62,550 nucleotides of DNA from Nitrospirota bacterium (GTDB taxonomy: Bacteria; Nitrospirota; Thermodesulfovibrionia; Thermodesulfovibrionales; UBA6898): contig SCQH01000093.1 of assembly GCA_004321925.1 (NCBI GenBank), positions 1 through 62,550 on the forward strand, read 5' to 3'. Both the position numbers and the translations under genes were made by a program. The notes beneath the pieces are model-generated. The model made no database searches. It was not told where the DNA came from and was given only the letters and a program-made list of their open reading frames with translations. This document shows, piece after piece, positions 1 through 62,550 of the stretch. Numbering within the stretch: the stretch's first letter is position 1; every line of letters begins with the position of its first letter.

Positions 1-1208
1 GCAGGTTCGCGCGCAAGAACTACTTTTACCCGGACCTGCCGAAGGGCTACCAGATCAGCCAGTTCGAGCATCCTATCTGTGAGCACGGCCACCTCGATAT
101 CACCGTCGAAGGGCAGTTACGGCGCATCGGCATAACCCGGATACATATGGAAGAGGACGCGGGCAAGAACATCCACGAAGGCTCGGGCAGTTACAGCTTC
201 GTGGACCTCAACCGCGCGGGCGTGCCGCTCATGGAGATAGTCTCGGAGCCGGATATCAGGACACCCCGGGAGGCCTCTGAATATATGAAAAAGCTCCGGG
301 TGATTCTGCGGTACCTCGGGGTCTGCGACGGCAACATGGAGCAGGGCTCTCTGCGGTGCGATGCAAACGTATCCGTGCGGCCGGCCGGCCAGGAAGAGTT
401 CGGCACACGGGCCGAGATCAAGAACATAAACTCCTTCAGGTTCGTCGAAAAGGCGGTCGACTATGAGATCAGGCGGCAGATAAAAGTGCTGGGAGAAGGC
501 GGCAGGGTGGTCCAGGAGACGCGCCTCTGGGATTCTGCCAGGGGCATCACCGAATCGATGCGCTCCAAGGAAGAGGCCCATGACTACCGCTATTTCCCGG
601 AGCCTGACCTCGTGCCGATCATCCCCGAAGAGGCCTGGATAGACGAGATACGCTTAAGCATCCCTGAACTTCCTGACCAAAAGATCCGTCGTTTTGTCGA
701 TGAGCTGGGGCTTCCCGAATATGACGCGTCCCAGCTTACCGAAGAACAGCAGATCGCTCAGTGGTTCGAAGATGCTGTCAGGGCCGGCGGCCAGGCCAAA
801 GCGGTCTCAAACTGGATCATGGGAGACCTCATGAAACTGCTCAACGAGGAAAACAGGGCCATAACAGACTGTCCGCTCACCCCCGGCCTGCTTGCCGGCA
901 TGCTGAAGCTCATAGACAACGGAACCATCAGCGGCAAGATCGCCAAGACCGTCTTTGATGAGATGTACAGGACCGGCAAGGCCCCTGACGTCATCGTAAA
1001 AGAGAAAGGGCTTGTTCAGATAAGCGACAGCTCGGAGATCGAGAAGGCGGTCGATGACATCATCAGCCGGAGCCCCGGCGAGGTGGCACGTTTCAGGGCG
1101 GGTGACGAAAAGCTGCTTGGGTTCTTTGTGGGCCAGGTGATGAAGGCAACAAAAGGCAAGGCCAACCCTCAGATGCTCAACGACCTGCTTAAGAAGAAAC
1201 TCACGTAA
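1..1208 (+). CDS. gatB: Asp-tRNA(Asn)/Glu-tRNA(Gln) amidotransferase subunit B, 5' end missing
   Basis: Subunit B of GatCAB, which amidates mischarged Glu-tRNA(Gln) or Asp-tRNA(Asn) in the cytoplasm. The reading frame is open from base 3, so the gene starts before the window; about 401 codons are present of roughly 475-480 usual for the family. The first visible residues [19 protein letters not shown] are the conserved GatB core, followed by the EEDAGK and [17 protein letters not shown] segments. The C-terminal part is the helical GatB/YqeY tRNA-binding domain and ends in ..LLKKKLT. The gene is followed directly by a tRNA gene. Presence of GatB suggests that Gln-tRNA and/or Asn-tRNA is made by the indirect route. 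Confidence 0.97.
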
Positions 1209-1253
1209 CCCTCTCGTTTCATACGCAACCCATGAAGATCAGGGAGCTGTTTA

Positions 1254-1283
1254 TTGCTTTCGATAAATTCTATCGGTTAAGAT
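1254..1283 (+). promoter_or_regulatory. Possible promoter of tRNA-Ser
   Basis: TTGCTT (1254-1259) and TAAGAT (1278-1283) are 18 bases apart and end about 10 bases before the tRNA. Each box matches the sigma-70 consensus at 4 of 6 positions. A small inverted repeat (CGATA/TATCG, 1261-1275) lies in the spacer. Confidence 0.4.
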
Positions 1284-1293
1284 ATTCCCTCAC

Positions 1294-1383
1294 GGAGAGG
1301 TGGCCGAGCGGCTGAAGGCGCACGACTGGAAATCGTGTGTGGGGTTAAACTCACCGAGGGTTCAAATCCCTCCCTCTCCGCCA
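1294..1383 (+). tRNA. tRNA-Ser (anticodon GGA)
   Basis: Cloverleaf read by eye. The acceptor stem GGAGAGG (1294-1300) pairs with CCTCTCC, followed by discriminator G (1380) and an encoded CCA (1381-1383). The anticodon stem CACGA/TCGTG encloses loop CTGGAAA with anticodon GGA (1328-1330), which reads UCC/UCU serine codons. A long variable arm and the GTTCAAATC T-loop region fit a class II serine tRNA. Confidence 0.97.
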
Positions 1384-1504
1384 TTTTATCTCTCTAACTC
1401 AACGAGAACAGAAAATAACTTTCCGCAATGATCCCTCATTGAACCTCGCTCGTTTTTCTGATCGTTATCCATAAACGGGAGTGAGCTTAACGCCAGAAAA
1501 TATG

Positions 1505-1533
1505 TTGGTCATAGCAGATTTCTGCGGTATAAT
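1505..1533 (+). promoter_or_regulatory. Promoter for the DUF1566-type gene
   Basis: A perfect TATAAT (1528-1533) sits 17 bases after TTGGTC (1505-1510). Predicted transcription start is near 1540, giving a leader of about 65 bases before the ATG at 1605. The -10 is convincing and the -35 weak. Confidence 0.5.
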
Positions 1534-1604
1534 GATTCTGACAGTTGGCGATGTCTAATGCTCATATAATCAATAACCGGTATCCCCTACGGAAGGAGCG
1601 GAAA

Positions 1605-2501
1605 ATGAGAGAAAGAACAAAAAGAACAAGGTGGGTAGTTTTTTCAGTAATGCTGATGGTTGCATTGCTCGTGCCATTGACGGCATTTGCCGGCAACCTT
1701 GACTCACCCGGTGCGCCATCTTCCGGCAGCGGTATGCCGACGCTGCAGGGGATTTACGAGCAGCTCGACACCGGCACAACAGCACCGATATCGCCGACAT
1801 TCCAGGGCCCGTCATCAGGACCTACAGCAGGGTCCGGCAAAAGCCTGACCGACATCAAGTCCAAACTCCCTGTGGCTGATAATACAAACGGGGCGGCAGA
1901 GGCAGACGTCCATGCAGGCAAGACATTTTGGGGGCTGAGGACGGACGGGACCTGGGGGCCAAAGACAGGTAAGCTCTATGGCGGCTACACCTGCAATGGC
2001 ACGCTCAGCTCATTGGGTCGCTGGTGCGACAACGGTGACGGCACCATCAGGGACATGACCACCGGACAGGTTTGGCTCAAAAACTATTGTGATAACCCTC
2101 ATATTGGAGTGTGTTCCACTCCCGGGCCATCTTTCTGGTATTGTACTTCGAATTGGATTCTTAACATGCAAAACGGTACTTGTTCATTGTCTGATGGATC
2201 TGCTCTTGGAGCTTGGAGATTTCCAACCAATTCGGAATACCAAGTAATCATGGGCGGGACAGAAGCTATTACCATAAGCACTCCGGGCCCGTTCAATTTC
2301 CCTTCACTTGCGCCTTCCAGCCGCTTTTGGACCATCGAGCTCGACGAAATGAATTTCATGATGGGCGCGTATATGTGCCTTGTCGAGATCCCTGAGGCGC
2401 CACCAGGATACAGCGGGATATCGCCGATGTGTATGTATAGCGTCAACGCGTCAAATTCGTCGAATAATAATTATTACCGGATGGCGATCAGAAGATACTG
2501 A
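1605..2501 (+). CDS. Secreted protein with DUF1566 (Lcl C-terminal type) domain
   Basis: Predicted exported protein of 298 residues. I choose the ATG at 1605 because GGAAGGAG (1591-1598) precedes it at good spacing; an upstream in-frame ATG at 1545 has no ribosome site. A basic N-terminus and hydrophobic stretch (about residues 10-28, ending LTAFA) is a signal peptide. A low-complexity Ser/Pro/Gly linker follows, then a GKTFWGLRTDGTWG motif. The C-terminal half carries NGDGTIRDMTTGQVWLKN, WRFPTNSEY and a final YRMAIRRY, which is the DUF1566 pattern with several Cys residues that could form disulfides. Such domains are common in surface proteins with unknown ligands. The next gene has a similar export start and PPGAP-type linker, so the two may act together at the cell surface. 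Specific function unknown. Confidence 0.8.
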   Translation: MRERTKRTRWVVFSVMLMVALLVPLTAFAGNLDSPGAPSSGSGMPTLQGIYEQLDTGTTAPISPTFQGPSSGPTAGSGKSLTDIKSKLPVADNTNGAAEADVHAGKTFWGLRTDGTWGPKTGKLYGGYTCNGTLSSLGRWCDNGDGTIRDMTTGQVWLKNYCDNPHIGVCSTPGPSFWYCTSNWILNMQNGTCSLSDGSALGAWRFPTNSEYQVIMGGTEAITISTPGPFNFPSLAPSSRFWTIELDEMNFMMGAYMCLVEIPEAPPGYSGISPMCMYSVNASNSSNNNYYRMAIRRY

Positions 2502-2611
2502 TCGGGATATTAATGGCACAGATCAGTTTTATCAGGTATGATCATCCTGACATCAGGTACTATCGGATGCGGGATCAGGCTAATTAGGTGACGTATCCAG
2601 GGGGTGAGGAA

Positions 2612-4030
2612 ATGCAGCCAAGAACAATAAACGCAGACTGGATTCTCTATTCAGCAGTGATAATGATTACCTTGCTATTGCCATTGACGGCAGTCTCCGG
2701 CAGCCCCGTACCACCCGGTGCGCCAGCCGGCTACATCAGCCCGATCGACAAATACGCCTGGAGCGAGACCTCAGGCTGGGTGAACTTCAGACCGACTCAT
2801 GGCGGGGAGATCATTGTCCATGACACATGGCTTGCCGGTTATGCCTGGGCTGAAAACATAGGCTGGATCAAACTCGGCTCGAATTCAGGCAGACCTTATG
2901 CAAATACCACAGAGACAAACTGGGGTGTAAACAGAAGCGGCAGTCTTCTGTCGGGCTTCGGCTGGAGCGAGACCTCCGGCTGGATAAACTTCAACCCGAC
3001 AAACGGCGGCGTTACCGCCGACCCTGTTACGGGTCAATTCGATGGTTATGCCTGGGGAGAGAATATCGGCTGGATACATTTCAAAAATGCATCTCCCGCC
3101 TATGGCGTTGCCACGGTTAGCATAGAGCCGAACAAGATCGGCACTTACTCAAATGGCGACTGGTATATTGATATGAACGGAAACGGGGTTTGGGACGGAG
3201 AGCCCACAGACACCCACGGGATATTCGGAATCGGCCTGAGCAGCGCAGTTCCCGTTATAGGCGACTGGAGCGGGGACGGGACACTCAGGATGGGGATATA
3301 TGCCGACGGGTACTGGTATCTTGATATGAATAGCAACGGCCAGTGGGACGGTGCAGGGACAGATACCATGGCAGTCTTCGGAGCCGGCCTCAGTAATGCA
3401 GTCCCGGTTGCTGGAGACTGGAGCGGGGACGGAAAATCCAGGATTGGTGTATTCGCAGACGGGTACTGGTATCTTGATCTGAACAGCAACGGCCAGTGGG
3501 ACGGTGCAGGGACAGATACCATGGCAGTCTTCGGAGTCGGCCTCAGTAATGCAGTTCCGGTTGCCGGAGACTGGAGCGGGGATGGGATTACCAAAGTTGG
3601 TATGTTCTCAAACGGTTACTGGTATCTGGACCTGGATAACAACGGTCAGTGGGACGGTGCAGGGACAGATATCATGGCAGTCTTCGGTGCCGGCCTCAGC
3701 AATGCAGTCCCTGTTACAGGCGACTGGGCCGGGGACGGGATACTCAGGATAGGGATATATGCTGACGGGTACTGGTATCTTGATATGAACGGCAACGGGG
3801 TCTGGGACGGCCCCCCCACCGACTCATTATACTTCTATGGCGGCATGGCCGGAGCAGTACCGGTAACCGGTGACTGGACCGGAGACGGGATAACCAGGGT
3901 CGGCATTTATTCAGATGGGACCTGGTATCTTGATCTGAACGGAAACGGGCAGTGGGACGGAGTTCCGACTGACGCCATGGAAATCTTCGAGACCGGCCCC
4001 GGGATTGTCCCGATACCGGGGAGGTGGTAG
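2612..4030 (+). CDS. Secreted repeat protein: GW(V/I)NF repeats plus VCBS/FG-GAP-like propeller repeats
   Basis: Predicted exported surface protein of 472 residues. ATG 2612 follows the purine-rich GGGGTGAGGA; the in-frame ATG at 2588 lacks a site. A hydrophobic signal segment ends near TAVSG. Residues about 40-165 hold four alternating repeats (YAWSETSGWVNF, YAWAENIGWIKL, FGWSETSGWINF, YAWGENIGWIHF). From about residue 176 to the end there are six repeats of about 51 residues, each with an acidic DxNxNGxWDG loop and a GDWxGDG loop. Those loops resemble calcium-binding turns of FG-GAP/VCBS-like beta-propellers. No sortase or autotransporter signal is seen. Role unknown; adhesion or matrix binding is an inference from the fold type. 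Confidence 0.75.
   Translation: MQPRTINADWILYSAVIMITLLLPLTAVSGSPVPPGAPAGYISPIDKYAWSETSGWVNFRPTHGGEIIVHDTWLAGYAWAENIGWIKLGSNSGRPYANTTETNWGVNRSGSLLSGFGWSETSGWINFNPTNGGVTADPVTGQFDGYAWGENIGWIHFKNASPAYGVATVSIEPNKIGTYSNGDWYIDMNGNGVWDGEPTDTHGIFGIGLSSAVPVIGDWSGDGTLRMGIYADGYWYLDMNSNGQWDGAGTDTMAVFGAGLSNAVPVAGDWSGDGKSRIGVFADGYWYLDLNSNGQWDGAGTDTMAVFGVGLSNAVPVAGDWSGDGITKVGMFSNGYWYLDLDNNGQWDGAGTDIMAVFGAGLSNAVPVTGDWAGDGILRIGIYADGYWYLDMNGNGVWDGPPTDSLYFYGGMAGAVPVTGDWTGDGITRVGIYSDGTWYLDLNGNGQWDGVPTDAMEIFETGPGIVPIPGRW
3137..4029 (+). repeat. Tandem 153-bp repeats inside the propeller gene
   Basis: Six in-frame copies of a unit of about 153 bp. The GACTGG landmark recurs at 3263, 3416 and 3569. Copies 2 and 3 are nearly identical at DNA level while the outer copies have diverged, pointing to recent unequal exchange. 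Confidence 0.85.
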
Positions 4031-4125
4031 GGATATTGGCAAGAGAATACCGAGAGTATTCGGGAAAGAGTGGAGCGGATACCCCGTTTTGAAGCCTGGG
4101 TCAGGCCCTGGAAGCACAAAGGCAG

Positions 4126-4157
4126 TTAATATATTATTTGTTTAATATATTATTTAT
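4126..4157 (+). repeat. 16-bp AT-rich direct repeat, UP-element-like
   Basis: TTAATATATTATTTGT (4126-4141) is followed directly by TTAATATATTATTTAT (4142-4157). It lies immediately upstream of a TTGACA box, where an UP element for RNA polymerase alpha would sit. Confidence 0.6.
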
Positions 4158-4158
4158 A

Positions 4159-4187
4159 TTGACAAGCTCTTCTTTCCGAGGTAATAT
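4159..4187 (+). promoter_or_regulatory. Promoter of the candidate small RNA
   Basis: A perfect TTGACA (4159-4164), 17-base spacer, then TAATAT (4182-4187), preceded by AT-rich direct repeats. Predicted start is near 4194. No open reading frame with a ribosome site follows before the terminator at 4374-4400, so the product is probably an RNA. Confidence 0.55.
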
Positions 4188-4193
4188 ATAAGT

Positions 4194-4400
4194 GGATGTA
4201 ATGGGGTGAAAGACAGGTTCTTGACTTAACACCCCGCATTGAGATAAAGTAAAAAAGAGGACAAAACAGACAAAAGATAATTGACATATAAAGCAACCTA
4301 TGCGGACATTTCTACCCTCCAGTTCGCATAGGATTCCTGAGGGTTATCCCCGATCCCCAGCCCTCAGGATGATAGGCCCTCGCCAGAGGGCCTTTTTTTT
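4194..4400 (+). ncRNA. Candidate small RNA with C-rich hairpin loops
   Basis: About 207 nt from the predicted start to the T-run. Hairpin A pairs GGGGTG (4203-4208) with CACCCC (4230-4235). Hairpin B has an 11-bp stem, CCTATGCGGAC (4297-4307) with GTTCGCATAGG (4322-4332), and loop ATTTCTACCCTCCA. Hairpin C has a stem around TCCTGAGGG (4335-4343) and CCCTCAGGA (4361-4369) with a loop containing ATCCCCGATCCCC. Hairpin D is the terminator. Unpaired CCCTCC and two TCCCC runs are complementary to Shine-Dalgarno-like GGAGG/GGGGA. That recalls Gram-positive and alphaproteobacterial sRNAs which pair through C-rich loops. I do not recognise a known family; 6S, SRP and common riboswitch cores do not fit. 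It converges with amtB. Confidence 0.55.
4374..4400 (+). terminator. Strong intrinsic terminator
   Basis: AGGCCCTC (4374-4381) pairs perfectly with GAGGGCCT (4386-4393) around loop GCCA, followed by eight T (4393-4400). Orientation is plus strand, so it ends the candidate small RNA and perhaps read-through from the propeller gene. Confidence 0.9.
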
Positions 4401-4447
4401 GGCCTGACAACCACAATGACAGGCCGATCCTGAGCAGGAACCTGAAT

Positions 4448-5755
4448 TTACATGGTGTAGCCGCTCTCGCCGTGCTGACTGAGGTCAAGGCCTTCAAACT
4501 CATCCTCGGCGTTCACCCTCAGACCAATGGTCCATTCGATGAGTTTAAGGATAACGACAGTAACCACGAAGGAATAAACCACCGTCACCGCAATACCGAG
4601 CGCCTGGATACCGAGGGTGCCGGCATTCCCGAAGAAAAGGCCATCGGCCCCTGCGGGGTTGATGAGCTTCTGAGCAAGAAAGCCTGCAGCCAGGGTCCCG
4701 AGGATGCCGCCTACCCCATGAACACCGAAGGCATCGAGGGAATCGTCATATCCAAGGCGTGCCTTGAGGTTCAGGGAGATATAACAAACGGCTCCGGCGC
4801 AGAGACCGATGAGCAGCGCAGACATCGGGCCTACATACCCTGATGCCGGGGTGATGGTCGCAAGCCCTGCGATCGAACCGGTCGCAGCACCGAACATGGT
4901 CGGCTTGCCGCGATGCAGCCATTCTATGATCACCCAGATGAGCGTTGCAGCGACCGCAGAGGCATGGGTGGCCACAAAGGTCGTCACACTGAGCGCCCCC
5001 GAGGACAGGGCGCTGCCTGCGTTGAACCCGAACCACCCGAACCAGAGCAGACCAGCGCCGACAACGGTCATCGGCAGGTTATGCGGGGTCATCGCCTCAT
5101 GCAGGTATCCCCTGCGCTTACCGATGACAAGGGCCGCTGCCAGGGCTGATATTCCGGAGGTCACATGGACCACGATCCCTCCGGCAAAATCGAGGACACC
5201 CAGATTCTTGAGCCATCCTCCGGTCCCCCATACCCAGTGGGCAACAGGATCATAGACAAGCGTGCTCCAGACGATGATGAAGACCAGAAACGCAGAGAAT
5301 TTCATTCTTTCAGCGATCGCGCCTGATATAAGGGCCGGTGTGATGACCGCAAACATCATCTGATATACCATGAATGCCATATGCGGTACGGTCGCTGCAT
5401 AATCGGGGTTCGGCACGAGCCCTACCCCCTTTAAACCGATCCAGTCAAGACCACCGATGATTCCATGAACGTCGGGTCCGAACGAAAGGCTGTAGCCACA
5501 GCAGATCCACTGTATGCTGACGACCGCGATCGCAACAAAGCTCTGCATATAGGTCCCCAACACGTTCTTCCGCCTGACCATCCCGCCATAGAACATGGCA
5601 AGGCCAGGCGTCATGAGCATCACCAGGGCTGTTGAGATGAGCACAAAGGCGGTATCGCCATTGTCGATCTTCGCAGAGGTCTCGGAAAAGGCCTTCAACG
5701 GCAGAACCAGCATGCCGGCAGCAATGAGAAACAGCAATTTTACTGATCGTATCAT
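4448..5755 (-). CDS. amtB: Ammonium transporter (Amt/MEP/Rh family)
   Basis: Inner-membrane ammonium channel/transporter of 435 residues. An N-terminal cleavable signal sequence (to about residue 24, ending KAFSE) is typical of AmtB, followed by about 11 membrane segments. Recognisable family segments are the MTPGLAMFYGGMVRRKN start, VYDPVAHWVWG, the pore histidine region GGIVVHVTSG, and the second pore histidine region FGVHGVGGILGT. The cytoplasmic tail EDEFEGLDLSQHGESGYTM is the conserved C-terminus that interacts with GlnK in relatives. No glnK is adjacent, which is unusual for an amt operon. GGAGG lies just before ATG 5755, and a sigma-54-like promoter stands 30-50 bases upstream, consistent with nitrogen control. 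Confidence 0.97.
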   Translation of the reverse strand: MIRSVKLLFLIAAGMLVLPLKAFSETSAKIDNGDTAFVLISTALVMLMTPGLAMFYGGMVRRKNVLGTYMQSFVAIAVVSIQWICCGYSLSFGPDVHGIIGGLDWIGLKGVGLVPNPDYAATVPHMAFMVYQMMFAVITPALISGAIAERMKFSAFLVFIIVWSTLVYDPVAHWVWGTGGWLKNLGVLDFAGGIVVHVTSGISALAAALVIGKRRGYLHEAMTPHNLPMTVVGAGLLWFGWFGFNAGSALSSGALSVTTFVATHASAVAATLIWVIIEWLHRGKPTMFGAATGSIAGLATITPASGYVGPMSALLIGLCAGAVCYISLNLKARLGYDDSLDAFGVHGVGGILGTLAAGFLAQKLINPAGADGLFFGNAGTLGIQALGIAVTVVYSFVVTVVILKLIEWTIGLRVNAEDEFEGLDLSQHGESGYTM

Positions 5756-5786
5756 TTGAACTCCTCCAGGATATTTTCCATTCTTA

Positions 5787-5803
5787 AAGCCATTACTATG
5801 CCA
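5787..5803 (-). promoter_or_regulatory. Sigma-54-like promoter of amtB
   Basis: On the minus strand this reads TGGCAT-AGTAA-TGGCTT. The GG at -24 and GC at -12 are separated by exactly 10 bases, as the sigma-54 consensus (TGGCAC-N5-TTGCW) requires. Predicted start is near 5777, about 20 bases before the amtB ATG, leaving room for its GGAGG site. Confidence 0.6.
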
Positions 5804-6155
5804 ATTATATTTGTCATATAAATCAGCATGTTAGATATAAACACGTTATGTCATTCCTACAATTATGTTGCTTTTTTATCGATATTGATGCTGCTGGTAC
5901 AAGGCAAGGCGAAGCATCTGAAATATCCCCAAAAAGCATAAAAAATGTGATTACCTATAACTCACTGATTTCAATTATTTTTAATGACACGAATGAGGTT
6001 TTCAGGTATTTTGCAGCCTCTCTATGAGCAATGTCAGCAGCTGGAAGGTTTCATTATTATTGCTAATGCCAGTCTGATACATTATTGTCATTGCTACATA
6101 AATGTAACTACGTAACTTTTTTTTGATCACAAGAGAGCAGATAATCGTTTTTTGC
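5804..6155. other. AT-rich intergenic region between amtB and the GntR gene
   Basis: About 350 bases with no supported gene on either strand. It is the regulatory space of two divergent genes. I see AT-rich sequence and short repeated words such as GTAACT-ACGTAACT near 6106-6119, but no convincing NtrC-binding palindrome or RNA. Confidence 0.5.
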
Positions 6156-6196
6156 TTGACATCATCATGTCATTATAATATTATACTTACATGATG
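6156..6196 (+). promoter_or_regulatory. Promoter and possible operator of the GntR-type regulator
   Basis: TTGACA (6156-6161), 17-base spacer, TATTAT (6179-6184), so transcription would start at or next to the ATG at 6191. An 8-bp inverted repeat CATCATGT (6163-6170) / ACATGATG (6189-6196) is centred on the -10 box. It is well placed for autorepression by the dimeric regulator encoded immediately downstream (inference). Confidence 0.5.
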
Positions 6197-6952
6197 CATT
6201 CTGAAACACAGTCGTTGCAATTTAACACAGTTGACCGCTTCAACCAGGAGAAGCTCTATATCCAGCTCACCAGGATATTTCTTGATGAGATCCACTCCAG
6301 CCGCTGGAAGCTGAAAGACCGGATACCCTCGGAAGAAGAGCTCTGCAAACTCTATAACGTCAGCAAGATCACGGTCAGGCAGGCCATTAATAACCTGGTC
6401 TCTGACGGCTACCTGATGAAGATACAGGGAAAGGGCACGTTCGTTACGAGTGTCCTCCCGGTTGTCGGGCTTGCGATGAAGACTCGGTTCACAGAAGAAA
6501 TGTTCGGTAAAGAGGTGAAGGCGGAAAAAGAGATCCTCTTTAAGGGAATTAAAGAACCTGCGCCTGAGATCAGGAAATATCTCGATACCGGTGATGAAAT
6601 ATATCAGATAATCGGCAGAAGGATCGTCAACAAAGAACCGGCCTACCTCGATGAATCATTCATCCCGTACCATATGCTGCCGGGGATCGAGAACCTCAAT
6701 ATCGCCGAGCTCTCCCTCTACTCAGTATTGCAGGAGCATGGCATAAAAAAGATCTTCAGGGTGATCCAGACCATAGAGGTCCAGCCCGTATCCGGGGAAT
6801 CTGCACGTCACCTTGACCTTGCCGGGGGAGTCCCGGTGCTTGCGGTACACAGGCTCCTGCTCAGCTCTGACAATATGCCGGTCGGTTATACACGGTTTCT
6901 CGGGAGAAGCGACCGCTACAAGTTTCAGTCGGATTTCGAACGCATACGTTAA
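6191..6952 (+). CDS. GntR-family (HutC subfamily) transcriptional regulator
   Basis: DNA-binding regulator of 253 residues with a winged-helix GntR domain at about residues 20-90. The motif RIPSEEELCKLYNVSKITVRQAINNLVSDGYL is split over positions 45-77 and followed by the wing KIQGKGTFV. A UTRA effector-binding domain follows (about 105-245; RRIVNKEPAYLDESFIP region). The start has no Shine-Dalgarno and the predicted transcription start falls on it, so the message may be leaderless. A TauE exporter, a small membrane protein and a UspA protein follow on the same strand, so it probably controls them. Effector unknown. Confidence 0.9.
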   Translation: MMHSETQSLQFNTVDRFNQEKLYIQLTRIFLDEIHSSRWKLKDRIPSEEELCKLYNVSKITVRQAINNLVSDGYLMKIQGKGTFVTSVLPVVGLAMKTRFTEEMFGKEVKAEKEILFKGIKEPAPEIRKYLDTGDEIYQIIGRRIVNKEPAYLDESFIPYHMLPGIENLNIAELSLYSVLQEHGIKKIFRVIQTIEVQPVSGESARHLDLAGGVPVLAVHRLLLSSDNMPVGYTRFLGRSDRYKFQSDFERIR

Positions 6953-6985
6953 AAATAAAATAAAGAAGGAGGAGAAATTATCGTT

Positions 6986-7960
6986 ATGTCAGGAAAAAAT
7001 TCAAAAATCATGTCGTTGGCAGTCATCCTTGTCGTCATGATGCTTGCGGCAGGCTCAGTGTTTGCCTCAGGTGATCCTGCCGCAGCAACAGCGCCGGCAG
7101 CTGCCAATTCAACCATGCCCTGGTGGGGATGGCCGGCGATTCTTTTTGTAGTGACCTTTGTCATGGGTATCGTGGCCGTGCTCGGAGGCGTCGGAGGCGG
7201 CGTGCTCTTTGTCCCGATCATCGGCGGGTTCTTTCCGTTCCACCTCGATTTTGTGAGGGGTGCAGGACTCCTGGTCGCACTCGCCGGGGCGCTTGCCGCC
7301 GGCCCCGGTCTTCTGAAAAAAGGCATGGCTGACCTCAGGCTCGCCCTCCCCGTCGCACTGATAGCCTCATCCTGCGCGATCGTCGGGGCCATGATCGGCC
7401 TTGCCCTTCCGACCAACGTCGTACAGACAGCCCTCGGTGGCACCATTCTCGGTATCGTCGCGATCATGCTTATGGCAAAGAAATCGGAATATCCTGATGT
7501 CCCCCAGGCCGACAACCTTTCGACCGCTCTCAGGATCAGCGGCATCTACCACGAGGTCTCGACCGGTCAGGACGTCAACTGGAAGATACACCGCACCCCG
7601 CAGGGGCTTGCCACCTTTATCATCATCGGCGTCATGGCCGGCATGTTCGGCCTCGGCGCAGGCTGGGCAAACGTCCCGGTCCTGAACCTGATGATGGGCG
7701 CGCCGCTGAAGGTCTCGGTCGCGACCAGCAAGTTCCTGCTCTCGATCACCGACACCTCGGCTGCCTGGATCTACGTCAATAACGGAGCAGTGCTCCCCAT
7801 GCTGGTCGTGCCGTCCCTGATCGGCATCATGCTCGGCTCGCTCGTCGGGGTCAAGATCCTGGCGACAACGAAGCCTGCCGCGATCAGGTATATGGTCATC
7901 GGGTTGCTGCTTTTTGCCGGCACCAGGGCGCTCCTCAAGGGGCTCGGCATCTGGAATTGA
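6986..7960 (+). CDS. TauE/SafE-family sulfite/organosulfonate exporter-like membrane protein
   Basis: Membrane transporter of 324 residues with a good ribosome site (GAAGGAGGAG). A signal-like first helix ends VFASG, then the pattern of two homologous four-helix halves characteristic of TauE/SafE. The first half has the GGVGGGVLFVPII glycine-rich motif (about residues 66-78). The second repeats it as MFGLGAGWANVPVL (about 217-230). A cytosolic loop of about 50 residues (KKSEYPDVPQ...) separates the halves. The family exports sulfite, sulfoacetate and similar anions; the substrate here is not known. It is followed by a small DUF1634-like protein and UspA, an arrangement I associate with TauE genes in anaerobes. 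Confidence 0.85.
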   Translation: MSGKNSKIMSLAVILVVMMLAAGSVFASGDPAAATAPAAANSTMPWWGWPAILFVVTFVMGIVAVLGGVGGGVLFVPIIGGFFPFHLDFVRGAGLLVALAGALAAGPGLLKKGMADLRLALPVALIASSCAIVGAMIGLALPTNVVQTALGGTILGIVAIMLMAKKSEYPDVPQADNLSTALRISGIYHEVSTGQDVNWKIHRTPQGLATFIIIGVMAGMFGLGAGWANVPVLNLMMGAPLKVSVATSKFLLSITDTSAAWIYVNNGAVLPMLVVPSLIGIMLGSLVGVKILATTKPAAIRYMVIGLLLFAGTRALLKGLGIWN

Positions 7961-8002
7961 GATAGTGTCGCGAATAATAATTCAAAAAAAGGAGACTGCA
8001 TC

Positions 8003-8419
8003 ATGAATGATACACTTAAAGCCACAGAAGAACAGATGGCCTATGCAAAGCTGCTCGACATCGGCATGAAGCTGGGCATGCTCTCTCTGGTCGTAACCTT
8101 CATCCTCTATGTCTTCGGAATACTGACCCCGCATATCCCGGTCAGTGATCTTCCGAAATACTGGTCCATGCCGGTCAAACAATATCTCGAGGCAACCGGG
8201 ATACATCCCGGCTGGGCCTGGCTGCATATGCTCAACAGGGGAGATTTTATCAATTTTCTCGGGATCGCTTTTCTTTCCGGGGTAACGATACTCTGCTACC
8301 TGCGGATCATCCCTATCCTCTTTAAAAAGAAGGATACGGTTTATGCCGTGCTCGCGATCATTGAGGTGCTGGTGCTGACTCTTGCCGCATCTGGTATACT
8401 GAGGGGAGGAGGACACTAA
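8003..8419 (+). CDS. Small membrane protein, DUF1634-like
   Basis: 138 residues with three predicted membrane helices, at about residues 25-44, 84-104 and 115-132. A periplasmic loop (VSDLPKYWSMPVKQYLEATG...) lies between the first two. AAAAAAGGAGA precedes the ATG. DUF1634 proteins commonly sit beside TauE exporters, and this one lies 42 bases after the exporter and 1 base before uspA, so it is probably an accessory subunit. The family has no assigned biochemical role. Confidence 0.65.
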   Translation: MNDTLKATEEQMAYAKLLDIGMKLGMLSLVVTFILYVFGILTPHIPVSDLPKYWSMPVKQYLEATGIHPGWAWLHMLNRGDFINFLGIAFLSGVTILCYLRIIPILFKKKDTVYAVLAIIEVLVLTLAASGILRGGGH

Positions 8420-8420
8420 C

Positions 8421-8870
8421 ATGAACGAAACAATGGCCTGTCCGATCACCGGGCTCAAGAAGATCCTTCTGGCAACAGACGGCTCCCTGCATAGTGAAAA
8501 GGCGCTGAAAGAGGCGGTAAATCTCGCCAAGACCTGCGGCACAAAGCTCTATGTCGTGTCCGTCATCGAGGTGAACCAGGAATATGCGAGCATGGCCCCG
8601 AATGTAGTTGAACGGGCGGAGCAGGAGGCCCTTGCCCTCCTCAGCGAGATCAAACGCTGCGTCGAAAAAGAGGGTATCGACGTTGAAATGATAACGCATG
8701 AGGGTGAGGAGGCCTGGAAGCTGATCGTTGAGGAGGCAGAGGCAAAGAATGCCGACATGATCATCATGGGCAGCCACGGCAGGACCGGGCTGAGCAGGCT
8801 CCTGATGGGAAGCGTCACCGCAAAGGTCATCGGCCACGCACGTTGCAAGGTCCTGGTCGTCCCTGCCTGA
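8421..8870 (+). CDS. Universal stress protein, UspA family
   Basis: Cytosolic UspA-type protein of 149 residues with a Rossmann-like alpha/beta fold. It begins KKILLATDGSLHSEKALKEA and ends with the nucleotide-binding signature GSHGRTGLSRLLMGSVT, with the G-x2-G-x9-G(S) spacing intact, and VLVVPA. ATP binding is therefore likely. It overlaps the operon of the TauE exporter, starting one base after the preceding stop codon region. Likely a stress or metabolic-state sensor for the transporter; this role is inferred. Confidence 0.93.
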   Translation: MNETMACPITGLKKILLATDGSLHSEKALKEAVNLAKTCGTKLYVVSVIEVNQEYASMAPNVVERAEQEALALLSEIKRCVEKEGIDVEMITHEGEEAWKLIVEEAEAKNADMIIMGSHGRTGLSRLLMGSVTAKVIGHARCKVLVVPA

Positions 8871-8886
8871 ACCTTTGATTATTACT

Positions 8887-8911
8887 CAGGCCCTGCGGCA
8901 TGCAGGGCCTG
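8887..8911. terminator. Hairpin between convergent genes
   Basis: CAGGCCCTG (8887-8895) pairs perfectly with CAGGGCCTG (8903-8911) around a 7-base loop. It stands between the ends of uspA and the minus-strand regulator. There is no clean T-run on either side, so termination strength is uncertain. Confidence 0.5.
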
Positions 8912-8957
8912 GGACTCATACCGCAGCCCCGTTCATTCCTCTTAGAACCGTTGTTTC

Positions 8958-10319
8958 TTAATCGGACTCGATCCCATATTTTTTCAGCTTTCTCCAGAGC
9001 GACACGCGGTCGATCCCGAGGATCTGGGCTGCAAGGGTCTTGTTGCCGCCGGACTCGGACAGGACCCAGGTAATATAGGACATCTCCTGGTCGTCAAGAG
9101 AGGGGATCTTCCCCTCCTTTTTTCTGAAGGTCCTGATGCTCAGCTCCCTGAGGTCCTCCGGCAGATGGGCAACCTCGATCAACCCGCTGTTGGCAAGTGC
9201 GACCCCCCGTTCAATGATATTTTCAAGCTCCCTGACATTCCCGGGAAAATCATATGCATTGAGGATAGCCACGACATCCGGGGAGACCTCGGTCACCTCC
9301 TTCTTCATGAGCGCCGAATACTTCTTGAGAAAATAATAGCCCAGCAGGGGGATGTCATCCTTTCTTTGCGCCAGGGGAGGAATGGTGAGCGAAACGACAT
9401 TCAGCCGGAAGAAAAGGTCCTGCCTGAAGGCCCCGCTGCGGATGACATCCTGGATGTTCCTGTTCGTCGCGGCCAGGAACCGCACATCCGTCTTCAGCGG
9501 TTCGGTCGAGCCGAGCCGCAGCACCTCTTTCTCCTGCAGGACCCTCAGCAGCTTCACCTGCATTGAGGGAGACATCTCGGTCACCTCGTCAAGGAAGAGC
9601 GTCCCGCCGCCGGCACGCTCGATCAGCCCCTTCTTCTGTTCAGCCGCACCGGTAAAGGCCCCCTTCTCATGCCCAAAGAGCTCATTGGCCAGCAGCTCTT
9701 CGGAAAAAGCACCGCAGTTTATCGCAAGGAACGTCTGATCGGACCTCTTACTGTTGAAGTGTATATACCTCGCAAAGAGCTCCTTGCCTGTCCCGCTCTC
9801 GCCGGTTATCAGGACATTGCAGTCTGTCGGCCCGATCTGGCGTGCCGTGTCGAGCAGCCTCTGCATGCCCGCATCCTGGGTGATGATCCTGACCTTGCCC
9901 TGATAATTTTCGATCTGCTCCCTGAGCTGCATATTCTCTTTCCTGAGCCTGACCTTTTCGACCGCCTCCCTGACGATCTTGCGCACTTCGTCGAACTTGA
10001 AGGGCTTGGCGATGTAATCGTACGCCCCCTTCTTCATGGCATGGATGGCGGATTCGACCGTGGCAAAACCGGTGATCATGATCACCTCAGTGTCCGGATA
10101 GAGCGACCGGCACTTTTTGAGGATCTGCATGCCGTCGACCTTCTCCATCTTGAGATCGGTCAGCACAACATCAAACATCTTCTCCTCGATGATCTTCAGG
10201 GCATTCGTACTGCTCTGGGTGCTCTGGACACGATATCCCTCCTTGACCATCACGTGTTCAAGGTTTCTTAATGCGATCAGTTCATCGTCAATGATAAGGA
10301 TGTTCGGCTTATGTTCCAT
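8958..10319 (-). CDS. Sigma-54-dependent response regulator (NtrC family)
   Basis: Transcription activator of 453 residues. The N-terminal receiver (about 6-122) has acidic IIDDE, phospho-acceptor Asp in VVLTDLKM and Lys in AKPFK. The central AAA+ domain (about 145-380) has Walker A GESGTGKE, the sigma-54-contact loop GAFTGA, Walker B TLFLDEV and a conserved arginine region NVRELENII. The C-terminal Fis-type helix-turn-helix (about 408-453) reads GGNKTLAAQILGIDRVSLWRK. The kinase gene lies 12 bases upstream on the same strand. Palindromes and a sigma-54-like promoter in the nearby divergent region are likely targets. Its receiver is unusually similar to that inserted in the Lon protease at 21823-23832. 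Confidence 0.95.
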   Translation of the reverse strand: MEHKPNILIIDDELIALRNLEHVMVKEGYRVQSTQSSTNALKIIEEKMFDVVLTDLKMEKVDGMQILKKCRSLYPDTEVIMITGFATVESAIHAMKKGAYDYIAKPFKFDEVRKIVREAVEKVRLRKENMQLREQIENYQGKVRIITQDAGMQRLLDTARQIGPTDCNVLITGESGTGKELFARYIHFNSKRSDQTFLAINCGAFSEELLANELFGHEKGAFTGAAEQKKGLIERAGGGTLFLDEVTEMSPSMQVKLLRVLQEKEVLRLGSTEPLKTDVRFLAATNRNIQDVIRSGAFRQDLFFRLNVVSLTIPPLAQRKDDIPLLGYYFLKKYSALMKKEVTEVSPDVVAILNAYDFPGNVRELENIIERGVALANSGLIEVAHLPEDLRELSIRTFRKKEGKIPSLDDQEMSYITWVLSESGGNKTLAAQILGIDRVSLWRKLKKYGIESD

Positions 10320-10331
10320 GGATCTCTTTCC

Positions 10332-11786
10332 TCATGAGCAGAGTGCCTCCCTCATCGGCAGCCGGATGATAAAGGTGGTCCCGACGCCCGGGCTGCTTTC
10401 CACCGCGATCCTGCCTTCATGTTCTTCGACGATCTCCCGGGCAACGAAGAGCCCGAGGCCCGACCCCATGCCCTCGTCCTTGGTCGTAAAAAAGGGTTCA
10501 AAGATCTTCTTGACAATATCAGGCTCTATGCCAAGTCCGGTATCGCGCATCCTGAGCTCAACCTCCCGGGCATCAGCATCCTCGAGCGCGGAAATGACGA
10601 TCTCCCCGTCGTCAGGGATGGCGTCTATGCTGTTTTTCAGGATATTGAGGATAGCCTGTTCGATGCGCTGCTTGTCCGCAACGATCCAGTAATGCTCCGG
10701 GATATCGATCTTCAGTTCAACCTTTGTCGGGATCTCTCCCTGGATCAGCCTGACCGTATCGGCCAGCAGTTCATGCAGGAGCAGCGGCTTGCTCTTGAAC
10801 TCCTTCTTCCGTGAGAACTCAAGAAGGGAATGGACCATTGCCTTGGCCCGGTCAACCTCTTTTTCAACCTGCTGCAGGAGTTCTTTCTTATAGACCAGAT
10901 CAGCCTCGTCGATCTCCTCCTGGAGTATCTGGCAGGAACTTGAGATATTGGAAAGCGGGTTGTTCAGCTGATGGGCGACGCCCGAGACCATGGTGCCGAG
11001 GCAGGCAAGCTTTTCGGACTGCAGGATCACCCGCATCTGCCGCGATTCAAGCTCCTTGAGCATCCTGGTGTAGGCATTGCTGAGGGACTGGATCTCGGTG
11101 TCTGAAGAATCAAGGGAGATCCTGTCGAAGTTGCCGTCGATGATCCTCTGCATGTTCTCCTCGACCTGTTTGAGGGGCCTGACCACCATGCGCGACATGT
11201 AACGCCCGATCAGCCCTCCCGCAACGATCAGAAAGACGATCGAAGCGAGGAGAATTCTTTTTGAGGAGAGTATCAGTGCTTTTATGTAGGTCCGCTCCGC
11301 CTGAGCGATCTCCTCCGTAGCAGTGATGAGTTTTTTCCCCTGGTCCCTGATCTGGGCCTCCAGAGTGAGCGTTTCCCTGCTGCCCTGCCGGTTGGCAATG
11401 CTGCTGCTGTAATACCGGTTCATCAGAGATTTATACTGCCCGATGGTCTTTTCGAGTGCCGAGATATCGGTGCCGGGCGAGAGCTTTGCGATCGCGGTCT
11501 TGTTCCTTTTCAGGATGCCTTCTGCCACCCCCGTGTAGCGGACGTTCTCAAGATACTCATCTTTTTCTTTATAGATGATAAAGTTCTTCTCAAACCTTCG
11601 CATCTCGAGACTGGCATCAAAGAACTGCGAGATGATGATACTGAAGTCGATCTTCTGCCTGATGGTCCGGAGATTGAGGTAGTTCAGCACCGAGACGATA
11701 ATGATCAGGGCCAGGCAGAGGTAATAACCATACCTGACCTTGTTCTGGATGCTCGTTTTGATACTGAACATGGATGATTCTATCAC
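10332..11786 (-). CDS. Membrane sensor histidine kinase
   Basis: Partner kinase of the NtrC-type regulator, 484 residues from a GTG start at 11786; an ATG at 11771 is an alternative. Neither has a clear ribosome site. Order of parts: first membrane helix (about 20-37); all-helical sensor region (about 40-170, resembling 4-helix-bundle sensors); second membrane helix (about 175-193); HAMP (about 193-250); HisKA with phosphorylation site GVAHQLNNPLSN; HATPase (about 370-480) with NILKNSIDAI, DTGLGI and GSGLGLFVA motifs. The ligand of the sensor region is not apparent. A palindrome of the proposed regulator-binding type lies 7 bases from its start, suggesting autoregulation. Confidence 0.95.
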   Translation of the reverse strand: MIESSMFSIKTSIQNKVRYGYYLCLALIIIVSVLNYLNLRTIRQKIDFSIIISQFFDASLEMRRFEKNFIIYKEKDEYLENVRYTGVAEGILKRNKTAIAKLSPGTDISALEKTIGQYKSLMNRYYSSSIANRQGSRETLTLEAQIRDQGKKLITATEEIAQAERTYIKALILSSKRILLASIVFLIVAGGLIGRYMSRMVVRPLKQVEENMQRIIDGNFDRISLDSSDTEIQSLSNAYTRMLKELESRQMRVILQSEKLACLGTMVSGVAHQLNNPLSNISSSCQILQEEIDEADLVYKKELLQQVEKEVDRAKAMVHSLLEFSRKKEFKSKPLLLHELLADTVRLIQGEIPTKVELKIDIPEHYWIVADKQRIEQAILNILKNSIDAIPDDGEIVISALEDADAREVELRMRDTGLGIEPDIVKKIFEPFFTTKDEGMGSGLGLFVAREIVEEHEGRIAVESSPGVGTTFIIRLPMREALCS

Positions 11787-11792
11787 TGATCT

Positions 11793-11807
11793 ATTGCATT
11801 TTGCAAT
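11793..11807. promoter_or_regulatory. Candidate activator-binding palindrome 1 (RTTGC-N5-GCAAY)
   Basis: ATTGC-ATTTT-GCAAT, a perfect 15-bp palindrome directly upstream of the kinase start. It has the same length and arms as the palindrome at 11880-11894. Confidence 0.55.
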
Positions 11808-11879
11808 ACCCGTGGCTTAATTGCAACGCCTTCGGCAACCAAGCATCAGCAAGGCATTTCAAATAATTATCATTTTAGT

Positions 11880-11894
11880 GTTGCATATAGCAAC
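11880..11894. promoter_or_regulatory. Candidate activator-binding palindrome 2, with half-sites to 11928
   Basis: GTTGC-ATATA-GCAAC, a perfect 15-bp palindrome about 90 bases upstream of the -24 element, the usual distance for an NtrC-type enhancer. Further half-sites of the same words occur as TTGCAAC (11821), GCAAT (11910-11914) and GTTGC (11923-11927). Confidence 0.6.
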
Positions 11895-11981
11895 GTTTAT
11901 ATTTTTGATGCAATACCGGGTAGTTGCATTTTTTTATTTTATGATCAATGAGTTATGGCATTTCTTGCAAGATCATATATC

Positions 11982-11997
11982 TGGCACGAGACTTGTT
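11982..11997 (+). promoter_or_regulatory. Sigma-54-like promoter of the second TauE operon
   Basis: TGGCAC-GAGAC-TTGTT. The -24 hexamer is a perfect match and the -12 differs only in GT for GC, with the required 10 bases between GG and G. Predicted start is near 12008, ahead of the ribosome site AAGAGGTG and the ATG at 12049. Confidence 0.65.
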
Positions 11998-12048
11998 ATA
12001 ACAAAGACAAATGAACTTTAAGTTCAATAACTTTTCAAGAGGTGTGCG

Positions 12049-12177
12049 ATGACCAAGATAATGAGCAGACTCGAAGACATCCTCAGTGCAGTTGCTTTTA
12101 CTGATGCGGGTGAGTTTGGCAAGGCGCTCGAACTGGTCTTCAGGCATTGGGCATCTGTGCAGGGTGATGTTTCATGA
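12049..12177 (+). CDS. Small protein (42 aa) with the LEDILSAVAFTDAGE module
   Basis: First gene after the sigma-54-like promoter. It has ribosome site AAGAGGTG and an ATGA overlap with the next gene, which supports real translation. The 42-residue product starts MTKIMSRLEDILSAVAFTDA and continues GEFGKALELV. This is the same amphipathic module found at the start of the next gene, in the 59-residue protein at 12680 and at the end of the receiver protein at 18274. No known function; a protein-docking or regulatory helix pair is a guess. Confidence 0.65.
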   Translation: MTKIMSRLEDILSAVAFTDAGEFGKALELVFRHWASVQGDVS

Positions 12178-12650
12178 TGAAGAGGCTTGAAGATATGATG
12201 GCCGCTGTCTCCTTTGCAGAGGAGGGAGATGCTGAAGGTGCCAGGGAAATGCTCAGGGGCAGAAACGCCATCCTGCTGGCCATCTCTGACGTCTGCTTTG
12301 ACACGAGCGTCCTGAAGTATGCCCTGAACCTCGGTAAAAGGGTCCAGGCAGGCATCGACATCCTCTACCTGACCAGGGTCGAAGCGCATATCGACCAGAT
12401 CAGGGATTTCATGCAGACCGTATGCAAAGAGGGGATAGCCTGCAGACTCACAAAGACAGAGGGTTGCATGAAAAAAGCGATCCTTGAATATACCGATAAA
12501 AGGAGGGAGATAATCTTTGTTGTTGTCGGCTCAACACCTGAACTCGATATTGAGTGCCGGTCAGCTGAAAGGTCGCTTTCCGACGCCTGGAAGCGGCTGC
12601 AGTGTCCGTTAGTGGTCGTTGCAAAATCAGATATGCCATCAATGGCATAA
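12174..12650 (+). CDS. Small-module plus UspA-like domain protein
   Basis: 158 residues. Residues 1-30 (MMKRLEDMMAAVSFAEEG..) are the recurring small module. Residues about 31-155 form an alpha/beta domain with alternating strands (AILLAISDVCFDTSVLKYALNLG, DILYLTRV, EIIFVVVGS, PLVVVAKSD) like universal stress proteins, but without the G-x2-G ATP signature, so it probably does not bind ATP in the usual way. Translation is coupled to the upstream small gene by ATGA overlap. It probably forms a regulatory part of the TauE operon. Confidence 0.7.
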   Translation: MMKRLEDMMAAVSFAEEGDAEGAREMLRGRNAILLAISDVCFDTSVLKYALNLGKRVQAGIDILYLTRVEAHIDQIRDFMQTVCKEGIACRLTKTEGCMKKAILEYTDKRREIIFVVVGSTPELDIECRSAERSLSDAWKRLQCPLVVVAKSDMPSMA

Positions 12651-12679
12651 ATTAATAAATCATTCAGCAGGAGGACACA

Positions 12680-12859
12680 ATGAAACGGTTAGCCCGAAAA
12701 TTTGAGAATATGATGATGGCAGTGACCTTTGCGGAGGCGGGAGAACACGAGACGGCAAAGGAGATACTCAGGGATAATGACCGCCAGGATAAAACCGATC
12801 GTCTCAAACCATCAAAAAGGGCTGGCAAAGTACTTCGGGCAGCAGCACCGCCGCGTTAA
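12680..12859 (+). CDS. Small protein (59 aa) with the FAEAGEHETA module
   Basis: ATG 12680 follows AGCAGGAGGAC, a strong ribosome site. The product begins MKRLARKFENMMMAVTFAEA and contains GEHETAKEIL, then a basic low-complexity tail (RLKPSKRAGK). The first 30 residues match the recurring small module; the stretch FAEAGEHETA is identical to that at the end of the receiver protein at 18274. It sits 46 bases before the exporter in the same operon. Function unknown. Confidence 0.65.
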   Translation: MKRLARKFENMMMAVTFAEAGEHETAKEILRDNDRQDKTDRLKPSKRAGKVLRAAAPPR

Positions 12860-12905
12860 TTACCCATTACAGCATAAATCAAATAAAGAAGGAGGAAACA
12901 GAGTA

Positions 12906-14234
12906 ATGAGCTTTTTTAAGGAATTTGGACATTTCATGGTTATGGGTGCTCGGGCCCATGCAAAATGGGAACTCGACGTATCAAACCGCATTCTGCGCGA
13001 ACCGAAGCGGCTTGCGGTTTTCGGACTTTTGCTTCTGCCGATAATACTGGGAGGCATAGCCTTTGCCAGTGATATAGCGGGAGCGCTCCCATCGGTCCTT
13101 GGCGGCAAGAACACGTATTGCCCCTCATATTACACAAATCTTATCTTTCTGGCATCAATAGGCGTCGGCGTGTGCGCGGGCCTGATAACCGGCTGCATCG
13201 GTGCAGGCGGCGGATTCATAATTGCGCCTGCGCTGATGAGCGCAGGGGTAAAAGGCATCCTTGCAGTAGGTACCGACCTTTTTCATATTTTTGCAAAAGC
13301 AATCATGGGCAGCGTATTACACAGAAAACTGGGGAACATCTCTGTATCTCTGGCGGTAACCTTTCTGATAGGGTCCATAGGCGGCGCGACCCTCGGAGGC
13401 TACATTAACAGGACCCTGTATGAGTTCAACCCGGTATTAAGCGACGCGTTCATCACGACCATATATGTCCTGATGCTCGGGTTCCTCAGCTTCTACTCAC
13501 TTGCAGACTTTTTTAAATCAAGAAAACCGACAGTTCCGGAAAGCACCTCGGAAACCCGCACGTCAAAGGCCAGCGATGAGTCCATGACAGGCCTGGCCCA
13601 GAAGCTTCAGTCCATTAATCTTGCTCCGATGCTCCACTTCGACCAGGGAGTTGTCCCGGGCGGCAGAAAGATATCGGCAATCTTTCTTGTTCTGAGCGGC
13701 GCCCTGGTCGGCCTGGCAGCTGCAATCATGGGCGTAGGCGGCGGCTTTCTTACCTTCCCTATCTTCGTGTATATGCTTGGCGTTTCTTCAGCAACCACAG
13801 TCGGCACCGATATATTCCAGATCGTCTTTACTGCGGGGTATGCCGGTCTTGGCCAGTATGCTATCTATGGGTTCATTTTCTATACCCTTGCCATGGGCAT
13901 GCTGCTCGGCTCACTCATAGGCATCCAGGTAGGTTCACTGGTGACCAAGGTAGTTTCAGGCTCAACTATCCGCGGCTTTTATGCAGTTGCAGTTATGGCA
14001 GGCTTTGTCAACAGGGCTGCAGCTCTGCCTGTCAAGCTCGGGAAGATGGGATACATCAGTTTATCTCCTGAGACAGGAAAGTTGATCGAGAACATCGGCA
14101 TTTACGTTTTCTTCGTTGTTATCAGCATCTTCGCGATCTGGGTATTCGGAACGTTCTTCAGAAATATAAAGCATCTGAAGGGCGAGGAGGAGCCGTATAT
14201 AAAACATCTGAAGAGTGAGGAGGTGCATTCATGA
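12906..14234 (+). CDS. TauE/SafE-family exporter, second copy
   Basis: Membrane protein of 442 residues. ATG 12906 is chosen because GAAGGAGGAAA stands just upstream; the frame is open further upstream but that part overlaps the small gene at 12680. After a cytosolic N-terminus (about 1-35) comes a first helix, then two TauE halves. The first has GCIGAGGGFIIAPALMSAGV (about 96-115) and the second AIMGVGGGFLTFPIFVYMLG (about 276-295). A cytosolic linker (about 205-260) is hydrophilic and Ser/Lys-rich. The glycine motifs differ from those of the other TauE copy, so substrates may differ. Expression should depend on sigma-54 and the neighbouring kinase/regulator. Confidence 0.88.
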   Translation: MSFFKEFGHFMVMGARAHAKWELDVSNRILREPKRLAVFGLLLLPIILGGIAFASDIAGALPSVLGGKNTYCPSYYTNLIFLASIGVGVCAGLITGCIGAGGGFIIAPALMSAGVKGILAVGTDLFHIFAKAIMGSVLHRKLGNISVSLAVTFLIGSIGGATLGGYINRTLYEFNPVLSDAFITTIYVLMLGFLSFYSLADFFKSRKPTVPESTSETRTSKASDESMTGLAQKLQSINLAPMLHFDQGVVPGGRKISAIFLVLSGALVGLAAAIMGVGGGFLTFPIFVYMLGVSSATTVGTDIFQIVFTAGYAGLGQYAIYGFIFYTLAMGMLLGSLIGIQVGSLVTKVVSGSTIRGFYAVAVMAGFVNRAAALPVKLGKMGYISLSPETGKLIENIGIYVFFVVISIFAIWVFGTFFRNIKHLKGEEEPYIKHLKSEEVHS

Positions 14235-14917
14235 TCGCGAATAAAAAGGAATTCGGATTCGGGCTTGCGCTTTTCGTCGCCTTCTGGGTGGTCTTTGTCA
14301 TCATGCTTTCCCCTGTCTTCGAAGGGAAGAATTTGCTGGACTACATGGACAATCTCTATAACACGATCTCAAAGAAATCTTCCTACTACATCCCGGATGT
14401 AAAGAAAAAGGCTGATGCCTTTAGAGGGCAACAGATAGAATTCGTCGTAAAGGCAAAAGATGCAGACCAGGCAGGCAGGATGTCGAAGCTCTTTCAGGCG
14501 AGTCAGGCAACCGTGACCGTTGAAGACAAGAATGTCAAAGTAGGCGGAGATATCGGGATGATCTTTGACAATGTCCTTGCAGACGCCGATGCCATGTTTA
14601 AAAATGACGGCCCGGCCATCAAGAGCAAATACGGCTATGAAGAGAAGCAGGTCCTGTATGACTGGTGGAACGCGATGAAAGCTGCAGAAGCCAGTATGGC
14701 CAAGCAGGAAAAATTCAAGGAATCCACTACCTTCAACCGGGTGATGACAAAGGCCATAGAGCCCGCGTATAACTACTACGGCATACGTGCAACGGACATA
14801 AAGGAAAAGATCTGGATGGTAATTATTTCCCTCGCAGGCTATGTTATCTATACGATGTGGTACGGGTTTGCCATCCTCTTCATGTTCGAAGGATGGGGCA
14901 TGAGGCTTGAGCATTAA
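14231..14917 (+). CDS. Membrane protein with large extracytoplasmic domain, exporter partner
   Basis: 228 residues, ATGA overlap with the exporter gene, so translationally coupled. One helix near the N-terminus (about 10-30), an extracytoplasmic domain (about 31-190; Lys/Asp-rich, no Cys) and a C-terminal helix (about 196-220, IWMVIISLAGYVIYTMWYGF). No known domain recognised. Tight coupling suggests a subunit or substrate-capture partner of the TauE protein (inference). Confidence 0.7.
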   Translation: MIANKKEFGFGLALFVAFWVVFVIMLSPVFEGKNLLDYMDNLYNTISKKSSYYIPDVKKKADAFRGQQIEFVVKAKDADQAGRMSKLFQASQATVTVEDKNVKVGGDIGMIFDNVLADADAMFKNDGPAIKSKYGYEEKQVLYDWWNAMKAAEASMAKQEKFKESTTFNRVMTKAIEPAYNYYGIRATDIKEKIWMVIISLAGYVIYTMWYGFAILFMFEGWGMRLEH

Positions 14918-14963
14918 ACAAACACTTCGCCTATGTACACTGTGTGAATGAGCAGAGATTTAA

Positions 14964-15006
14964 TTAAATGGCAGGGCCGGGCAAATAGACCGGCCCTGCC
15001 ATTTAA
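14964..15006. terminator. Bidirectional terminator-like hairpin
   Basis: A perfect 17-bp inverted repeat: TTAAATGGCAGGGCCGG (14964-14980) and its complement (14990-15006) around a 9-base loop. The stem ends in A/T-rich pairs. It closes the exporter operon. Confidence 0.75.
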
Positions 15007-15125
15007 TCTCCTGCATGCCTGACATCAGTTGAGATCAGGAATTGATAAACCCCTGTAAATAATTCTAGAATTTACCATGATAATTACCGGCATGTATCCC
15101 GAACGGTTATTCTGCACTAAAAAAA

Positions 15126-17708
15126 ATGAATAGCTTCCTGCAAAAACTCCAGGACATGTCCAGGAAGATCCTGGGACTGCATCCGCACATGTCGGATGCG
15201 GACATACAGTCCTTACGCACCTCTTTCCAGGATCATTACAAAAGCTTCAGGTCGCTCCTGACCGCAAATAATAATGCGCTTGAGCTTATGGCCGGGATGG
15301 AGCAGACCTTAAGGGCCGGGCAGCCCTTCAGCATGGCTTTTGTCCGGGGCCACTGTACCGCGCTGACCGTGAACATTTATAAAATGATCCAGCACCTCCA
15401 GGAGCTTTCTAACGGCAAATACGGCGGCCTCACACACGCCTTTGACTCAATTTCAGGCCGCATGGAAGAGATACTTTCCCGTCAGCCAAAGGTTGCCGAA
15501 GGGAAACTCATTCTTTCAATGTCTGAGGTTGATATTCATTCAACAGACCGGGTTGGAGGGAAAATGGCCAACCTAGGCGAGATCCGTAACCACATCGGCC
15601 TTGATGTACCTGACGGTTTTGTGATCACTGCCGCAGCCACAAAACATTTTATGGATTCCAACGACCTTCAGGATGAGATCAACCGCAGGCTGAAACTCCT
15701 GGACCATAACAACCTTGAGGAACTGTACACGACAAGCGCAGCCATCCAGCAGCTGATCGCCAATGCCCCTTTGCCTGAAGATCTTGAAAATCTCATAAAA
15801 AAACATTATGAAGAACTGGCCGCACGGAACAACGCGCGGATACTTGTTTCGATGCGTTCCAGCGCACTGGGTGAAGACAGCAGCAATATCTCCTTTGCAG
15901 GGCAATACCGCACGCAGCTTAATGTCAGCGATGAATTTCTTGGACAGACCTACAAGGAGATCGTCGCCAGCAAGTATAAAAGCCAGGCCATTGTGTACCG
16001 CACGCAGCGCGGGTTCAGACATCAGGACGTGATAATGTGCGTCGGGTGTCTGGTCATGGTGAATGGCACGGTTAGCGGCGTCATGTACTCCCGCTCACCA
16101 CGGGACCCCCGCAGTGACTGGGTAGTGATCAACGCTGCCCCCGGACTCGCAGGCAACGTGGTCGACGGCAGCGCGTTAACAGACCTGTTCAGGGTATCCC
16201 GCAACCGTCCGCACGACATCCTTACCAAAGAGCTCAGGATAAAAGCTTCTTCAACTTCCCCTGACATTCCGGAATCAGCAACCCTCACCGACACTCAGGC
16301 ACAAGAACTGGCACTGATCGCAGTCAGACTCGAAAAGCATTTCGGATCTCCCCAGGACATTGAATGGTCCATTGAAGGCAGCGGCAGGATCGTTATTCTC
16401 CAGAGCCGTCCGCTGGCCCAAACAGCACTGTCCCCTGCCGGCGGGACAGAACATACAGACCCGGAAGAAACACAGCCGTCCCTGCTTTCCGGGGGCGTCA
16501 CTGCCAGTGCCGGAGTTGCATGCGGCCCGGTGCATATAGTACGTTCGAACATAGATCTTCTGCAGTTTCCAAAGGATGCCGTACTTGTCGTTGAACACCC
16601 GTTGCCCGATTGGGCTACCCTCCTGGCCCGGACAGTTGCCGTGGTGAGTGAAACCGGCCATGTGACAGCCCATCTGGCTACTGTTTCCCGTGAATTCGGC
16701 CTCCCTGCACTATTCGGAATTGCAGACGCTACAAAAAAACTCTGCAACGGAGATATTATTACTGTTGATGCCGTAAGCCGCCGCATATATAAAGGCTGCA
16801 GGCCCGATCTGCTTGAAGCCGCGCCTCCTCCTTCCAATTTAATGGCCGGCAGTCCGGTATACAGACTGCTTGAAGAGGTGCTCAAACTCGTGACACCGCT
16901 GAACCTCATAAATCCCGCATCGCCGTATTTCAGGCCATCCTCATGTGAAACATATCATGACCTTACCCGTTTCTGCCATGAAAAAGCAGTGACCGAGATG
17001 TTCTCCTTCAGTTCGAGATATGGGTTCGATGAAAAATCGGCCAAACAGCTTTACGGAGACGTACCGTTTCAGTGGTGGGTAATTGACCTGGAAGACGGTT
17101 TTCGCGAGGGGCTTGACGTGAAAGATAGATGGGTCCGGATAGAAGACATCGTTTCTCTTCCAATGCTTGCCATCTGGGAGGGTATGACCGCGGTGCCATG
17201 GAAGGGCCCGCCGCCTGTCGACCTAAAAGGTTTCGGCTCGATCCTTTTTCGATCGACCATGAACCCTAACCTTGACCCTGCCGTGCGCTCGTCGTTGACG
17301 GCAAAAAGCTATTTTCTGATCTCCAAAAACTTCTGCAACCTGAGCGTGCGCCTGGGCTATCATTTCTCTCTGGTCGAAACACACCTGAGCGATCTCCTGA
17401 CCGAAAACTATGTGAGCTTTCAGTTTAAGGGCGGAGCTGCCGATGATAGCCGTAAGTTCATTCGCGTGCAGCTTCTTAAGGATATCCTGGAGCAGTACGA
17501 CTTCCGCGTTGAGCAGAAGGCAGACGCGCTTACTGCCCGCATCGAAAAAAAGCCTGCGCCGTTTCTCATCGAACGTCTCAAGGTCCTGGGATACCTGCTC
17601 ATACACACACGGCAGATCGATATGGTCATGGGCGAGCAGATCATGGTGGAGAATTACCGCCGGAGCATTCTGGCTGATCTCGGGAACATAATAAATAACG
17701 CCCCGTAA
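15126..17708 (+). CDS. PEP-synthase-like phosphotransferase (ATP-grasp plus phosphohistidine domains, no PEP barrel)
   Basis: 860 residues. An N-terminal helical domain (about 1-125) is unlike PpsA. Then comes a pyruvate phosphate dikinase-type ATP-grasp domain (about 140-435; DRVGGKMANLGEI, VSMRSSALGEDSSNISFAGQY, DIEWSIEGSGRIVILQSRPL). A swivelling phosphohistidine domain (about 455-565) follows, with His in ETGHVTAHLATVSREFGLPAL. The last 290 residues do not look like the PEP/pyruvate TIM barrel and I do not recognise them. Known relatives with this partial layout include antibiotic-type phosphotransferases such as rifampin phosphotransferase, so the acceptor may be something other than pyruvate. 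It heads a cluster of receiver and kinase genes. Start is weakly supported (no clear ribosome site). Confidence 0.8.
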   Translation: MNSFLQKLQDMSRKILGLHPHMSDADIQSLRTSFQDHYKSFRSLLTANNNALELMAGMEQTLRAGQPFSMAFVRGHCTALTVNIYKMIQHLQELSNGKYGGLTHAFDSISGRMEEILSRQPKVAEGKLILSMSEVDIHSTDRVGGKMANLGEIRNHIGLDVPDGFVITAAATKHFMDSNDLQDEINRRLKLLDHNNLEELYTTSAAIQQLIANAPLPEDLENLIKKHYEELAARNNARILVSMRSSALGEDSSNISFAGQYRTQLNVSDEFLGQTYKEIVASKYKSQAIVYRTQRGFRHQDVIMCVGCLVMVNGTVSGVMYSRSPRDPRSDWVVINAAPGLAGNVVDGSALTDLFRVSRNRPHDILTKELRIKASSTSPDIPESATLTDTQAQELALIAVRLEKHFGSPQDIEWSIEGSGRIVILQSRPLAQTALSPAGGTEHTDPEETQPSLLSGGVTASAGVACGPVHIVRSNIDLLQFPKDAVLVVEHPLPDWATLLARTVAVVSETGHVTAHLATVSREFGLPALFGIADATKKLCNGDIITVDAVSRRIYKGCRPDLLEAAPPPSNLMAGSPVYRLLEEVLKLVTPLNLINPASPYFRPSSCETYHDLTRFCHEKAVTEMFSFSSRYGFDEKSAKQLYGDVPFQWWVIDLEDGFREGLDVKDRWVRIEDIVSLPMLAIWEGMTAVPWKGPPPVDLKGFGSILFRSTMNPNLDPAVRSSLTAKSYFLISKNFCNLSVRLGYHFSLVETHLSDLLTENYVSFQFKGGAADDSRKFIRVQLLKDILEQYDFRVEQKADALTARIEKKPAPFLIERLKVLGYLLIHTRQIDMVMGEQIMVENYRRSILADLGNIINNAP

Positions 17709-17753
17709 CAATGAGTCATCTGAACTTTATGACGGGACTGAGGAGAATAGGGC

Positions 17754-18125
17754 ATGAATAGAAAGATCAACATCCTTCTTGTCGATGACGAACAGGATTT
17801 TCTGGAGACGACCACGAAAAGACTGGCGCGCCGCGGTTATGATGTCAGGAGCGCCATGAATTGCTCTGACGCGATCCGGATCGTCGGGGACGGCTGGCCG
17901 GAAGTCGTTGTTCTGGATGTTATGCTTCCTGACAGGGACGGCATACAGTGCCTTAAGGAGATCAAGCAGAAATGGCCTTCTGTCGTCGTTATCTTGCTTA
18001 CAGGCCATGCCTCCATGCAGGCAGGACGGCAGTGCCTGGAATACGGGGCCAACGATTACTGCCTGAAACCTATTGAACTTGACGAACTGGTAGAGAAGAT
18101 CAAAATTGCCCTAAAAAATGCATAA
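17754..18125 (+). CDS. Single-domain response regulator (CheY-like)
   Basis: 123-residue receiver alone. Acidic pair in LLVDDEQDFLE, phospho-acceptor Asp in VVVLDVMLPDRDG, Thr in LLTGHAS and Lys in CLKPIE are all present. GAGGAGAATAGGG precedes the ATG. No output domain, so it should signal by protein contact or serve as a phosphate relay. It lies 45 bases after the phosphotransferase gene and belongs to the same plus-strand cluster as the kinase at 18741. Confidence 0.92.
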   Translation: MNRKINILLVDDEQDFLETTTKRLARRGYDVRSAMNCSDAIRIVGDGWPEVVVLDVMLPDRDGIQCLKEIKQKWPSVVVILLTGHASMQAGRQCLEYGANDYCLKPIELDELVEKIKIALKNA

Positions 18126-18269
18126 CGACAGACTCGATATGCTTCAGGGTGACCATCAGGAGAAGCTGAGTGTTTCTATGGTACAATGATTCGGGACTGG
18201 CAACAGTTCCTGAAAGCGGAAGAAGAGGAAGATCTGATATGCACATATTTGTTCTGCCGGCGGGGCTAA
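18118..18269 (+). other. Two overlapping very short reading frames of doubtful status
   Basis: The 148-base gap between receiver genes holds ATG 18118 to TGA 18189 (23 codons, MHNDRLDMLQ...) and ATG 18186 to TAA 18269 (27 codons, MIRDWQQFLKAEEEEDLICT..). They overlap by ATGA. Neither has a convincing ribosome site. They could be a remnant of a lost or frameshifted gene. Confidence 0.25.
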
Positions 18270-18273
18270 GCCT

Positions 18274-18723
18274 GTGAGCGACATCAAAATTATGCTTATT
18301 GACGATGACGAGGAAGGTCCCATAAGGGTTCTGTCCGAACGTCTTGAGATAAGGGACTTCAGAAAGAATACCGCTTTTGACAGCGAACAGGTAATAAAGA
18401 TGATACGTGACCAGGAGCCCGACATAATGATTCTTGACCTGAAAATATCCGGTATCGACGGGATGGAAGTCCTGCGAAGGGTGAGAATGAACTATCCGGA
18501 TATACGGGTCATAATCCAGACGGCACATGGCAATGACATGGATGAGGCTGAGGCGCGGCAGCTCGGCGTATTTGACTATTTAAAAAAACCGGTAGACGTC
18601 GAATTGCTGGCAGAGCGGATAAGAGCCGCGGCAAGAAGCATAAGGCAGAAAGACCTTATGGCTGCGTCGGCCTTTGCTGAAGCCGGAGAGCATGAGACGG
18701 CACGCACCATGATGAAAGGATAA
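18274..18723 (+). CDS. Response regulator receiver with C-terminal small module
   Basis: 149 residues from a GTG start (18274), the first start codon consistent with the receiver fold. Receiver about 1-118: acidic LIDDDEE, phospho-acceptor in IMILDLKISGIDG, Thr in IQTAHG, Lys in LKKPVD. The last 25 residues (KDLMAASAFAEAGEHETART..) are the same small module as in the proteins at 12049, 12174 and 12680. No DNA-binding output domain. The module may dock the receiver to a shared partner (inference). Confidence 0.85.
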   Translation: MSDIKIMLIDDDEEGPIRVLSERLEIRDFRKNTAFDSEQVIKMIRDQEPDIMILDLKISGIDGMEVLRRVRMNYPDIRVIIQTAHGNDMDEAEARQLGVFDYLKKPVDVELLAERIRAAARSIRQKDLMAASAFAEAGEHETARTMMKG

Positions 18724-18740
18724 CCCGGCACTTTTCTGTC

Positions 18741-20417
18741 ATGAAGATCTATACCGGCACCATAAGCATGAAAGATCTTAAGCTCAAGTCAAGCGGCACC
18801 TATTACGCCAGACAGAAACAGCTTTTTGTCCTTGTGGTTATTATAGTCTCGGTGCTGCCCCTCCTGATCATCAGCTGGACTGCGTCCCATTATTACAAAA
18901 AGTCCTGGCTTGAGAAGACCTCTGCTGAACTGGCCGGACTTGTTGACAGCAGAAAAGAGATCATCGACCTTTTTCTTGATAACCAGGAGAACATGCTTTT
19001 CAGTTTTGTGAAGCTCTACAGCGTGGATCATCTCAGCGATCAGAAAAATCTGGAAAAACTTTTCCTGGCCATGGACCGCAGTGGTGTCATGGTGGACCTT
19101 GGGGTAATAGACAGCAAGGGAAAGCACCTCGCCTACACAGGGCCTTATCAGCGCCAACTCACAGGCAAGAATTATTCAGAGGCCGCGTGGTTCATTGAGG
19201 TGATGCGCAGCGGCAGATATATCAGTGATGTCTTCACCGGGTACCGCAATGAGCCGCATTTTGTTGTAGCGGTAGCTGACCCGGGAAAGACCTGGATATT
19301 GAGAGCTACTATCAACTCAGAACTTTTTAATTCCCTGCTCGCAAGTGCCGGGGTCGGGCCCGGAGGAGATGCCTATATTATTAACAGGGCCGGGGAGTTT
19401 CAAACGCCTAGCCTGCTCGGAGAAAAGGCGTTATCGGCCGTTGAGAGAACGCAGGTCACAGCCAAAGACAAGGCGTTGGTCCGGATCACCGATAAATATA
19501 TTTATGCTGCAGCGCCGATAAATAACGGCGATTGGACCCTTGTACTGAAGACGGATATTAACACCTCTCTGTCTGAGTTCTATCTGGCCCGGAGACGTGA
19601 CATTCTGATCATCCTGTTTGCATCTCTCATCATTCTTGTGGTGTCAACGCTTATAGTCAGGTCCATGGTGAACAAGATCGAAGATGCGGACAAAAAGAGG
19701 ATGGCCCTGAACAATCGTATGCTGCAGGTCGAAAAGATGGCGCTTGTAGGCAGACTGGCTGCCAGCGTAGCACACGAAATCAACAACCCGCTTCAGATAA
19801 TTACCAATCAGGCAGGCTGGGTAGATGAACTTCTGGAGGAGGAAGACCAGGGCCTTCTCAAGAATATTGACGAATACCGGGATTCAATAAAGAAGATACG
19901 GGAAAATGTGAAAAGGGCCGGAGTAATTACCCGCCGTCTGCTCGGTTTTTCACGAGCAAATGATTTTGAAAAGACTGAGACGGATATCAACCACCTCATT
20001 GAAGAGACAGCCGCCCTTCTTGCAAACGAAGCCAGTGCCCATCGTATCACGTTCAGATATTTTCTTGAACAGGGACTGACACGTGTGGTGACCGATGCCT
20101 CACAACTGCAGCAGGTTTTTTTGAATATTCTGGACAACGCCATAGATGCCATTGGACAGGACGGCACCATCAGCATAACCACCCGGATCAACGGCAATCA
20201 GCTCGTGGCAGAGTTTAAAGATACCGGCCCCGGCCTGTCGCCGGATGCAATAAAGAAGCTCTTTGATCCCTTCTATACAACCAAGGAGATCGGCAAGGGC
20301 ACCGGGCTCGGTCTGTCCATCTCATTCAGTATCATGCAGCGGCTTGGTGGTGACATAAAAGCAGAAAACGGAAAGGAAGGGGGCAGTGTATTTACCGTCA
20401 TGCTGCCCATGCAATAA
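18741..20417 (+). CDS. Membrane sensor histidine kinase with extracytoplasmic Cache-like domain
   Basis: 558 residues. First membrane helix about 28-50, extracytoplasmic sensor about 51-285 (double-Cache style; contains DSKGKHLAYTGPY and GDAYIINRAGEFQTP), second helix about 290-310. Then a short linker and HisKA with phosphorylation site ASVAHEINNPLQIITNQ, and a HATPase (about 430-558) with NILDNAIDAIG, DTGPGLS and GTGLGLSIS. Flanked on both sides by receiver genes, which are its likely partners. The ligand is unknown; Cache domains usually bind small carboxylates or amino acids. Confidence 0.93.
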   Translation: MKIYTGTISMKDLKLKSSGTYYARQKQLFVLVVIIVSVLPLLIISWTASHYYKKSWLEKTSAELAGLVDSRKEIIDLFLDNQENMLFSFVKLYSVDHLSDQKNLEKLFLAMDRSGVMVDLGVIDSKGKHLAYTGPYQRQLTGKNYSEAAWFIEVMRSGRYISDVFTGYRNEPHFVVAVADPGKTWILRATINSELFNSLLASAGVGPGGDAYIINRAGEFQTPSLLGEKALSAVERTQVTAKDKALVRITDKYIYAAAPINNGDWTLVLKTDINTSLSEFYLARRRDILIILFASLIILVVSTLIVRSMVNKIEDADKKRMALNNRMLQVEKMALVGRLAASVAHEINNPLQIITNQAGWVDELLEEEDQGLLKNIDEYRDSIKKIRENVKRAGVITRRLLGFSRANDFEKTETDINHLIEETAALLANEASAHRITFRYFLEQGLTRVVTDASQLQQVFLNILDNAIDAIGQDGTISITTRINGNQLVAEFKDTGPGLSPDAIKKLFDPFYTTKEIGKGTGLGLSISFSIMQRLGGDIKAENGKEGGSVFTVMLPMQ

Positions 20418-20427
20418 GGGACCCCAG

Positions 20428-20883
20428 ATGATGAAAGCGCACAATGAAAACAGCCGTTCAGACGCAAATTTAATGGCCTCGTGCAGTGTCCTGATCGTTG
20501 ATGATGAGAAGGATTTTGTCCATACCCTTTTGAAAAGACTTAAGCGCAGGGGCCTTGAATGCGAAGGCGTTTTCACCGGTGAGGAGGCGATAGAGACAGT
20601 CAAATCCAGACAGTTCAACATCGTGCTTCTTGATATGAAACTGCCGGGCAGGGATGGCAACAGCACCCTGGTGGAGATCAAAAAGATACAGCCTGATGCA
20701 GAGGTGATCATTTTGACCGGACATGCCTCAGCGGACGATGGCATCGCGGGTATGAAAAATGGAGCGATGGACTATCTGATGAAGCCGGTAGAATTCGAAT
20801 CTCTTCTGGAAATGCTGTTAAAAGCAGTTCGTAAAACAGACTGCTCACACAGCCTCCCTGTCAGGGACAAGGGAGAAAAGTAA
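20428..20883 (+). CDS. Response regulator receiver protein
   Basis: 151 residues from ATG 20428 (AAGGGA site upstream; 10 bases after the kinase stop). Receiver domain about 18-135 with LIVDDEKDF, phospho-acceptor in IVLLDMKLPGRDG, Thr in LTGHAS and Lys in LMKPVEF. Short polar ends, no output domain. It lies last in the phosphotransferase/kinase cluster and is probably a phosphorylation target of the kinase immediately upstream. Confidence 0.9.
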   Translation: MMKAHNENSRSDANLMASCSVLIVDDEKDFVHTLLKRLKRRGLECEGVFTGEEAIETVKSRQFNIVLLDMKLPGRDGNSTLVEIKKIQPDAEVIILTGHASADDGIAGMKNGAMDYLMKPVEFESLLEMLLKAVRKTDCSHSLPVRDKGEK

Positions 20884-20886
20884 ATA

Positions 20887-21030
20887 TTATTCAGAACCAT
20901 GTGCGGTTAATCCCGCCGATGGTACGCCCTGCTTTGTGAACACGACCTCAACAACATCCTCTATCCTGTCGGCAAAGCAGATCTGAAGCCCGTTCAGGAT
21001 ATCTCCGCCGAAGAGAATAACGATAACGCG
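20887..21030 (-). pseudogene. Remnant resembling the C-terminal tail of a Lon protease
   Basis: On the minus strand an open stretch ends GLQICFADRIEDVVEVVF..., then a stop codon at 20889-20887. This mirrors the tail GLGFLFADQIGDVVDAVL of the complete receiver-Lon gene at 21823, including the FADxIxDVV core. Upstream the similarity fades and the frame is interrupted, with no start codon or ATPase part. I read it as a decayed duplicate tail. The rest of this 330-base gap (to 21214) shows no gene. Confidence 0.4.
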
Positions 21031-21214
21031 ATAATGGGGTCTTGTACGATGACATTCATCATTTTGTTCTCAGCAATCTGCTGATCGAAGTGTAATGCAT
21101 ACCGAACTAAACCTGATGCTCAACGCATTAGAAGATACGAAAAGGTTTAAGCATAAAGGGCGGCTTGTTTTTTCTTTATACTGTCGGGCAGGTTTAGGAA
21201 GCGGCCGCAAAAGG

Positions 21215-21748
21215 CTATTTGCCGGGTCTGATCTGCCGAAGATGCGGGGCGGATATCGTGAAGTCCTTTTCTGAGCTTAGCCGCCCCGTTGGGCAACTGT
21301 CCATCACCCTGACGGTAAACGCAGACTCCTTGTCATCTTCCTCAAACATCCTTTTATCGTTCCTGATTCCAACGGACTTGATCTTCTTCGGGAGAACGCC
21401 CGAGATGATCCCTGTCTTTGGATCAAGGACCAGGTGCGCAGGAAGTTCACCCCTCACGATGGCGTATGTGAAAGGCGGGGTTCCGCTATTTCTGATCTGG
21501 TACTTGTATTGCGCTCCCGCATCAACCCCGGGCAGGCGTGTTTCAGAGGAGATCACCGGCTGCTCACAGATGTTCAACACTCTTCCATAACGATCGAGGG
21601 CAACACCCGGGCTTATAGTGATGCCCTTTCCCGCTTGTTCTTCCTTTACCGACAATCCGGATATTTCTCCTGTGCCCTGCCCCCATGAGTCAGGCATAGG
21701 AACTATCAACAACGAAACCAATACTATTAAAATAAGAACTAAGCTCAT
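21215..21748 (-). CDS. Secreted protein with putative Ig-like (He_PIG-type) repeat
   Basis: 177 residues, AGGGAGAAGG before the ATG. An N-terminal hydrophobic segment (about 2-18) ends before SWGQG and looks like a signal peptide. Residues about 35-60 (GITISPGVALDRYGRVLNI) are of unknown type. Residues about 80-165 (FTYAIVRGELPAHLVLDPKTG, then IISGVL) match the pattern of putative Ig domains in surface and periplasmic proteins. It lies downstream of the receiver-Lon gene on the same strand, 74 bases away. Function unknown. Confidence 0.65.
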   Translation of the reverse strand: MSLVLILIVLVSLLIVPMPDSWGQGTGEISGLSVKEEQAGKGITISPGVALDRYGRVLNICEQPVISSETRLPGVDAGAQYKYQIRNSGTPPFTYAIVRGELPAHLVLDPKTGIISGVLPKKIKSVGIRNDKRMFEEDDKESAFTVRVMDSCPTGRLSSEKDFTISAPHLRQIRPGK

Positions 21749-21822
21749 CCTTCTCCCCTATTCCCCGTTAACCTTTTGGGGGAAGTGTCTTGGTCAGACT
21801 TGTTTGGAGACTGCATACACGA

Positions 21823-23832
21823 TCAGTGTTCAGGACGGATCAATACGGCATCGACCACATCGCCGATCTGGTCGGCGAAAAGAAAACCGAGGCCTTCCTT
21901 CACATCCGCGGGCAGACTCTCTATGTCGTGGGAGTTGCGGTGAGGCAGGATAACCGTCTTGACCCCTGCCCTCTTTGCAGCAAGGACCTTCTCCTTGATG
22001 CCGCCGACAGGAAGGACGCGGCCCGAAAGAGTCATCTCCCCTGTCAGGGCAATATCCCGAGCCGCGGGTCTTCCGGTCATCAGGGACAGAAGCGCAATAG
22101 CGATCGTGAGGCCGGCGGACGGGCCGTCCTTCGGGATGGCGCCTGCCGGGATATGAACATGGATGTCGTGATCGGCAAAGAAATTCTCAGCGATCCCGAA
22201 CCGTTTGGCGTTGCTCCTGATGAAGCTTAACGCCGTGTAGGCCGATTCACGCATCACATCGCCCAGGGACCCGGTCAGGATAAGCTCGTGCTGGCCCTTC
22301 ATCATGACCGCCTCGATGAAGATGATGTCGCCTCCAACCTCGGTCCAGACCAGCCCGGTCGACACCCCGACCGTATCGGCCTCCTCGGCGACCTCATAAT
22401 AGTATTTCCTCGGGCCAAGCGAGCGTTCGATCATCGTGCCATCCACGGTAAGATCCGAAACATTCTCTTTATGCTGGACAAAGTCCCGGGCGATCTTCCT
22501 GCAGATGGTCGCGATCTCCCGGTTGAGGTTCCGGATGCCGGCCTCCCGCGTATATTCCTGGATGATGCGGGAGAGGGCCTCGTCGGTGAAGACCGGCGGG
22601 TTCGCGGAAAGTCCGTTCTCCATGATCTGGCGGGTGACCAGAAAACGGGATGATATCTGGACCTTTTCGGCCTCGGTATAACCGCTGAAATGGATCACCT
22701 CCATACGGTCGCGCAGGGCATCAATGATGTTGTCGGAGACATTTGCGGTGATGATAAAGATAACATCCGAAAGATCGAACGGCACGTCGACATAATGATC
22801 GGTGTAGTTATGGTTCTGCTCGGGGTCGAGCACCTCAAGCAGGGCCGCGGAGGGGTCTCCCTTGAAGTCCGACCCGAGCTTGTCCAGTTCATCAAGGATG
22901 ATAAGCGGGTTTGATCTGCCGGTGCGCCTGATCTCCTCGATGATCCTGCCGGGCATTGCCGCGGCATAGGTCCGCCGGTGGCCGCGTATCTCTGCCTCGT
23001 CCTTGATGCCGCCGACAGATATCCTGGCAAAGGTACGGCCGAGGGCCAGGGCGATCGAGCGCCCCAGCGAGGTCTTCCCGGTGCCCGGAGGGCCGGAAAA
23101 ACAGAGCACCGAGCCTTTGGTGTCCTGCCGGTAACTGCGCTTATCCAGGGCCTGCTTCACCATTGCCCTGACCTCATCGATCTTGAACGGCTTGGGGATA
23201 TAATGAAAAGCCCCTTTTTTCATCGCCTCGATGGCCGTGTCTATGGTCGCATAGCCGGTGATCATGATCACCTCGGTGTTGGGGGAGCGGGCCTTGATCT
23301 TTGCGAGCACCTCCATGCCGTCGATCTTCTCCATCCGGAAGTCGGTCAAAACAACATCGAACTCTGCCTGCGAGAGCTTCTCGAAGGCCTCGGCGCCGTT
23401 TGCGGCGGTCACGACCGTATAATTCTCCTTTGAAAGGATATGGTCGAGATTCCTGCGGGCGACCTCCTCATCATCCACCACCAGGATCATCGGCTTCCTC
23501 TCCCTCTTCAACTTCTTGACTGCCAGGTATTCCAGGATCCGGTCCTTGATATTTTCGAGTCCGTAGTGGTGTTCGTTCAGGATCCGTTCGGCGCGGTCGA
23601 TGTCGAGGTTATCGTCGGTCCTTTTGTTCCAGGGAAGCGATGCAAGATATTCGATATAGCTCAGACCGATCGTAAATTCGGAGGTGGAAGGGCTCACCCT
23701 GCTCAGCATGTCGAGTTCTTTATGGGCGATCTGTTCGGCCTGTGCAGGCATTCCGGACAGGGCTATCTTCTGCCTCAATTCATCGATGACAGGGTCCGGC
23801 TGGTTCTCCTCATTTTTTCCGAAGAATTTCAT
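21823..23832 (-). CDS. Lon-type ATP-dependent protease with an inserted response-regulator receiver domain
   Basis: 669 residues. Residues about 1-110 are the helical part just before the Lon ATPase (IEYLASLPWNKRT, GLENIKDRILEYLAVKKL); the usual N-terminal substrate-binding domain is absent. A complete receiver (about 114-230) follows: LVVDDEE, phospho-acceptor Asp in VVLTDFRM, Thr in MITGYAT, Lys in PKPFK. The Lon AAA+ domain then resumes with Walker A GPPGTGKT, ILDELDKLG and a sensor-type NVSDNIIDALRDRMEVI. The protease domain has catalytic Ser in PKDGPSAG and Lys in GGIKEK. Proteolysis or unfolding is thus likely gated by phosphorylation. The partner kinase is not adjacent. Confidence 0.92.
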   Translation of the reverse strand: MKFFGKNEENQPDPVIDELRQKIALSGMPAQAEQIAHKELDMLSRVSPSTSEFTIGLSYIEYLASLPWNKRTDDNLDIDRAERILNEHHYGLENIKDRILEYLAVKKLKRERKPMILVVDDEEVARRNLDHILSKENYTVVTAANGAEAFEKLSQAEFDVVLTDFRMEKIDGMEVLAKIKARSPNTEVIMITGYATIDTAIEAMKKGAFHYIPKPFKIDEVRAMVKQALDKRSYRQDTKGSVLCFSGPPGTGKTSLGRSIALALGRTFARISVGGIKDEAEIRGHRRTYAAAMPGRIIEEIRRTGRSNPLIILDELDKLGSDFKGDPSAALLEVLDPEQNHNYTDHYVDVPFDLSDVIFIITANVSDNIIDALRDRMEVIHFSGYTEAEKVQISSRFLVTRQIMENGLSANPPVFTDEALSRIIQEYTREAGIRNLNREIATICRKIARDFVQHKENVSDLTVDGTMIERSLGPRKYYYEVAEEADTVGVSTGLVWTEVGGDIIFIEAVMMKGQHELILTGSLGDVMRESAYTALSFIRSNAKRFGIAENFFADHDIHVHIPAGAIPKDGPSAGLTIAIALLSLMTGRPAARDIALTGEMTLSGRVLPVGGIKEKVLAAKRAGVKTVILPHRNSHDIESLPADVKEGLGFLFADQIGDVVDAVLIRPEH

Positions 23833-23908
23833 GATTTATATTGTACCCTACTTTTTTTGAAATAATGCGACTTTGTTGATAGAGCAGAGACAGGTTGAGG
23901 CGAAGGGT

Positions 23909-24460
23909 TTAATTAAAACGGTTCATGGCCTTGTCAGGGCCTTCCTTGATGATGGCCTCAACAGCATCGGCCGCAGTGACAACGGCCTCTTTGATCTCCG
24001 GCAGTTCGGCCTTTCTGAAGCGTGAGAGCACATAGTCTTCGGTCGGAATGAAGGGGTCCCTTCCGATGCCTATCTTTATCCTGACAAAGACATTGGTCCC
24101 GAGATGCTGGATGATCGATTCGATCCCCTTATGCCCCCCCGATGACCCCTTTTTTCTGATCTTTATCCTGCCGGGGTCGAGGTCAAGATCATCATGTATT
24201 ACTATAAGGTTCTCTGATAACAAATTGTTTTTACTGAATATATTCTTAACTGCGCTTCCGCTTCTGTTCATAAACGTCAACGGCTCCATAAAGATGGTCT
24301 TTTCACCATTTATGGAGCCGTTACAGTGCAGATAGTCAGTCTTTTCTTTAAATGTCAGGCCAAGCCGCCTGGTGAGTTCGTCGACCACCAGGAACCCGAT
24401 ATTATGCCTGGTCATGGCATAGCGGGTACCCGGATTACCAAGTCCGACAACGAGCCACAA
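23909..24460 (-). CDS. pth: Peptidyl-tRNA hydrolase
   Basis: 183 residues; releases tRNA from peptidyl-tRNA dropped by ribosomes. Start is TTG at 24460 behind GGAG, giving the canonical opening MWLVVGLGNPGTRYAMTRHNIG with the catalytic His in RHNIGF. HDDLDLDPGRIKIRKKGSSGGHKGI is the conserved active-site/tRNA-binding segment, in full length for the family. It follows rplY with 3 bases between stop and start; the pair rplY-pth is a common bacterial arrangement. Confidence 0.97.
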   Translation of the reverse strand: MWLVVGLGNPGTRYAMTRHNIGFLVVDELTRRLGLTFKEKTDYLHCNGSINGEKTIFMEPLTFMNRSGSAVKNIFSKNNLLSENLIVIHDDLDLDPGRIKIRKKGSSGGHKGIESIIQHLGTNVFVRIKIGIGRDPFIPTEDYVLSRFRKAELPEIKEAVVTAADAVEAIIKEGPDKAMNRFN

Positions 24461-24463
24461 AAA

Positions 24464-25123
24464 CTATTTCTCCTTCTTCTCTTCTTCCTTCTTGCCCTTC
24501 TTCGCCACCTCAGGCTCAGCTGCCGCTGCCACTTCAGTGGTGGCCTCAGGTGTCACTGCCGCCTCGGTGACCGGGGCAATGACCGTCACAATGACATCAC
24601 CGGGGTCGGTAAGGACCTTGATCCCTTCACCGACCTTGAGGTCACGGACATGGATCGCCTGCCCGAGTTCAAGCTTGGCGATCTCGACCTCTATTTTGCC
24701 CGGGATCTTGTCGGGCAGACACTCTATCTCGATCTCACGGAGCGTATGCTGAAGGATGCCGGCATCCCTCTTGACGCCGATCGGTTCTCCTACCGTGGCA
24801 ACGTGAACAGTGATACGCACCTTTTCGGTCAGGGAGACCTCGAAGAAATCGGTATGCAGAAGCTCTTTCCTGATCGGATCTACCTGGTAGTCTTTCAGCA
24901 GGGCAAGCTTCTTGTCGCCGTCCGTAAAGTTCAGGTCCACCATGACCTGCTCGCCGGCAACACTGTTGATAAGTTTTGCCAGGTCCTTCTTGTTCACCTT
25001 GATCGACTGCGACTTTCCCGCTCTATAAAGGATAGCAGGGACCATGCCTGCCCTTCTGAGGGAACGTGCAACGCCCTTGCCGTGTTCCTGTCTCTTTTCT
25101 ACTGTCAATGTAACTCTTTCCAT
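24464..25123 (-). CDS. rplY: 50S ribosomal protein L25 (Ctc/TL5 form)
   Basis: 219 residues, a long L25 with the 5S rRNA-binding N-terminal domain (about 1-95, EKRQEHGKGVARSLRRAGMVPAI split at 8-30) and the extra C-terminal beta domain of Ctc/TL5 proteins (about 96-190). The tail is Ala/Glu/Lys low complexity. GAGGAGG precedes the ATG. Downstream of prs and upstream of pth, the conserved order. Confidence 0.95.
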   Translation of the reverse strand: MERVTLTVEKRQEHGKGVARSLRRAGMVPAILYRAGKSQSIKVNKKDLAKLINSVAGEQVMVDLNFTDGDKKLALLKDYQVDPIRKELLHTDFFEVSLTEKVRITVHVATVGEPIGVKRDAGILQHTLREIEIECLPDKIPGKIEVEIAKLELGQAIHVRDLKVGEGIKVLTDPGDVIVTVIAPVTEAAVTPEATTEVAAAAEPEVAKKGKKEEEKKEK

Positions 25124-25188
25124 AGTGCCTCCTCTTTATTCGCTGCGCCCTTGCCGGACCCAGCCATTTCCTTCTATCGTATTTTTCG

Positions 25189-26136
25189 CTAAATGAACAA
25201 AGAACTGATCGACGATTCCTGGTTGATCATCTTTATCGCCTCTCCCAGCAGATTACCGATGCTCAGCACCGTAAGCTTCGGGCAGTCTTCCTTCTTGTGA
25301 TCAAGGGGGATCGTGTTGGTGACGATCATCTCTTCGATGACCGATTTATTGATCCTGTCCACTGCAGCCCCGGAAAGGACCGCGTGGGTGCAGGCTGCCG
25401 AAACCCTTTTTGCCCCCATCGTTTTCAGCGCAGCAGCTGCCTGGACCATGGTCCCGGCCGTATCGACCATATCGTCAAGCAGCAGGGTCTCTTTCCCCTT
25501 CACCTCTCCGATAACATTCATGATCTCGCACTCGTTCGCCTTTTCCCGCCTTTTGTCGATGATCGCGATCGAACAGCTCAACCTCTTGGCAAAGGCACGG
25601 GCACGCTCAACCCCTCCGGCATCGGGAGAAACAATAACGAGGTTGCCCAGGTCATACTTGCTCCTGATATGTTCAAGGAGTACCGGGGCCGCATACAGGT
25701 TGTCAACCGGTATATTGAAAAATCCCTGGATCTGGCCTGCATGCAGGTCCACGGTCATCACCCGGTTGGTCCCGACCGCGGTTATGAGGTCCGCCACCAT
25801 CTTGGCCGATATGGGGACCCTCGGCTGGACCTTCCTGTCCTGCCTCGAATACCCGTAATACGGGATCACCGCCGTTATTCTTCCCGCTGAGGCCCGCTTC
25901 AGGGCATCGATGATCAGCAGGAGCTCCATGATGTTGTCATTGACCGGCATGGAGGTCGGCTGGATGACAAACGCATCCGAGCCCCTGACATTATCGTTCA
26001 GCCGGACCGTTATCTCTCCGTCACTGAAACGGGAGACCGTAGCATCCCCCAGGTCAATAGCAAGATGCGCAGCAACCTCCAGCGCAAGCTGCCTGTGTGC
26101 TGTCCCTGTAAAAAGTCTCATTCCCTGCGGCATCAT
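25189..26136 (-). CDS. prs: Ribose-phosphate pyrophosphokinase
   Basis: 315 residues; makes PRPP from ribose 5-phosphate and ATP. Recognisable: [19 protein letters not shown], the flexible-loop region [14 protein letters not shown], the PRPP synthase signature [11 protein letters not shown], and the phosphoribosyl-binding [18 protein letters not shown] precedes the first ATG; an internal ATG five codons later also has GCAGGGA upstream, so the exact start is open. The tRNA-Gln gene lies just upstream. Confidence 0.97.
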
Positions 26137-26178
26137 ATCTCCTGTCCGTTTCCGTTAAGATCATTACCTGTCAAACTA

Positions 26179-26253
26179 TGGCTGGGGCGGGAGGATTCGA
26201 ACCTCCAAATGGGAGCTCCAAAAACTCCTGACTTGCCGTTTGTCGACGCCCCA
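26179..26253 (-). tRNA. tRNA-Gln (anticodon TTG)
   Basis: Minus-strand cloverleaf: acceptor TGGGGCG (26253-26247) pairs with CGCCCCA, discriminator G and encoded CCA (26181-26179). The anticodon stem GGAGT/GCTCC encloses loop TTTTGGA with anticodon TTG. The T-arm is GGAGG-TTCGAAT-CCTCC. It lies 6 bases after ispE and about 42 bases before prs, probably cotranscribed. Confidence 0.95.
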
Positions 26254-26259
26254 AGAAAA

Positions 26260-27099
26260 TTACCCCGTTTCATCAACAAGGGTATTGACGACCCTGCACC
26301 AATGGTCCCCCATGGCCGCGGCAGCCCTGGAGGCCATCTCTTGTGAGCTGAAAACTCCAAAGACCGTTGACCCGCTTCCGCTCATCAGGGCAAATTCTGA
26401 TCCCTGTTCCCGGAGCCTGTCTTTTATCACGGCTATGACCCGGTGCTCTTTCATGACCGCGTCCTCAAGGTCATTGCAGGCCATTTGGCGCAACTGAGCA
26501 AAATCCTTCCGGTCAAGAGTTTGACAGAATAGTTTAATATCGACCGTTTTTTTTGTCAACTTTTCATACTGGTCATAGGCCCAGCCGGTCGAGACCGACA
26601 GGCCGGGTTTCACCAGCAGGAGCACGCAGGAGCTCATGATCGGGAGCGGGGTGAGCCTCTCGCCCCTTCCCTCTGCCAGAGAACTCCGGCCGCCGAGAAA
26701 GAACGGCACATCAGATCCCAGCCGGGCCCCGAGCTTCATCAGGGTGTCGTCATCCAGCCCCAATGCCCAGAGCCGGTTGAGCCCGGCCAGTGTGGCTGCG
26801 GCATCACTGCTCCCGCCGCCCAGACCGGCCCCGGAAGGGATCTCTTTCCTGAGGTCGATCATTACCCCTCCGGTGTATCCTGAATGCTCCCGCAGAAGGT
26901 TTGCGGCCCTGACAACAAGATTATCTTCGGCAGGCAGGTCAAGATCTGACGTCAGGACGATATCATCGGCAGGGGTAAGGGTCAGGGTGTCATACAGGCT
27001 GACCTTCTGCATCAGGGAAACGATATCGTGGTATCCGTCAACCCGCTTATCCCTTACCAGCAGAAACCAGTTGACCTTTGCAGGGGCCTTCAGGATCAT
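26260..27099 (-). CDS. ispE: 4-diphosphocytidyl-2-C-methyl-D-erythritol kinase
   Basis: 279 residues; fourth step of the MEP isoprenoid pathway. GHMP-kinase pattern: N-terminal APAKVNWFLLV and RVDGYHDIVSLMQ, ATP-binding GAGLGGGSSDAAATL, and C-terminal MSGSGSTVFGVF. Start ATG overlaps the stop of the TPR gene (TGATG), so translation is coupled. Position next to tRNA-Gln and prs is a conserved bacterial arrangement. Confidence 0.96.
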   Translation of the reverse strand: MILKAPAKVNWFLLVRDKRVDGYHDIVSLMQKVSLYDTLTLTPADDIVLTSDLDLPAEDNLVVRAANLLREHSGYTGGVMIDLRKEIPSGAGLGGGSSDAAATLAGLNRLWALGLDDDTLMKLGARLGSDVPFFLGGRSSLAEGRGERLTPLPIMSSCVLLLVKPGLSVSTGWAYDQYEKLTKKTVDIKLFCQTLDRKDFAQLRQMACNDLEDAVMKEHRVIAVIKDRLREQGSEFALMSGSGSTVFGVFSSQEMASRAAAAMGDHWCRVVNTLVDETG

Positions 27100-28796
27100 C
27101 AGGGTATTTTTTTGATATCCCCTATCTTCTTCTGCACGCGTTCCCTGAGACCCTCCTCTTTTTCATGGTACTGCAGGGACTTCTCCCAGAATTGAAGGGC
27201 CCTCTCTTTTTGTCCGAGGCTGTTACAGACATCCCCCAGGTGCTCGAACAGGACCGGGTCCGTGGCGGTAAAGCCGACCGCTTTCTCAAGCAGTTCCAGG
27301 GCCTTAGCATTCCTGCCCAGTTTGTGCATGACCCACCCCAGGCTGTCAAGGAAGTAGCCGCTCTCCGGCCTCTGCTCAAGGGCACGCTCAATGAGCGACT
27401 GGGCCTCCGCAAGGTTCATGCCCTTCTCCGCAAAATAGTATCCAAGGTAATTCAGCGCCTCCGCATTCTTCGGATTGAGCGCGATCGCGGTCCTCAGGGC
27501 TCTGACCATATCATCGAACCTGCCGGCCTTGTCATAGACCATGGCAAGATTAAACTGGAGCTCGTCATTCTCTTTGAACTTCGAGGTCGCCTCAATCAGG
27601 ACCTCTTCGGCCTTCCTGAGCTCATTGATGCGGGTATAGGCCAGGGAAAGATAGAGGAAGACCTCCGGCTTTTCCTTGTCAAACTCAAGGATCTCCCTGA
27701 ACATCTTTATGGACTCGGCTTCTTTTTTCTGCCTGGAGTAAATAATAGCAAGATGCAGAAAGGCATTTATATTCTTTGGTTCCTGCGAGATGATCTTTCG
27801 GAATTCCGCTTCAGCCTCTGCGAACTTCTCCGACTCTTCAAGGACAAGGGCCAGATAATAGCGGACGGTCGGGTTGCCGGGCTGGTCGCCCAGCGCAGAC
27901 CTGAACTCGGCGATCGACCTTTCGAAATCCTTCCCCTCGTAATAGAGCATACCGAGCCTGGTATGCATATCAGCATTGGCAGGCTGCTGCCTGCTGAGCA
28001 CCAGGAACTCCTCTATGGCCCTGTTCGTCAGCTTCTGCCTCACATACACCTGGGCGATCCGTTCCCTGGCCTGGTTGTTATGGGGGTTCAGCTTCAGGGC
28101 TGCTTCGTAATTTTCGACTGCCTCGGAATAACGTTCCTGCAGTTCATAGACGATACCGAGCTTGAAATGGACGCTGTCCAGGGGCTTAATCTCAAGGATC
28201 CTTTTCAGAAGCTCTTCGGCCTTCGCATACTCTTTTGCGTCAATATAGACCGAGCTGAGGAAATCAAGCGCAAAATAATCCTCAGGGTCCTTCAGGAGCA
28301 CCTTGTTGAATACCTCTATCGCCTCGGCAGCCATGTTATTTTGGTAATAGAGCCTGCCAAGAAGCATGGGGGCGTCCTCGTTGTCCGGGGCAAGGGCAAT
28401 CACCTTTTTCAGTGCTGCAACAGCGTCAGGGACCCGCTTTGAATCACTGTAGATCTCGCTGGCAAGCATGAGCGCTTTGACATAGTCAGGGTCATCCCGC
28501 AGGACCTCTTCGACAACGTTCAGGGCAGCAGCCAGGTCGCCCTTGCGAAAGAGCAGGTGCCCCACCTGGGTCCTCAGATACGGAGATTTAGGGTCATGCT
28601 CGAGGGCCTTGCGGTAGTAACCGAGGGTCTCATCCCATCTGCCCGATATAAAGGCCTCATACCCGAGCAGGTAATAATAATCGGCCTCAAAGCGGTGTGT
28701 CTGGTCGATTTCAGGCGGCCTGAGCTCTGTTTCAATGATTGAACATGACGCGAGCAAAACGGTTAAAAAAAGCATGGCCGGGATCCTGAATCTCAT
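27099..28796 (-). CDS. TPR-repeat lipoprotein
   Basis: 565 residues. A signal sequence with lipobox LLASC (Cys near residue 18) predicts a lipid-anchored periplasmic or outer-membrane protein. The rest is about 14 tandem tetratricopeptide repeats of 34 residues (for example YYLLGYEAFISGRWDETLGY, ALNYLGYYFAEKGMNLAEA). Repeat proteins of this form act as scaffolds in envelope assembly or export; no catalytic motif. Coupled to ispE by a TGATG overlap. Confidence 0.85.
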   Translation of the reverse strand: MRFRIPAMLFLTVLLASCSIIETELRPPEIDQTHRFEADYYYLLGYEAFISGRWDETLGYYRKALEHDPKSPYLRTQVGHLLFRKGDLAAALNVVEEVLRDDPDYVKALMLASEIYSDSKRVPDAVAALKKVIALAPDNEDAPMLLGRLYYQNNMAAEAIEVFNKVLLKDPEDYFALDFLSSVYIDAKEYAKAEELLKRILEIKPLDSVHFKLGIVYELQERYSEAVENYEAALKLNPHNNQARERIAQVYVRQKLTNRAIEEFLVLSRQQPANADMHTRLGMLYYEGKDFERSIAEFRSALGDQPGNPTVRYYLALVLEESEKFAEAEAEFRKIISQEPKNINAFLHLAIIYSRQKKEAESIKMFREILEFDKEKPEVFLYLSLAYTRINELRKAEEVLIEATSKFKENDELQFNLAMVYDKAGRFDDMVRALRTAIALNPKNAEALNYLGYYFAEKGMNLAEAQSLIERALEQRPESGYFLDSLGWVMHKLGRNAKALELLEKAVGFTATDPVLFEHLGDVCNSLGQKERALQFWEKSLQYHEKEEGLRERVQKKIGDIKKIP

Positions 28797-28903
28797 TTAT
28801 TATTATGACACAAAGGGCCGGTTTAGAGAAACAACACCCCCGGGAAAGCGGTATGCCCTGGCCTTGGGGGGGCATGGATCAATGAGGGAACGCGACTGCG
28901 GCG

Positions 28904-29557
28904 CTACAACCCCTGGTCGAAGATACTGATCCCTTTGGGCAGCTGCGGGTCGAAGAGCTCGTCCTTAAGGCCTGTATTGAGCATAATGTTCTTTAATTCA
29001 ATCTCGATAACGTTAGCATGCGTATCCGTGATGACAAATGAGCGTATCGGGAAACCCTCCCCGGCAACCGCAATGCTGATCGAAGCCACTGTGCCGAAGG
29101 GCTTTTTCGGTTTGAGGATGAGGACCGCATCCCCTTTTGCGGCCGTCGTGAACTCGTCACGGATATTGCCGAATCCACCCAAAAGGGCAACCGGGGTCTG
29201 GCCATATGTGGTCTTGTCAAACCTGCCCTTATACGCCTGGTTCTCGGCCTTTTTTATGATCAGCACACTGCCGTTATTGATGATGAAATCCTGGGCAGAC
29301 CTCCCTTTATACGACCATTTCATCTTATGGGGCGGTTTAATACTGAAATCTCCCTTATAGGTCTCGGTCTTATTAAGGTCCCTGATAATACTTTTCTGTG
29401 AAAAGCTGCCCCTGATATCCCGAATGTCTTCATAGGCCTTCTGTATGCGGCTGATCATGGCATCCGCGTCAGCGGCGGCCGCATAGGCCGCAGGCATCAG
29501 GATAAAAACAGCACATACCAGAACCACCTGCAGTCTGCTCAGAAATGATCGTCTCAA
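28904..29557 (-). CDS. lolA: Outer-membrane lipoprotein carrier protein LolA
   Basis: 217 residues; periplasmic chaperone that ferries lipoproteins from LolCDE to the outer membrane. TTG start at 29557 behind GGAGG. A signal peptide ends near AYAAAADA. The LolA core follows (RGSFSQKSI, KPPHKMKWSYKG, NLP-like hydrophobic strands, final GISIFDQGL). The start codon overlaps the ftsK stop, so the two are coupled. Indicates a diderm envelope. Confidence 0.88.
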   Translation of the reverse strand: MRRSFLSRLQVVLVCAVFILMPAAYAAAADADAMISRIQKAYEDIRDIRGSFSQKSIIRDLNKTETYKGDFSIKPPHKMKWSYKGRSAQDFIINNGSVLIIKKAENQAYKGRFDKTTYGQTPVALLGGFGNIRDEFTTAAKGDAVLILKPKKPFGTVASISIAVAGEGFPIRSFVITDTHANVIEIELKNIMLNTGLKDELFDPQLPKGISIFDQGL

Positions 29558-31653
29558 TTATGCCTCCCGATAAAATCCCTCGGCTTGCCGGCGCCCTTGG
29601 GAGGGCCGACCAGGCCGTCATCTTCCATCATCTCCATGATCCGTGCCGACCGGTTATACCCTATCTTGAACCGCCTCTGGAGGGACGAGATAGAGACCTC
29701 GCCTGCCGACTCGGCCCACTCAAGAGCCTTGTAGTACATCTCATCCCGTTCTTCGGCCTCTTCCTCTGACTTAGGGGCCTCCACAGGGATCTCTTCAAAG
29801 ATGGTATAATCAGGCCGTGCCTGCGCCCTGATAAAATCGGTCACCTGCTTGATCTCGGTCTCCGTGACTAGCGCGCCATGGACACGCATCAGCTTATCAC
29901 CGGGCTGCAGCAGCAGCATATCTCCCTTGCCCAGAAGCTGTTCAGCGCCCTGTGAATCGAGTATCGTCCGTGAATCGATCTTCGAAAAGACCTGAAAGGA
30001 GATCCGGGCAGGGAAGTTGGCCTTGATAAGCCCGGTGATGACATCGACCGACGGTCTCTGGGTTGCGATGATGAGGTGAATGCCGGCCGCCCTCGCCATC
30101 TGGGCAAGCCGTGTAATGGAATCCTCCACCTCTCTGGAGGACGCGAACATAAGGTCCGCGAGTTCGTCTATGAAGACGATGATATACGGGAGCTGTTCGT
30201 CAGGTCCTGCCTGAGCGTTAAAACTGTCAATGTTCCTGGAGCCCTTTTCCGCAAGCAGGCGGTAGCGGCGCTCCATCTCGAAGACCATCTTCCTGAGCGC
30301 CTCGGCAGCGGCCTTCGGGCTGGTGATGATCGGGGATATAAGATGAGGAATGTCCTCATACATCGAAAGCTCCAGGAGCTTCGGGTCGATCATCAGCATT
30401 TTAACTTCCCGGGGCGTCGCCTTATACAGGATGCTCATCACCATGGAGTTTATGGAGACGCTCTTCCCGGCCCCGGTCGCACCGGCAACAAGGAGGTGCG
30501 GCATCTTGGCCAGGTCGGCGACAATGGAGCCGCCGGCAATGTTCTTTCCGAGCGCCAGAGTAAGCCGGGACTGCTTCTTCGTGAATTCCGGGGACGACAG
30601 TATTTCCCGGAGGGAGACGATCGCCCGCTTCCTGTTGGGAACCTCTATGCCGATCGCGGCCTTTCCGGGGATGGGGGAGACCCTGATGCTCTGCGCCTTC
30701 AGCGCAAGGGCAAGATCATCGGCAAGGTTAACGACGCGCGTTATCTTGACGCCCGGGGCAGGCTCAAATTCATACAGCGTGATGACCGGCCCCTGCTCGA
30801 TGCGGGTTATGCTGCCGTTGACATCAAAGTCGGCAAGTTTCGTCTTGAGCTGGGCAGAATGTGCCCGCTTGTCATCATCGGTGTCCATGGCAGCAGACGT
30901 GTCATACTGCGTCAGGAACTCTATGGACGGCAGGACATACCCGTGCCGGGTCTCGGGCTGCGGCGCGGGCCTGGGTCTGGCTGCCGGTGCAGGCCTTTCT
31001 TCAGGTCTTGTTATGACCGGGGGCTCCTCAACATGAAGTTTGATGTCCGGCTTCGCCTGCTCCGCCTCGGGCAGTTTTACGATAATATCGTCGACAAGAA
31101 TGCCCGCGGCCGGCCTCTCGTCAGCCTCCCGGATGCGGGGCCTGATCAGGGCACGCGCGGACATCGAAACGGGACTCAGAAGGATGACCGAGGAGAGGAA
31201 CCCGGAGATGGCAAACAGATAGGCACCCACCAGGGAGACGTATTTCTCCAGGAACCCCCCGACATAGAATCCGAGCAGCCCCCCTGGTTTTATGTCGGTA
31301 GTGATATTGAACGTCCAGGCCGACAGGGTAAGCAGCACTGACGAGGCGATGATGAACCCCGCTGTCCCGAGCATATGGATACGATGGTGCTCTTTAGCAA
31401 ACACCCGGCGTATGGCATAGATCAGCAGGAACACCGGTATTGCGTACGCGGAATAACCGATGGCCGTGATGATCAGGTCCGAGAGGTAGGCGCCGGCCAC
31501 GCCGCCGTAATTTCTGACCGGGGTCTTTGTAAAGGTGAAGAAGGAGGGGTCCCATTTATAGTAGGTGTAAATGCAGAGTCCGAGATAGATGCTCCCGAGC
31601 GCTGTCACGACCCCCAGTATCTCATCACCTGTCCGCTTCATCTTCTCAGCCAT
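29554..31653 (-). CDS. ftsK: DNA translocase FtsK/SpoIIIE
   Basis: 699 residues; pumps chromosome ends through the division septum. N-terminal domain with four membrane helices (about 10-165), a Pro/Arg-rich linker (about 165-240), then the RecA-like motor with Walker A GATGAGKSVSIN, IDPKLLELSMYEDIPHL, Walker B IIVFIDELADLM and the TQRPSVDVITGLIKANFPAR segment. The C-terminal gamma winged helix (about 640-699) ends LVGPPKGAGKPRD and reads KOPS-type sites. TATAAT stands 5 bases before the ATG and no ribosome site is visible. Confidence 0.96.
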   Translation of the reverse strand: MAEKMKRTGDEILGVVTALGSIYLGLCIYTYYKWDPSFFTFTKTPVRNYGGVAGAYLSDLIITAIGYSAYAIPVFLLIYAIRRVFAKEHHRIHMLGTAGFIIASSVLLTLSAWTFNITTDIKPGGLLGFYVGGFLEKYVSLVGAYLFAISGFLSSVILLSPVSMSARALIRPRIREADERPAAGILVDDIIVKLPEAEQAKPDIKLHVEEPPVITRPEERPAPAARPRPAPQPETRHGYVLPSIEFLTQYDTSAAMDTDDDKRAHSAQLKTKLADFDVNGSITRIEQGPVITLYEFEPAPGVKITRVVNLADDLALALKAQSIRVSPIPGKAAIGIEVPNRKRAIVSLREILSSPEFTKKQSRLTLALGKNIAGGSIVADLAKMPHLLVAGATGAGKSVSINSMVMSILYKATPREVKMLMIDPKLLELSMYEDIPHLISPIITSPKAAAEALRKMVFEMERRYRLLAEKGSRNIDSFNAQAGPDEQLPYIIVFIDELADLMFASSREVEDSITRLAQMARAAGIHLIIATQRPSVDVITGLIKANFPARISFQVFSKIDSRTILDSQGAEQLLGKGDMLLLQPGDKLMRVHGALVTETEIKQVTDFIRAQARPDYTIFEEIPVEAPKSEEEAEERDEMYYKALEWAESAGEVSISSLQRRFKIGYNRSARIMEMMEDDGLVGPPKGAGKPRDFIGRHN

Positions 31654-31658
31654 CGTTC

Positions 31659-31687
31659 ATTATAACAGCAGCCGGCATAAATCTGAA
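31659..31687 (-). promoter_or_regulatory. Possible promoter giving a leaderless ftsK message
   Basis: On the minus strand TTCAGA, 17 bases, then a perfect TATAAT (31664-31659) ending 5 bases before the ATG. A start 6-7 bases after the -10 would fall on the initiation codon. Confidence 0.45.
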
Positions 31688-31727
31688 GTAATCAATACGT
31701 TCATGGGGGACCTCCGTAACAGCTAAT

Positions 31728-33437
31728 CTATTCCGAAGCGGATTCCGCAAGTTTCATGAGCCCTGCAGATGCCTTCATATTCTCCGGGGAGGTCTGCAGG
31801 GCCTTTTCAAACAGCCCCTTCGCCCGGGCCGGGAACCCCATGTTCAGGAAGACAAAACCGAGCTCTGCATTATAATCAGCGTTCAGCGGTTCGATCATGA
31901 GGGCCCTCTCGATCGCCCTGCCGGCCTGCTTGAACCTCTTCAGGCCTATAAGCGTCAGGCCGAAATAATAATGGTAATCGGCAATACTGGCGTCCAGATA
32001 TATTGCCTGTCCGAGGAGCTGTTCGGCATCCTGATAGTTCCTCCTGCTGAGGGCCGTTTTCCCCTCCCGGAACTTCTCAGCCGCCTGCTCCCCGGGTGTT
32101 CTGACCCTCGTTGCCCGGCGGTCCTTTGTTTCATCATATTCCCGTCTCTTGTCAGGATCTGAAAGGGTGGCGTACGCCTCATAGATATACGAAAAGATAT
32201 CGCTCAGCCTGCTCTTTACCGACTCGTCTGCAAGCGAAAAATGTATGTCCGGATGGAATTTCTTGGCTGCCCTGTAATAGGCGCTTTTTATCTCGCCCAA
32301 AGAGGCCGATACACTCACGCCAAGGACCCCATAATACCCGAGTGACGCAAACTTGCCATGCATCTCATTGATCAGGGCGAGGTCAGGCTGAACAGGGTCA
32401 TCGGCCGTCTCTTCGTCACCACCCTCCCCGGCCGCACGGTCAGGGGAGACCTTGTCCCCATCGCCGCTGATAAACGGCGGCAGCAGATCAATGATCCGCG
32501 CATTCAGGAGACCATACAGTGCCCTGAAGGCCACGGGCCTTTCGAGCAGGGAGGACCGGACAATATCGAGGATGCTCCTCCTGCCGTCGATCAGCGAGAC
32601 GACCGTTCTTCCGGAATCGTCCAGCAGCAGGTCCTGATGAAGTTCAGCCGGATCAGCAGTGAAGCAGGGCACAAAGTCCAGCCGGCCGAGCTCTTCGGTA
32701 TGGTCCGCCTCCATGCGTTTGATCCCGTAATAGATAAGGTGGGCAGGAGAAATCTTTAAGGTGATGACCTTGTCTGCAGGAAGCTCCTTTTCCTCAAACT
32801 CGAATCTGCCGTCCTTCAGGGTAAAGAGACTGAGGATGATCTCCTCAGACTGGTGCCGGAGCAGGCCGGAGAGGTCCTCCGCCTTTATATACCCGAGCCT
32901 TACCAGGACAACCTCCTGTTTCTGCCCGGTAAGTATCATCTCGTGGATGGTCTTTTCATACTGCTCACGGGAGAGCGTCCCCTCCTTCAGCATCAGTTCG
33001 CCAAGCCTGTCCTCATATTGGTTCGACGCGGAGAAGATCACCTCACCGCCACGGATATATACCTTTTTGACAATATCCCCGAAGAATATTTTCAGGACCC
33101 CGGTCTTCTTATTCCTCTGCAGGCCGATCAGGGTGTCAGAAAAACCGAAATCGTTCAGTAACCCACTCGGGGCACCTTTACTTCTGATCCCCATCCTGAG
33201 ACCGGCATCATCAATATATGACCAGATCACCTCACCACGGGACATGATGTCCGGGTCCTGTATCTTCAGGTCGAGCGTATCGCCCTTGCTGATAAAGCTC
33301 GCCCCTTCAACGAGCACTCCTACCCCGTCAAGAGAGTAATCGAGCATGGTCGCCTTGACGACCTTATTCTTGAAGGCAAGAGGAAATTCCTTCTTCTTTC
33401 GATAGCGCCTGTATTTTCTTTTGTTCTCCGACGTCAT
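31728..33437 (-). CDS. PilZ - DUF4388-like - J-domain - TPR multidomain protein
   Basis: 569 residues. About 1-90: PilZ-type domain (RKYRRYRKKKEFPL, LDYSLDGVGVLVEG, VIWS), the fold that binds cyclic di-GMP, though the RxxxR and (D/N)xSxxG elements should be checked. About 95-270: DUF4388-like (GVLKIFFGDIVKKVYIRGGEVIFASN-type pattern with GELMLKEGTLS and GRFEFEE). About 365-440: DnaJ J-domain with intact HPD (KFHPDIHFS). About 450-569: three TPR repeats. It could couple a second-messenger signal to Hsp70 recruitment. Cytosolic, no signal peptide. Confidence 0.8.
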   Translation of the reverse strand: MTSENKRKYRRYRKKKEFPLAFKNKVVKATMLDYSLDGVGVLVEGASFISKGDTLDLKIQDPDIMSRGEVIWSYIDDAGLRMGIRSKGAPSGLLNDFGFSDTLIGLQRNKKTGVLKIFFGDIVKKVYIRGGEVIFSASNQYEDRLGELMLKEGTLSREQYEKTIHEMILTGQKQEVVLVRLGYIKAEDLSGLLRHQSEEIILSLFTLKDGRFEFEEKELPADKVITLKISPAHLIYYGIKRMEADHTEELGRLDFVPCFTADPAELHQDLLLDDSGRTVVSLIDGRRSILDIVRSSLLERPVAFRALYGLLNARIIDLLPPFISGDGDKVSPDRAAGEGGDEETADDPVQPDLALINEMHGKFASLGYYGVLGVSVSASLGEIKSAYYRAAKKFHPDIHFSLADESVKSRLSDIFSYIYEAYATLSDPDKRREYDETKDRRATRVRTPGEQAAEKFREGKTALSRRNYQDAEQLLGQAIYLDASIADYHYYFGLTLIGLKRFKQAGRAIERALMIEPLNADYNAELGFVFLNMGFPARAKGLFEKALQTSPENMKASAGLMKLAESASE

Positions 33438-33513
33438 GGAGTACGGTTATCCCTCACTGCAGTCATGCCTGGCGGCAGCATATATTTCGAAACATATCGT
33501 TATCATAGCCTGC

Positions 33514-34101
33514 TCAATGCAGGAATGGGATCCTGATGAGAAGCAGGAACCCGTTCACTGAAAGAAGGCTCCCCAGGCCTGCCGCGATGACCGAAAGATA
33601 AAAAACCTGGGCCGACCCTGACAGGATCGAAATAGAGGCAAGGACGATCGCGATCTGCAGCAGGACCTCGGCATAATCAAAATAAGGGTCTTTTCTATTG
33701 TTGACGTCCCGTTCAGCCTCCTGCTTTTTGGCCTCTGCCTCAATGGCCTTCTTCTCGGTCTTATACCTGTTCTCTTCCTCTTGCAGCCTTCTGATCGTTT
33801 CATCATAATGCCTCAGAAGATCGGTCCCCATCGACTTCCTCTTTTCAAGCAGGTTTGTCTCGAGCTGAAGCCTCTGGAGCTTATACAGATGTTCCCTGAC
33901 AACCTTCGACTGATAAAATGCCCACTGGTCGGATGACTGCTGCTGGGCAAGCAGCATCCCCTTCATGGCATTATTGCCCCCCAGAGAGGTGATCGCAAGC
34001 ATGACCGCATATATCGCCGTGGTCAGGGCAACACCCCGGGTGAATTTTTTCCCTTTCAGCTCTTCAAGTTCTTCGGGATCAGGAATCTCAATGTCGGCCA
34101 T
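33514..34101 (-). CDS. Coiled-coil membrane protein, DUF4337-like
   Basis: 195 residues. Helix about 20-42 (GVALTTAIYAVMLAITSLGG), a polar coiled coil about 55-135 rich in Glu/Lys/Arg/Gln with SSDQWAFYQSKVVREH, and two C-terminal helices (about 142-165 and 168-190). This layout and the QWAFYQ motif match DUF4337 proteins of unknown function. It stands alone, divergent from nth. Confidence 0.75.
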   Translation of the reverse strand: MADIEIPDPEELEELKGKKFTRGVALTTAIYAVMLAITSLGGNNAMKGMLLAQQQSSDQWAFYQSKVVREHLYKLQRLQLETNLLEKRKSMGTDLLRHYDETIRRLQEEENRYKTEKKAIEAEAKKQEAERDVNNRKDPYFDYAEVLLQIAIVLASISILSGSAQVFYLSVIAAGLGSLLSVNGFLLLIRIPFLH

Positions 34102-34210
34102 AGTTATCCCCTGTTTTAAGCGAATTTACATAAAAGTTATATTATCATATTAATGAGGCTGACGGTTACCGGAACAGACTCTCTTCATAACGGACAAAAG
34201 GAGCGACGCG

Positions 34211-34843
34211 ATGGACATTCGGGCAAAAGTGGCAGCGATCACCAAAAGACTCGGAAAGGAGTACCCGGACCCCAGGATAGAGCTGCATTTCAATTCACCC
34301 TTTGAGGTCCTCGTCGCAACGATACTCTCTGCGCAGACGACCGATGCCCATGTCAACCGGGTCACCCCGGTCTTGTTCAGAAAGTATAGGTCGGTCAAGG
34401 ACTACGCGGCAGTGCCGCTGGAGACCCTGCAAAAGGACCTCAGCTCGATCAACTTCTTTAACACAAAGGCACGAAACATCAAGGCCTCCGCAGAGATGAT
34501 CCTCAGGGAATTTAACGGAACGATCCCCACGAGCATGGAAGAGCTTATCAGACTTCCGGGCGTTGCCCGAAAGACGGCCAATATCGTGCTTTCAACGGTC
34601 TACGGCATCAACGAGGGGATCGCTGTTGACACGCATGTCAAACGGCTCGCCGGCAGGCTCGGACTCACGGCCTTTGATGACCCGGTCAGGATAGAAAAGG
34701 ACCTCATGAAGGCAGCGCCGCAGAAGGACTGGGCAAGGCTCTCTCACCTGCTGATCTATCACGGCAGGCGGGTATGCCAGGCACGAAAACCGAACCACCA
34801 GGAATGCGTCCTGGCCGACATCTGCCCGTCCCGGGACATATAG
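34211..34843 (+). CDS. nth: Endonuclease III (DNA glycosylase/AP lyase)
   Basis: 210 residues, AAGGAG before the ATG. Base-excision repair enzyme for oxidised pyrimidines. Helix-hairpin-helix with catalytic Lys (LPGVARKTANIVL) and catalytic Asp (GIAVDTHVKRLAGRLG) are both intact. In the C-terminal iron-sulfur loop the usual C-X6-C-X2-C-X5-C reads C-QARKPN-H-QE-C-VLADI-C: the second ligand Cys is His. The cluster may be bound by three Cys plus His, or be altered. Otherwise full length and colinear with the family. Confidence 0.95.
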   Translation: MDIRAKVAAITKRLGKEYPDPRIELHFNSPFEVLVATILSAQTTDAHVNRVTPVLFRKYRSVKDYAAVPLETLQKDLSSINFFNTKARNIKASAEMILREFNGTIPTSMEELIRLPGVARKTANIVLSTVYGINEGIAVDTHVKRLAGRLGLTAFDDPVRIEKDLMKAAPQKDWARLSHLLIYHGRRVCQARKPNHQECVLADICPSRDI

Positions 34844-34861
34844 ATTGTTTTATAATTAGAT

Positions 34862-35308
34862 ATGCCGCATTTCGGACTTATGAACGAGGATGAGCTCGGG
34901 CCTGAACAGGCTGCGCTCATGCGCGCCCGGCTGCATATCCGGGGAGGCAAGAGACGTCTCAGTCAGGGCAAGATATCAGCAGGCATCCTCACCCTCTACG
35001 ATGCCCTGCTCTTCGGCATGGAATGGTTCGTACTGTCAGATGACCGCAGAGAGACCCTCATGGTCCATGAGCAGGACAACCTGAGGAACGACCGGGACAC
35101 CTATGCTGTCCTGGTCCGCTCCGGGGTCCTGGATGGCAGGTTCGACTATGCAGCCTTCGACAGCCTCGTGGAATATGCTTCCAACAATGAGATGCCTGAT
35201 TATGATTACCCGCCCCTGGTCGGGTCGATCGACTCTGTCATGACACAACTCGGCATCATGCCCTTTGACGAATCACAACTCCCCCCCGAAGACCCCAAAA
35301 CCTTCTGA
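34862..35308 (+). CDS. Conserved-looking hypothetical protein
   Basis: 148 residues, cytosolic, acidic. Contains a helical stretch (ARLHIRGGKRRLSQGKISAGILTLYDALLFGMEWFV, spanning about 22-57) that resembles HEPN/substrate-binding helical folds, and a C-terminal acidic tail (MPFDESQLPPEDPKTF). TATAAT lies exactly 5 bases before the ATG and there is no ribosome site. It follows nth by 18 bases. I do not recognise the family. Confidence 0.65.
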   Translation: MPHFGLMNEDELGPEQAALMRARLHIRGGKRRLSQGKISAGILTLYDALLFGMEWFVLSDDRRETLMVHEQDNLRNDRDTYAVLVRSGVLDGRFDYAAFDSLVEYASNNEMPDYDYPPLVGSIDSVMTQLGIMPFDESQLPPEDPKTF

Positions 35309-35313
35309 AAATC

Positions 35314-35340
35314 GTAAAGCGTAAAACGTAAAGCGTGAAC
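35314..35340 (+). repeat. Short heptamer tandem repeat
   Basis: GTAAAGC, GTAAAAC, GTAAAGC, GTGAAC in direct succession just after the hypothetical gene. Short simple repeat with no evident role. Confidence 0.6.
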
Positions 35341-35406
35341 TGTTGTTGACATCGTACGACATACACCGCACTACTAACGATCGTACTGTGGATCCTCGAA
35401 CCAGGG

Positions 35407-35549
35407 AAAAAGGCGGGGGAGGATATTTGAGCGGGTTCTTTTGCCGATATACCGACAGTATCTTTCTTATAGATGATGAGGCAAAAGCCTCGGAGGTCCG
35501 GGTATTTCCGGGACCGAGAATGAGCGAAAATATTCTGCCCCGCCTTTTT
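35407..35549. other. 143-base hairpin element between convergent genes
   Basis: The ends pair over 21 bp: AAAAAGGCGGGG (35407-35418) with CCCCGCCTTTTT (35538-35549), then after one mismatch ATATTT-type pairing (35420-35428 with 35528-35536). Inside are two further stems, CTTTTGCC (35438-35445)/GGCAAAAG (35480-35487) and a CTCGG..CCGAG hairpin (35489-35518). The runs of A and T at the outer ends would make it a terminator on both strands. A structured RNA or a small non-autonomous mobile element would also fit. Confidence 0.55.
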
Positions 35550-35551
35550 CT

Positions 35552-36457
35552 TTAATCGAAAAGTGCCTTGACGAAGTCCTGGGGGTCGAAATCCTGAAGA
35601 TCTTCTATGCCCTCGCCAACACCGATGAGCCTGACAGGGATATTGAGCTCTTTCTTTATCGCAAAGACAATGCCCCCCTTGGCAGTGCCGTCGAGCTTGG
35701 TAAGGGCGATGCCGGTGACGCCGACAGCTTCATTGAATATCTCGGCCTGCCTCATCGCATTCTGGCCGTTCGTGGCATCGACCACAAGGAGCACTTCATG
35801 CGGCGCGCCCGGCATGGCCTTGCCGCATACCCTCTTTATCTTTTTGAGCTCCTCCATGAGAGAGCTTTTTGTATGCAGACGTCCTGCGGTATCGATGATC
35901 ACAATATCCACTGCCCGGGCCCGTGCAGCCTCTATCGCGTCAAAGGCGACCGCCGAGGGGTCAGAGCCGCTCTGGTGCTTCACCAGCTGGACCCCGGACC
36001 GGTCTGCCCAGATCTCAAGCTGCTCGATCGCGGCAGCCCTGAAGGTGTCCCCTGCGGCCAGCATGACAGAATGTCCCTGGTCCCTGAACCGGGCCGCCAG
36101 CTTCCCTATCGTCGTTGTCTTGCCTACCCCGTTGACGCCGACGGCAAGGATCACAAAAGGTTTTTCCCCGAAGGCGACCAGGGGCTGGGAATGACCGAGC
36201 ATCTCCGTCATCTCTTTTTTCAGGAAGTCCCTGACCAGAGAGGTATCTTTGATCTCGCCCTTGTCCGCCTTTTCCCTGAGATGCCGGACGACCTCTTCAG
36301 CGTTGACAGCGCCTATGTCAGCCATGATCAGCGTCTCTTCCAGCTCCTCAAGCGTTGCCGCATCGATAGGACGACCGACAAATATGGACTCCACCTTCGC
36401 CGTAAAATTCTGCTTGGTCTTGGTAAGCCCCCGTTTCAGCCTGTCAAAAAAACCCAT
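35552..36457 (-). CDS. ftsY: Signal recognition particle receptor FtsY
   Basis: 301 residues; membrane-associated GTPase receiving SRP-ribosome complexes. NG domain only, without the long acidic A domain, as in many bacteria. N-terminal amphipathic MGFFDRLKRGLTKTK for membrane contact, G1 GVNGVGKTTTIGKLA, DTAGRLHTK, ALTKLDGTAKGG, and the terminal GVGEGIEDLQDFDPQDFV. The stop lies next to the hairpin element at 35407-35549. Confidence 0.97.
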   Translation of the reverse strand: MGFFDRLKRGLTKTKQNFTAKVESIFVGRPIDAATLEELEETLIMADIGAVNAEEVVRHLREKADKGEIKDTSLVRDFLKKEMTEMLGHSQPLVAFGEKPFVILAVGVNGVGKTTTIGKLAARFRDQGHSVMLAAGDTFRAAAIEQLEIWADRSGVQLVKHQSGSDPSAVAFDAIEAARARAVDIVIIDTAGRLHTKSSLMEELKKIKRVCGKAMPGAPHEVLLVVDATNGQNAMRQAEIFNEAVGVTGIALTKLDGTAKGGIVFAIKKELNIPVRLIGVGEGIEDLQDFDPQDFVKALFD

Positions 36458-36583
36458 TCCGTCACCTCACCGAAAAATAATCCGAAGTGTAGAATAACAA
36501 CTTCATCTGCAATCTTTCAATTTCAACCGCCCTTGCTCATAAGATCGAAAGCAGGTACATCTCAGCAGTAAAGCATCACAGGT

Positions 36584-36673
36584 TGTCATTCCCGCTAGCG
36601 AAGCGCGTCGGGAATCCTTCTGAAAAACAAAGAACGATTCCGGACAAGCCGGAATGACAAAACCGGAATGACA
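36584..36673. repeat. Dispersed inverted-repeat element, copy 1
   Basis: Begins TGTCATTCC and ends GGAATGACA (36651-36659), with a further CCGGAATGACA at 36663-36673. Internal words TTCCGGACAAGCCGGAATG form a hairpin. A relative with the same ends and the CGGCTTGTCCGG word lies at 54746-54826. Typical of short interspersed repeats scattered between genes. Confidence 0.7.
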
Positions 36674-36734
36674 AAATATGTCTTATACCCGCCTTAATAA
36701 AAGATAACGCCGGTGTGTTGCAGTATAATATCCC

Positions 36735-38183
36735 ATGCAGAATTACTATCAGTTCATCATCCCGAGACTCAACGGAGAGGACATAAAAAGGGATCTCAGG
36801 AAACATCTCTCCCTGGTCAGGAAAGGGATCGCCGGGTTCATTATCTTCGGCGGCAGGCTCCGGGAGGTCCGCCGTCTTCTGAAGCATCTGCAGGAAGAGG
36901 CGCGGCTGCCGCTGATCATTGCCTCAGACCTCGAAAGGGGCCTTGGCCAGCAGCTCAGGGGGGGCACCCTCTTTCCGCCTGCCATGGCCTTGGCCCGGGC
37001 AGTGAGACCTGATCCCTCAAAAGCCCTGAGTCAGCGAAAGCTGCGGCTCCTCAGGCAGGCCTTTGCCGCAGTTGCCGGCGAGGCGCGCTATGCGGGCATC
37101 AACACGGTCCTTGCCCCGGTGCTGGACATCAATACCAACCCCGATAACCCGATCATCGGGGTCAGGGCCTTTGGTGAAGACAGTGACACGGCAGGTTTCT
37201 TCGGCACTGAAATGATCAGCACACTGCAGGGAAACGGAATCGCTGCCTGCGGCAAACATTTCCCCGGGCATGGCGACACTCAGATCGATTCTCATATCAG
37301 CCTGCCTTCAATAGACCGTTCCCTGAGGAGCCTGAGCAGGCAGGAACTGGTACCTTTCAGGCAGGCTATGGCGGCCGGCGTGCAGATGCTGATGCTCGGC
37401 CACCTGAAGGTCCCGGCGCTTGACCCTTCAGGGCTGCCGGTCTCGATCTCCTCCCCGGCCGTTGCCTACATCAGAAAGAGCATGAAATACCGGGGAATCC
37501 TTATCACCGATGCCATGAATATGGGCGGGTTGAGCAGGTATTCGGAGGAGCGGGCATGTTCTATGGCGCTTCAGGCGGGGGTCGATCTCCTGCTTCATCC
37601 ATTGAACACGGAAAAGGTGGCAGCATATCTGAGGAGGCAAAAACAGGATTATCAGACAGACAGGATCAGAAATTTCCGGAAGGGACTCCTGAGATCACCT
37701 GACACGGAACGCCCCGCTTTTATCGAAAATACCCGGCTGTCAGAAGAACTGACCGGGACAGCGATCACGATCAGCCGGGATCTCAGGCTCGGCCGCAATA
37801 TCTTCCTGCTGATCATATCTGATGAAAAGAGCAGGAAGGGTCAGGTCTTCCTTAAAACCTTAAGGACAGGCCTGCCGCAGCTGAGGTCCGCAGTGCTGAT
37901 CCCCGGGGCAGATGGCAGCGGACGCCTGCCCTCTCCTGAAAAGGACTGCACGGTCATTACCGCCCTCTTTTCCGAAACACGGGCCTGGAAGGGAAACACC
38001 GGCCTCTGGCTGACGCAGACGATACGATCCGTGCAGGACAGGACATCTCTTTTCATCTCCTTCGGCAATCCCTACCTTTTGAATGACGTACAGGATGCCG
38101 GGAAGATGCTGGTCTATTGGGACTCTGATGCAGCACAGATAAAAGCTGCAGAAAAGGTGCTGCGCTGCGTCTCTCGAAGATAA
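36735..38183 (+). CDS. Glycoside hydrolase family 3 protein, beta-N-acetylglucosaminidase-like
   Basis: 482 residues. The N-terminal barrel (about 1-310) carries the NagZ pattern: ASDLERGLGQQL, APVLDINTNPDNPIIGVRAFGED, the His/Asp active-site loop KHFPGHGDTQIDSHISLP, and the nucleophile region ITDAMNMGGL. Residues about 320-482 form an additional C-terminal domain absent from E. coli NagZ but found in longer GH3 enzymes. No signal peptide, so cytosolic muropeptide recycling is the likely role. TATAAT ends 5 bases before the ATG with no ribosome site. Confidence 0.85.
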   Translation: MQNYYQFIIPRLNGEDIKRDLRKHLSLVRKGIAGFIIFGGRLREVRRLLKHLQEEARLPLIIASDLERGLGQQLRGGTLFPPAMALARAVRPDPSKALSQRKLRLLRQAFAAVAGEARYAGINTVLAPVLDINTNPDNPIIGVRAFGEDSDTAGFFGTEMISTLQGNGIAACGKHFPGHGDTQIDSHISLPSIDRSLRSLSRQELVPFRQAMAAGVQMLMLGHLKVPALDPSGLPVSISSPAVAYIRKSMKYRGILITDAMNMGGLSRYSEERACSMALQAGVDLLLHPLNTEKVAAYLRRQKQDYQTDRIRNFRKGLLRSPDTERPAFIENTRLSEELTGTAITISRDLRLGRNIFLLIISDEKSRKGQVFLKTLRTGLPQLRSAVLIPGADGSGRLPSPEKDCTVITALFSETRAWKGNTGLWLTQTIRSVQDRTSLFISFGNPYLLNDVQDAGKMLVYWDSDAAQIKAAEKVLRCVSRR

Positions 38184-38218
38184 CGGGTATTGCCGCTCAC
38201 GGACCTCCGGATAATGAT

Positions 38219-41200
38219 CTATTTCAGTCGGAAATCGACACGGCTGTTACTGAGGCCTTCCTTCTTCTCAGGCGCAAGGGCCTTCGGTTCTACAAGAAAT
38301 ACGCGCTCAGGCTCGAGCTTCCCGGACTGGACCAGCTTTTCCCTGACGTTCAGCGCACGCTGTGACGCAAGCCGCCTGAGATCATCTTCTTTGATCTCTA
38401 TATGGGTCAGCATGAGCTTTTCCATCTCAGGGACCGGCAGGTCCTTTGCAATACCGATGACATTCCTTGGCTTCGGAAATTTTTCGTCCTTGTATGCCAT
38501 CTTCAGATAGACCGGATATTCCGCAGTCTCTATCTTTATCTCATCGACCGGACTGGCTGCAACACCCTTCTTGACCAGCTCCTTCAGTTTCTGCGCCTTC
38601 AGTTTTCTCTCAAAGGCATACTTCCTGAGACCTTCCCTGTCCTTTTCGGTGTCAACATGTCCCTCGATCTCGAGCTTGAGGCTGGGCCGGTCACTGAGGG
38701 CCTTGATCAGGGTATCGAGCTTCTTTGCTCCCGGTTCATTGACCGCGGAGCTTCCGGCCTCGTAATCAATAAAGCTGAGTTCCTCGCCTCCGCCGAAGAG
38801 TGCGCCCAGAAGCGCAAAGGGAGACGTTGCCGCCTTCACCAGGAGATTGACGATTATCTTGAGGACTATCCTTCCGACACTGAACTTCGGATCATTGATA
38901 TACCCGCTCACCGGGATCTCAAGTCTTATCTCCCCCTTTCTGTTCTTCAGGAGCGCGACGGCAAGCTTGACCGGTAATTTCGTAGCGTCCGGGCTCTCGA
39001 CCTGGTCACCGAACGTGAACTGGTCAAGAAATATCCTGTTATCGGCCTCGAGCTTCTTTTTCTCGATATGATAGTTAAGGTCGAGCGAGAGCTTTCCCTT
39101 CTGGATCGTATAGCCGGCATACCTGCCCGAGTACGGGGTCACGGGGCTTAGGTCTACATCTTTGACCACTGCCTTAATATCGACAAAAAGGTCGTCACGC
39201 AGCGGGTTGATCTTCCCGGATATCTCAAGCGGCGCATAGTTATCTACTTTCCCCTTCAGGTTCAGATCACCCGCGGCTGTTTCGTCAGACGATAGTCCGC
39301 TGACCCTCCCTCCCAGTTCCACGATGCGGGCAGAATAATTAGGCTTGATATAAAAATCCGAGAACTGGACAGTCCCGCCCTGCAGGGTGATCGTATCGAT
39401 CCCGGCAGATCTTATGCCTGCCTTCTGGCTGACTGCAACGGCCGGCGCAGTGGTTGTCGTAGCTGCCGGGGCCGCAGTTGCTACTGTGGCTGGTGCACTT
39501 GCCGGTGCATTGGCCGCTGTCGCTGGAACGGAAGGGGTCTCGCCGGGTGCCGGAGGCGGCTTTAAGACCTCCTGCAGGTTCAGACTGCCATTGGGATTAA
39601 TGATAAGCCGCGTGTAGAATTCAGTGAGGGCAACCTCCTTGACATGCCACCGCAAGGGGTTATAGCCCGCATCGATCCCGTTTATACTGAGATTGTTCCA
39701 GGAAACGAGTTCATCCGTGTTAATGGAATCGACGGTCCTGAGACCGGAGACCGATACCTCACCCTGGTATCCTGCTTTAATGAGTCCGTCCGCTGCCCTG
39801 GCAACAGAGACAGAACCTGAGGCTGATACTGCGCCGTCAGTGATGATGACATTCGTCCTCTCAGTGATATATGCCTGGAACGGGAACAGCTCCATACTCC
39901 TGAGAGATACCTGCATCTTTGAGGAAAGAGGATTGATGCCGAGAGATCCGTTCGCAGACAAAGAACCCTTCTTCCCCATCAGGAGGGACACAGAGGCATT
40001 GCCAATGCTCCCCTTGCGATTGGAGATCTTGCCTGCCGCGATCCTGATACGCTCGGCGCTCAGTTCTACCGGATCAGCAGGGACATGGTCCGAATATTTT
40101 ACGGAAAAATCGTCAAGCCGCAGGTCCGCAACCGTGTAAAGCCATTCCTTTTCCGCCTTACCCGGTTTTTGGGCTTTCGCGGGCCCGGTCTTGGGAGAAG
40201 GCGCTGCCTGCTGCGGGGCCAGAAGGGTCAGGATGTTCATCTTCCCGTCTGCAGCACGTTTCAGGGCGAGGGCGCCCGAACGCGACGATATCTTATCCAG
40301 CGTTATCTCCCTCCCCCCAACGTCTACGGCTCCACCACTGAGGGTGAACTCAGGGAGCTTCAGAAAATCTTCCTTTTCGTCTTTTTTCCGAAGTTTCAGG
40401 TTCCTGAGGGTCGTACTGATATCAGCCAGCCTGACCACCGGGTCCTCAGCGCCCTCTTTTTTTGCGTAGCTGTATTTGCCTGACAGGTCGAGCACTGCAT
40501 CTTCGATCGAAAAGAGCAGCCGGTCAGCATAGTAAGGGGCGTATCTTTTCAGCGGGACATGGACCACCTCCGCGCGCCCTTCTGCAGTCAGCGGCTCGAG
40601 CGACATCTCGCCAATGACCTTCAGCTCTTCCCCTGCCTCTGTCTTCGCAGAAAAGGCCACGGCCGTCCTTTTCTCCTTCACCGTGTTGAAATGATCAAGC
40701 GAGATCTCTATCGGCTCGATCCTTGTCTTAAATGCGGCAGAGGTGGACAGATCGGTGAACAGCACCTTCCCTCCGGTAAGCCTTATCTCGTCGATATCAA
40801 GGCTGAAGCCGGATCCCCCTGCCTGTTTTGGCTCCCTGGAGGCCGGGGCGTCCTTGGCTGCCGGGGTCGCCCCCGGTCTCAGGACATCGACATTCATGGA
40901 CCCGTCTTTCTTCCTGATCAGGTCCACCTCAAGCGCTTCGATCCCGAGACGCGTCAGATGCACTGCCCGCGTGGCAAGGTCTGCCCGGGCCACGGAGAGC
41001 CTTAGTGCAGGCAGATCAAGGAGCGGCCCGCCGGTCAGGTCCGTGATCCGTACCTTCAGAAGATCGATATCCCCCGAAAGGGTTATCGCAGGCGTTTTAC
41101 TTTTATACTGCACGAACGATACAACAGTCCGGACATCAAGCAGTGCGGAAGAGATCTTGTAATCAAGCCTCATCGGCAGATAGGCGAGATAGTAGGGGAT

Positions 41201-41908
41201 ATCCAGCTCCTTGATATTGATGTCAAACGAGGTCTCCAGAGAATCAGCAAACGGCTTTGTCATTCCCTGGAACGAGACCTGCCGGTCATTGACCTTTGCA
41301 GAAAAAGACGGTTTGACATAGGAATCAAGATAATATGAGAAGTTGGAGAGGAACGGGATGCGCACGTTGATCTCCCTGACCTTATGGTCCGTATTTTTCG
41401 GGCCGTCCTTAAAGTCGATACTGCCGTTTTGGATCTCGATATTGTTCAGTGAGAACCGGAATCCCCTGGCGCCTTTGGCATCTGCCGGGGTCTGCGTCTT
41501 GCCTTCTTCGAGCAGGTCGGAGAAGTTATAGTGGTTCTCACCATCCCTGTTTATTCTGACCGAAGGGTTTACGATCCGTATCTCCTTCATGATCAGTCCC
41601 CGCTTTATAAGGGAGACCGCCTCCAGATTCAGATGGAGCTGCTCGAGGGAAACAAAGGCATCAGGTTTTCCGCGTTCACTGACCATGATGCCCTCGATAT
41701 CAACCGACAGGACAAAGGGGTTGACGGCAACTTTCCGTACGGTGACGGTTCGATGCAGCTTCTCCGAGAGGTTCTTTATCAGGACGGACTTGATGATCGG
41801 GGGAAGGATAAAAAAACCGATGATCGCAAAACAGACCAGGGCGATCCCTGACCCGTATATGATCTTCCGGACAGTTCCCGGGGAGAGCCTGTCTTTGAGC
41901 CACTTCAT
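38219..41908 (-). CDS. Large DUF748 (AsmA-like) envelope protein with OmpA-like C-terminus
   Basis: 1229 residues. A single N-terminal membrane helix (about 18-38), then long DUF748/AsmA-type beta-rich regions (FSLNNIEIQNGSIDFKDGP, FSLDIDEIRLTGGKVLFTD and similar repeated strands). An Ala/Pro/Thr-rich linker (about 785-830) follows, then a C-terminal region with OmpA-like pattern (KLDTLIKALSDRPSLKLEIE.. GHVDTEKDREG) expected to bind peptidoglycan. AsmA-like proteins form bridge-like structures linked to lipid transport to the outer membrane. It lies 10 bases after mscL and may be cotranscribed. Confidence 0.82.
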   Translation of the reverse strand: MKWLKDRLSPGTVRKIIYGSGIALVCFAIIGFFILPPIIKSVLIKNLSEKLHRTVTVRKVAVNPFVLSVDIEGIMVSERGKPDAFVSLEQLHLNLEAVSLIKRGLIMKEIRIVNPSVRINRDGENHYNFSDLLEEGKTQTPADAKGARGFRFSLNNIEIQNGSIDFKDGPKNTDHKVREINVRIPFLSNFSYYLDSYVKPSFSAKVNDRQVSFQGMTKPFADSLETSFDINIKELDIPYYLAYLPMRLDYKISSALLDVRTVVSFVQYKSKTPAITLSGDIDLLKVRITDLTGGPLLDLPALRLSVARADLATRAVHLTRLGIEALEVDLIRKKDGSMNVDVLRPGATPAAKDAPASREPKQAGGSGFSLDIDEIRLTGGKVLFTDLSTSAAFKTRIEPIEISLDHFNTVKEKRTAVAFSAKTEAGEELKVIGEMSLEPLTAEGRAEVVHVPLKRYAPYYADRLLFSIEDAVLDLSGKYSYAKKEGAEDPVVRLADISTTLRNLKLRKKDEKEDFLKLPEFTLSGGAVDVGGREITLDKISSRSGALALKRAADGKMNILTLLAPQQAAPSPKTGPAKAQKPGKAEKEWLYTVADLRLDDFSVKYSDHVPADPVELSAERIRIAAGKISNRKGSIGNASVSLLMGKKGSLSANGSLGINPLSSKMQVSLRSMELFPFQAYITERTNVIITDGAVSASGSVSVARAADGLIKAGYQGEVSVSGLRTVDSINTDELVSWNNLSINGIDAGYNPLRWHVKEVALTEFYTRLIINPNGSLNLQEVLKPPPAPGETPSVPATAANAPASAPATVATAAPAATTTTAPAVAVSQKAGIRSAGIDTITLQGGTVQFSDFYIKPNYSARIVELGGRVSGLSSDETAAGDLNLKGKVDNYAPLEISGKINPLRDDLFVDIKAVVKDVDLSPVTPYSGRYAGYTIQKGKLSLDLNYHIEKKKLEADNRIFLDQFTFGDQVESPDATKLPVKLAVALLKNRKGEIRLEIPVSGYINDPKFSVGRIVLKIIVNLLVKAATSPFALLGALFGGGEELSFIDYEAGSSAVNEPGAKKLDTLIKALSDRPSLKLEIEGHVDTEKDREGLRKYAFERKLKAQKLKELVKKGVAASPVDEIKIETAEYPVYLKMAYKDEKFPKPRNVIGIAKDLPVPEMEKLMLTHIEIKEDDLRRLASQRALNVREKLVQSGKLEPERVFLVEPKALAPEKKEGLSNSRVDFRLK

Positions 41909-41918
41909 AAGCGCGGAC

Positions 41919-42368
41919 CTATTTTATGTCTGCAGTGCAGTGAGGGCATTTCACTGCTTTTATCGCTATAGAGGAAAGACAGAGCGGGCATTCTTTTGTT
42001 GTCGGAGCGGCAGGCGGAGCTTCCTGCTCCTTCCTGAGCCTGTTGATATTCTTCACGACCATAAATACCGAAAAGGCAACAATAACAAAACTGATAATGG
42101 TGTTGATGAAGAGCCCGATGTTCATGGTCACAGCCCCTGCTGCCTTGGCAGCGGCAACCGATGCATACGGCCCGGCTGTCTTTCCCTCTTTCAGAAGGAT
42201 GAACAGATTTGCGAAGTCCACGTTGCCCATAAGAAGGCCTATGGGGGGCATGATTATGTCGGCAACGAACGAGGTGACGATCGTCCCGAAGGCTGCACCG
42301 ACGATGATCCCCACTGCCATGTCCATCACATTCCCCTTAACTGCAAACTCCTTGAATTCCCTGAACAT
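41919..42368 (-). CDS. mscL: Large-conductance mechanosensitive channel
   Basis: 149 residues; inner-membrane tension-gated pore released on osmotic downshock. [31 protein letters not shown] is the conserved first helix (split here over about 1-31), with PPIGLL and the second helix [19 protein letters not shown]. Odd feature: after the coiled tail the protein ends in a four-Cys zinc-ribbon-like motif (CPLC-x10-CPHC), absent from E. coli MscL. GGAGG lies before the ATG. Confidence 0.93.
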
Positions 42369-42423
42369 TCCCGCCTCCGTGGATCATTGGATTTTACCTG
42401 TTACCCGCTGCCCTCATAATACC

Positions 42424-43728
42424 ATGAAACCTCCTCAAAACAAAGAGATTATTTCCGATTTCGGCCGGTGGAATGTTATAGTTTCTGCTGTGGCAATAGC
42501 GCAGCAGAACAGCAAGAAAATACATTACGGATGGGTCATCGTCATGACCGGCATGCTCTCCATTTGCGCCTGTCTGGGCTTCGGCAGGTTCGCCCTCGGC
42601 ATGCTCCTGCCCTCAATGGCCTCTACCCTGAAGCTGTCGTATTCAGAGATGGGCTTCATCAGCACCGCAAATTTTGCAGGCTATCTCGTCTCGGTGCTTG
42701 CCGGCGGTTTCTGGGCTGGCCGGATCGGGGCCAGGAGGCTCATATTTTTTGCCCTGCTCCTGGTCGGCATCTCGATGGCCCTGGTGAGCCGGGCAGAAAG
42801 CTTCATCCAGGTGCTCGTCCTCTATACGCTCACCGGCATCGGCAGCGGGGCCACGAACGTCCCGGTCATGGGACTGGTATCTTCCTGGTTCTCCTCGAAC
42901 AAAAGAGGCCGGGCAGCAGGGTTCATCGTCATCGGAAGCGGCTTTGCGATCATCCTGTCAGGCAGGCTGATACCCTGGGTCAACCGGATGTATGGCTCAG
43001 AGGGATGGAGGACAAACTGGACCATCCTCAGTTCGGCCGTCCTGGTGATCTCCGCTGTCAGCCTCCTGCTGATCAGGAACCGTCCCCAGGACAAGGGACT
43101 ACTCCCCTATGGTGCAGGGGATGTCACTGCCGGACCACAAAAGGCCAGGCCGGCCAAAGCCAGCGTATTCCGGGAAGGGGTCATGTATTACCTCGGCCTG
43201 ATATATTTTCTCTTTGGTTATACCTATGTCATCTACGCGACCTTCTTTGTGACGACCCTGGTCAAGGAGAGGGGTTTTTCGGAGGCTGCAGCCGGCAGCC
43301 TCTGGTCTATGGTCGGACTGCTGAGCCTCTTTTCAGGCCCGGTCTTCGGGACGATCTCGGATAAGCTCAGCAGAAAGACCGGACTGATCATCGTCTTTTG
43401 CTTCCAGATGATCGCCTACCTGCTGGTCGCTTCAGGCCTCCCGGGGATCTTCCTCTACCTCTCAATATTCTTTTACGGCGTCGTGGCCTGGAGCATCCCC
43501 TCGATCATGGCAGCAGCCGTGGGTGATTATGTCGGCGCCCAGAAGGCCGCCGCCGCCTTCGGGATGGTCACCTTCATCTTCGGCTTCGGCCAGATCATCG
43601 GTCCTGCCGTTGCCGGGGTCCTCGCCGAAAGGACCGGCAGCTTTTCATCCAGCTTTTATATGGCGGGAATCTTCGCAGGCCTGGCTATACTGCTCACCGC
43701 CTTCCTGAAAAAACCGCAGACTGCTTAG
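42424..43728 (+). CDS. Major facilitator superfamily transporter
   Basis: About 434 residues and 12 membrane helices. The frame is open upstream but that part is antisense to mscL, so ATG 42424 is chosen; no ribosome site is visible and GTG 42493 is an alternative. Family marks: ARRLIFFALLLVGI, GLVSSWFSSNKRGRAAGFIVIGSG, SDKLSRKTGLI (the loop 8-9 motif) and two six-helix halves separated by a polar loop (about 195-225). Similar in pattern to YbfB/YjiJ and oxalate/formate-type MFS carriers; substrate unknown. Confidence 0.85.
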   Translation: MKPPQNKEIISDFGRWNVIVSAVAIAQQNSKKIHYGWVIVMTGMLSICACLGFGRFALGMLLPSMASTLKLSYSEMGFISTANFAGYLVSVLAGGFWAGRIGARRLIFFALLLVGISMALVSRAESFIQVLVLYTLTGIGSGATNVPVMGLVSSWFSSNKRGRAAGFIVIGSGFAIILSGRLIPWVNRMYGSEGWRTNWTILSSAVLVISAVSLLLIRNRPQDKGLLPYGAGDVTAGPQKARPAKASVFREGVMYYLGLIYFLFGYTYVIYATFFVTTLVKERGFSEAAAGSLWSMVGLLSLFSGPVFGTISDKLSRKTGLIIVFCFQMIAYLLVASGLPGIFLYLSIFFYGVVAWSIPSIMAAAVGDYVGAQKAAAAFGMVTFIFGFGQIIGPAVAGVLAERTGSFSSSFYMAGIFAGLAILLTAFLKKPQTA

Positions 43729-43846
43729 AAAAGTGAACTGGGTCCTTACAGGATGTTTTTTTCCTGTTATCAGTTTACCAATGAATCCTTTAAGTGCCCT
43801 CCTATATTGTATTGACAAACGGCACACATTCATAATACGATAAATC

Positions 43847-44140
43847 GTGGTCGTCAATTGGGACAATGACAAGAATCTCCAGCTCAAGAAAGAGCGGGAT
43901 ATAACTTTTGAGCAAGTCCTTATTGCCATAGAGACAGGCGGCCTGCTGGATATTTTGGATCATCCTAGCAAAGAAGGGTATCCGGACCAGGTTGTGTTCC
44001 TGGTCCGCGTCAACGACTATGTGTACGCTGTTCCAACGGTGATAAAGAAAGAGGAGTTTTTCCTGAAGACAATTTATCCAAGCAGAAAATATACGGACCT
44101 CTATCTGCCTGGAAACAGGAGGAAAAAATATGAAGATTGA
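43847..44140 (+). CDS. BrnT-like toxin of a type II toxin-antitoxin pair
   Basis: 97 residues from a GTG start. Pattern VNWDNDKNLQLKKERDITFEQVL, then a middle beta sheet (VVFLVRVNDYVYAVPTVI) and the ending KTIYPSRKYTDLYL, which is typical of BrnT-like RNase toxins and related proteins paired with CopG-type antitoxins. TTGACA at 43812-43817 may be its -35. Overlaps the antitoxin gene by 11 bases. First gene of the accessory island. Confidence 0.65.
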   Translation: MVVNWDNDKNLQLKKERDITFEQVLIAIETGGLLDILDHPSKEGYPDQVVFLVRVNDYVYAVPTVIKKEEFFLKTIYPSRKYTDLYLPGNRRKKYED

Positions 44141-44402
44141 CAAAGAAGAGAAAAAACTTATCGAATCAATAGAAAATGGCGAGTGGAGACCGGTCCGTGA
44201 CAGCATGGGGCTGAGGAAGAAAGTACTGGCAGCCGTCAAAACCACCATGTTAAAGGACCAGAGAATGAACATACGAATAGCGAGAAGAGACCTTGAAGCC
44301 CTGAAAGCCAGGGCGCTGGAGGAAGGAATGCCCTATCAGAGCCTTGTGTCGAGCGTCCTTCACCGATATGTCACCGGCCGCCTGGTAGAGTCCCGCAAAT
44401 AA
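44130..44402 (+). CDS. Antitoxin, CopG/ribbon-helix-helix type
   Basis: 90 residues; GGAGGAAA site upstream. The C-terminal half MNIRIARRDLEALKARALEEG and YQSLVSSVLHRYVTGRLVE matches the DNA-binding ribbon-helix-helix of CopG-like antitoxins. The N-terminal half is charged and probably wraps the toxin. Overlap with the toxin gene and the toxin-first order support a two-gene operon that represses itself. Confidence 0.75.
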   Translation: MKIDKEEKKLIESIENGEWRPVRDSMGLRKKVLAAVKTTMLKDQRMNIRIARRDLEALKARALEEGMPYQSLVSSVLHRYVTGRLVESRK

Positions 44403-44578
44403 TCAACGAAGCTTAGGGTACTGGGAGGAAAGTCTCGATCAGATCGAATAAGATTTCGTTCCTCTAGTTAACTATATATAATCTCAATTTGTGTCTCTAT
44501 TTTCTCATTTAATCCATGTCTCTGGCCAGGCCCTGGTGTTACCACGGGTGGACGAATTAGGGGTTCGGATGAAAATAC

Positions 44579-47053
44579 TCATGTTTTAATTTGACGTAGT
44601 ATCGTTTTATCCGTGATCCGTGCATCTCTTGCAAGCAGAAAAGCCTTGCTTAAAATGATGGAAAGCATCTGGTCTCCTTCAAAGGGCAGAAATACTTTTT
44701 CAGCACCCACTCGTCCTGTGCTGCGATCTGTGACGATGCAGAGATATTGGTCATTCGGTTCCATAAGGATATTTCCACTTCCGAGGTGGATCTTGTATGT
44801 CCTGAGATCACCACGAACCACAAAGAATCTTCCGTCGACATGACATCTATCAGCAATCGTGAAACGAGGCAGAAGGCGTGTCATTACTTCTTTTCTGGTT
44901 TCAGCATGAGCCGACAGATCACCGAATGAATACCGCTGCCAATAATTGGTCCCTATTCGGGCGTCACCCTGATCCCGCCAAACGGGGTCGTTCCCTATAC
45001 TGCAAACGCCGACGAAGAGATCGACGTCCCGCATGATTTCGGTAAATGCGAGGGCAGGGATTTCCGAAAGAGGGAGAGGCTCTCCATGCAGATTCACAAA
45101 CCGAACCTGGTCGGTAGAAAGGTACAGGTAAATACCGGTTTCCGACATCTGATCGTCAGCAGGCACCGACTCCACCCAGAATTCGGCCCGCAGGTCCCAT
45201 TCGGGCAGCTCACGTATAGGGGTGTTAAACGAATCAAAAGCACCCTGGAGTTGATACTTCCATCCGCGCTGCCTGCAAAGAGCGTTGAACTGATGCTGCC
45301 TCAGAATATGAGCTGCAAAACGGTTGGAGTAGTTTCGGGTGGCAAGTTCGGCATCCGTGACTATATAAAGTTCCCGATGGGCTTGTTTGAACGGCTGGGA
45401 AATTTGCTTCTCTTCGAGATAAACTCGCCACTGACGGACTGTTGAGACGTCAAACCCGACAGGATGCCATAAGCGTACGCGAGTATTGTCGGATTCCCAA
45501 CATACGCTTCGGCCCTCCGCGTCTTGCAGACCATCCTCAGTCATGATCGCAAGACCCGACTTGCCTCCCGCTTCGAAATGCCAGATAAGTCTTCTGGTGA
45601 ATTGTCCGAGCAGCGGATGGTCGAGGTAACGTTCGCGCCAAAGAGGATAAAGCCAGCTTCTCTGGGCCAGGAAAAGACATTCGATCCGGTCGCGCTGCAC
45701 AGACAACATATTTTCAATGTCCCTGGTAACCCTCTTAAGCGAAGCAATCTCTTCGGAGAAATTCTCCCGAACTGCTGCAGGGACCGACTTTTGCTTTTTC
45801 CCGTTCTCGCCCAGCCAGAGGAACTCGGTGCCGGCGGTCGGTGTAACCCGGATCTCCGCAACATACTCACCTAGATCCTCACGAAGAACACCTCGACCTT
45901 CCAATCCAAAAGTCGGTACCGCTATCTCTTCAAGGTCGGCACGTGTCATGCCTGCCCTTCTTGCCGCCACTTCAAGGGCAGTATTTATCAGCACATGGAC
46001 TTTTGAATACTTTGTCTTCAGCTGCAAACGGGAAAGTTGCGCCACCGGCGCCAGCCCCGGAAGCCTGCTCAACACATGAATACAAGCATTACCGGCCTTT
46101 GCCGACCGGGGACCGAGTCCCGGTATTTTCTTAAACAGTGCAAGTGCAACGTTCCCGATTACAGAGGCAACATCTGCTTGATCGATTGATGAGCAATACC
46201 AGATCAACCCTTTTAGAAGGTCAGCATTGCCTTCCGACATAGTGTCGCTTTTTGTACTTTCTACCGACGAAAACCACCTCAGCACCATCGGACTGAAAGC
46301 GGCATCACCCACGCCAGATCTCCTTTTGCCAGCCTCGGCCATCCATTTTCCGGAGGGCTCGCACGATTTAATAGTAAAGGCATGTTCGATAAGTGACTGC
46401 CACGCCGTCTTCTGTGTCGATTCCATTGCTTTCAGATCCGCTAACATCAGATCCGTCCATGCTTCCCCGGGCTCAATCGTGAATTCCTGGAGATCTCCAA
46501 GCATGATCCTGATCTTCTTCGCAAGCTTTCGAGCGTCCGCGATTTCCCAGCTATCGAGATGTACAGAAATATAGTCGTGAAGTCGAACTCTAAGTTCATG
46601 ACTAGCTTTGTTTTCTTTCAAGAAGCATTCGATCTGCCTCACCATAGCTTTTTGCACTAGAAATACTGCATAGAACTGGCGTTTCTGCAAGATCATGCCA
46701 TCAAGCATCTGCAATAGATACTGCTCGGAGAAGGGTAGTTTAGATCCAAGAATTGCTTTAAGCATACTGAGTTGATAATCAGTTGAGTAGTAAGCCGTCG
46801 CCTCGTTGACTGAATCAAGGTAATTCATCCGATCCAGAAGTGCGACTACAAACTTTACCTTTACATCAGGCGGTTTTGAAAGCAGAACACGTCCCATTTC
46901 ACTCTCGACGGGATAATTGTATCTCCATTCGTGAGGTGGCTTAGTTGCCAGCTGGCTCAGGTATGCATTGATTGCGTGGTGTTCATCTCGAAGTGGGTTC
47001 TCGGGTGAAAGGCGGTACCCATCAGGACAGAGTTCATCGCTTCCGTTTCCCAT
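44579..47053 (-). CDS. DUF4132-family protein
   Basis: 824 residues, cytosolic, no signal or helices. The N-terminal about 400 residues are helical and repeat-like (LLDRMNYLDSVNEATAYYSTDYQL and later helices). The middle has the DUF4132 mark LEEIAVPTFGLEGRG and YPLWRERYLDHPLLGQFTRRLIW. The C-terminal end FTIADRCHVDGRFFVVRGDLRTYKIHLGSGNILM..VFLPFEGDQ (long stretch, about 745-824) is the most conserved-looking part. E. coli YehI/MolR are relatives and lie in MoxR/vWA/SWIM gene neighbourhoods thought to be conflict systems. Nine bases separate it from the small ubiquitin-like gene upstream, so they form one operon. No known catalytic motif. Confidence 0.75.
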   Translation of the reverse strand: MGNGSDELCPDGYRLSPENPLRDEHHAINAYLSQLATKPPHEWRYNYPVESEMGRVLLSKPPDVKVKFVVALLDRMNYLDSVNEATAYYSTDYQLSMLKAILGSKLPFSEQYLLQMLDGMILQKRQFYAVFLVQKAMVRQIECFLKENKASHELRVRLHDYISVHLDSWEIADARKLAKKIRIMLGDLQEFTIEPGEAWTDLMLADLKAMESTQKTAWQSLIEHAFTIKSCEPSGKWMAEAGKRRSGVGDAAFSPMVLRWFSSVESTKSDTMSEGNADLLKGLIWYCSSIDQADVASVIGNVALALFKKIPGLGPRSAKAGNACIHVLSRLPGLAPVAQLSRLQLKTKYSKVHVLINTALEVAARRAGMTRADLEEIAVPTFGLEGRGVLREDLGEYVAEIRVTPTAGTEFLWLGENGKKQKSVPAAVRENFSEEIASLKRVTRDIENMLSVQRDRIECLFLAQRSWLYPLWRERYLDHPLLGQFTRRLIWHFEAGGKSGLAIMTEDGLQDAEGRSVCWESDNTRVRLWHPVGFDVSTVRQWRVYLEEKQISQPFKQAHRELYIVTDAELATRNYSNRFAAHILRQHQFNALCRQRGWKYQLQGAFDSFNTPIRELPEWDLRAEFWVESVPADDQMSETGIYLYLSTDQVRFVNLHGEPLPLSEIPALAFTEIMRDVDLFVGVCSIGNDPVWRDQGDARIGTNYWQRYSFGDLSAHAETRKEVMTRLLPRFTIADRCHVDGRFFVVRGDLRTYKIHLGSGNILMEPNDQYLCIVTDRSTGRVGAEKVFLPFEGDQMLSIILSKAFLLARDARITDKTILRQIKT

Positions 47054-47062
47054 GCCCGTCGG

Positions 47063-47455
47063 TCATCCCCCCACGAGAGGGACAAGTTTCAGAAAGCTGA
47101 CCTGTGTGCCGGCCCTGAGTTGTATCACTTGATCAAGCCTATCGACTTGCTGCTCATCCACAAGAATGATAAATCCGTTTTCCCCGAAAGCATCAAGCGC
47201 TCTTTCGTATTGCTTTTGCCAATCCACTGTGCGCTTCGCACGAAACTTGTGTCCGTTTAGTGCGACTTCAGCGTCCGAAGGCTGCACAAGCCCCGTGAAA
47301 TAGTCAGGCTTGCGAAAATTAAACAAACGAACTTCTTCGTATACCCTGCTGCGTATTAGTTCGCGGACAGTCATAAGATCATCCAAAACCTCAAGAGTGA
47401 ACTCATTGATAACCTCGCCGCTTGAAAGTTCATCACGGATCATTAGAGTCGTCAC
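47063..47455 (-). CDS. Small ubiquitin-like (beta-grasp) protein ending in Gly-Gly
   Basis: 130 residues from a GTG at 47455 with AGAGGAG five bases upstream. The frame is open further upstream into a repeated leader, but that part lacks a better site. N-terminal pattern: strand TTLMIRDEL, strand EFTLEVLDD, helix TVRELIRSRVYEEV. After an insert of about 45 residues comes FIILVDEQQV, DRLDQVIQLRAGTQV and the last strand SFLKLVPLVGG. This follows ubiquitin order (ITLEVE..., TIENVK helix, LIFAGKQLEDGRTLSDYNI, STLHLVLRLRGG), with an exposed Gly-Gly as the last two residues. No E1, E2 or protease homolog is visible nearby. Partner: the DUF4132 gene 9 bases downstream. Confidence 0.6.
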   Translation of the reverse strand: MTTLMIRDELSSGEVINEFTLEVLDDLMTVRELIRSRVYEEVRLFNFRKPDYFTGLVQPSDAEVALNGHKFRAKRTVDWQKQYERALDAFGENGFIILVDEQQVDRLDQVIQLRAGTQVSFLKLVPLVGG

Positions 47456-47533
47456 GAGTTCTCCTCTGTGTTTGTTAAAGTTGACTGGCTGAAAGTTCGG
47501 ACTTTGATCTTGAATTTGACACAATGCCAATTT

Positions 47534-47607
47534 ATCATCACTCGTTACTCCCCTTTTTCCCACCGTGCTCGGCTCTATATTTCTACCAGTAATTCGCCAT
47601 ATTAATC
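47534..47607 (-). repeat. Shared leader repeat, copy A (upstream of the ubiquitin-like gene)
   Basis: About 74 bases similar to the block at 50207-50279, including the 18-mer TTCTACCAGTAATTCGCC (47581-47598; one mismatch to copy B) and CATCACTCGT at the other end. Read on the minus strand, both copies lie just upstream of a gene. Confidence 0.65.
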
Positions 47608-47692
47608 AATAATAAAAATGATGCGACGGGACACATGGAGCCCTGCTCCTTTTACGAATGCCGCGTGGCTGTGAAGAGAATATATATTTTCA

Positions 47693-48310
47693 TTATCTCG
47701 TAAAATCAGCTTCAAGGCGTTGCAATGCGTTAAAGAAGTGATCGAGACTCTGACACTTTTTTTGTGATCTGGATACCGCCCATTGTTTAAAGACGAAGCC
47801 ACCTAGTGTGCCATTATAATCTGGCCCCTGATAGAGTCGTCCATTTTTATCACACCACACCAAAGCTTCACGAATTTGTCGGGAGGGAGAGCTAATAGCC
47901 ATCCTGAGCATCTCTGCTTTGGGATCTAATATTTGTTCCGGATTAGAAATAAGTGGATCTTTCTTGAGGCGCAAAAACAACTTCAACCCATGCGGATCGC
48001 CAAGTAACCAGCTTTCAACCTCACGCACCGCTACCCTTAGTAGGAAATGGTTTTGCTTAGGAGTGTTTAACCATGAAGAAACAAGCGCAGAAGGACAAAT
48101 ATTCTGATCGAGATCAGTCAGAAGCAGAAAGGGAGTATTCCGCGCAGCGTTATTGAAAGCAGTTGCCTGTTTCTTTAGGTAACCGAAGCCTCCCCGTCGA
48201 AAAACTCCTTTAATTGAATATCTAGTATGGCGCTCTGACAGGACACGTCGAGCAACATATTCGCTTAACTCATCCTCAACCGCAAGATAAATAGGGATCG
48301 ATACTATCAT
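47693..48310 (-). CDS. TOPRIM-type nuclease-like protein (DUF4276-like)
   Basis: 205 residues. N-terminal LAVEDELSEYVARRVL holds the TOPRIM glutamate. LLLTDLDQNICPS carries the DxD pair. LLRVAVREVESWLLGD is the DUF4276 signature I recall from OLD-type nuclease partners. The start overlaps the stop of the ATPase gene (ATGA), so the two are translationally coupled. TOPRIM plus ABC-type ATPase pairs are common in phage defence (OLD, PARIS-like, AbiL-like); the exact type is not settled here. Confidence 0.7.
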   Translation of the reverse strand: MIVSIPIYLAVEDELSEYVARRVLSERHTRYSIKGVFRRGGFGYLKKQATAFNNAARNTPFLLLTDLDQNICPSALVSSWLNTPKQNHFLLRVAVREVESWLLGDPHGLKLFLRLKKDPLISNPEQILDPKAEMLRMAISSPSRQIREALVWCDKNGRLYQGPDYNGTLGGFVFKQWAVSRSQKKCQSLDHFFNALQRLEADFTR

Positions 48311-49467
48311 TTAAACAAATCAAGCTGGTCAACATTTGATGGAGCCGTTAGCGGCAACACGGCATCAGCGATAGTCATTCCCCCCTCTAGTAGAAGGCGA
48401 ATCTCTTCCTTATCGGAAGCAAGACTAACCACTGTCCCCTCGCTGCCGTGAGGCTTCAACAAGGCCACTTCTTCCGGTCTTATACCGCGCACGCCGAACA
48501 ATTCCGTGCTGTGCGAAGAGAGGATTACTTGCCGTTTTCTCGGACGCTGAAGCCGCCAGATTAAGGCAGGCAATTTTGACACCACAGCAGAATGCAAAGA
48601 GAGTTCCGGTTCTTCCAGCAGCAACAAACCTGCACCTTCAAGCAACATCCACAAAAGACCTATTAGACGCAATGTACCGTCCGAAAATTGGTCCTCGCGT
48701 TGCCGCCCAGCATTTGGACGCCAGTGCTCATATATGGCCTCAAGATGTGGCATGCCTCGCTCATCCGGTGTGTCGGTAAGATTCTTTAACTCTGGGACAG
48801 CAATCCGCAACGCTTCTTCAATTTTATGCAAACGCGCCCTGCGAGTTTTCTCAGGCGTACTAATCACTCTGTCAAGAAATTTCAAGCCAAAGGGATCTTC
48901 CCCCACTGCATCTCTGTTTGCAATATTTGGATGCCTCAGAAGCTGCGGCACAAGATGAAGATAGGAAATTTGTTTAAATGCCTCATCTATCGGACGGAAG
49001 TTTATGTTAGATTGCAAATGCTCCAAATGAGTTTCAGTGAGGCGCCAATCGTCTTTTCTATCATCGTCATCAGGCCGATTCAGAATAAGCTCATTATTCC
49101 GCCATATTTTTTCGTATCTTAAAAGTAATCTGCGGGCACCCCTCGATTCTTGATGTAAGCCAATACCGTAACGCCATTCAGTTGCATCTGCAAGCCCGTT
49201 CTCAGTCAACGTCACCTCAATTTCAACATTCGGATAACGCCGGGCAGCTAAGCAACGGATTTTGCTTAGGTCTCCCCGCTCACGAACGGCTTGTTGTAGC
49301 CCCCCACCTGTCTTTGCAATATCACGCAGGAATCGAAAGACATCCAAAAGGTTAGACTTACCGCTGGCGTTCGGCCCCGTAATGAAAAGTCGCTCACCGA
49401 TTGTGAGGTCTACATTTACAAAGTTGCGCCAATTTTTGAGTTTCAGATGCCTAAAGTACATTTGCAT
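48307..49467 (-). CDS. ABC-type AAA ATPase (RecF/AAA_21-like), partner of the TOPRIM protein
   Basis: 386 residues. Opens FRHLKLKNWRNFVNVDL, Walker A GPNASGKSN (about 31-39), coiled middle (about 120-250), ABC-like signature FSDGTLRLIGLLWML, Walker B LLLLEEPELSLH and H-loop SSHSTELF. This is the SMC/RecF-type ATPase found next to TOPRIM or HNH effectors in defence cassettes. AGGAGG stands before the ATG. No TOPRIM in the same chain, so the neighbour supplies it. Confidence 0.85.
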   Translation of the reverse strand: MQMYFRHLKLKNWRNFVNVDLTIGERLFITGPNASGKSNLLDVFRFLRDIAKTGGGLQQAVRERGDLSKIRCLAARRYPNVEIEVTLTENGLADATEWRYGIGLHQESRGARRLLLRYEKIWRNNELILNRPDDDDRKDDWRLTETHLEHLQSNINFRPIDEAFKQISYLHLVPQLLRHPNIANRDAVGEDPFGLKFLDRVISTPEKTRRARLHKIEEALRIAVPELKNLTDTPDERGMPHLEAIYEHWRPNAGRQREDQFSDGTLRLIGLLWMLLEGAGLLLLEEPELSLHSAVVSKLPALIWRLQRPRKRQVILSSHSTELFGVRGIRPEEVALLKPHGSEGTVVSLASDKEEIRLLLEGGMTIADAVLPLTAPSNVDQLDLFK

Positions 49468-49554
49468 GCCTCCTGAATATATACAGTTCTATCTTATCGC
49501 ATCTTTCCTGCCACCGAACCCGTAACAAAAATATTCCATTACAAGGGTAAATAC

Positions 49555-49583
49555 TTCTACCAATAATTGTCAATATAATCGCC
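49555..49583 (-). repeat. Weak third copy of the leader motif
   Basis: TTCTACCAATAATTG (49555-49569) followed by AATATAATCGCC. It resembles the core of copies A and B and lies upstream of the ATPase gene on the minus strand. Only the core is shared. Confidence 0.4.
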
Positions 49584-49670
49584 TAGTTGCGACATGGTTT
49601 TATTGCCGTTAGAGAATAAATTAATAAATATTCCATTAATTGATGCTGGCCTTTTTACGGGTGTACGAAT

Positions 49671-50210
49671 TCATTGCGATGAAGTAAAAGGTAGGATGTG
49701 CCAAAGCCATAGATAACCCCACCATGGTGCTTCTAATTTCATTAATAGAGGCATCGAATACAATAAGGCAATGAAATAAGGAATTATTTCGTAATATTTA
49801 TAATTCAATTTTCGTGAAATGAATACCGGCATTGCGGTGTAGAGTATGATTGGTGGCAAGACACAGAGCGGGACCATAACGCCGCTTGCAATCACTGCTC
49901 GAATATTGAAATACCCTTTGATTATATATTCCGGCTCGCTGATCCTGTAAACAATGCTGCCCTCTTTGTACGTGATGGGACCAATTACGCTAACGATAAG
50001 AAATATGATGACTCCCGCTGTAACAATTCTCGTTTTAAATTTATATCCACGAACAAAACAAAAACTTATAGCAGAGGATGCAAGATAGATACCCCAAGTT
50101 CCAGCAGCTGCAACTTGCATAACATCTTCGCCTTTCGTTACGCATCCGTTAAGACTCAACAAAGCAAGCATACATAATAAACAGCGCCGTAGACACAAAC
50201 TCTTCCCCAT
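49671..50210 (-). CDS. Small membrane lipoprotein, function unknown
   Basis: 179 residues from ATG 50210 (GTG 50213 is adjacent; AGGGG upstream). Lipobox SLNGC near residue 22 suggests an N-terminal lipid anchor. About four further hydrophobic helices follow (AAAGTWGIYLASSAISF, IVTAGVIIFLIVSVIG, VIASGVMVPLCVLPPIILY, IPYFIALLYSMPLL). AT-rich compared with neighbouring chromosome genes. Isolated unit of the accessory island with the same end sequences as the DUF4132 unit. Confidence 0.55.
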   Translation of the reverse strand: MGKSLCLRRCLLCMLALLSLNGCVTKGEDVMQVAAAGTWGIYLASSAISFCFVRGYKFKTRIVTAGVIIFLIVSVIGPITYKEGSIVYRISEPEYIIKGYFNIRAVIASGVMVPLCVLPPIILYTAMPVFISRKLNYKYYEIIPYFIALLYSMPLLMKLEAPWWGYLWLWHILPFTSSQ

Positions 50211-50279
50211 CACTCGTCGACCCCTCTTTTCCCCACAGTGTCAGCCAGTATAATTCTACCAGTAATCCGCCCTATTAGG
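50207..50279 (-). repeat. Shared leader repeat, copy B
   Basis: Matches copy A (47534-47607): CATCACTCGT at one end, TTCTACCAGTAATCCGCC (50254-50271) in the core. The remaining island edge to aroG (50280-50426) holds a CCGC/GCGG hairpin at about 50323-50335 and a weak promoter, no gene. Confidence 0.65.
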
Positions 50280-50426
50280 CACTATAAAAATTGCGGACTT
50301 TCATTCTATTCGGTATGTTCAGCCGCTTGCAGCGGTCTTGCGCTTATAGGGAGGGCTAATTTATTATATGTGTCATACACTTAACCGTGATTTGACTGTT
50401 TAAACCCGAAGGAGGTCACAAACCCT

Positions 50427-51455
50427 ATGAGTTTCACATATGTCCGCAAGATACCGAAGCCGAAGGAGATCATCGCATCCATGCCGGTGCCGAAGGATAT
50501 CGTCCAGATGAAGAAGAGGAGGGACGAGGAGATCAGGGCGGTCTTTACCGGTGAATCCGCAAAGCTCATCCTTATCATCGGTCCCTGCTCCGCCCATGAC
50601 GAAGACCAGGTCTGCGATTATATCGCCCGGCTTGCAAAGGTCCAGGCGGCGGTCAAAGACAAGATCCTCATCATCCCGCGCATCTATACCAACAAACCCC
50701 GCACGACCGGCATCGGGTACAAGGGCATGGCTCATCAGCCGAACCTTCAGGAAGAGCCCAATATCGTCGAGGGTATCAAGGCCATCAGGAAGATGCATAT
50801 CAGGGCCTTGCAGGAGTCGCACCTCCCTGCGGCGGACGAAATGCTCTATCCCGGGAACTATCCCTACCTGGAGGACGTCCTGAGCTACGTCGCGGTCGGG
50901 GCGCGCTCGGTCGAAAACCAGGGCCACCGCCTCACCTGCAGTGGCCTCGATATCCCGGCCGGCATGAAGAACCCTACCTCGGGCGACAATGAGGTGACGC
51001 TCAACTCCATACAGGCGGCGCAGGCCCCGCACATCTTCAGCTATAACCGGTGGGAAGTGAAGACGGCCGGCAATCCGCTTGCTCATGCGGTCCTCCGCGG
51101 AGCGGTCGACCACCACGGGATCGCGGTCCCGAACTACCACTATGAGGACCTCCTGAAATTCGCAGAGGCTTACAAGAAACGCGGCCTTGTCAACCCTTCG
51201 ATCATCGTCGATACCAACCACTCGAACTCCAACAAGAAATACGCAGAACAGCCCCGGATCGCGAAGGAAGTGATGTGGAGCCGGAAGAACTCATCCATGC
51301 TGAAAGGCATGATCAAGGGCTTCATGATCGAAAGTTTCATCGAGGAAGGGGCCCAGAAGGTGACGGAGAATGTCTATGGCAAGTCCATCACCGACCCCTG
51401 CCTGGGCTGGAAAGATTCCGAAAAACTGATCAGGGAACTGGCCGAGCAGATGTAG
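50427..51455 (+). CDS. aroG: 3-deoxy-7-phosphoheptulonate synthase, class I (AroG type)
   Basis: 342 residues; first step of aromatic amino-acid synthesis from PEP and erythrose 4-phosphate. Family marks: LILIIGPCSAHDEDQV, RIYTNKPRTTGIGYKG, LPAADEMLYP, GARSVENQGHRLTCSGLDIPAGMKN (over about 160-185), VDTNHSNSNKK and GKSITDPCLGW. Strong site GAAGGAGG before the ATG. Which aromatic amino acid inhibits it cannot be told. Intrinsic terminator follows. Confidence 0.95.
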   Translation: MSFTYVRKIPKPKEIIASMPVPKDIVQMKKRRDEEIRAVFTGESAKLILIIGPCSAHDEDQVCDYIARLAKVQAAVKDKILIIPRIYTNKPRTTGIGYKGMAHQPNLQEEPNIVEGIKAIRKMHIRALQESHLPAADEMLYPGNYPYLEDVLSYVAVGARSVENQGHRLTCSGLDIPAGMKNPTSGDNEVTLNSIQAAQAPHIFSYNRWEVKTAGNPLAHAVLRGAVDHHGIAVPNYHYEDLLKFAEAYKKRGLVNPSIIVDTNHSNSNKKYAEQPRIAKEVMWSRKNSSMLKGMIKGFMIESFIEEGAQKVTENVYGKSITDPCLGWKDSEKLIRELAEQM

Positions 51456-51489
51456 GGCCCGGCCCGCAGAGGCGGGCTTCCCATGTTAG

Positions 51490-51519
51490 AGAGAGGGGAG
51501 CAGGTCTCCCCTCTCTTTG
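51490..51519 (+). terminator. Intrinsic terminator after aroG
   Basis: AGAGAGGGGAG (51490-51500) pairs perfectly with CTCCCCTCTCT (51506-51516) around loop CAGGT, then a short T-run. It lies between aroG and priA and shows that priA starts at the later ATG (51534). Confidence 0.75.
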
Positions 51520-51533
51520 TGCTACAATCCCCT

Positions 51534-53432
51534 ATGAAGTGTTACGACATCCTCTTTCCTCTGGCCATCGGCCCGCTGACCTACCTTTGCCCTGATGAAC
51601 TGGCCCATAAGGCCGAACCGGGCATGCTGGTCTCGGCCCCGGTGCGCAACAAGATCGTCCAGGGGATACTCCTTTCGAAGAATGCTGATCCACCGGCCGG
51701 CCCGCTCAAACAGCTTGCCGATATTCATGGTGAAACGCCGGCCCTGAGCAAAGGCATGCTCAGGCTCCTGGCCTGGATGTCCGACTACTATATCGCCAAG
51801 CCAGGCGTGATCCTTAAGCAGACCGTCCCGGCTGAACTTTTCGAAAGGACAAAGCAGCGCGGCAGGAAAGACCTTCCCGATGGCGGCGAGCTTACCCTGC
51901 CGGAAGTCCGGCAGGAAGACCTTCTGCCTGTGACCGGGTCGGTCTCGGAAAAGAAATACCGGACCTTTCTGCTCCACTCCCCCTCAGACCTGTATGAATA
52001 TGCAGCCGTTGCCTCGCTCCTTCAGACTGCCACGAACGCGGTCGTTGTCGTGCCGGAGATAGCCCGGGCAGAGACCCTGTTCCATGAGCTCGACAGGCTC
52101 TATCCCGGCAGGGTATGCATGCTGCACAGCGACATGGCCAGGGGAAGGCGCTCCGAATATATGGAAGGGATCCTGTCGGGGAAATACGATATCGTCGTCG
52201 GAACCCGGATGGCACTCTTTGCACCGCTTAAGAAGGTCTCGCTGATCGCCCTGCTCCATGAGCCGAGCAGTTTCTACAAGATGGAAGAAGGCATCCTCTA
52301 TCATGTCAGGGACGCTGCGGTGATGCGGGGGTTCTTCGAAAAGACAACGGTCCTGCTCTCGTCGGTTAGCCCATCGATCGATTCATACTACAATGCGCTC
52401 TCAGGCAAATATACGCTGATCAGGCCGGAAGCGGACATTGGCCGGCCGAGGCCGACGATCGTCGATATGAGGTTCTCCAAGAAGGCGTCGCCGGCAGTCT
52501 CAAAGGAAGCCGCCATGCTCGCAGGCAGCAGGCTCAGGGCCGGTAAGAATGTCATGTTCGTCATCAACAGAAAGGGCTATTCCTCGCTGCTCTGCAGGGA
52601 ATGCGAAAACACCGAGGCATGCCCCGATTGCAGCATCCCCCTGGTCATGTACAAGGAAGAAAAGGTCCTGCGCTGCACCTACTGCGGCAAGAAACAAGCC
52701 ATCCCCCTGCTCTGCAGCCGCTGCAGGAGCCCGAAGCTCGAGCCGATCGGGTCAGGCACCGAGAGGATCCAGGAGCAGATCGAGGGCCTTCTCAAGACAA
52801 CAGCGGTCCGGTTCGACAGTGACCTTATAAAAAAGCGCACCGACGTCATAAAGCTGTTAGAGACCATTAAGGACGGTCAGCCGAACCTCCTTATCGGTAC
52901 AAAGCTCCTGACAACGCACCTCACCCCCCGGCATATGTTCAGCCTTGTGGTCGTGCTCAATATCGATGCGTCCATGAATTTTCCCGATTTCAGGGCAACG
53001 GAGAAGACCTATATGGAGCTTGCCTCGATCCGTGAACATATCGAGCCGGGCGGTTCGATGATCATCCAGACAAGGGCCCCTGGCCATTACCTGCTGACCT
53101 GTTTTAAGAACGGGGAATACCAAGCCTTCGTCAGCGAGGAGCTTCGGATAAGGAGGTCGCTCCTTTTCCCTCCTTTTTCGCGTTTTCTGAATATAAAGGT
53201 ATCCGGAAGGACCGACATCAGCGGCAGCATCGCAAAGGCCACCAAGGAGGCAGACGCCCAGATAGATGTCCTCGGGCCTGTTGAAGGCAGGGACAGAAAA
53301 CGCGGGATCGAGATCTCCCTTCTGCTGAAATCGGCCGACAGAAAGGCCCTGAACAGGGTTGCCCGAAAGGCGATTGGGAGGTATGAGGGCCGCAGGGACG
53401 TCAGGATTACGATCGATGTCGACCCTGTCTAG
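51534..53432 (+). CDS. priA: PriA-like primosomal protein with lost helicase motifs
   Basis: 632 residues from ATG 51534; an upstream in-frame start would run through the terminator hairpin. TACAAT ends 5 bases before this ATG. N-terminal 3'-DNA-binding and winged-helix parts (about 1-110) and the zinc region CRECENTEACPDCSIPL..LRCTYCGKK..CSRCRSPKL (eight Cys) are kept. However, motif I, normally GVTGSGKTEVY, reads HSPSDLYEY. The DEEH box reads ALLHEP. The QVAGRAGR of motif VI reads ASIREHIEP. The rest stays colinear (EEGILYHVRDAAVMRG, GSGTERIQEQIE, NFPDFRATEKTYMEL). It should bind forks and partners but not hydrolyse ATP. Confidence 0.85.
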   Translation: MKCYDILFPLAIGPLTYLCPDELAHKAEPGMLVSAPVRNKIVQGILLSKNADPPAGPLKQLADIHGETPALSKGMLRLLAWMSDYYIAKPGVILKQTVPAELFERTKQRGRKDLPDGGELTLPEVRQEDLLPVTGSVSEKKYRTFLLHSPSDLYEYAAVASLLQTATNAVVVVPEIARAETLFHELDRLYPGRVCMLHSDMARGRRSEYMEGILSGKYDIVVGTRMALFAPLKKVSLIALLHEPSSFYKMEEGILYHVRDAAVMRGFFEKTTVLLSSVSPSIDSYYNALSGKYTLIRPEADIGRPRPTIVDMRFSKKASPAVSKEAAMLAGSRLRAGKNVMFVINRKGYSSLLCRECENTEACPDCSIPLVMYKEEKVLRCTYCGKKQAIPLLCSRCRSPKLEPIGSGTERIQEQIEGLLKTTAVRFDSDLIKKRTDVIKLLETIKDGQPNLLIGTKLLTTHLTPRHMFSLVVVLNIDASMNFPDFRATEKTYMELASIREHIEPGGSMIIQTRAPGHYLLTCFKNGEYQAFVSEELRIRRSLLFPPFSRFLNIKVSGRTDISGSIAKATKEADAQIDVLGPVEGRDRKRGIEISLLLKSADRKALNRVARKAIGRYEGRRDVRITIDVDPV

Positions 53433-53527
53433 AAACACACGCTATGCCCCGATCTATTCTGAGTTATTGTTATTGCAAATAAGTAAATTAAATATTAAAA
53501 TAAAGAAAACTTAACCTGGAGGTTGCT

Positions 53528-54718
53528 ATGAAACGCATAGTTGTCGTCCTTCTAACTCTTCTTCTTTCAGGCCTCTTCAGCTCCACCCTTTTTGCGGCAG
53601 ACACCTTTGATCTGGTCATCCCTCTTCCCCTCACCGGCAAGACCGCGAAGTTCGGCGAGATGATGAAAAGGTCCTACGAGATGGCGGCAGAGGAGATCAA
53701 CGCAAAGGGGGGCGTCAAGAAAAAGAAGATAGCCCTTTCCTTTGAGGACTCAGGCGCAAAGCCCGAGACTGCCCGTGCGATCGTCGAAAAGCTGATCGAC
53801 ACCAAAAAGCAGCCGATCATCGTCGGTGAGTACACGTCTGCCTGCGCCAAGGCTGTTGCGGCAGTCGCAGAAGAGCGCAAGACCCCCTATCTTGTCGTGG
53901 CCAGCGCCGATGACGATATAACCCAGAAGAAATATAAATATGTTTTCCGCCAGAACCCCGTCAATGCCCACTACAGCGATTCGTTGATCGACTTTATCGC
54001 GAAGGTCGTCAAGCCGAAAACCATGGTCATACTCTATGAAAGCTCCGCCTTCGGCACCTCGGGCGCAGAGGCCATGGCCAAAGACGCTGAAAAAGCCGGC
54101 ATCAAGGTGCTGTTAAAGGAAAAATATGAGGCCGGTTCCGTGGACTTCAAACCCCTCCTTTCAAAGGTCAAGGCCACACAGGCGGACGTCATCTATATGG
54201 TCTCCTATGTCATGGACGCCTCGCTCCTGATGAAACAGATCAAGGAGCTCAGGATCGACGCAAAGCTCTTTGCCGGCGGCGCAGCAGGCTTTGCCATCCC
54301 GGAGTTCATCGACAATGCTAAAGAGGCTGCCGAATATGTTATCACCGCTACTCTCTGGACCCCTCAGCTGAAGTACCCCGGGGCAAAGGAATATGCCGAT
54401 AAATACAAGGCCAAATACAAGGACTTTCCTTCATACCATGGCGCATCGGCCTACTCGGCGATCTATGTGGTAAAAGACGCCCTTGAAAGGGCAAAAAGCT
54501 GGACCCCCGACGGCATTCGTGACGCGCTCAAGGCAACGAATACCATGACCGCCTTCGGCCCGGTAAGGTTCGAGGACAAGGAAGGTTACCAGAACCAGAA
54601 CTTCACCGATACCTTCGTGCTGCAGGTCATCAAGGGAGAGCATGAGACGATCTGGCCCGAAAAATATGCCAACAAGAAATATATCTTCCCGATCCCGACC
54701 TGGAGAGAAAGAAGGTAG
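53528..54718 (+). CDS. livK: Branched-chain amino-acid ABC transporter, substrate-binding protein
   Basis: 396 residues, GGAGG before the ATG. Cleavable signal peptide (about 1-23, ending LFAAD), no lipobox. Periplasmic binding protein type I (Leu/Ile/Val-binding fold): DLVIPLPLTGKTAKFGEMMKRSYEMAAEEINAKGG (spread over about 25-60), and FGPVRFEDKEGYQNQN near the C-terminus. First gene of the liv cluster. The actual ligand could be a branched amino acid, an aromatic compound or an amide. Confidence 0.92.
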   Translation: MKRIVVVLLTLLLSGLFSSTLFAADTFDLVIPLPLTGKTAKFGEMMKRSYEMAAEEINAKGGVKKKKIALSFEDSGAKPETARAIVEKLIDTKKQPIIVGEYTSACAKAVAAVAEERKTPYLVVASADDDITQKKYKYVFRQNPVNAHYSDSLIDFIAKVVKPKTMVILYESSAFGTSGAEAMAKDAEKAGIKVLLKEKYEAGSVDFKPLLSKVKATQADVIYMVSYVMDASLLMKQIKELRIDAKLFAGGAAGFAIPEFIDNAKEAAEYVITATLWTPQLKYPGAKEYADKYKAKYKDFPSYHGASAYSAIYVVKDALERAKSWTPDGIRDALKATNTMTAFGPVRFEDKEGYQNQNFTDTFVLQVIKGEHETIWPEKYANKKYIFPIPTWRERR

Positions 54719-54745
54719 AAGGGCAACGGGACAAACTATTTATTT

Positions 54746-54830
54746 TGTCATACCGGCTTGTCCGGTATCCTTCTTGAAAAAAGATTCCCGACAAGCCAAC
54801 AGTAGGGGCTTAAGCCCGGGAATGACGGAA
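54746..54830. repeat. Dispersed inverted-repeat element, copy 2
   Basis: Starts TGTCATACCGGCTTGTCCGG and ends GGGAATGAC (about 54818-54826). Shares ends and internal words with the element at 36584-36673 and contains a GGGGCTTAAGCCC hairpin. Lies between livK and livH. Confidence 0.65.
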
Positions 54831-54880
54831 TGTGATTATTGAGGTGCTTAAACAATAATGAAAAAGATCAGGGTTAAGAA

Positions 54881-55810
54881 ATGACGGCCCCACAGGTCGA
54901 AGTCCTTCTCCAGACGATACTGTCAGGCCTCCTCCTGGGAGGCCTGTACGCCCTTATCGGCATCGGCATGACCCTGATCATGGGCGTCATGAAGATCATC
55001 AACCTGGCCCACGGCGAGCTGATGATGGTCGGGATGTACATCGCCTATGTGCTCTTTTCGACCTTCCATATCGATCCGTACCTCTCGATCCTGGTCGCCG
55101 CGCCCGCCCTCTTCCTGCTGGGGGTCTTCCTCCAGAAGTTCCTGATCAACCCGGTGATGAAGGTCGACGCGATCATACCCGAAAACCAGGTGATCCTGAC
55201 CGTCGGCATCGGCATGGTGCTCGCTAATATTGCGACGATCATCTTCTCTTCCGACTACAAGACCACACCGGTCGATTATGCGACCAAGGCGTGGTACCTC
55301 TCGGACATATGGAAGACGTCCCCGATCGAGATCTCGCTCTCCCTGCCGTGGACTGTCTCGTTCTGTTGTGCCCTTGCCATCACTGGGGGGCTCTGGTTCT
55401 TCCTGGGCAAGACCGATATGGGCAAGTCCATCAGGGCAACTGCCCAGGACAAGGATGCGGCCCTGCTCATGGGCGTCAATGTAGAAAAGATGCGTGTCGT
55501 AACGTTCGGCCTCGGCTCTGCCCTGGTCGGCTCGGCCGGCTGCCTCTTCATACCGATCTATTACCTTTACCCTGACCTGGGCGGCCAGTTCACCCTGACC
55601 GCCTTCGTCATAACGATCCTCGGCGGCCTCGGCTCGACGGTCGGCGCCATTGTCGGCGGCCTGATCCTCGGGGTCTTTGAGTCCCTCACCTCGACCTATG
55701 CGGGCATGGGCTGGGCGCCTGTCGGCAGGTTCGTCATCTTTCTCGCAGCGCTCATCTTTGTGCCCCAGGGCATCATGTCCCTGTTCACACGAAAGCGGTT
55801 CGGCAAATGA
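54881..55810 (+). CDS. livH: Branched-chain amino-acid ABC transporter permease LivH
   Basis: 309 residues and about eight membrane helices. Typical opening LLSGLLLGGLYALIGIGMTLIMGVMKIINLAHGELMMVGMY (over about 10-50), and the EAA-type loop GKSIRATAQDKDAALLMGVNVEKMR that contacts the ATPases. C-terminal GGLGSTVGAIVGGLILGVFE. Stop overlaps the livM start (ATGA). Confidence 0.95.
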   Translation: MTAPQVEVLLQTILSGLLLGGLYALIGIGMTLIMGVMKIINLAHGELMMVGMYIAYVLFSTFHIDPYLSILVAAPALFLLGVFLQKFLINPVMKVDAIIPENQVILTVGIGMVLANIATIIFSSDYKTTPVDYATKAWYLSDIWKTSPIEISLSLPWTVSFCCALAITGGLWFFLGKTDMGKSIRATAQDKDAALLMGVNVEKMRVVTFGLGSALVGSAGCLFIPIYYLYPDLGGQFTLTAFVITILGGLGSTVGAIVGGLILGVFESLTSTYAGMGWAPVGRFVIFLAALIFVPQGIMSLFTRKRFGK

Positions 55811-56745
55811 AAAAATATCTGCCGCTGCTCATCGCCGGTATTCTCGCCCTTCTTCCCCTGATCGGCCTGAGTTCCTACTGGATGCATATCCTGATCCTGG
55901 TGATCATGTGGTCGGTCATCGGTATGGCCTGGAACCTCCTCGGCGGCTACTGCGGACAGGTCTCCTTCGGGCATGCCGCCTTTTTCGGTGTCGGCGCCTA
56001 TACCGCGGGCATCCTCTACAACAAGACCGGGATGTCGGCCTGGTGGGGCCTGCCTGCCAGCATTGTTGTGGTCGCCCTCTTTGCCCTGCTCATCGGCTAC
56101 ATCTGCCTGCGGCTGAAGGGGCCCTTCTTTGCCCTTGGCACGCTGGCCATGGGGGTCATCCTCAGGGTGACTGCCGAAAACCTCACGACCATCACCGAAG
56201 GTGATCTCGGAATCATGATCAGGGAGCGAACCTGGATCGATAAGACCTATTATTTTTATATCATCCTGATACTTGCCGTTGCCTCTTTTTTTGTCGTCAA
56301 GAAGGTCATCGAATCAAAGCTCGGCTATTATTTCGTCGCGATCCGCGAGGACCAGGACGCTGCCGAGTCCCTCGGCATCAATACCACCTTTTACAAGACG
56401 GTCGCCCTCAGCCTGAGCGCGGTCATTACAGGGCTGGCCGGGGCCTTCTACACGAATTATATGGGGTATATCGACCCCAAGATCGTCTTTGCACTTCATG
56501 ACATCTCTATCGTCACGATCATGGTCGTCATGGTCGGCGGGGTTGCCACCTTCTGGGGGCCCTTTGTCGGCGCGATCATCATGGTCTTCCTTGCCGAGCT
56601 CATCCGGTCCATCCCGAAGCTCGGGGCTGCCCACCATACGTTCTTCGGCATCCTGCTTATTTTGATCATCATTTATCTCCCCAACGGCATAACCGGTGAT
56701 AATCCGAAACTCAAACGGCTCCTGCGGATGGGGAAGACAACCTGA
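55807..56745 (+). CDS. livM: Branched-chain amino-acid ABC transporter permease LivM
   Basis: 312 residues. Second membrane subunit with GGYCGQVSFGHAAFFGVGAYTAG near the N-terminus, the coupling loop SKLGYYFVAIREDQDAAESLGI (about 176-198) and GGVATFWGPFVGAIIMVFLAE. Overlaps livH by 4 bases and livG by the TGATG junction. Confidence 0.95.
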   Translation: MKKYLPLLIAGILALLPLIGLSSYWMHILILVIMWSVIGMAWNLLGGYCGQVSFGHAAFFGVGAYTAGILYNKTGMSAWWGLPASIVVVALFALLIGYICLRLKGPFFALGTLAMGVILRVTAENLTTITEGDLGIMIRERTWIDKTYYFYIILILAVASFFVVKKVIESKLGYYFVAIREDQDAAESLGINTTFYKTVALSLSAVITGLAGAFYTNYMGYIDPKIVFALHDISIVTIMVVMVGGVATFWGPFVGAIIMVFLAELIRSIPKLGAAHHTFFGILLILIIIYLPNGITGDNPKLKRLLRMGKTT

Positions 56746-57467
56746 TGTCCATGCTTGAGGTCAAGAATGTTTCGCGCTTCTTCGGCGGCCTTGCCGCGCT
56801 GACCGATATCTCCTTCTCTGTCGAAAAGGGAGAGATCCTCGGCCTGATCGGCCCCAACGGGGCCGGCAAGACCACCCTCTTTAATGTCGTTAACGGATTC
56901 TATGGGCCTTCGGAAGGCGAGGTCCTTTTCAATCAGGCCAGGATCTCCGGACTGAAACCGCATCAGGTCTGCATCAGGGGGATAGCGAGGACCTTCCAGG
57001 TCGTCAAACCTCTTCAGCGCATGTCCGTGCTTGACAATGTCATCGCCTCCGCTTACCTCAGGACAGGCTCTCGGGCAGTGGCCGAGACAAAGGCGGTCGA
57101 GACCCTGAAGTTCACCGGCCTGTATGACGACCGGGATATCATCTCCAAGGGACTCCCCCTCGGGAAAAGAAAGAAACTCGAGATAGCCAGGGCCCTTGCA
57201 ACCGGGCCTGAAATGATCCTCCTCGATGAGTCCTTCGCCGGACTCAACCCCACAGAACTGAACGAATCGATAGAGATCATCCGGAACATCAAGGCAACCG
57301 GCATAACCATCATGATCATTGAGCATCATATGAAGGTAATCATGTCGATATCCGACAGGATCGTCGTGCTCAACTACGGCCAGAAGATCGCAGAAGGCAC
57401 CCCGGAAGAGATCAGGAGCAATCCGCTCGTGATAGAGGCCTACCTCGGCGAGGCGCAGAATGCTTGA
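56745..57467 (+). CDS. livG: Branched-chain amino-acid ABC transporter ATP-binding protein LivG
   Basis: 240 residues. Walker A GPNGAGKTTL, the signature PLGKRKKLEIARALATGPEM (a LivG-type variant of LSGGQ), Walker B LLDESFAGLNPTE and switch His in IEHHMKVI. The glycine-rich FNVVNGFYGPSEGEV loop is normal for LivG. Overlaps livF by 8 bases. Confidence 0.95.
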   Translation: MSMLEVKNVSRFFGGLAALTDISFSVEKGEILGLIGPNGAGKTTLFNVVNGFYGPSEGEVLFNQARISGLKPHQVCIRGIARTFQVVKPLQRMSVLDNVIASAYLRTGSRAVAETKAVETLKFTGLYDDRDIISKGLPLGKRKKLEIARALATGPEMILLDESFAGLNPTELNESIEIIRNIKATGITIMIIEHHMKVIMSISDRIVVLNYGQKIAEGTPEEIRSNPLVIEAYLGEAQNA

Positions 57468-58164
57468 GATCAGGAACCTTAACGTCAATTACGGCGACGT
57501 CCAGGTCATCTGGGGCGTCTCCTTTGAGATCAAAAAAGGCGAGGTCGTTGCCCTGATCGGGGCTAACGGGGCCGGGAAATCGACCATCCTCAAGACCATC
57601 TCGGGGATCATCCGGCCGGCCAGCGGTGAGATACTTTTTGAAGGTCAGCCGATCCATACGCATGAAGCGTACACCCTGATCGAAACAGGGTTGGCCCACG
57701 TTCCCGAGGCCAGGAGGCTGTTTGTCGAGATGACCGTTGAGGAAAACCTCGATATGGGCTCTTTAAAAGGTGAGGCCAGGAAGAACAGGCAGAAGACCCG
57801 GGAGATGGTCTTTGATCTCTTCCCGAGGCTGCGCGACCGGCGCAAACAGATCGCAGGGACCCTGAGCGGCGGCGAACAGCAGATGGTGGCGATCGGGAGG
57901 GGACTGATGTCCCTGCCCTCTTTGATCATGTTTGACGAGCCTTCCCTCGGCCTGGCCCCTATCCTGGTGCGGGAGATCTTCGACGTCATCAAAAAGATCA
58001 GGGGCGAAGGCGTCACCGTGATGATCGTTGAGCAGAACGTCAAACAGACTCTTGCCATTTCCGACAGGGCTTATGTGCTTGAGACCGGCAAGGTCGTGAT
58101 GGAAGGGACAGGGGAATCCCTGCTGAATGATGAGCATGTCAGGAAGGCATATCTTGGGGTATAA
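57460..58164 (+). CDS. livF: Branched-chain amino-acid ABC transporter ATP-binding protein LivF
   Basis: 234 residues. Walker A GANGAGKST, signature TLSGGEQQMVAIGRGLM, Walker B LIMFDEPSLGLAP, switch His position in VEQNVKQT (Gln in place of His, as in LivF). Forms the ATPase heterodimer with LivG. Followed 18 bases later by the CBS/ACT gene. Confidence 0.95.
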   Translation: MLEIRNLNVNYGDVQVIWGVSFEIKKGEVVALIGANGAGKSTILKTISGIIRPASGEILFEGQPIHTHEAYTLIETGLAHVPEARRLFVEMTVEENLDMGSLKGEARKNRQKTREMVFDLFPRLRDRRKQIAGTLSGGEQQMVAIGRGLMSLPSLIMFDEPSLGLAPILVREIFDVIKKIRGEGVTVMIVEQNVKQTLAISDRAYVLETGKVVMEGTGESLLNDEHVRKAYLGV

Positions 58165-58181
58165 CGCAAGGAGGTTCTGCA

Positions 58182-58826
58182 ATGTTCGTATCTGACTGGA
58201 TGACGAGAAAGGTCTTTACCGTTGCACCGGACGACGGGGTGGCCGTAGCGGTCAAGCTGATAAGGGAAAAGAAGATCAAGCATGTCCCTGTCGTAAAGGA
58301 CGGGAAGCTCAAGGGAATAATCTCGGACAGGGACATACGCGATTTTTGTCCCTCCCAGGCCACTACCCTCGATATCTATGAACTGCATTACCTGCTCGCC
58401 AGGACAAAGGTCAGGGAGATCATGAAGGAGAAGGTCTCCACCTCGTCTCCTGACCTGCCGATCGAAGAGGCTGCGCTGCTGATGCTTGACAGGAATATCG
58501 GCTGCCTCCCGGTCATAGACGAAGGCAGGCTGGCCGGCATAATCTCTGACAGGGACATCTTTCGGGCTCTCGTGGACATCACCGGGGTGCGTCATGGCGG
58601 CCACCGGATCTCGATGACCATTGCCGACAAGCCCGGCTCGATCAAAGAGGTTGCGGACATCATCAGAAAACATGATTTCAGCCTCCAGGGAATATTGACC
58701 TCCTATGAGAAGGCCGATAAAGGGTCGCGGCATATCGTCATACGGGCACAGGGAGCGGGGAAGTTCGGACCGCTCAAGGCCGAACTGACCGGTACCTTTA
58801 AAGAGGTAAAGATCAAAAAAGGCTGA
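58182..58826 (+). CDS. CBS-pair and ACT domain protein (AcuB-like)
   Basis: 214 residues. Two CBS motifs (about 1-55 and 72-130; VSDWMTRKVFTVAPDDGVA..KGIISDRDI and VREIMKEKVSTSS..AGIISDRDI), nucleotide-sensing folds, then a small-ligand ACT domain (about 140-210, RISMTIADKPGSIKEVADI). GGAGG before the ATG. Placed directly after the liv ATPases, it may sense adenine nucleotides or amino acids and adjust transport or metabolism (inference). Confidence 0.88.
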   Translation: MFVSDWMTRKVFTVAPDDGVAVAVKLIREKKIKHVPVVKDGKLKGIISDRDIRDFCPSQATTLDIYELHYLLARTKVREIMKEKVSTSSPDLPIEEAALLMLDRNIGCLPVIDEGRLAGIISDRDIFRALVDITGVRHGGHRISMTIADKPGSIKEVADIIRKHDFSLQGILTSYEKADKGSRHIVIRAQGAGKFGPLKAELTGTFKEVKIKKG

Positions 58827-58907
58827 GAAAAGTAAGTGATGAATGTGTCCCTACGCCCCCGGGCGGAAATCGCGTAAAAAGCCGACCGGTTGTGCTAAAA
58901 TTTACTT

Positions 58908-59348
58908 ATGGATTTGAGGATGAACCATCATTCTGCTCTCAGGCTCTTGTTCCTCGTTTATTTTGTCTTTTTTGCGGTCTCGCCAATCTCGTATTACTGT
59001 CCTGAAAATGCACCGGCCCATCTGACCGGTGATGCCGGCATAAATGGCTCGGTCAGATTGAGTTTTGTCCTGCTAGAGCCTTTCATGAAAAGTGATACGG
59101 ATACGGACGGTGCAGAAGACGATACGGGTACCCTGAAGATCCTGCTTCGCAAGAAGCGCGCGGTACTTTCAGCAAAAAAACTGATAGATCCCACGTTACT
59201 CACCTGCAGTTTACCTGGCGATCTGATAAACAAGGGAATACTGTTAAATCGCGTAGCTTTTTTCGCCGGCGATGATCCGGCAGCGGGCCGTTACTCCGAC
59301 TTACCTTATTCAGGCCTTTCCCCTCCTGTAGTCCCTCCGTTCATCTGA
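58908..59348 (+). CDS. Hypothetical protein with N-terminal signal/anchor
   Basis: 146 residues. A hydrophobic segment (about 10-27, ALRLLFLVYFVFFAVSPIS) is a signal peptide or anchor, followed by a polar region with an acidic run (SDTDTDGAEDDTG) and a Pro-rich end. TAAAAT lies 6 bases before the ATG; a second ATG at 58920 is also possible. Family not recognised. Confidence 0.5.
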   Translation: MDLRMNHHSALRLLFLVYFVFFAVSPISYYCPENAPAHLTGDAGINGSVRLSFVLLEPFMKSDTDTDGAEDDTGTLKILLRKKRAVLSAKKLIDPTLLTCSLPGDLINKGILLNRVAFFAGDDPAAGRYSDLPYSGLSPPVVPPFI

Positions 59349-59484
59349 TTTTTCATATCTGAGACTGAATCCGGGGTTCATCCCCGACGCTGGACATTTT
59401 GGCATGGAGATATTGATGCAGTGAGCGCATCGGCATTGATCAGGCTGAACCGGCCTCGGGCTACCCTGTTTACGGAGGACTTAC

Positions 59485-60465
59485 TTGAAGAAGATATCCA
59501 TACTTATCCCTGTCTATAATGCAGAGAACTCAATAGCTCTCTTGTGCGGCTCACTCATAACGCTCTATTCCCGCAGATATGAGCTCGAGATCGTTCTCGT
59601 CAATGATTGCAGCATCGATCATACCGACAGCATCTGCAGGAAACTCCATGAGGAGCATCCCGGGATCATAACCTATATCCTGCTGCCCAAGAACTTCGGA
59701 GAGCATAATGCCCTGATGGCCGGACTTCATTATGTTACCGGAGATTATTGTGTGATGATGGACGACGATCTCCAGAACCCCCCCGAGGAAGTTGCAAAGC
59801 TGATCGACGAGATGCAGAAGGGCTTTGATGTGGTTTATACCTATTACCCGTCAAAAAAAGACAGCCTTTTCAGAAGAGCGGGGAGCAGGTTCAGCGACCG
59901 TGTCGCCACCCTGCTCCTTAGAAAGCCTCGAAACCTCTATCTCTCGAGCTTCAAGGTCATCAACCGCTTCCTTGTCAATGAGATCATCAAACATGACAGC
60001 CCAAATCCATATATCGATGGGATCGTTGTGATGTCAACCTCCAATATCGGATCGGTCTCGGTGATGCACAGGGAACGATCATACAACCGGTCCGGGTATA
60101 CCCTGGCAAAGCTTGTCTCTCTATGGGGAAATATGGTCGTCAGTTTTTCTCTGATCCCTCTGCGGTTTGCGGGTATAGCAGGGACATTGCTGATCATTTT
60201 CGCCCTGGGCTACGGCCTGCATAAGACCTATGATACCTACAATATCTCCTCGGAATTGACCGATTTCGAGACGCTCATGTCAGCCAACATGTTCTTCAGG
60301 GGGGTGGTCCTGCTAGCCATCAGCATTCTCGGGGAATATGTCGGCAGGATATACCAATTGCTGCACAAGAACCCCCAGTATGTGATACGGGAGGTCCTCA
60401 CCTCTCCTAAAAAGGCGGGAATCGTCTCCTATATCAGGGCTCAGGGACAGGGCAGTGAAAAATAA
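59485..60465 (+). CDS. Membrane-bound glycosyltransferase family 2 (polyprenyl-phosphate sugar transferase type)
   Basis: 326 residues from TTG 59485 behind GGAGGA. GT-A fold with ILIPVYNAENSI, NDCSIDHTDS and the metal-binding region MMDDDLQNPPEE. Two C-terminal membrane helices (about 222-245 and 263-290) and the ArnC/DPM1-like layout indicate transfer of a sugar from a nucleotide donor to undecaprenyl phosphate. First gene of a sugar locus; GTG of the next gene overlaps its end by 11 bases. Confidence 0.88.
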   Translation: MKKISILIPVYNAENSIALLCGSLITLYSRRYELEIVLVNDCSIDHTDSICRKLHEEHPGIITYILLPKNFGEHNALMAGLHYVTGDYCVMMDDDLQNPPEEVAKLIDEMQKGFDVVYTYYPSKKDSLFRRAGSRFSDRVATLLLRKPRNLYLSSFKVINRFLVNEIIKHDSPNPYIDGIVVMSTSNIGSVSVMHRERSYNRSGYTLAKLVSLWGNMVVSFSLIPLRFAGIAGTLLIIFALGYGLHKTYDTYNISSELTDFETLMSANMFFRGVVLLAISILGEYVGRIYQLLHKNPQYVIREVLTSPKKAGIVSYIRAQGQGSEK

Positions 60466-61243
60466 TCCTGTTATCGGGAATATAGAGGCTCTCAGGGGAA
60501 AGCTCTCCGATCACGGCCTGCTCTGCGACAACAACATCTGCAGCGAATTCGGCTATGACACGGACCTGCTCTTCGACCTGTTTATTTCACGGATGGCCGG
60601 CTATGCGGTCAACACCGATGCCGAGGTAAACAGCCGCATTGAACATTACCTGACACACCCTCGACTGGACGTGCAGGTCGTGCCGCTTGACAATATCGAC
60701 AAGTGGCATATTGACGCGGCAACCGGCAATCTTGCGCACAACTCAGGGAGGTTCTTCAGCATAACCGGCCTGATGGTGCGCCACCGCTCTTCGAATGACG
60801 AGATAACCTGGGACCAGCCGATCATCGATCAGCCCGAAGTAGGCATATTGGGGATCCTGGCTGCGAAGTTCAGCGGTGTACTTCATTTTTGCCTTCAGGC
60901 AAAGGAAGAGCCCGGCAACATAAACCTCGTCCAGCTTGCACCGACGGTCCAGGCGACCTACAGCAATTATACCCAGGCCCACGGCGGCAATCTGCCGCTC
61001 TGCATCGATCATTTTCTGGACCCGCCGAAGGACAGCATACTCTTTTCGAAGCTCCAACCCGAAGACGGGGGCCGTTTCCTCCATAAATCAAACAAGAATA
61101 TGATTATTTTCCTTGGTGAGGACGATATCCCGGCTCTGCCGGAGGAATTCATATGGCTCACCCTTCGGCAGATAAACGGACTGCTCCTCCGTGACAACCT
61201 GATCAACTCCTGCGCCCGGAGTGTGCTCTCATGTCTGCTGTAA
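60455..61243 (+). CDS. NDP-hexose 2,3-dehydratase family, half-size protein 1
   Basis: 262 residues from GTG 60455. Matches one repeat of the EvaA/TylCVI-type 2,3-dehydratase: WDQPIIDQPEVGILGILAAKF, LHFCLQAKEEPGNINLVQLAPTVQATYSNYTQ (about 148-180) and EDGGRFLHKSNKN. The family protein is normally about 460 residues built from two such repeats. Here each repeat is a separate gene, overlapping the next by 13 bases. Role: loss of the 2-OH in deoxysugar synthesis. Confidence 0.8.
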   Translation: MKNNPVIGNIEALRGKLSDHGLLCDNNICSEFGYDTDLLFDLFISRMAGYAVNTDAEVNSRIEHYLTHPRLDVQVVPLDNIDKWHIDAATGNLAHNSGRFFSITGLMVRHRSSNDEITWDQPIIDQPEVGILGILAAKFSGVLHFCLQAKEEPGNINLVQLAPTVQATYSNYTQAHGGNLPLCIDHFLDPPKDSILFSKLQPEDGGRFLHKSNKNMIIFLGEDDIPALPEEFIWLTLRQINGLLLRDNLINSCARSVLSCLL

Positions 61244-62013
61244 AAAAAGACTTACTTGCAGAGCTTCTCAACGGTTCGCTCCTTGACAGTGTCCTGAGGA
61301 CTGATGCGGCCGGCCTGCCCGAGAGAATCGTCAGGGAGCTGAAGATCGAGCAGTTGACCAGCTGTTTTGAGGATACGCCTGGCCTGCATTCCACAAAAGA
61401 ACTGATACAGTGGCTTGATGATGCACGGGCAGACAATCACATCTTCGCCAAAAGAGAAGGCCTCAATACCCTGGAGGAATGGAGGCGTGATGAAAGCGGC
61501 TTTTTTTCTCACAGGCAGCGCAAGTTTTTCAGGGTCATCGGAGTAAAGACCATGTCTCCCTCCAGGGAGGTCAGCGCCTGGAGCCAGCCGATACTGGATA
61601 ATGAGGGAACGGGGATCATCGGTCTTCTGATGAAGCGGATTAAAGGCCGCTCCTATTTTCTCATGCAGGCCAAGGTGGATGCCGGCAACCGCAATACCGT
61701 TCAGATCGGGCCGACGGTCCAGTTCAATCCGGGCAACTATATCGACAACGAGAAACTAAGAAAACCGTTCCTTTTTGACAGGTTTCTCAACAGTGAGGGG
61801 TTGATGACCATAAAGGAGAGCATGCAGGCGGAAGAAGGGGGCAGGTTCTTCAAGGAAGAGCACCTGCATAAAATATTGCTGCTGCCTGATGAGCTTCAGC
61901 TTGGCATCCCGCCTCAATACCGCTGGTTTTCGCTCAACCAGATCCGCTTTTTTCTGCATCTTGGGGATTCCGTTAATTCCTCTGCACGGAGCATTCTGGC
62001 ATGTCTCGTATGA
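61231..62013 (+). CDS. NDP-hexose 2,3-dehydratase family, half-size protein 2
   Basis: 260 residues. Second repeat of the same family: WSQPILDNEGTGIIGLLMKRI, YFLMQAKVDAGNRNTVQIGPTVQFNPGNY and EEGGRFFKEEHLHK align with the first protein. The N-terminal 80 residues differ from it. Start inside the upstream gene implies translational coupling. The two may form a heterodimer equal to one full enzyme. Confidence 0.8.
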   Translation: MSAVKKDLLAELLNGSLLDSVLRTDAAGLPERIVRELKIEQLTSCFEDTPGLHSTKELIQWLDDARADNHIFAKREGLNTLEEWRRDESGFFSHRQRKFFRVIGVKTMSPSREVSAWSQPILDNEGTGIIGLLMKRIKGRSYFLMQAKVDAGNRNTVQIGPTVQFNPGNYIDNEKLRKPFLFDRFLNSEGLMTIKESMQAEEGGRFFKEEHLHKILLLPDELQLGIPPQYRWFSLNQIRFFLHLGDSVNSSARSILACLV

Positions 62014-62029
62014 AAAGGGTGAGGCAGGC

Positions 62030-62550
62030 ATGATCCACTACTGGCAGTATCTTCATGAATACGAGTCGCTGCGCGGGGAGATACGCGCTGTCGTCGACCG
62101 TGTCTTCTCCTCAGGAAAACTGATCCTGGGGCCTGAGGTTTCTGCCTTCGAACGGGACTTCGCCTTGTACTGCGGGTCTGCTTACGGCGTCGGTGTCAAT
62201 TCGGGCACCGATGCGCTTTTTCTCTCCCTCAAAGCCCTGGGAGTGGGAGCCGGAGATGAGGTCATAACCGTCTCGAACACCGCCGTCCCGACGGTCGCTG
62301 CGATCCGTGCCGCCGGCGCCCTGCCGGTATTTGTCGATGTCGAACCTGACACCTTCCTCATGGATGTCCGGCTGGTCGAGCCGGCTCTTTCTGAAAGGAC
62401 TCGCTGCATTCTCCCGGTGCATCTCTTTGGGCAGCCTGTCGATATGGATCCCTTGGTTGAAATAGCGGCCGGGAACGGCCTCCCGCTTATCGAAGACTGT
62501 GCTCAGGCAGCCGGGGCCCTCTATAAAGGAAGGACTGTCGGCAGCATCGG
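62030..62550 (+). CDS. DegT/DnrJ/EryC1-type aminotransferase, 3' end missing
   Basis: 173 codons visible before the window ends. PLP-dependent sugar aminotransferase: LILGPEVSAFERDFALYCGS, VGVNSGTDALFLSLKALGVG, GDEVITVSNTAVPTVAAIRAAGALPVFVDVE (over about 76-107), LPVHLFGQPVDMDPL and IEDCAQAAGALYKG, just before the PLP-lysine region. GGGTGAGGC upstream of the ATG. Makes the amino sugar for the surface glycan, with the dehydratase pair. Confidence 0.93.
   Translation, partial: MIHYWQYLHEYESLRGEIRAVVDRVFSSGKLILGPEVSAFERDFALYCGSAYGVGVNSGTDALFLSLKALGVGAGDEVITVSNTAVPTVAAIRAAGALPVFVDVEPDTFLMDVRLVEPALSERTRCILPVHLFGQPVDMDPLVEIAAGNGLPLIEDCAQAAGALYKGRTVGSI

Follow-up and report, generated by a model that had tools for sequence, protein, structure and literature searches.

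A receiver-containing Lon protease of Nitrospirota and its probable place in a branched three-component stress system

Introduction

Known bacterial routes that place proteolysis under two-component control mostly depend on an adaptor separate from the protease, as with RssB, or CpdR, and ClpXP. In Desulfovibrio vulgaris, the response regulator DVU3303, whose output is a Lon protease, forms a three-component general-stress system with the kinase DVU3304 and the regulator DVU3305, and it has been proposed that the protease activity of DVU3303 requires phosphorylation (Rajeev et al. 2011, PMC3333781). The targets of the NtrC arm are genes for membrane and UspA-type proteins (PMC3333781), and DVU3303-3305 are themselves listed as a DVU3305 target, that is, as a self-regulated unit (PMC4641369). 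Orthologues were reported in Thermodesulfovibrio (Nitrospirota), Thioalkalivibrio and Dechloromonas, those of Thermodesulfovibrio being associated with a Lon response regulator (PMC3333781). Later work (Trotter et al. 2023, PMC10102598) found that DVU3303, DVU3304 and DVU3305 are each a disadvantage during growth in chlorate and that their mutants have cofitness values above 0.9 in every pair, whereas the target DVU3299, a putative anion transporter, is needed; protease, kinase and regulator act together in these genetics. Our literature searches on receiver-Lon proteins yielded only the D. vulgaris papers.

Here we analyse a stretch of 62,550 nucleotides from a Nitrospirota bacterium (GCA_004321925.1, contig SCQH01000093.1), referred to below as the window. 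An earlier note on its sequence had pointed out a Lon protease with a receiver domain, here named LonR, and had suggested that one kinase might drive transcription and proteolysis together. Since this hypothesis was published in 2011 (PMC3333781), the proposal is a rediscovery in another phylum, and the family of LonR is one that sulfate-reducing bacteria have already been shown to possess. The three-component layout recurs in the window and in relatives: as in DVU3303-3304-3305, genes for a histidine kinase and an NtrC-type sigma-54 activator lie near that of a receiver-Lon fusion. Membrane and UspA-type genes are targets in D. vulgaris; in the window a conserved sigma-54 site precedes an operon for Usp-like and TauE proteins, the putative target of the NtrC arm. 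DVU3303-3305 are listed as one self-regulated unit, whereas lonR lies about 10 kb from the kinase in the window, 76 bp after pth and in the same orientation, and lacks a sigma-54 site. We link DVU3303 and LonR through the descriptions in these papers and through homologues in a second phylum that have the same neighbours. New in the present study are the evidence on receiver kinship and specificity, the conserved sigma-54 site of the regulon and a short peptide that we call the FAEAGE-type peptide.

Results

The gene lonR (21823..23832, minus strand, ATG start) encodes 669 amino acids with Pfam and NCBIfam matches to both a receiver and a Lon protease. The receiver comprises residues 116-226 (23155..23487, minus strand; Response_reg, 111 bits), and its best NCBIfam receiver models are AtoC and the NtrC family. 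It is followed by the large subdomain of the AAA+ ATPase at residues 243-382 (22687..23106, minus strand; Pfam AAA), with Walker A GPPGTGKT at 247-254 and Walker B Asp314-Glu315, by Lon_lid at residues 405-456, and by the protease domain at residues 463-665 (21838..22446, minus strand; Lon_C, 280 bits). The protein scores 731 bits against TIGR00763 (endopeptidase La), for which the curated cut-off is 608. Ser572, within PKDGPSAG, and Lys615 occupy what we take to be the Lon catalytic dyad positions. Both are invariant among 19 aligned LonR homologues, as are the Walker A and B motifs and, in the receiver, the acceptor Asp164 together with Asp120, Asp121, Thr192 and Lys214. Across 46 homologous receivers from two phyla, the acceptor Asp, the first acidic Asp and the Lys were kept in all; 44 also keep the Thr and the second Asp of the acidic pair, where the other two have Ser and Glu. 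The earlier statement that Asp, Thr and Lys are kept is confirmed, and judged by these residues the LonR receiver looks phosphorylatable. The two receivers with the Asp-to-Glu and Thr-to-Ser changes come from the second phylum (loci L193 and L194), where we saw no A-type kinase/NtrC pair (the type found in the window, described below) in the fetched flank; they offer natural cases in which to study how a receiver loses its kinase.

The genome also encodes a canonical Lon as a separate gene on another contig (C104), to which residues 238-665 of LonR are 55% identical. In an alignment of the two, the receiver is a near-pure insertion between the first helix of the AAA module and the Walker A strand. 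At the junction the canonical protein reads EYLSVRKLKDK directly followed by MKGPILCF, whereas LonR reads EYLAVKKLKRERKP, then the receiver, then DTKGSVLCF; the receiver is bounded by ...EYLAVKKLKRERKP and ...TKGSVLCFSGPPGTGKT, and almost no residues are lost at the insertion point. The receiver had been thought to replace the segment just before Walker A. The alignment rules out such a replacement of part of the ATPase; the part that LonR lacks is the LAN domain at the N-terminus. Only about 112 residues stand before the receiver, the gap is visible in the alignment to the canonical Lon, and no LAN match was obtained with Pfam in LonR. LonR shares the AAA+ module, the lid and the Ser-Lys protease domain with LonA (for example the Lon of E. 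coli, Bacillus or Meiothermus) but carries a receiver before Walker A and no LAN substrate-binding domain, and because this N-terminal domain is absent it is better regarded as a Lon variant, an incomplete LonA. With NtrC/AtoC-type proteins it shares the receiver type, but its output is a protease and theirs an ATPase that activates sigma-54 and has a DNA-binding domain.

An AlphaFold2 model built from 19 sequences (mean pLDDT 82, pTM 0.68) shows a standard receiver fold. In this model alpha5 of the receiver is one helix spanning residues 218-237, and the Walker A strand (242-246) begins five residues further on. The best fold matches in the PDB are LonA structures. No PDB entry was seen that combines a receiver and a Lon within one chain.

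Of 61 genomes of the Nitrospirota range, 26 encode a full-length LonR and one more a partial copy. A second phylum, apparently Desulfobacterota, was sampled with 148 genomes, 18 of which have the gene. Conservation of the family thus extends to two phyla or more. Among viruses, the matches listed contained no receiver-Lon protein and were, by match length, ordinary Lon or other AAA proteins. The partial copy belongs to a genome of the same genus (G002; locus L104, 17114-17629), in which only LonR residues 493-664 were found beside an intact kinase and NtrC gene, possibly a decaying lonR.

In the window the kinase and NtrC genes lie 12 bp apart on the minus strand. The kinase (10332..11786) is a membrane-type histidine kinase with HAMP, HisKA and HATPase domains and, by its domains and synteny, the candidate shared kinase; the NtrC-type sigma-54 activator, labelled NtrA (8958..10319), was identified by Pfam, receiver comparison and tree. 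We call them the A pair. An orthologous pair is present on the same stretch as lonR in 17 of 25 fetched Nitrospirota loci, with no gene in between in 7; in the second phylum it lies near lonR in 13 of 18 loci. Genes for Usp and TauE proteins and orthologues of the genes at 12174 and 14231 recur between or beside LonR and the pair. Restricting the count to genomes at least 90% complete, the partner NtrC was present in 19 of 21 with LonR and in 18 of 32 without it (Fisher p 0.013, a value that ignores relatedness). A pair of a second family, B, abuts lonR in about ten relatives (loci L078, L080, L086, L088-L092, L097 and L099). The region of the window that separates the NtrC pair from lonR also holds a cluster (17754-20883) of one Cache-domain kinase gene and three genes for stand-alone receivers, and genes like those of this cluster recur near LonR loci in L094, L096 and L198.

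From 121 profile matches in the genome, 113 receivers were extracted for comparison. Those of LonR and NtrA are reciprocal best matches within this set, with 61 of 115 residues identical (53.0%, 137 bits); the second-best match of the LonR receiver reaches 119 bits at 47% identity, and the B-family NtrC is likewise 47% identical. The earlier figure, about 62 in 116, is corrected by this count. Such a value lies well above that of typical receiver pairs, as had been suggested: for 27 gapless receivers of 115 residues the pairwise identities have a median of 33%, and a value of 53% or higher is seen in only 4 of the 351 pairs. Over 30 loci from two phyla, the LonR and NtrC receivers of the same genome are on average 55% identical.

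The earlier note had taken a phylogeny of the two receivers as one test of its proposal. In a tree of 63 receivers from the Nitrospirota set (IQ-TREE), those of LonR and of the orthologous NtrC proteins form one group (88 UFBoot, 91 SH-aLRT) that is distinct from the B family and from 26 further receivers, the nearest ones in the genome. Within it neither the LonR receivers nor the NtrC receivers form a supported clade of their own, and the monophyly of each was not rejected (p-AU 0.28 and 0.44). When receivers of the second phylum were added, the joint clade was no longer resolved in a tree based on 115 columns. A clade of LonR with the B-family receivers was 19 log-likelihood units worse and unrejected (p-AU 0.12). 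In the Nitrospirota set the two kinds of receiver were not set apart from each other, the outcome that would have counted against the proposal.

At four positions in alpha1, presumably those that determine kinase specificity in the HK853-RR468 work, LonR has VANI and NtrA has IANV. Of 108 receivers checked, only these two carry [VI]-A-N-[VI], and the contact residues of the B family are IT[NH]T. Published work names alpha1 as one specificity-determining part of response regulators, which concerns the region and not the exact positions (PMC2991266). The beta5-alpha5 loop is also similar, KPFKIDEVR in LonR and KPFKFDEVR in NtrA. Four genomes, two of them less than 90% complete, have LonR without the partner NtrC (G001, G003, G006 and G007); there the loop reads KPLxADDVK, KPFTLEEVL or KPFEAEDVI instead of KPFKLDEVR. 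In the tree L078 is sister to L080 and L092 to L101, so that these changes amount to at most two events, and locus L079 has the partner NtrC yet a differing loop (KPFTIDDVR). The change where the partner is missing tracks relatedness as well and may be read as a hint only.

Upstream of the operon on the plus strand lies a sigma-54 (-24/-12) site, TGGCACGAGACTTGT (11982..11996), an exact match to TGGCACGNNNNTTG. Over the whole window the general sigma-54 pattern occurs at chance level, so that conservation across relatives is the sole support that makes this site convincing: sites with at most two mismatches were found upstream of orthologues of the gene at 12174 in 19 of 24 loci, where 0.6 are expected by mononucleotide shuffling. 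The first gene past the site encodes a 42-residue peptide (MTKIMSRLEDILSAVAFTDAGEFGKALEL..., 12049..12177, FAEAGE profile match 2.4e-14). It is followed by a universal-stress-protein-like protein (12174..12650), assigned by comparison of its AlphaFold2 model with Usp structures (best 3tnj, E 6.8e-6, TM 0.48-0.56), by a stand-alone protein of 59 residues (MKRLARKFENMMMAVTFAEAGEHETAKEIL..., 12680..12859, FAEAGE profile match 7.1e-18), by a TauE/SafE-family anion exporter-like protein (12906..14234, Pfam TauE) and by a conserved membrane-type protein without Pfam match (14231..14917). For the TauE gene the ATG at 12906 behind AGGAGG appears the better start, and the listed TTG at 12729 is probably wrong; moving the start frees the 59-residue reading frame at 12680-12859.

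Sigma-54 control of lonR itself was considered and found unsupported: sites occur upstream of 2 of 39 lonR genes, against 0.6 by shuffling, and none lies in the 76-bp gap between pth and lonR. At the orthologous loci of the kinase and NtrC genes there was likewise no excess over shuffling. Given that sites are not in excess upstream of LonR, control of the Nitrospirota protease by its sister regulator through sigma-54 is probably absent, unlike in the D. vulgaris listing. A weak sigma-54-like site with two mismatches is present elsewhere in the window, at 5789-5803 on the minus strand, about 34 bp upstream of an ammonium transporter gene (4448-5755).

Three consecutive proteins of the operon share a peptide of about 30 residues with the consensus ..MxAxTFAEAGE(F/H)ETARExM.., which stands alone in the 42- and 59-residue proteins and lies at the N-terminus of the Usp-like protein. 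By profile match, copies in the window are at 12049-12177, 12174-12270, 12680-12780 and 18637-18720, the last at the C-terminus of a stand-alone receiver (18274..18723, plus strand). Two more were located outside it in this genome (G000), on contigs C99 (30340-30429) and C15 (1042-1137), both within 4 kb of B-type NtrC genes; the profile counts seven copies here, six of them located, and matches in 53 of 61 genomes. The copies that we inspected lie near A-family and B-family kinase/NtrC systems. Two representatives scanned against Pfam and NCBIfam gave no convincing match (TPR_4 at E 0.024 only), and the profile matched no PDB sequence. The peptide was modelled with low confidence as a helical hairpin (pLDDT 53-59). 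It apparently has no earlier description and may be a tag, a docking element or a dimerisation element. Its occurrence is not tied to LonR, and it persists in many genomes without lonR.

Discussion

We consider it probable that LonR forms the proteolytic arm within a branched stress system of three components, in which one kinase serves two receivers. The kinase at 10332-11786 would sense stress, autophosphorylate and pass phosphate to the NtrC-type regulator, which would switch on the sigma-54 operon 12049-14917 and thereby provide the Usp-like protein, the small proteins and the TauE-type anion exporter. The same kinase may also phosphorylate Asp164 of LonR. Phosphorylation would then shift the alpha4-beta5-alpha5 face of the receiver, and because the modelled alpha5 helix ends five residues before the Walker A strand, the receiver could work like a lever that switches the assembly or the ATP use of the ATPase ring. 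The most likely outcome would be that proteolysis is turned on. Since the D. vulgaris phenotypes share their sign, protease and regulator would be expected to work in the same direction. The earlier idea that one kinase drives transcription and proteolysis draws support from the grouping of the receivers, the contact residues, the synteny and the D. vulgaris genetics, all consistent with one kinase that may serve both arms; it is weakened by the loss of the joint clade when the second phylum is included and by the unrejected clade of LonR with the B family.

This last point bears on the question of the kinase. The LonR receiver could be fed by another one, either of the B family or the Cache-domain kinase at 18741-20417, which lies nearer to lonR than the A pair does. 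B pairs abut lonR in the ten or so relatives named above, two of which, L078 and L080, have no A pair, and kinases like that at 18741 adjoin lonR in L193 and L194, where no A pair was seen within the fetched flank. We nevertheless regard this as unlikely, as the LonR receiver is closer to the NtrC of the A pair than to that of B (53% against 47%), its contact residues fit [VI]AN[VI] and not IT[NH]T, a clade with B costs 19 log units (p-AU 0.12), and the published cofitness links the protease to the DVU3304/3305 pair (PMC10102598). The insertion directly at the ring and the loss of the N-terminal substrate-binding domain would also suit a receiver that acts independently of phosphorylation, as a structural or docking module for ring assembly or for recruitment of a partner or substrate. 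Receivers that work in this way are known in general, which speaks in part for such a role. Given that the phosphorylation pocket is kept throughout two phyla (Asp and Lys in 46 of 46 receivers, the other acidic residue and Thr in 44) and that the kinase-contact residues are kept too, we find it distinctly improbable for LonR.

The common terminal peptide of the regulon proteins is a plausible recognition element and raises a further reading, namely that LonR provides feedback by degrading some component of its pathway (NtrC, kinase or FAEAGE-bearing regulon proteins) and so antagonises the transcription arm. Lon proteases commonly recognise terminal sequences, which favours this in part. However, the peptide persists in many genomes that lack lonR, and the D. 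vulgaris mutants in protease, kinase and regulator behave alike, with cofitness above 0.9 (PMC10102598), a result that speaks against LonR simply opposing NtrC; we judge such feedback highly improbable. The presence of the peptide in many genomes without lonR also weakens the case for a LonR-specific degron. One could still imagine the peptide as a recognition or docking tag of the signalling family that delivers proteins to the phospho-controlled Lon among other destinations, so that proteolysis would be both tag-directed and kinase-gated, but this must be regarded as very doubtful.

We retain the branched system as the preferred reading of the locus. If the receiver built into the protease is indeed a switch, LonR would represent direct phospho-control of an AAA+ protease and would offer a compact system to learn how phosphorylation controls ring ATPases. 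With the receiver type common to LonR and NtrC, the notion of one kinase with two outputs becomes a defined phosphotransfer question.
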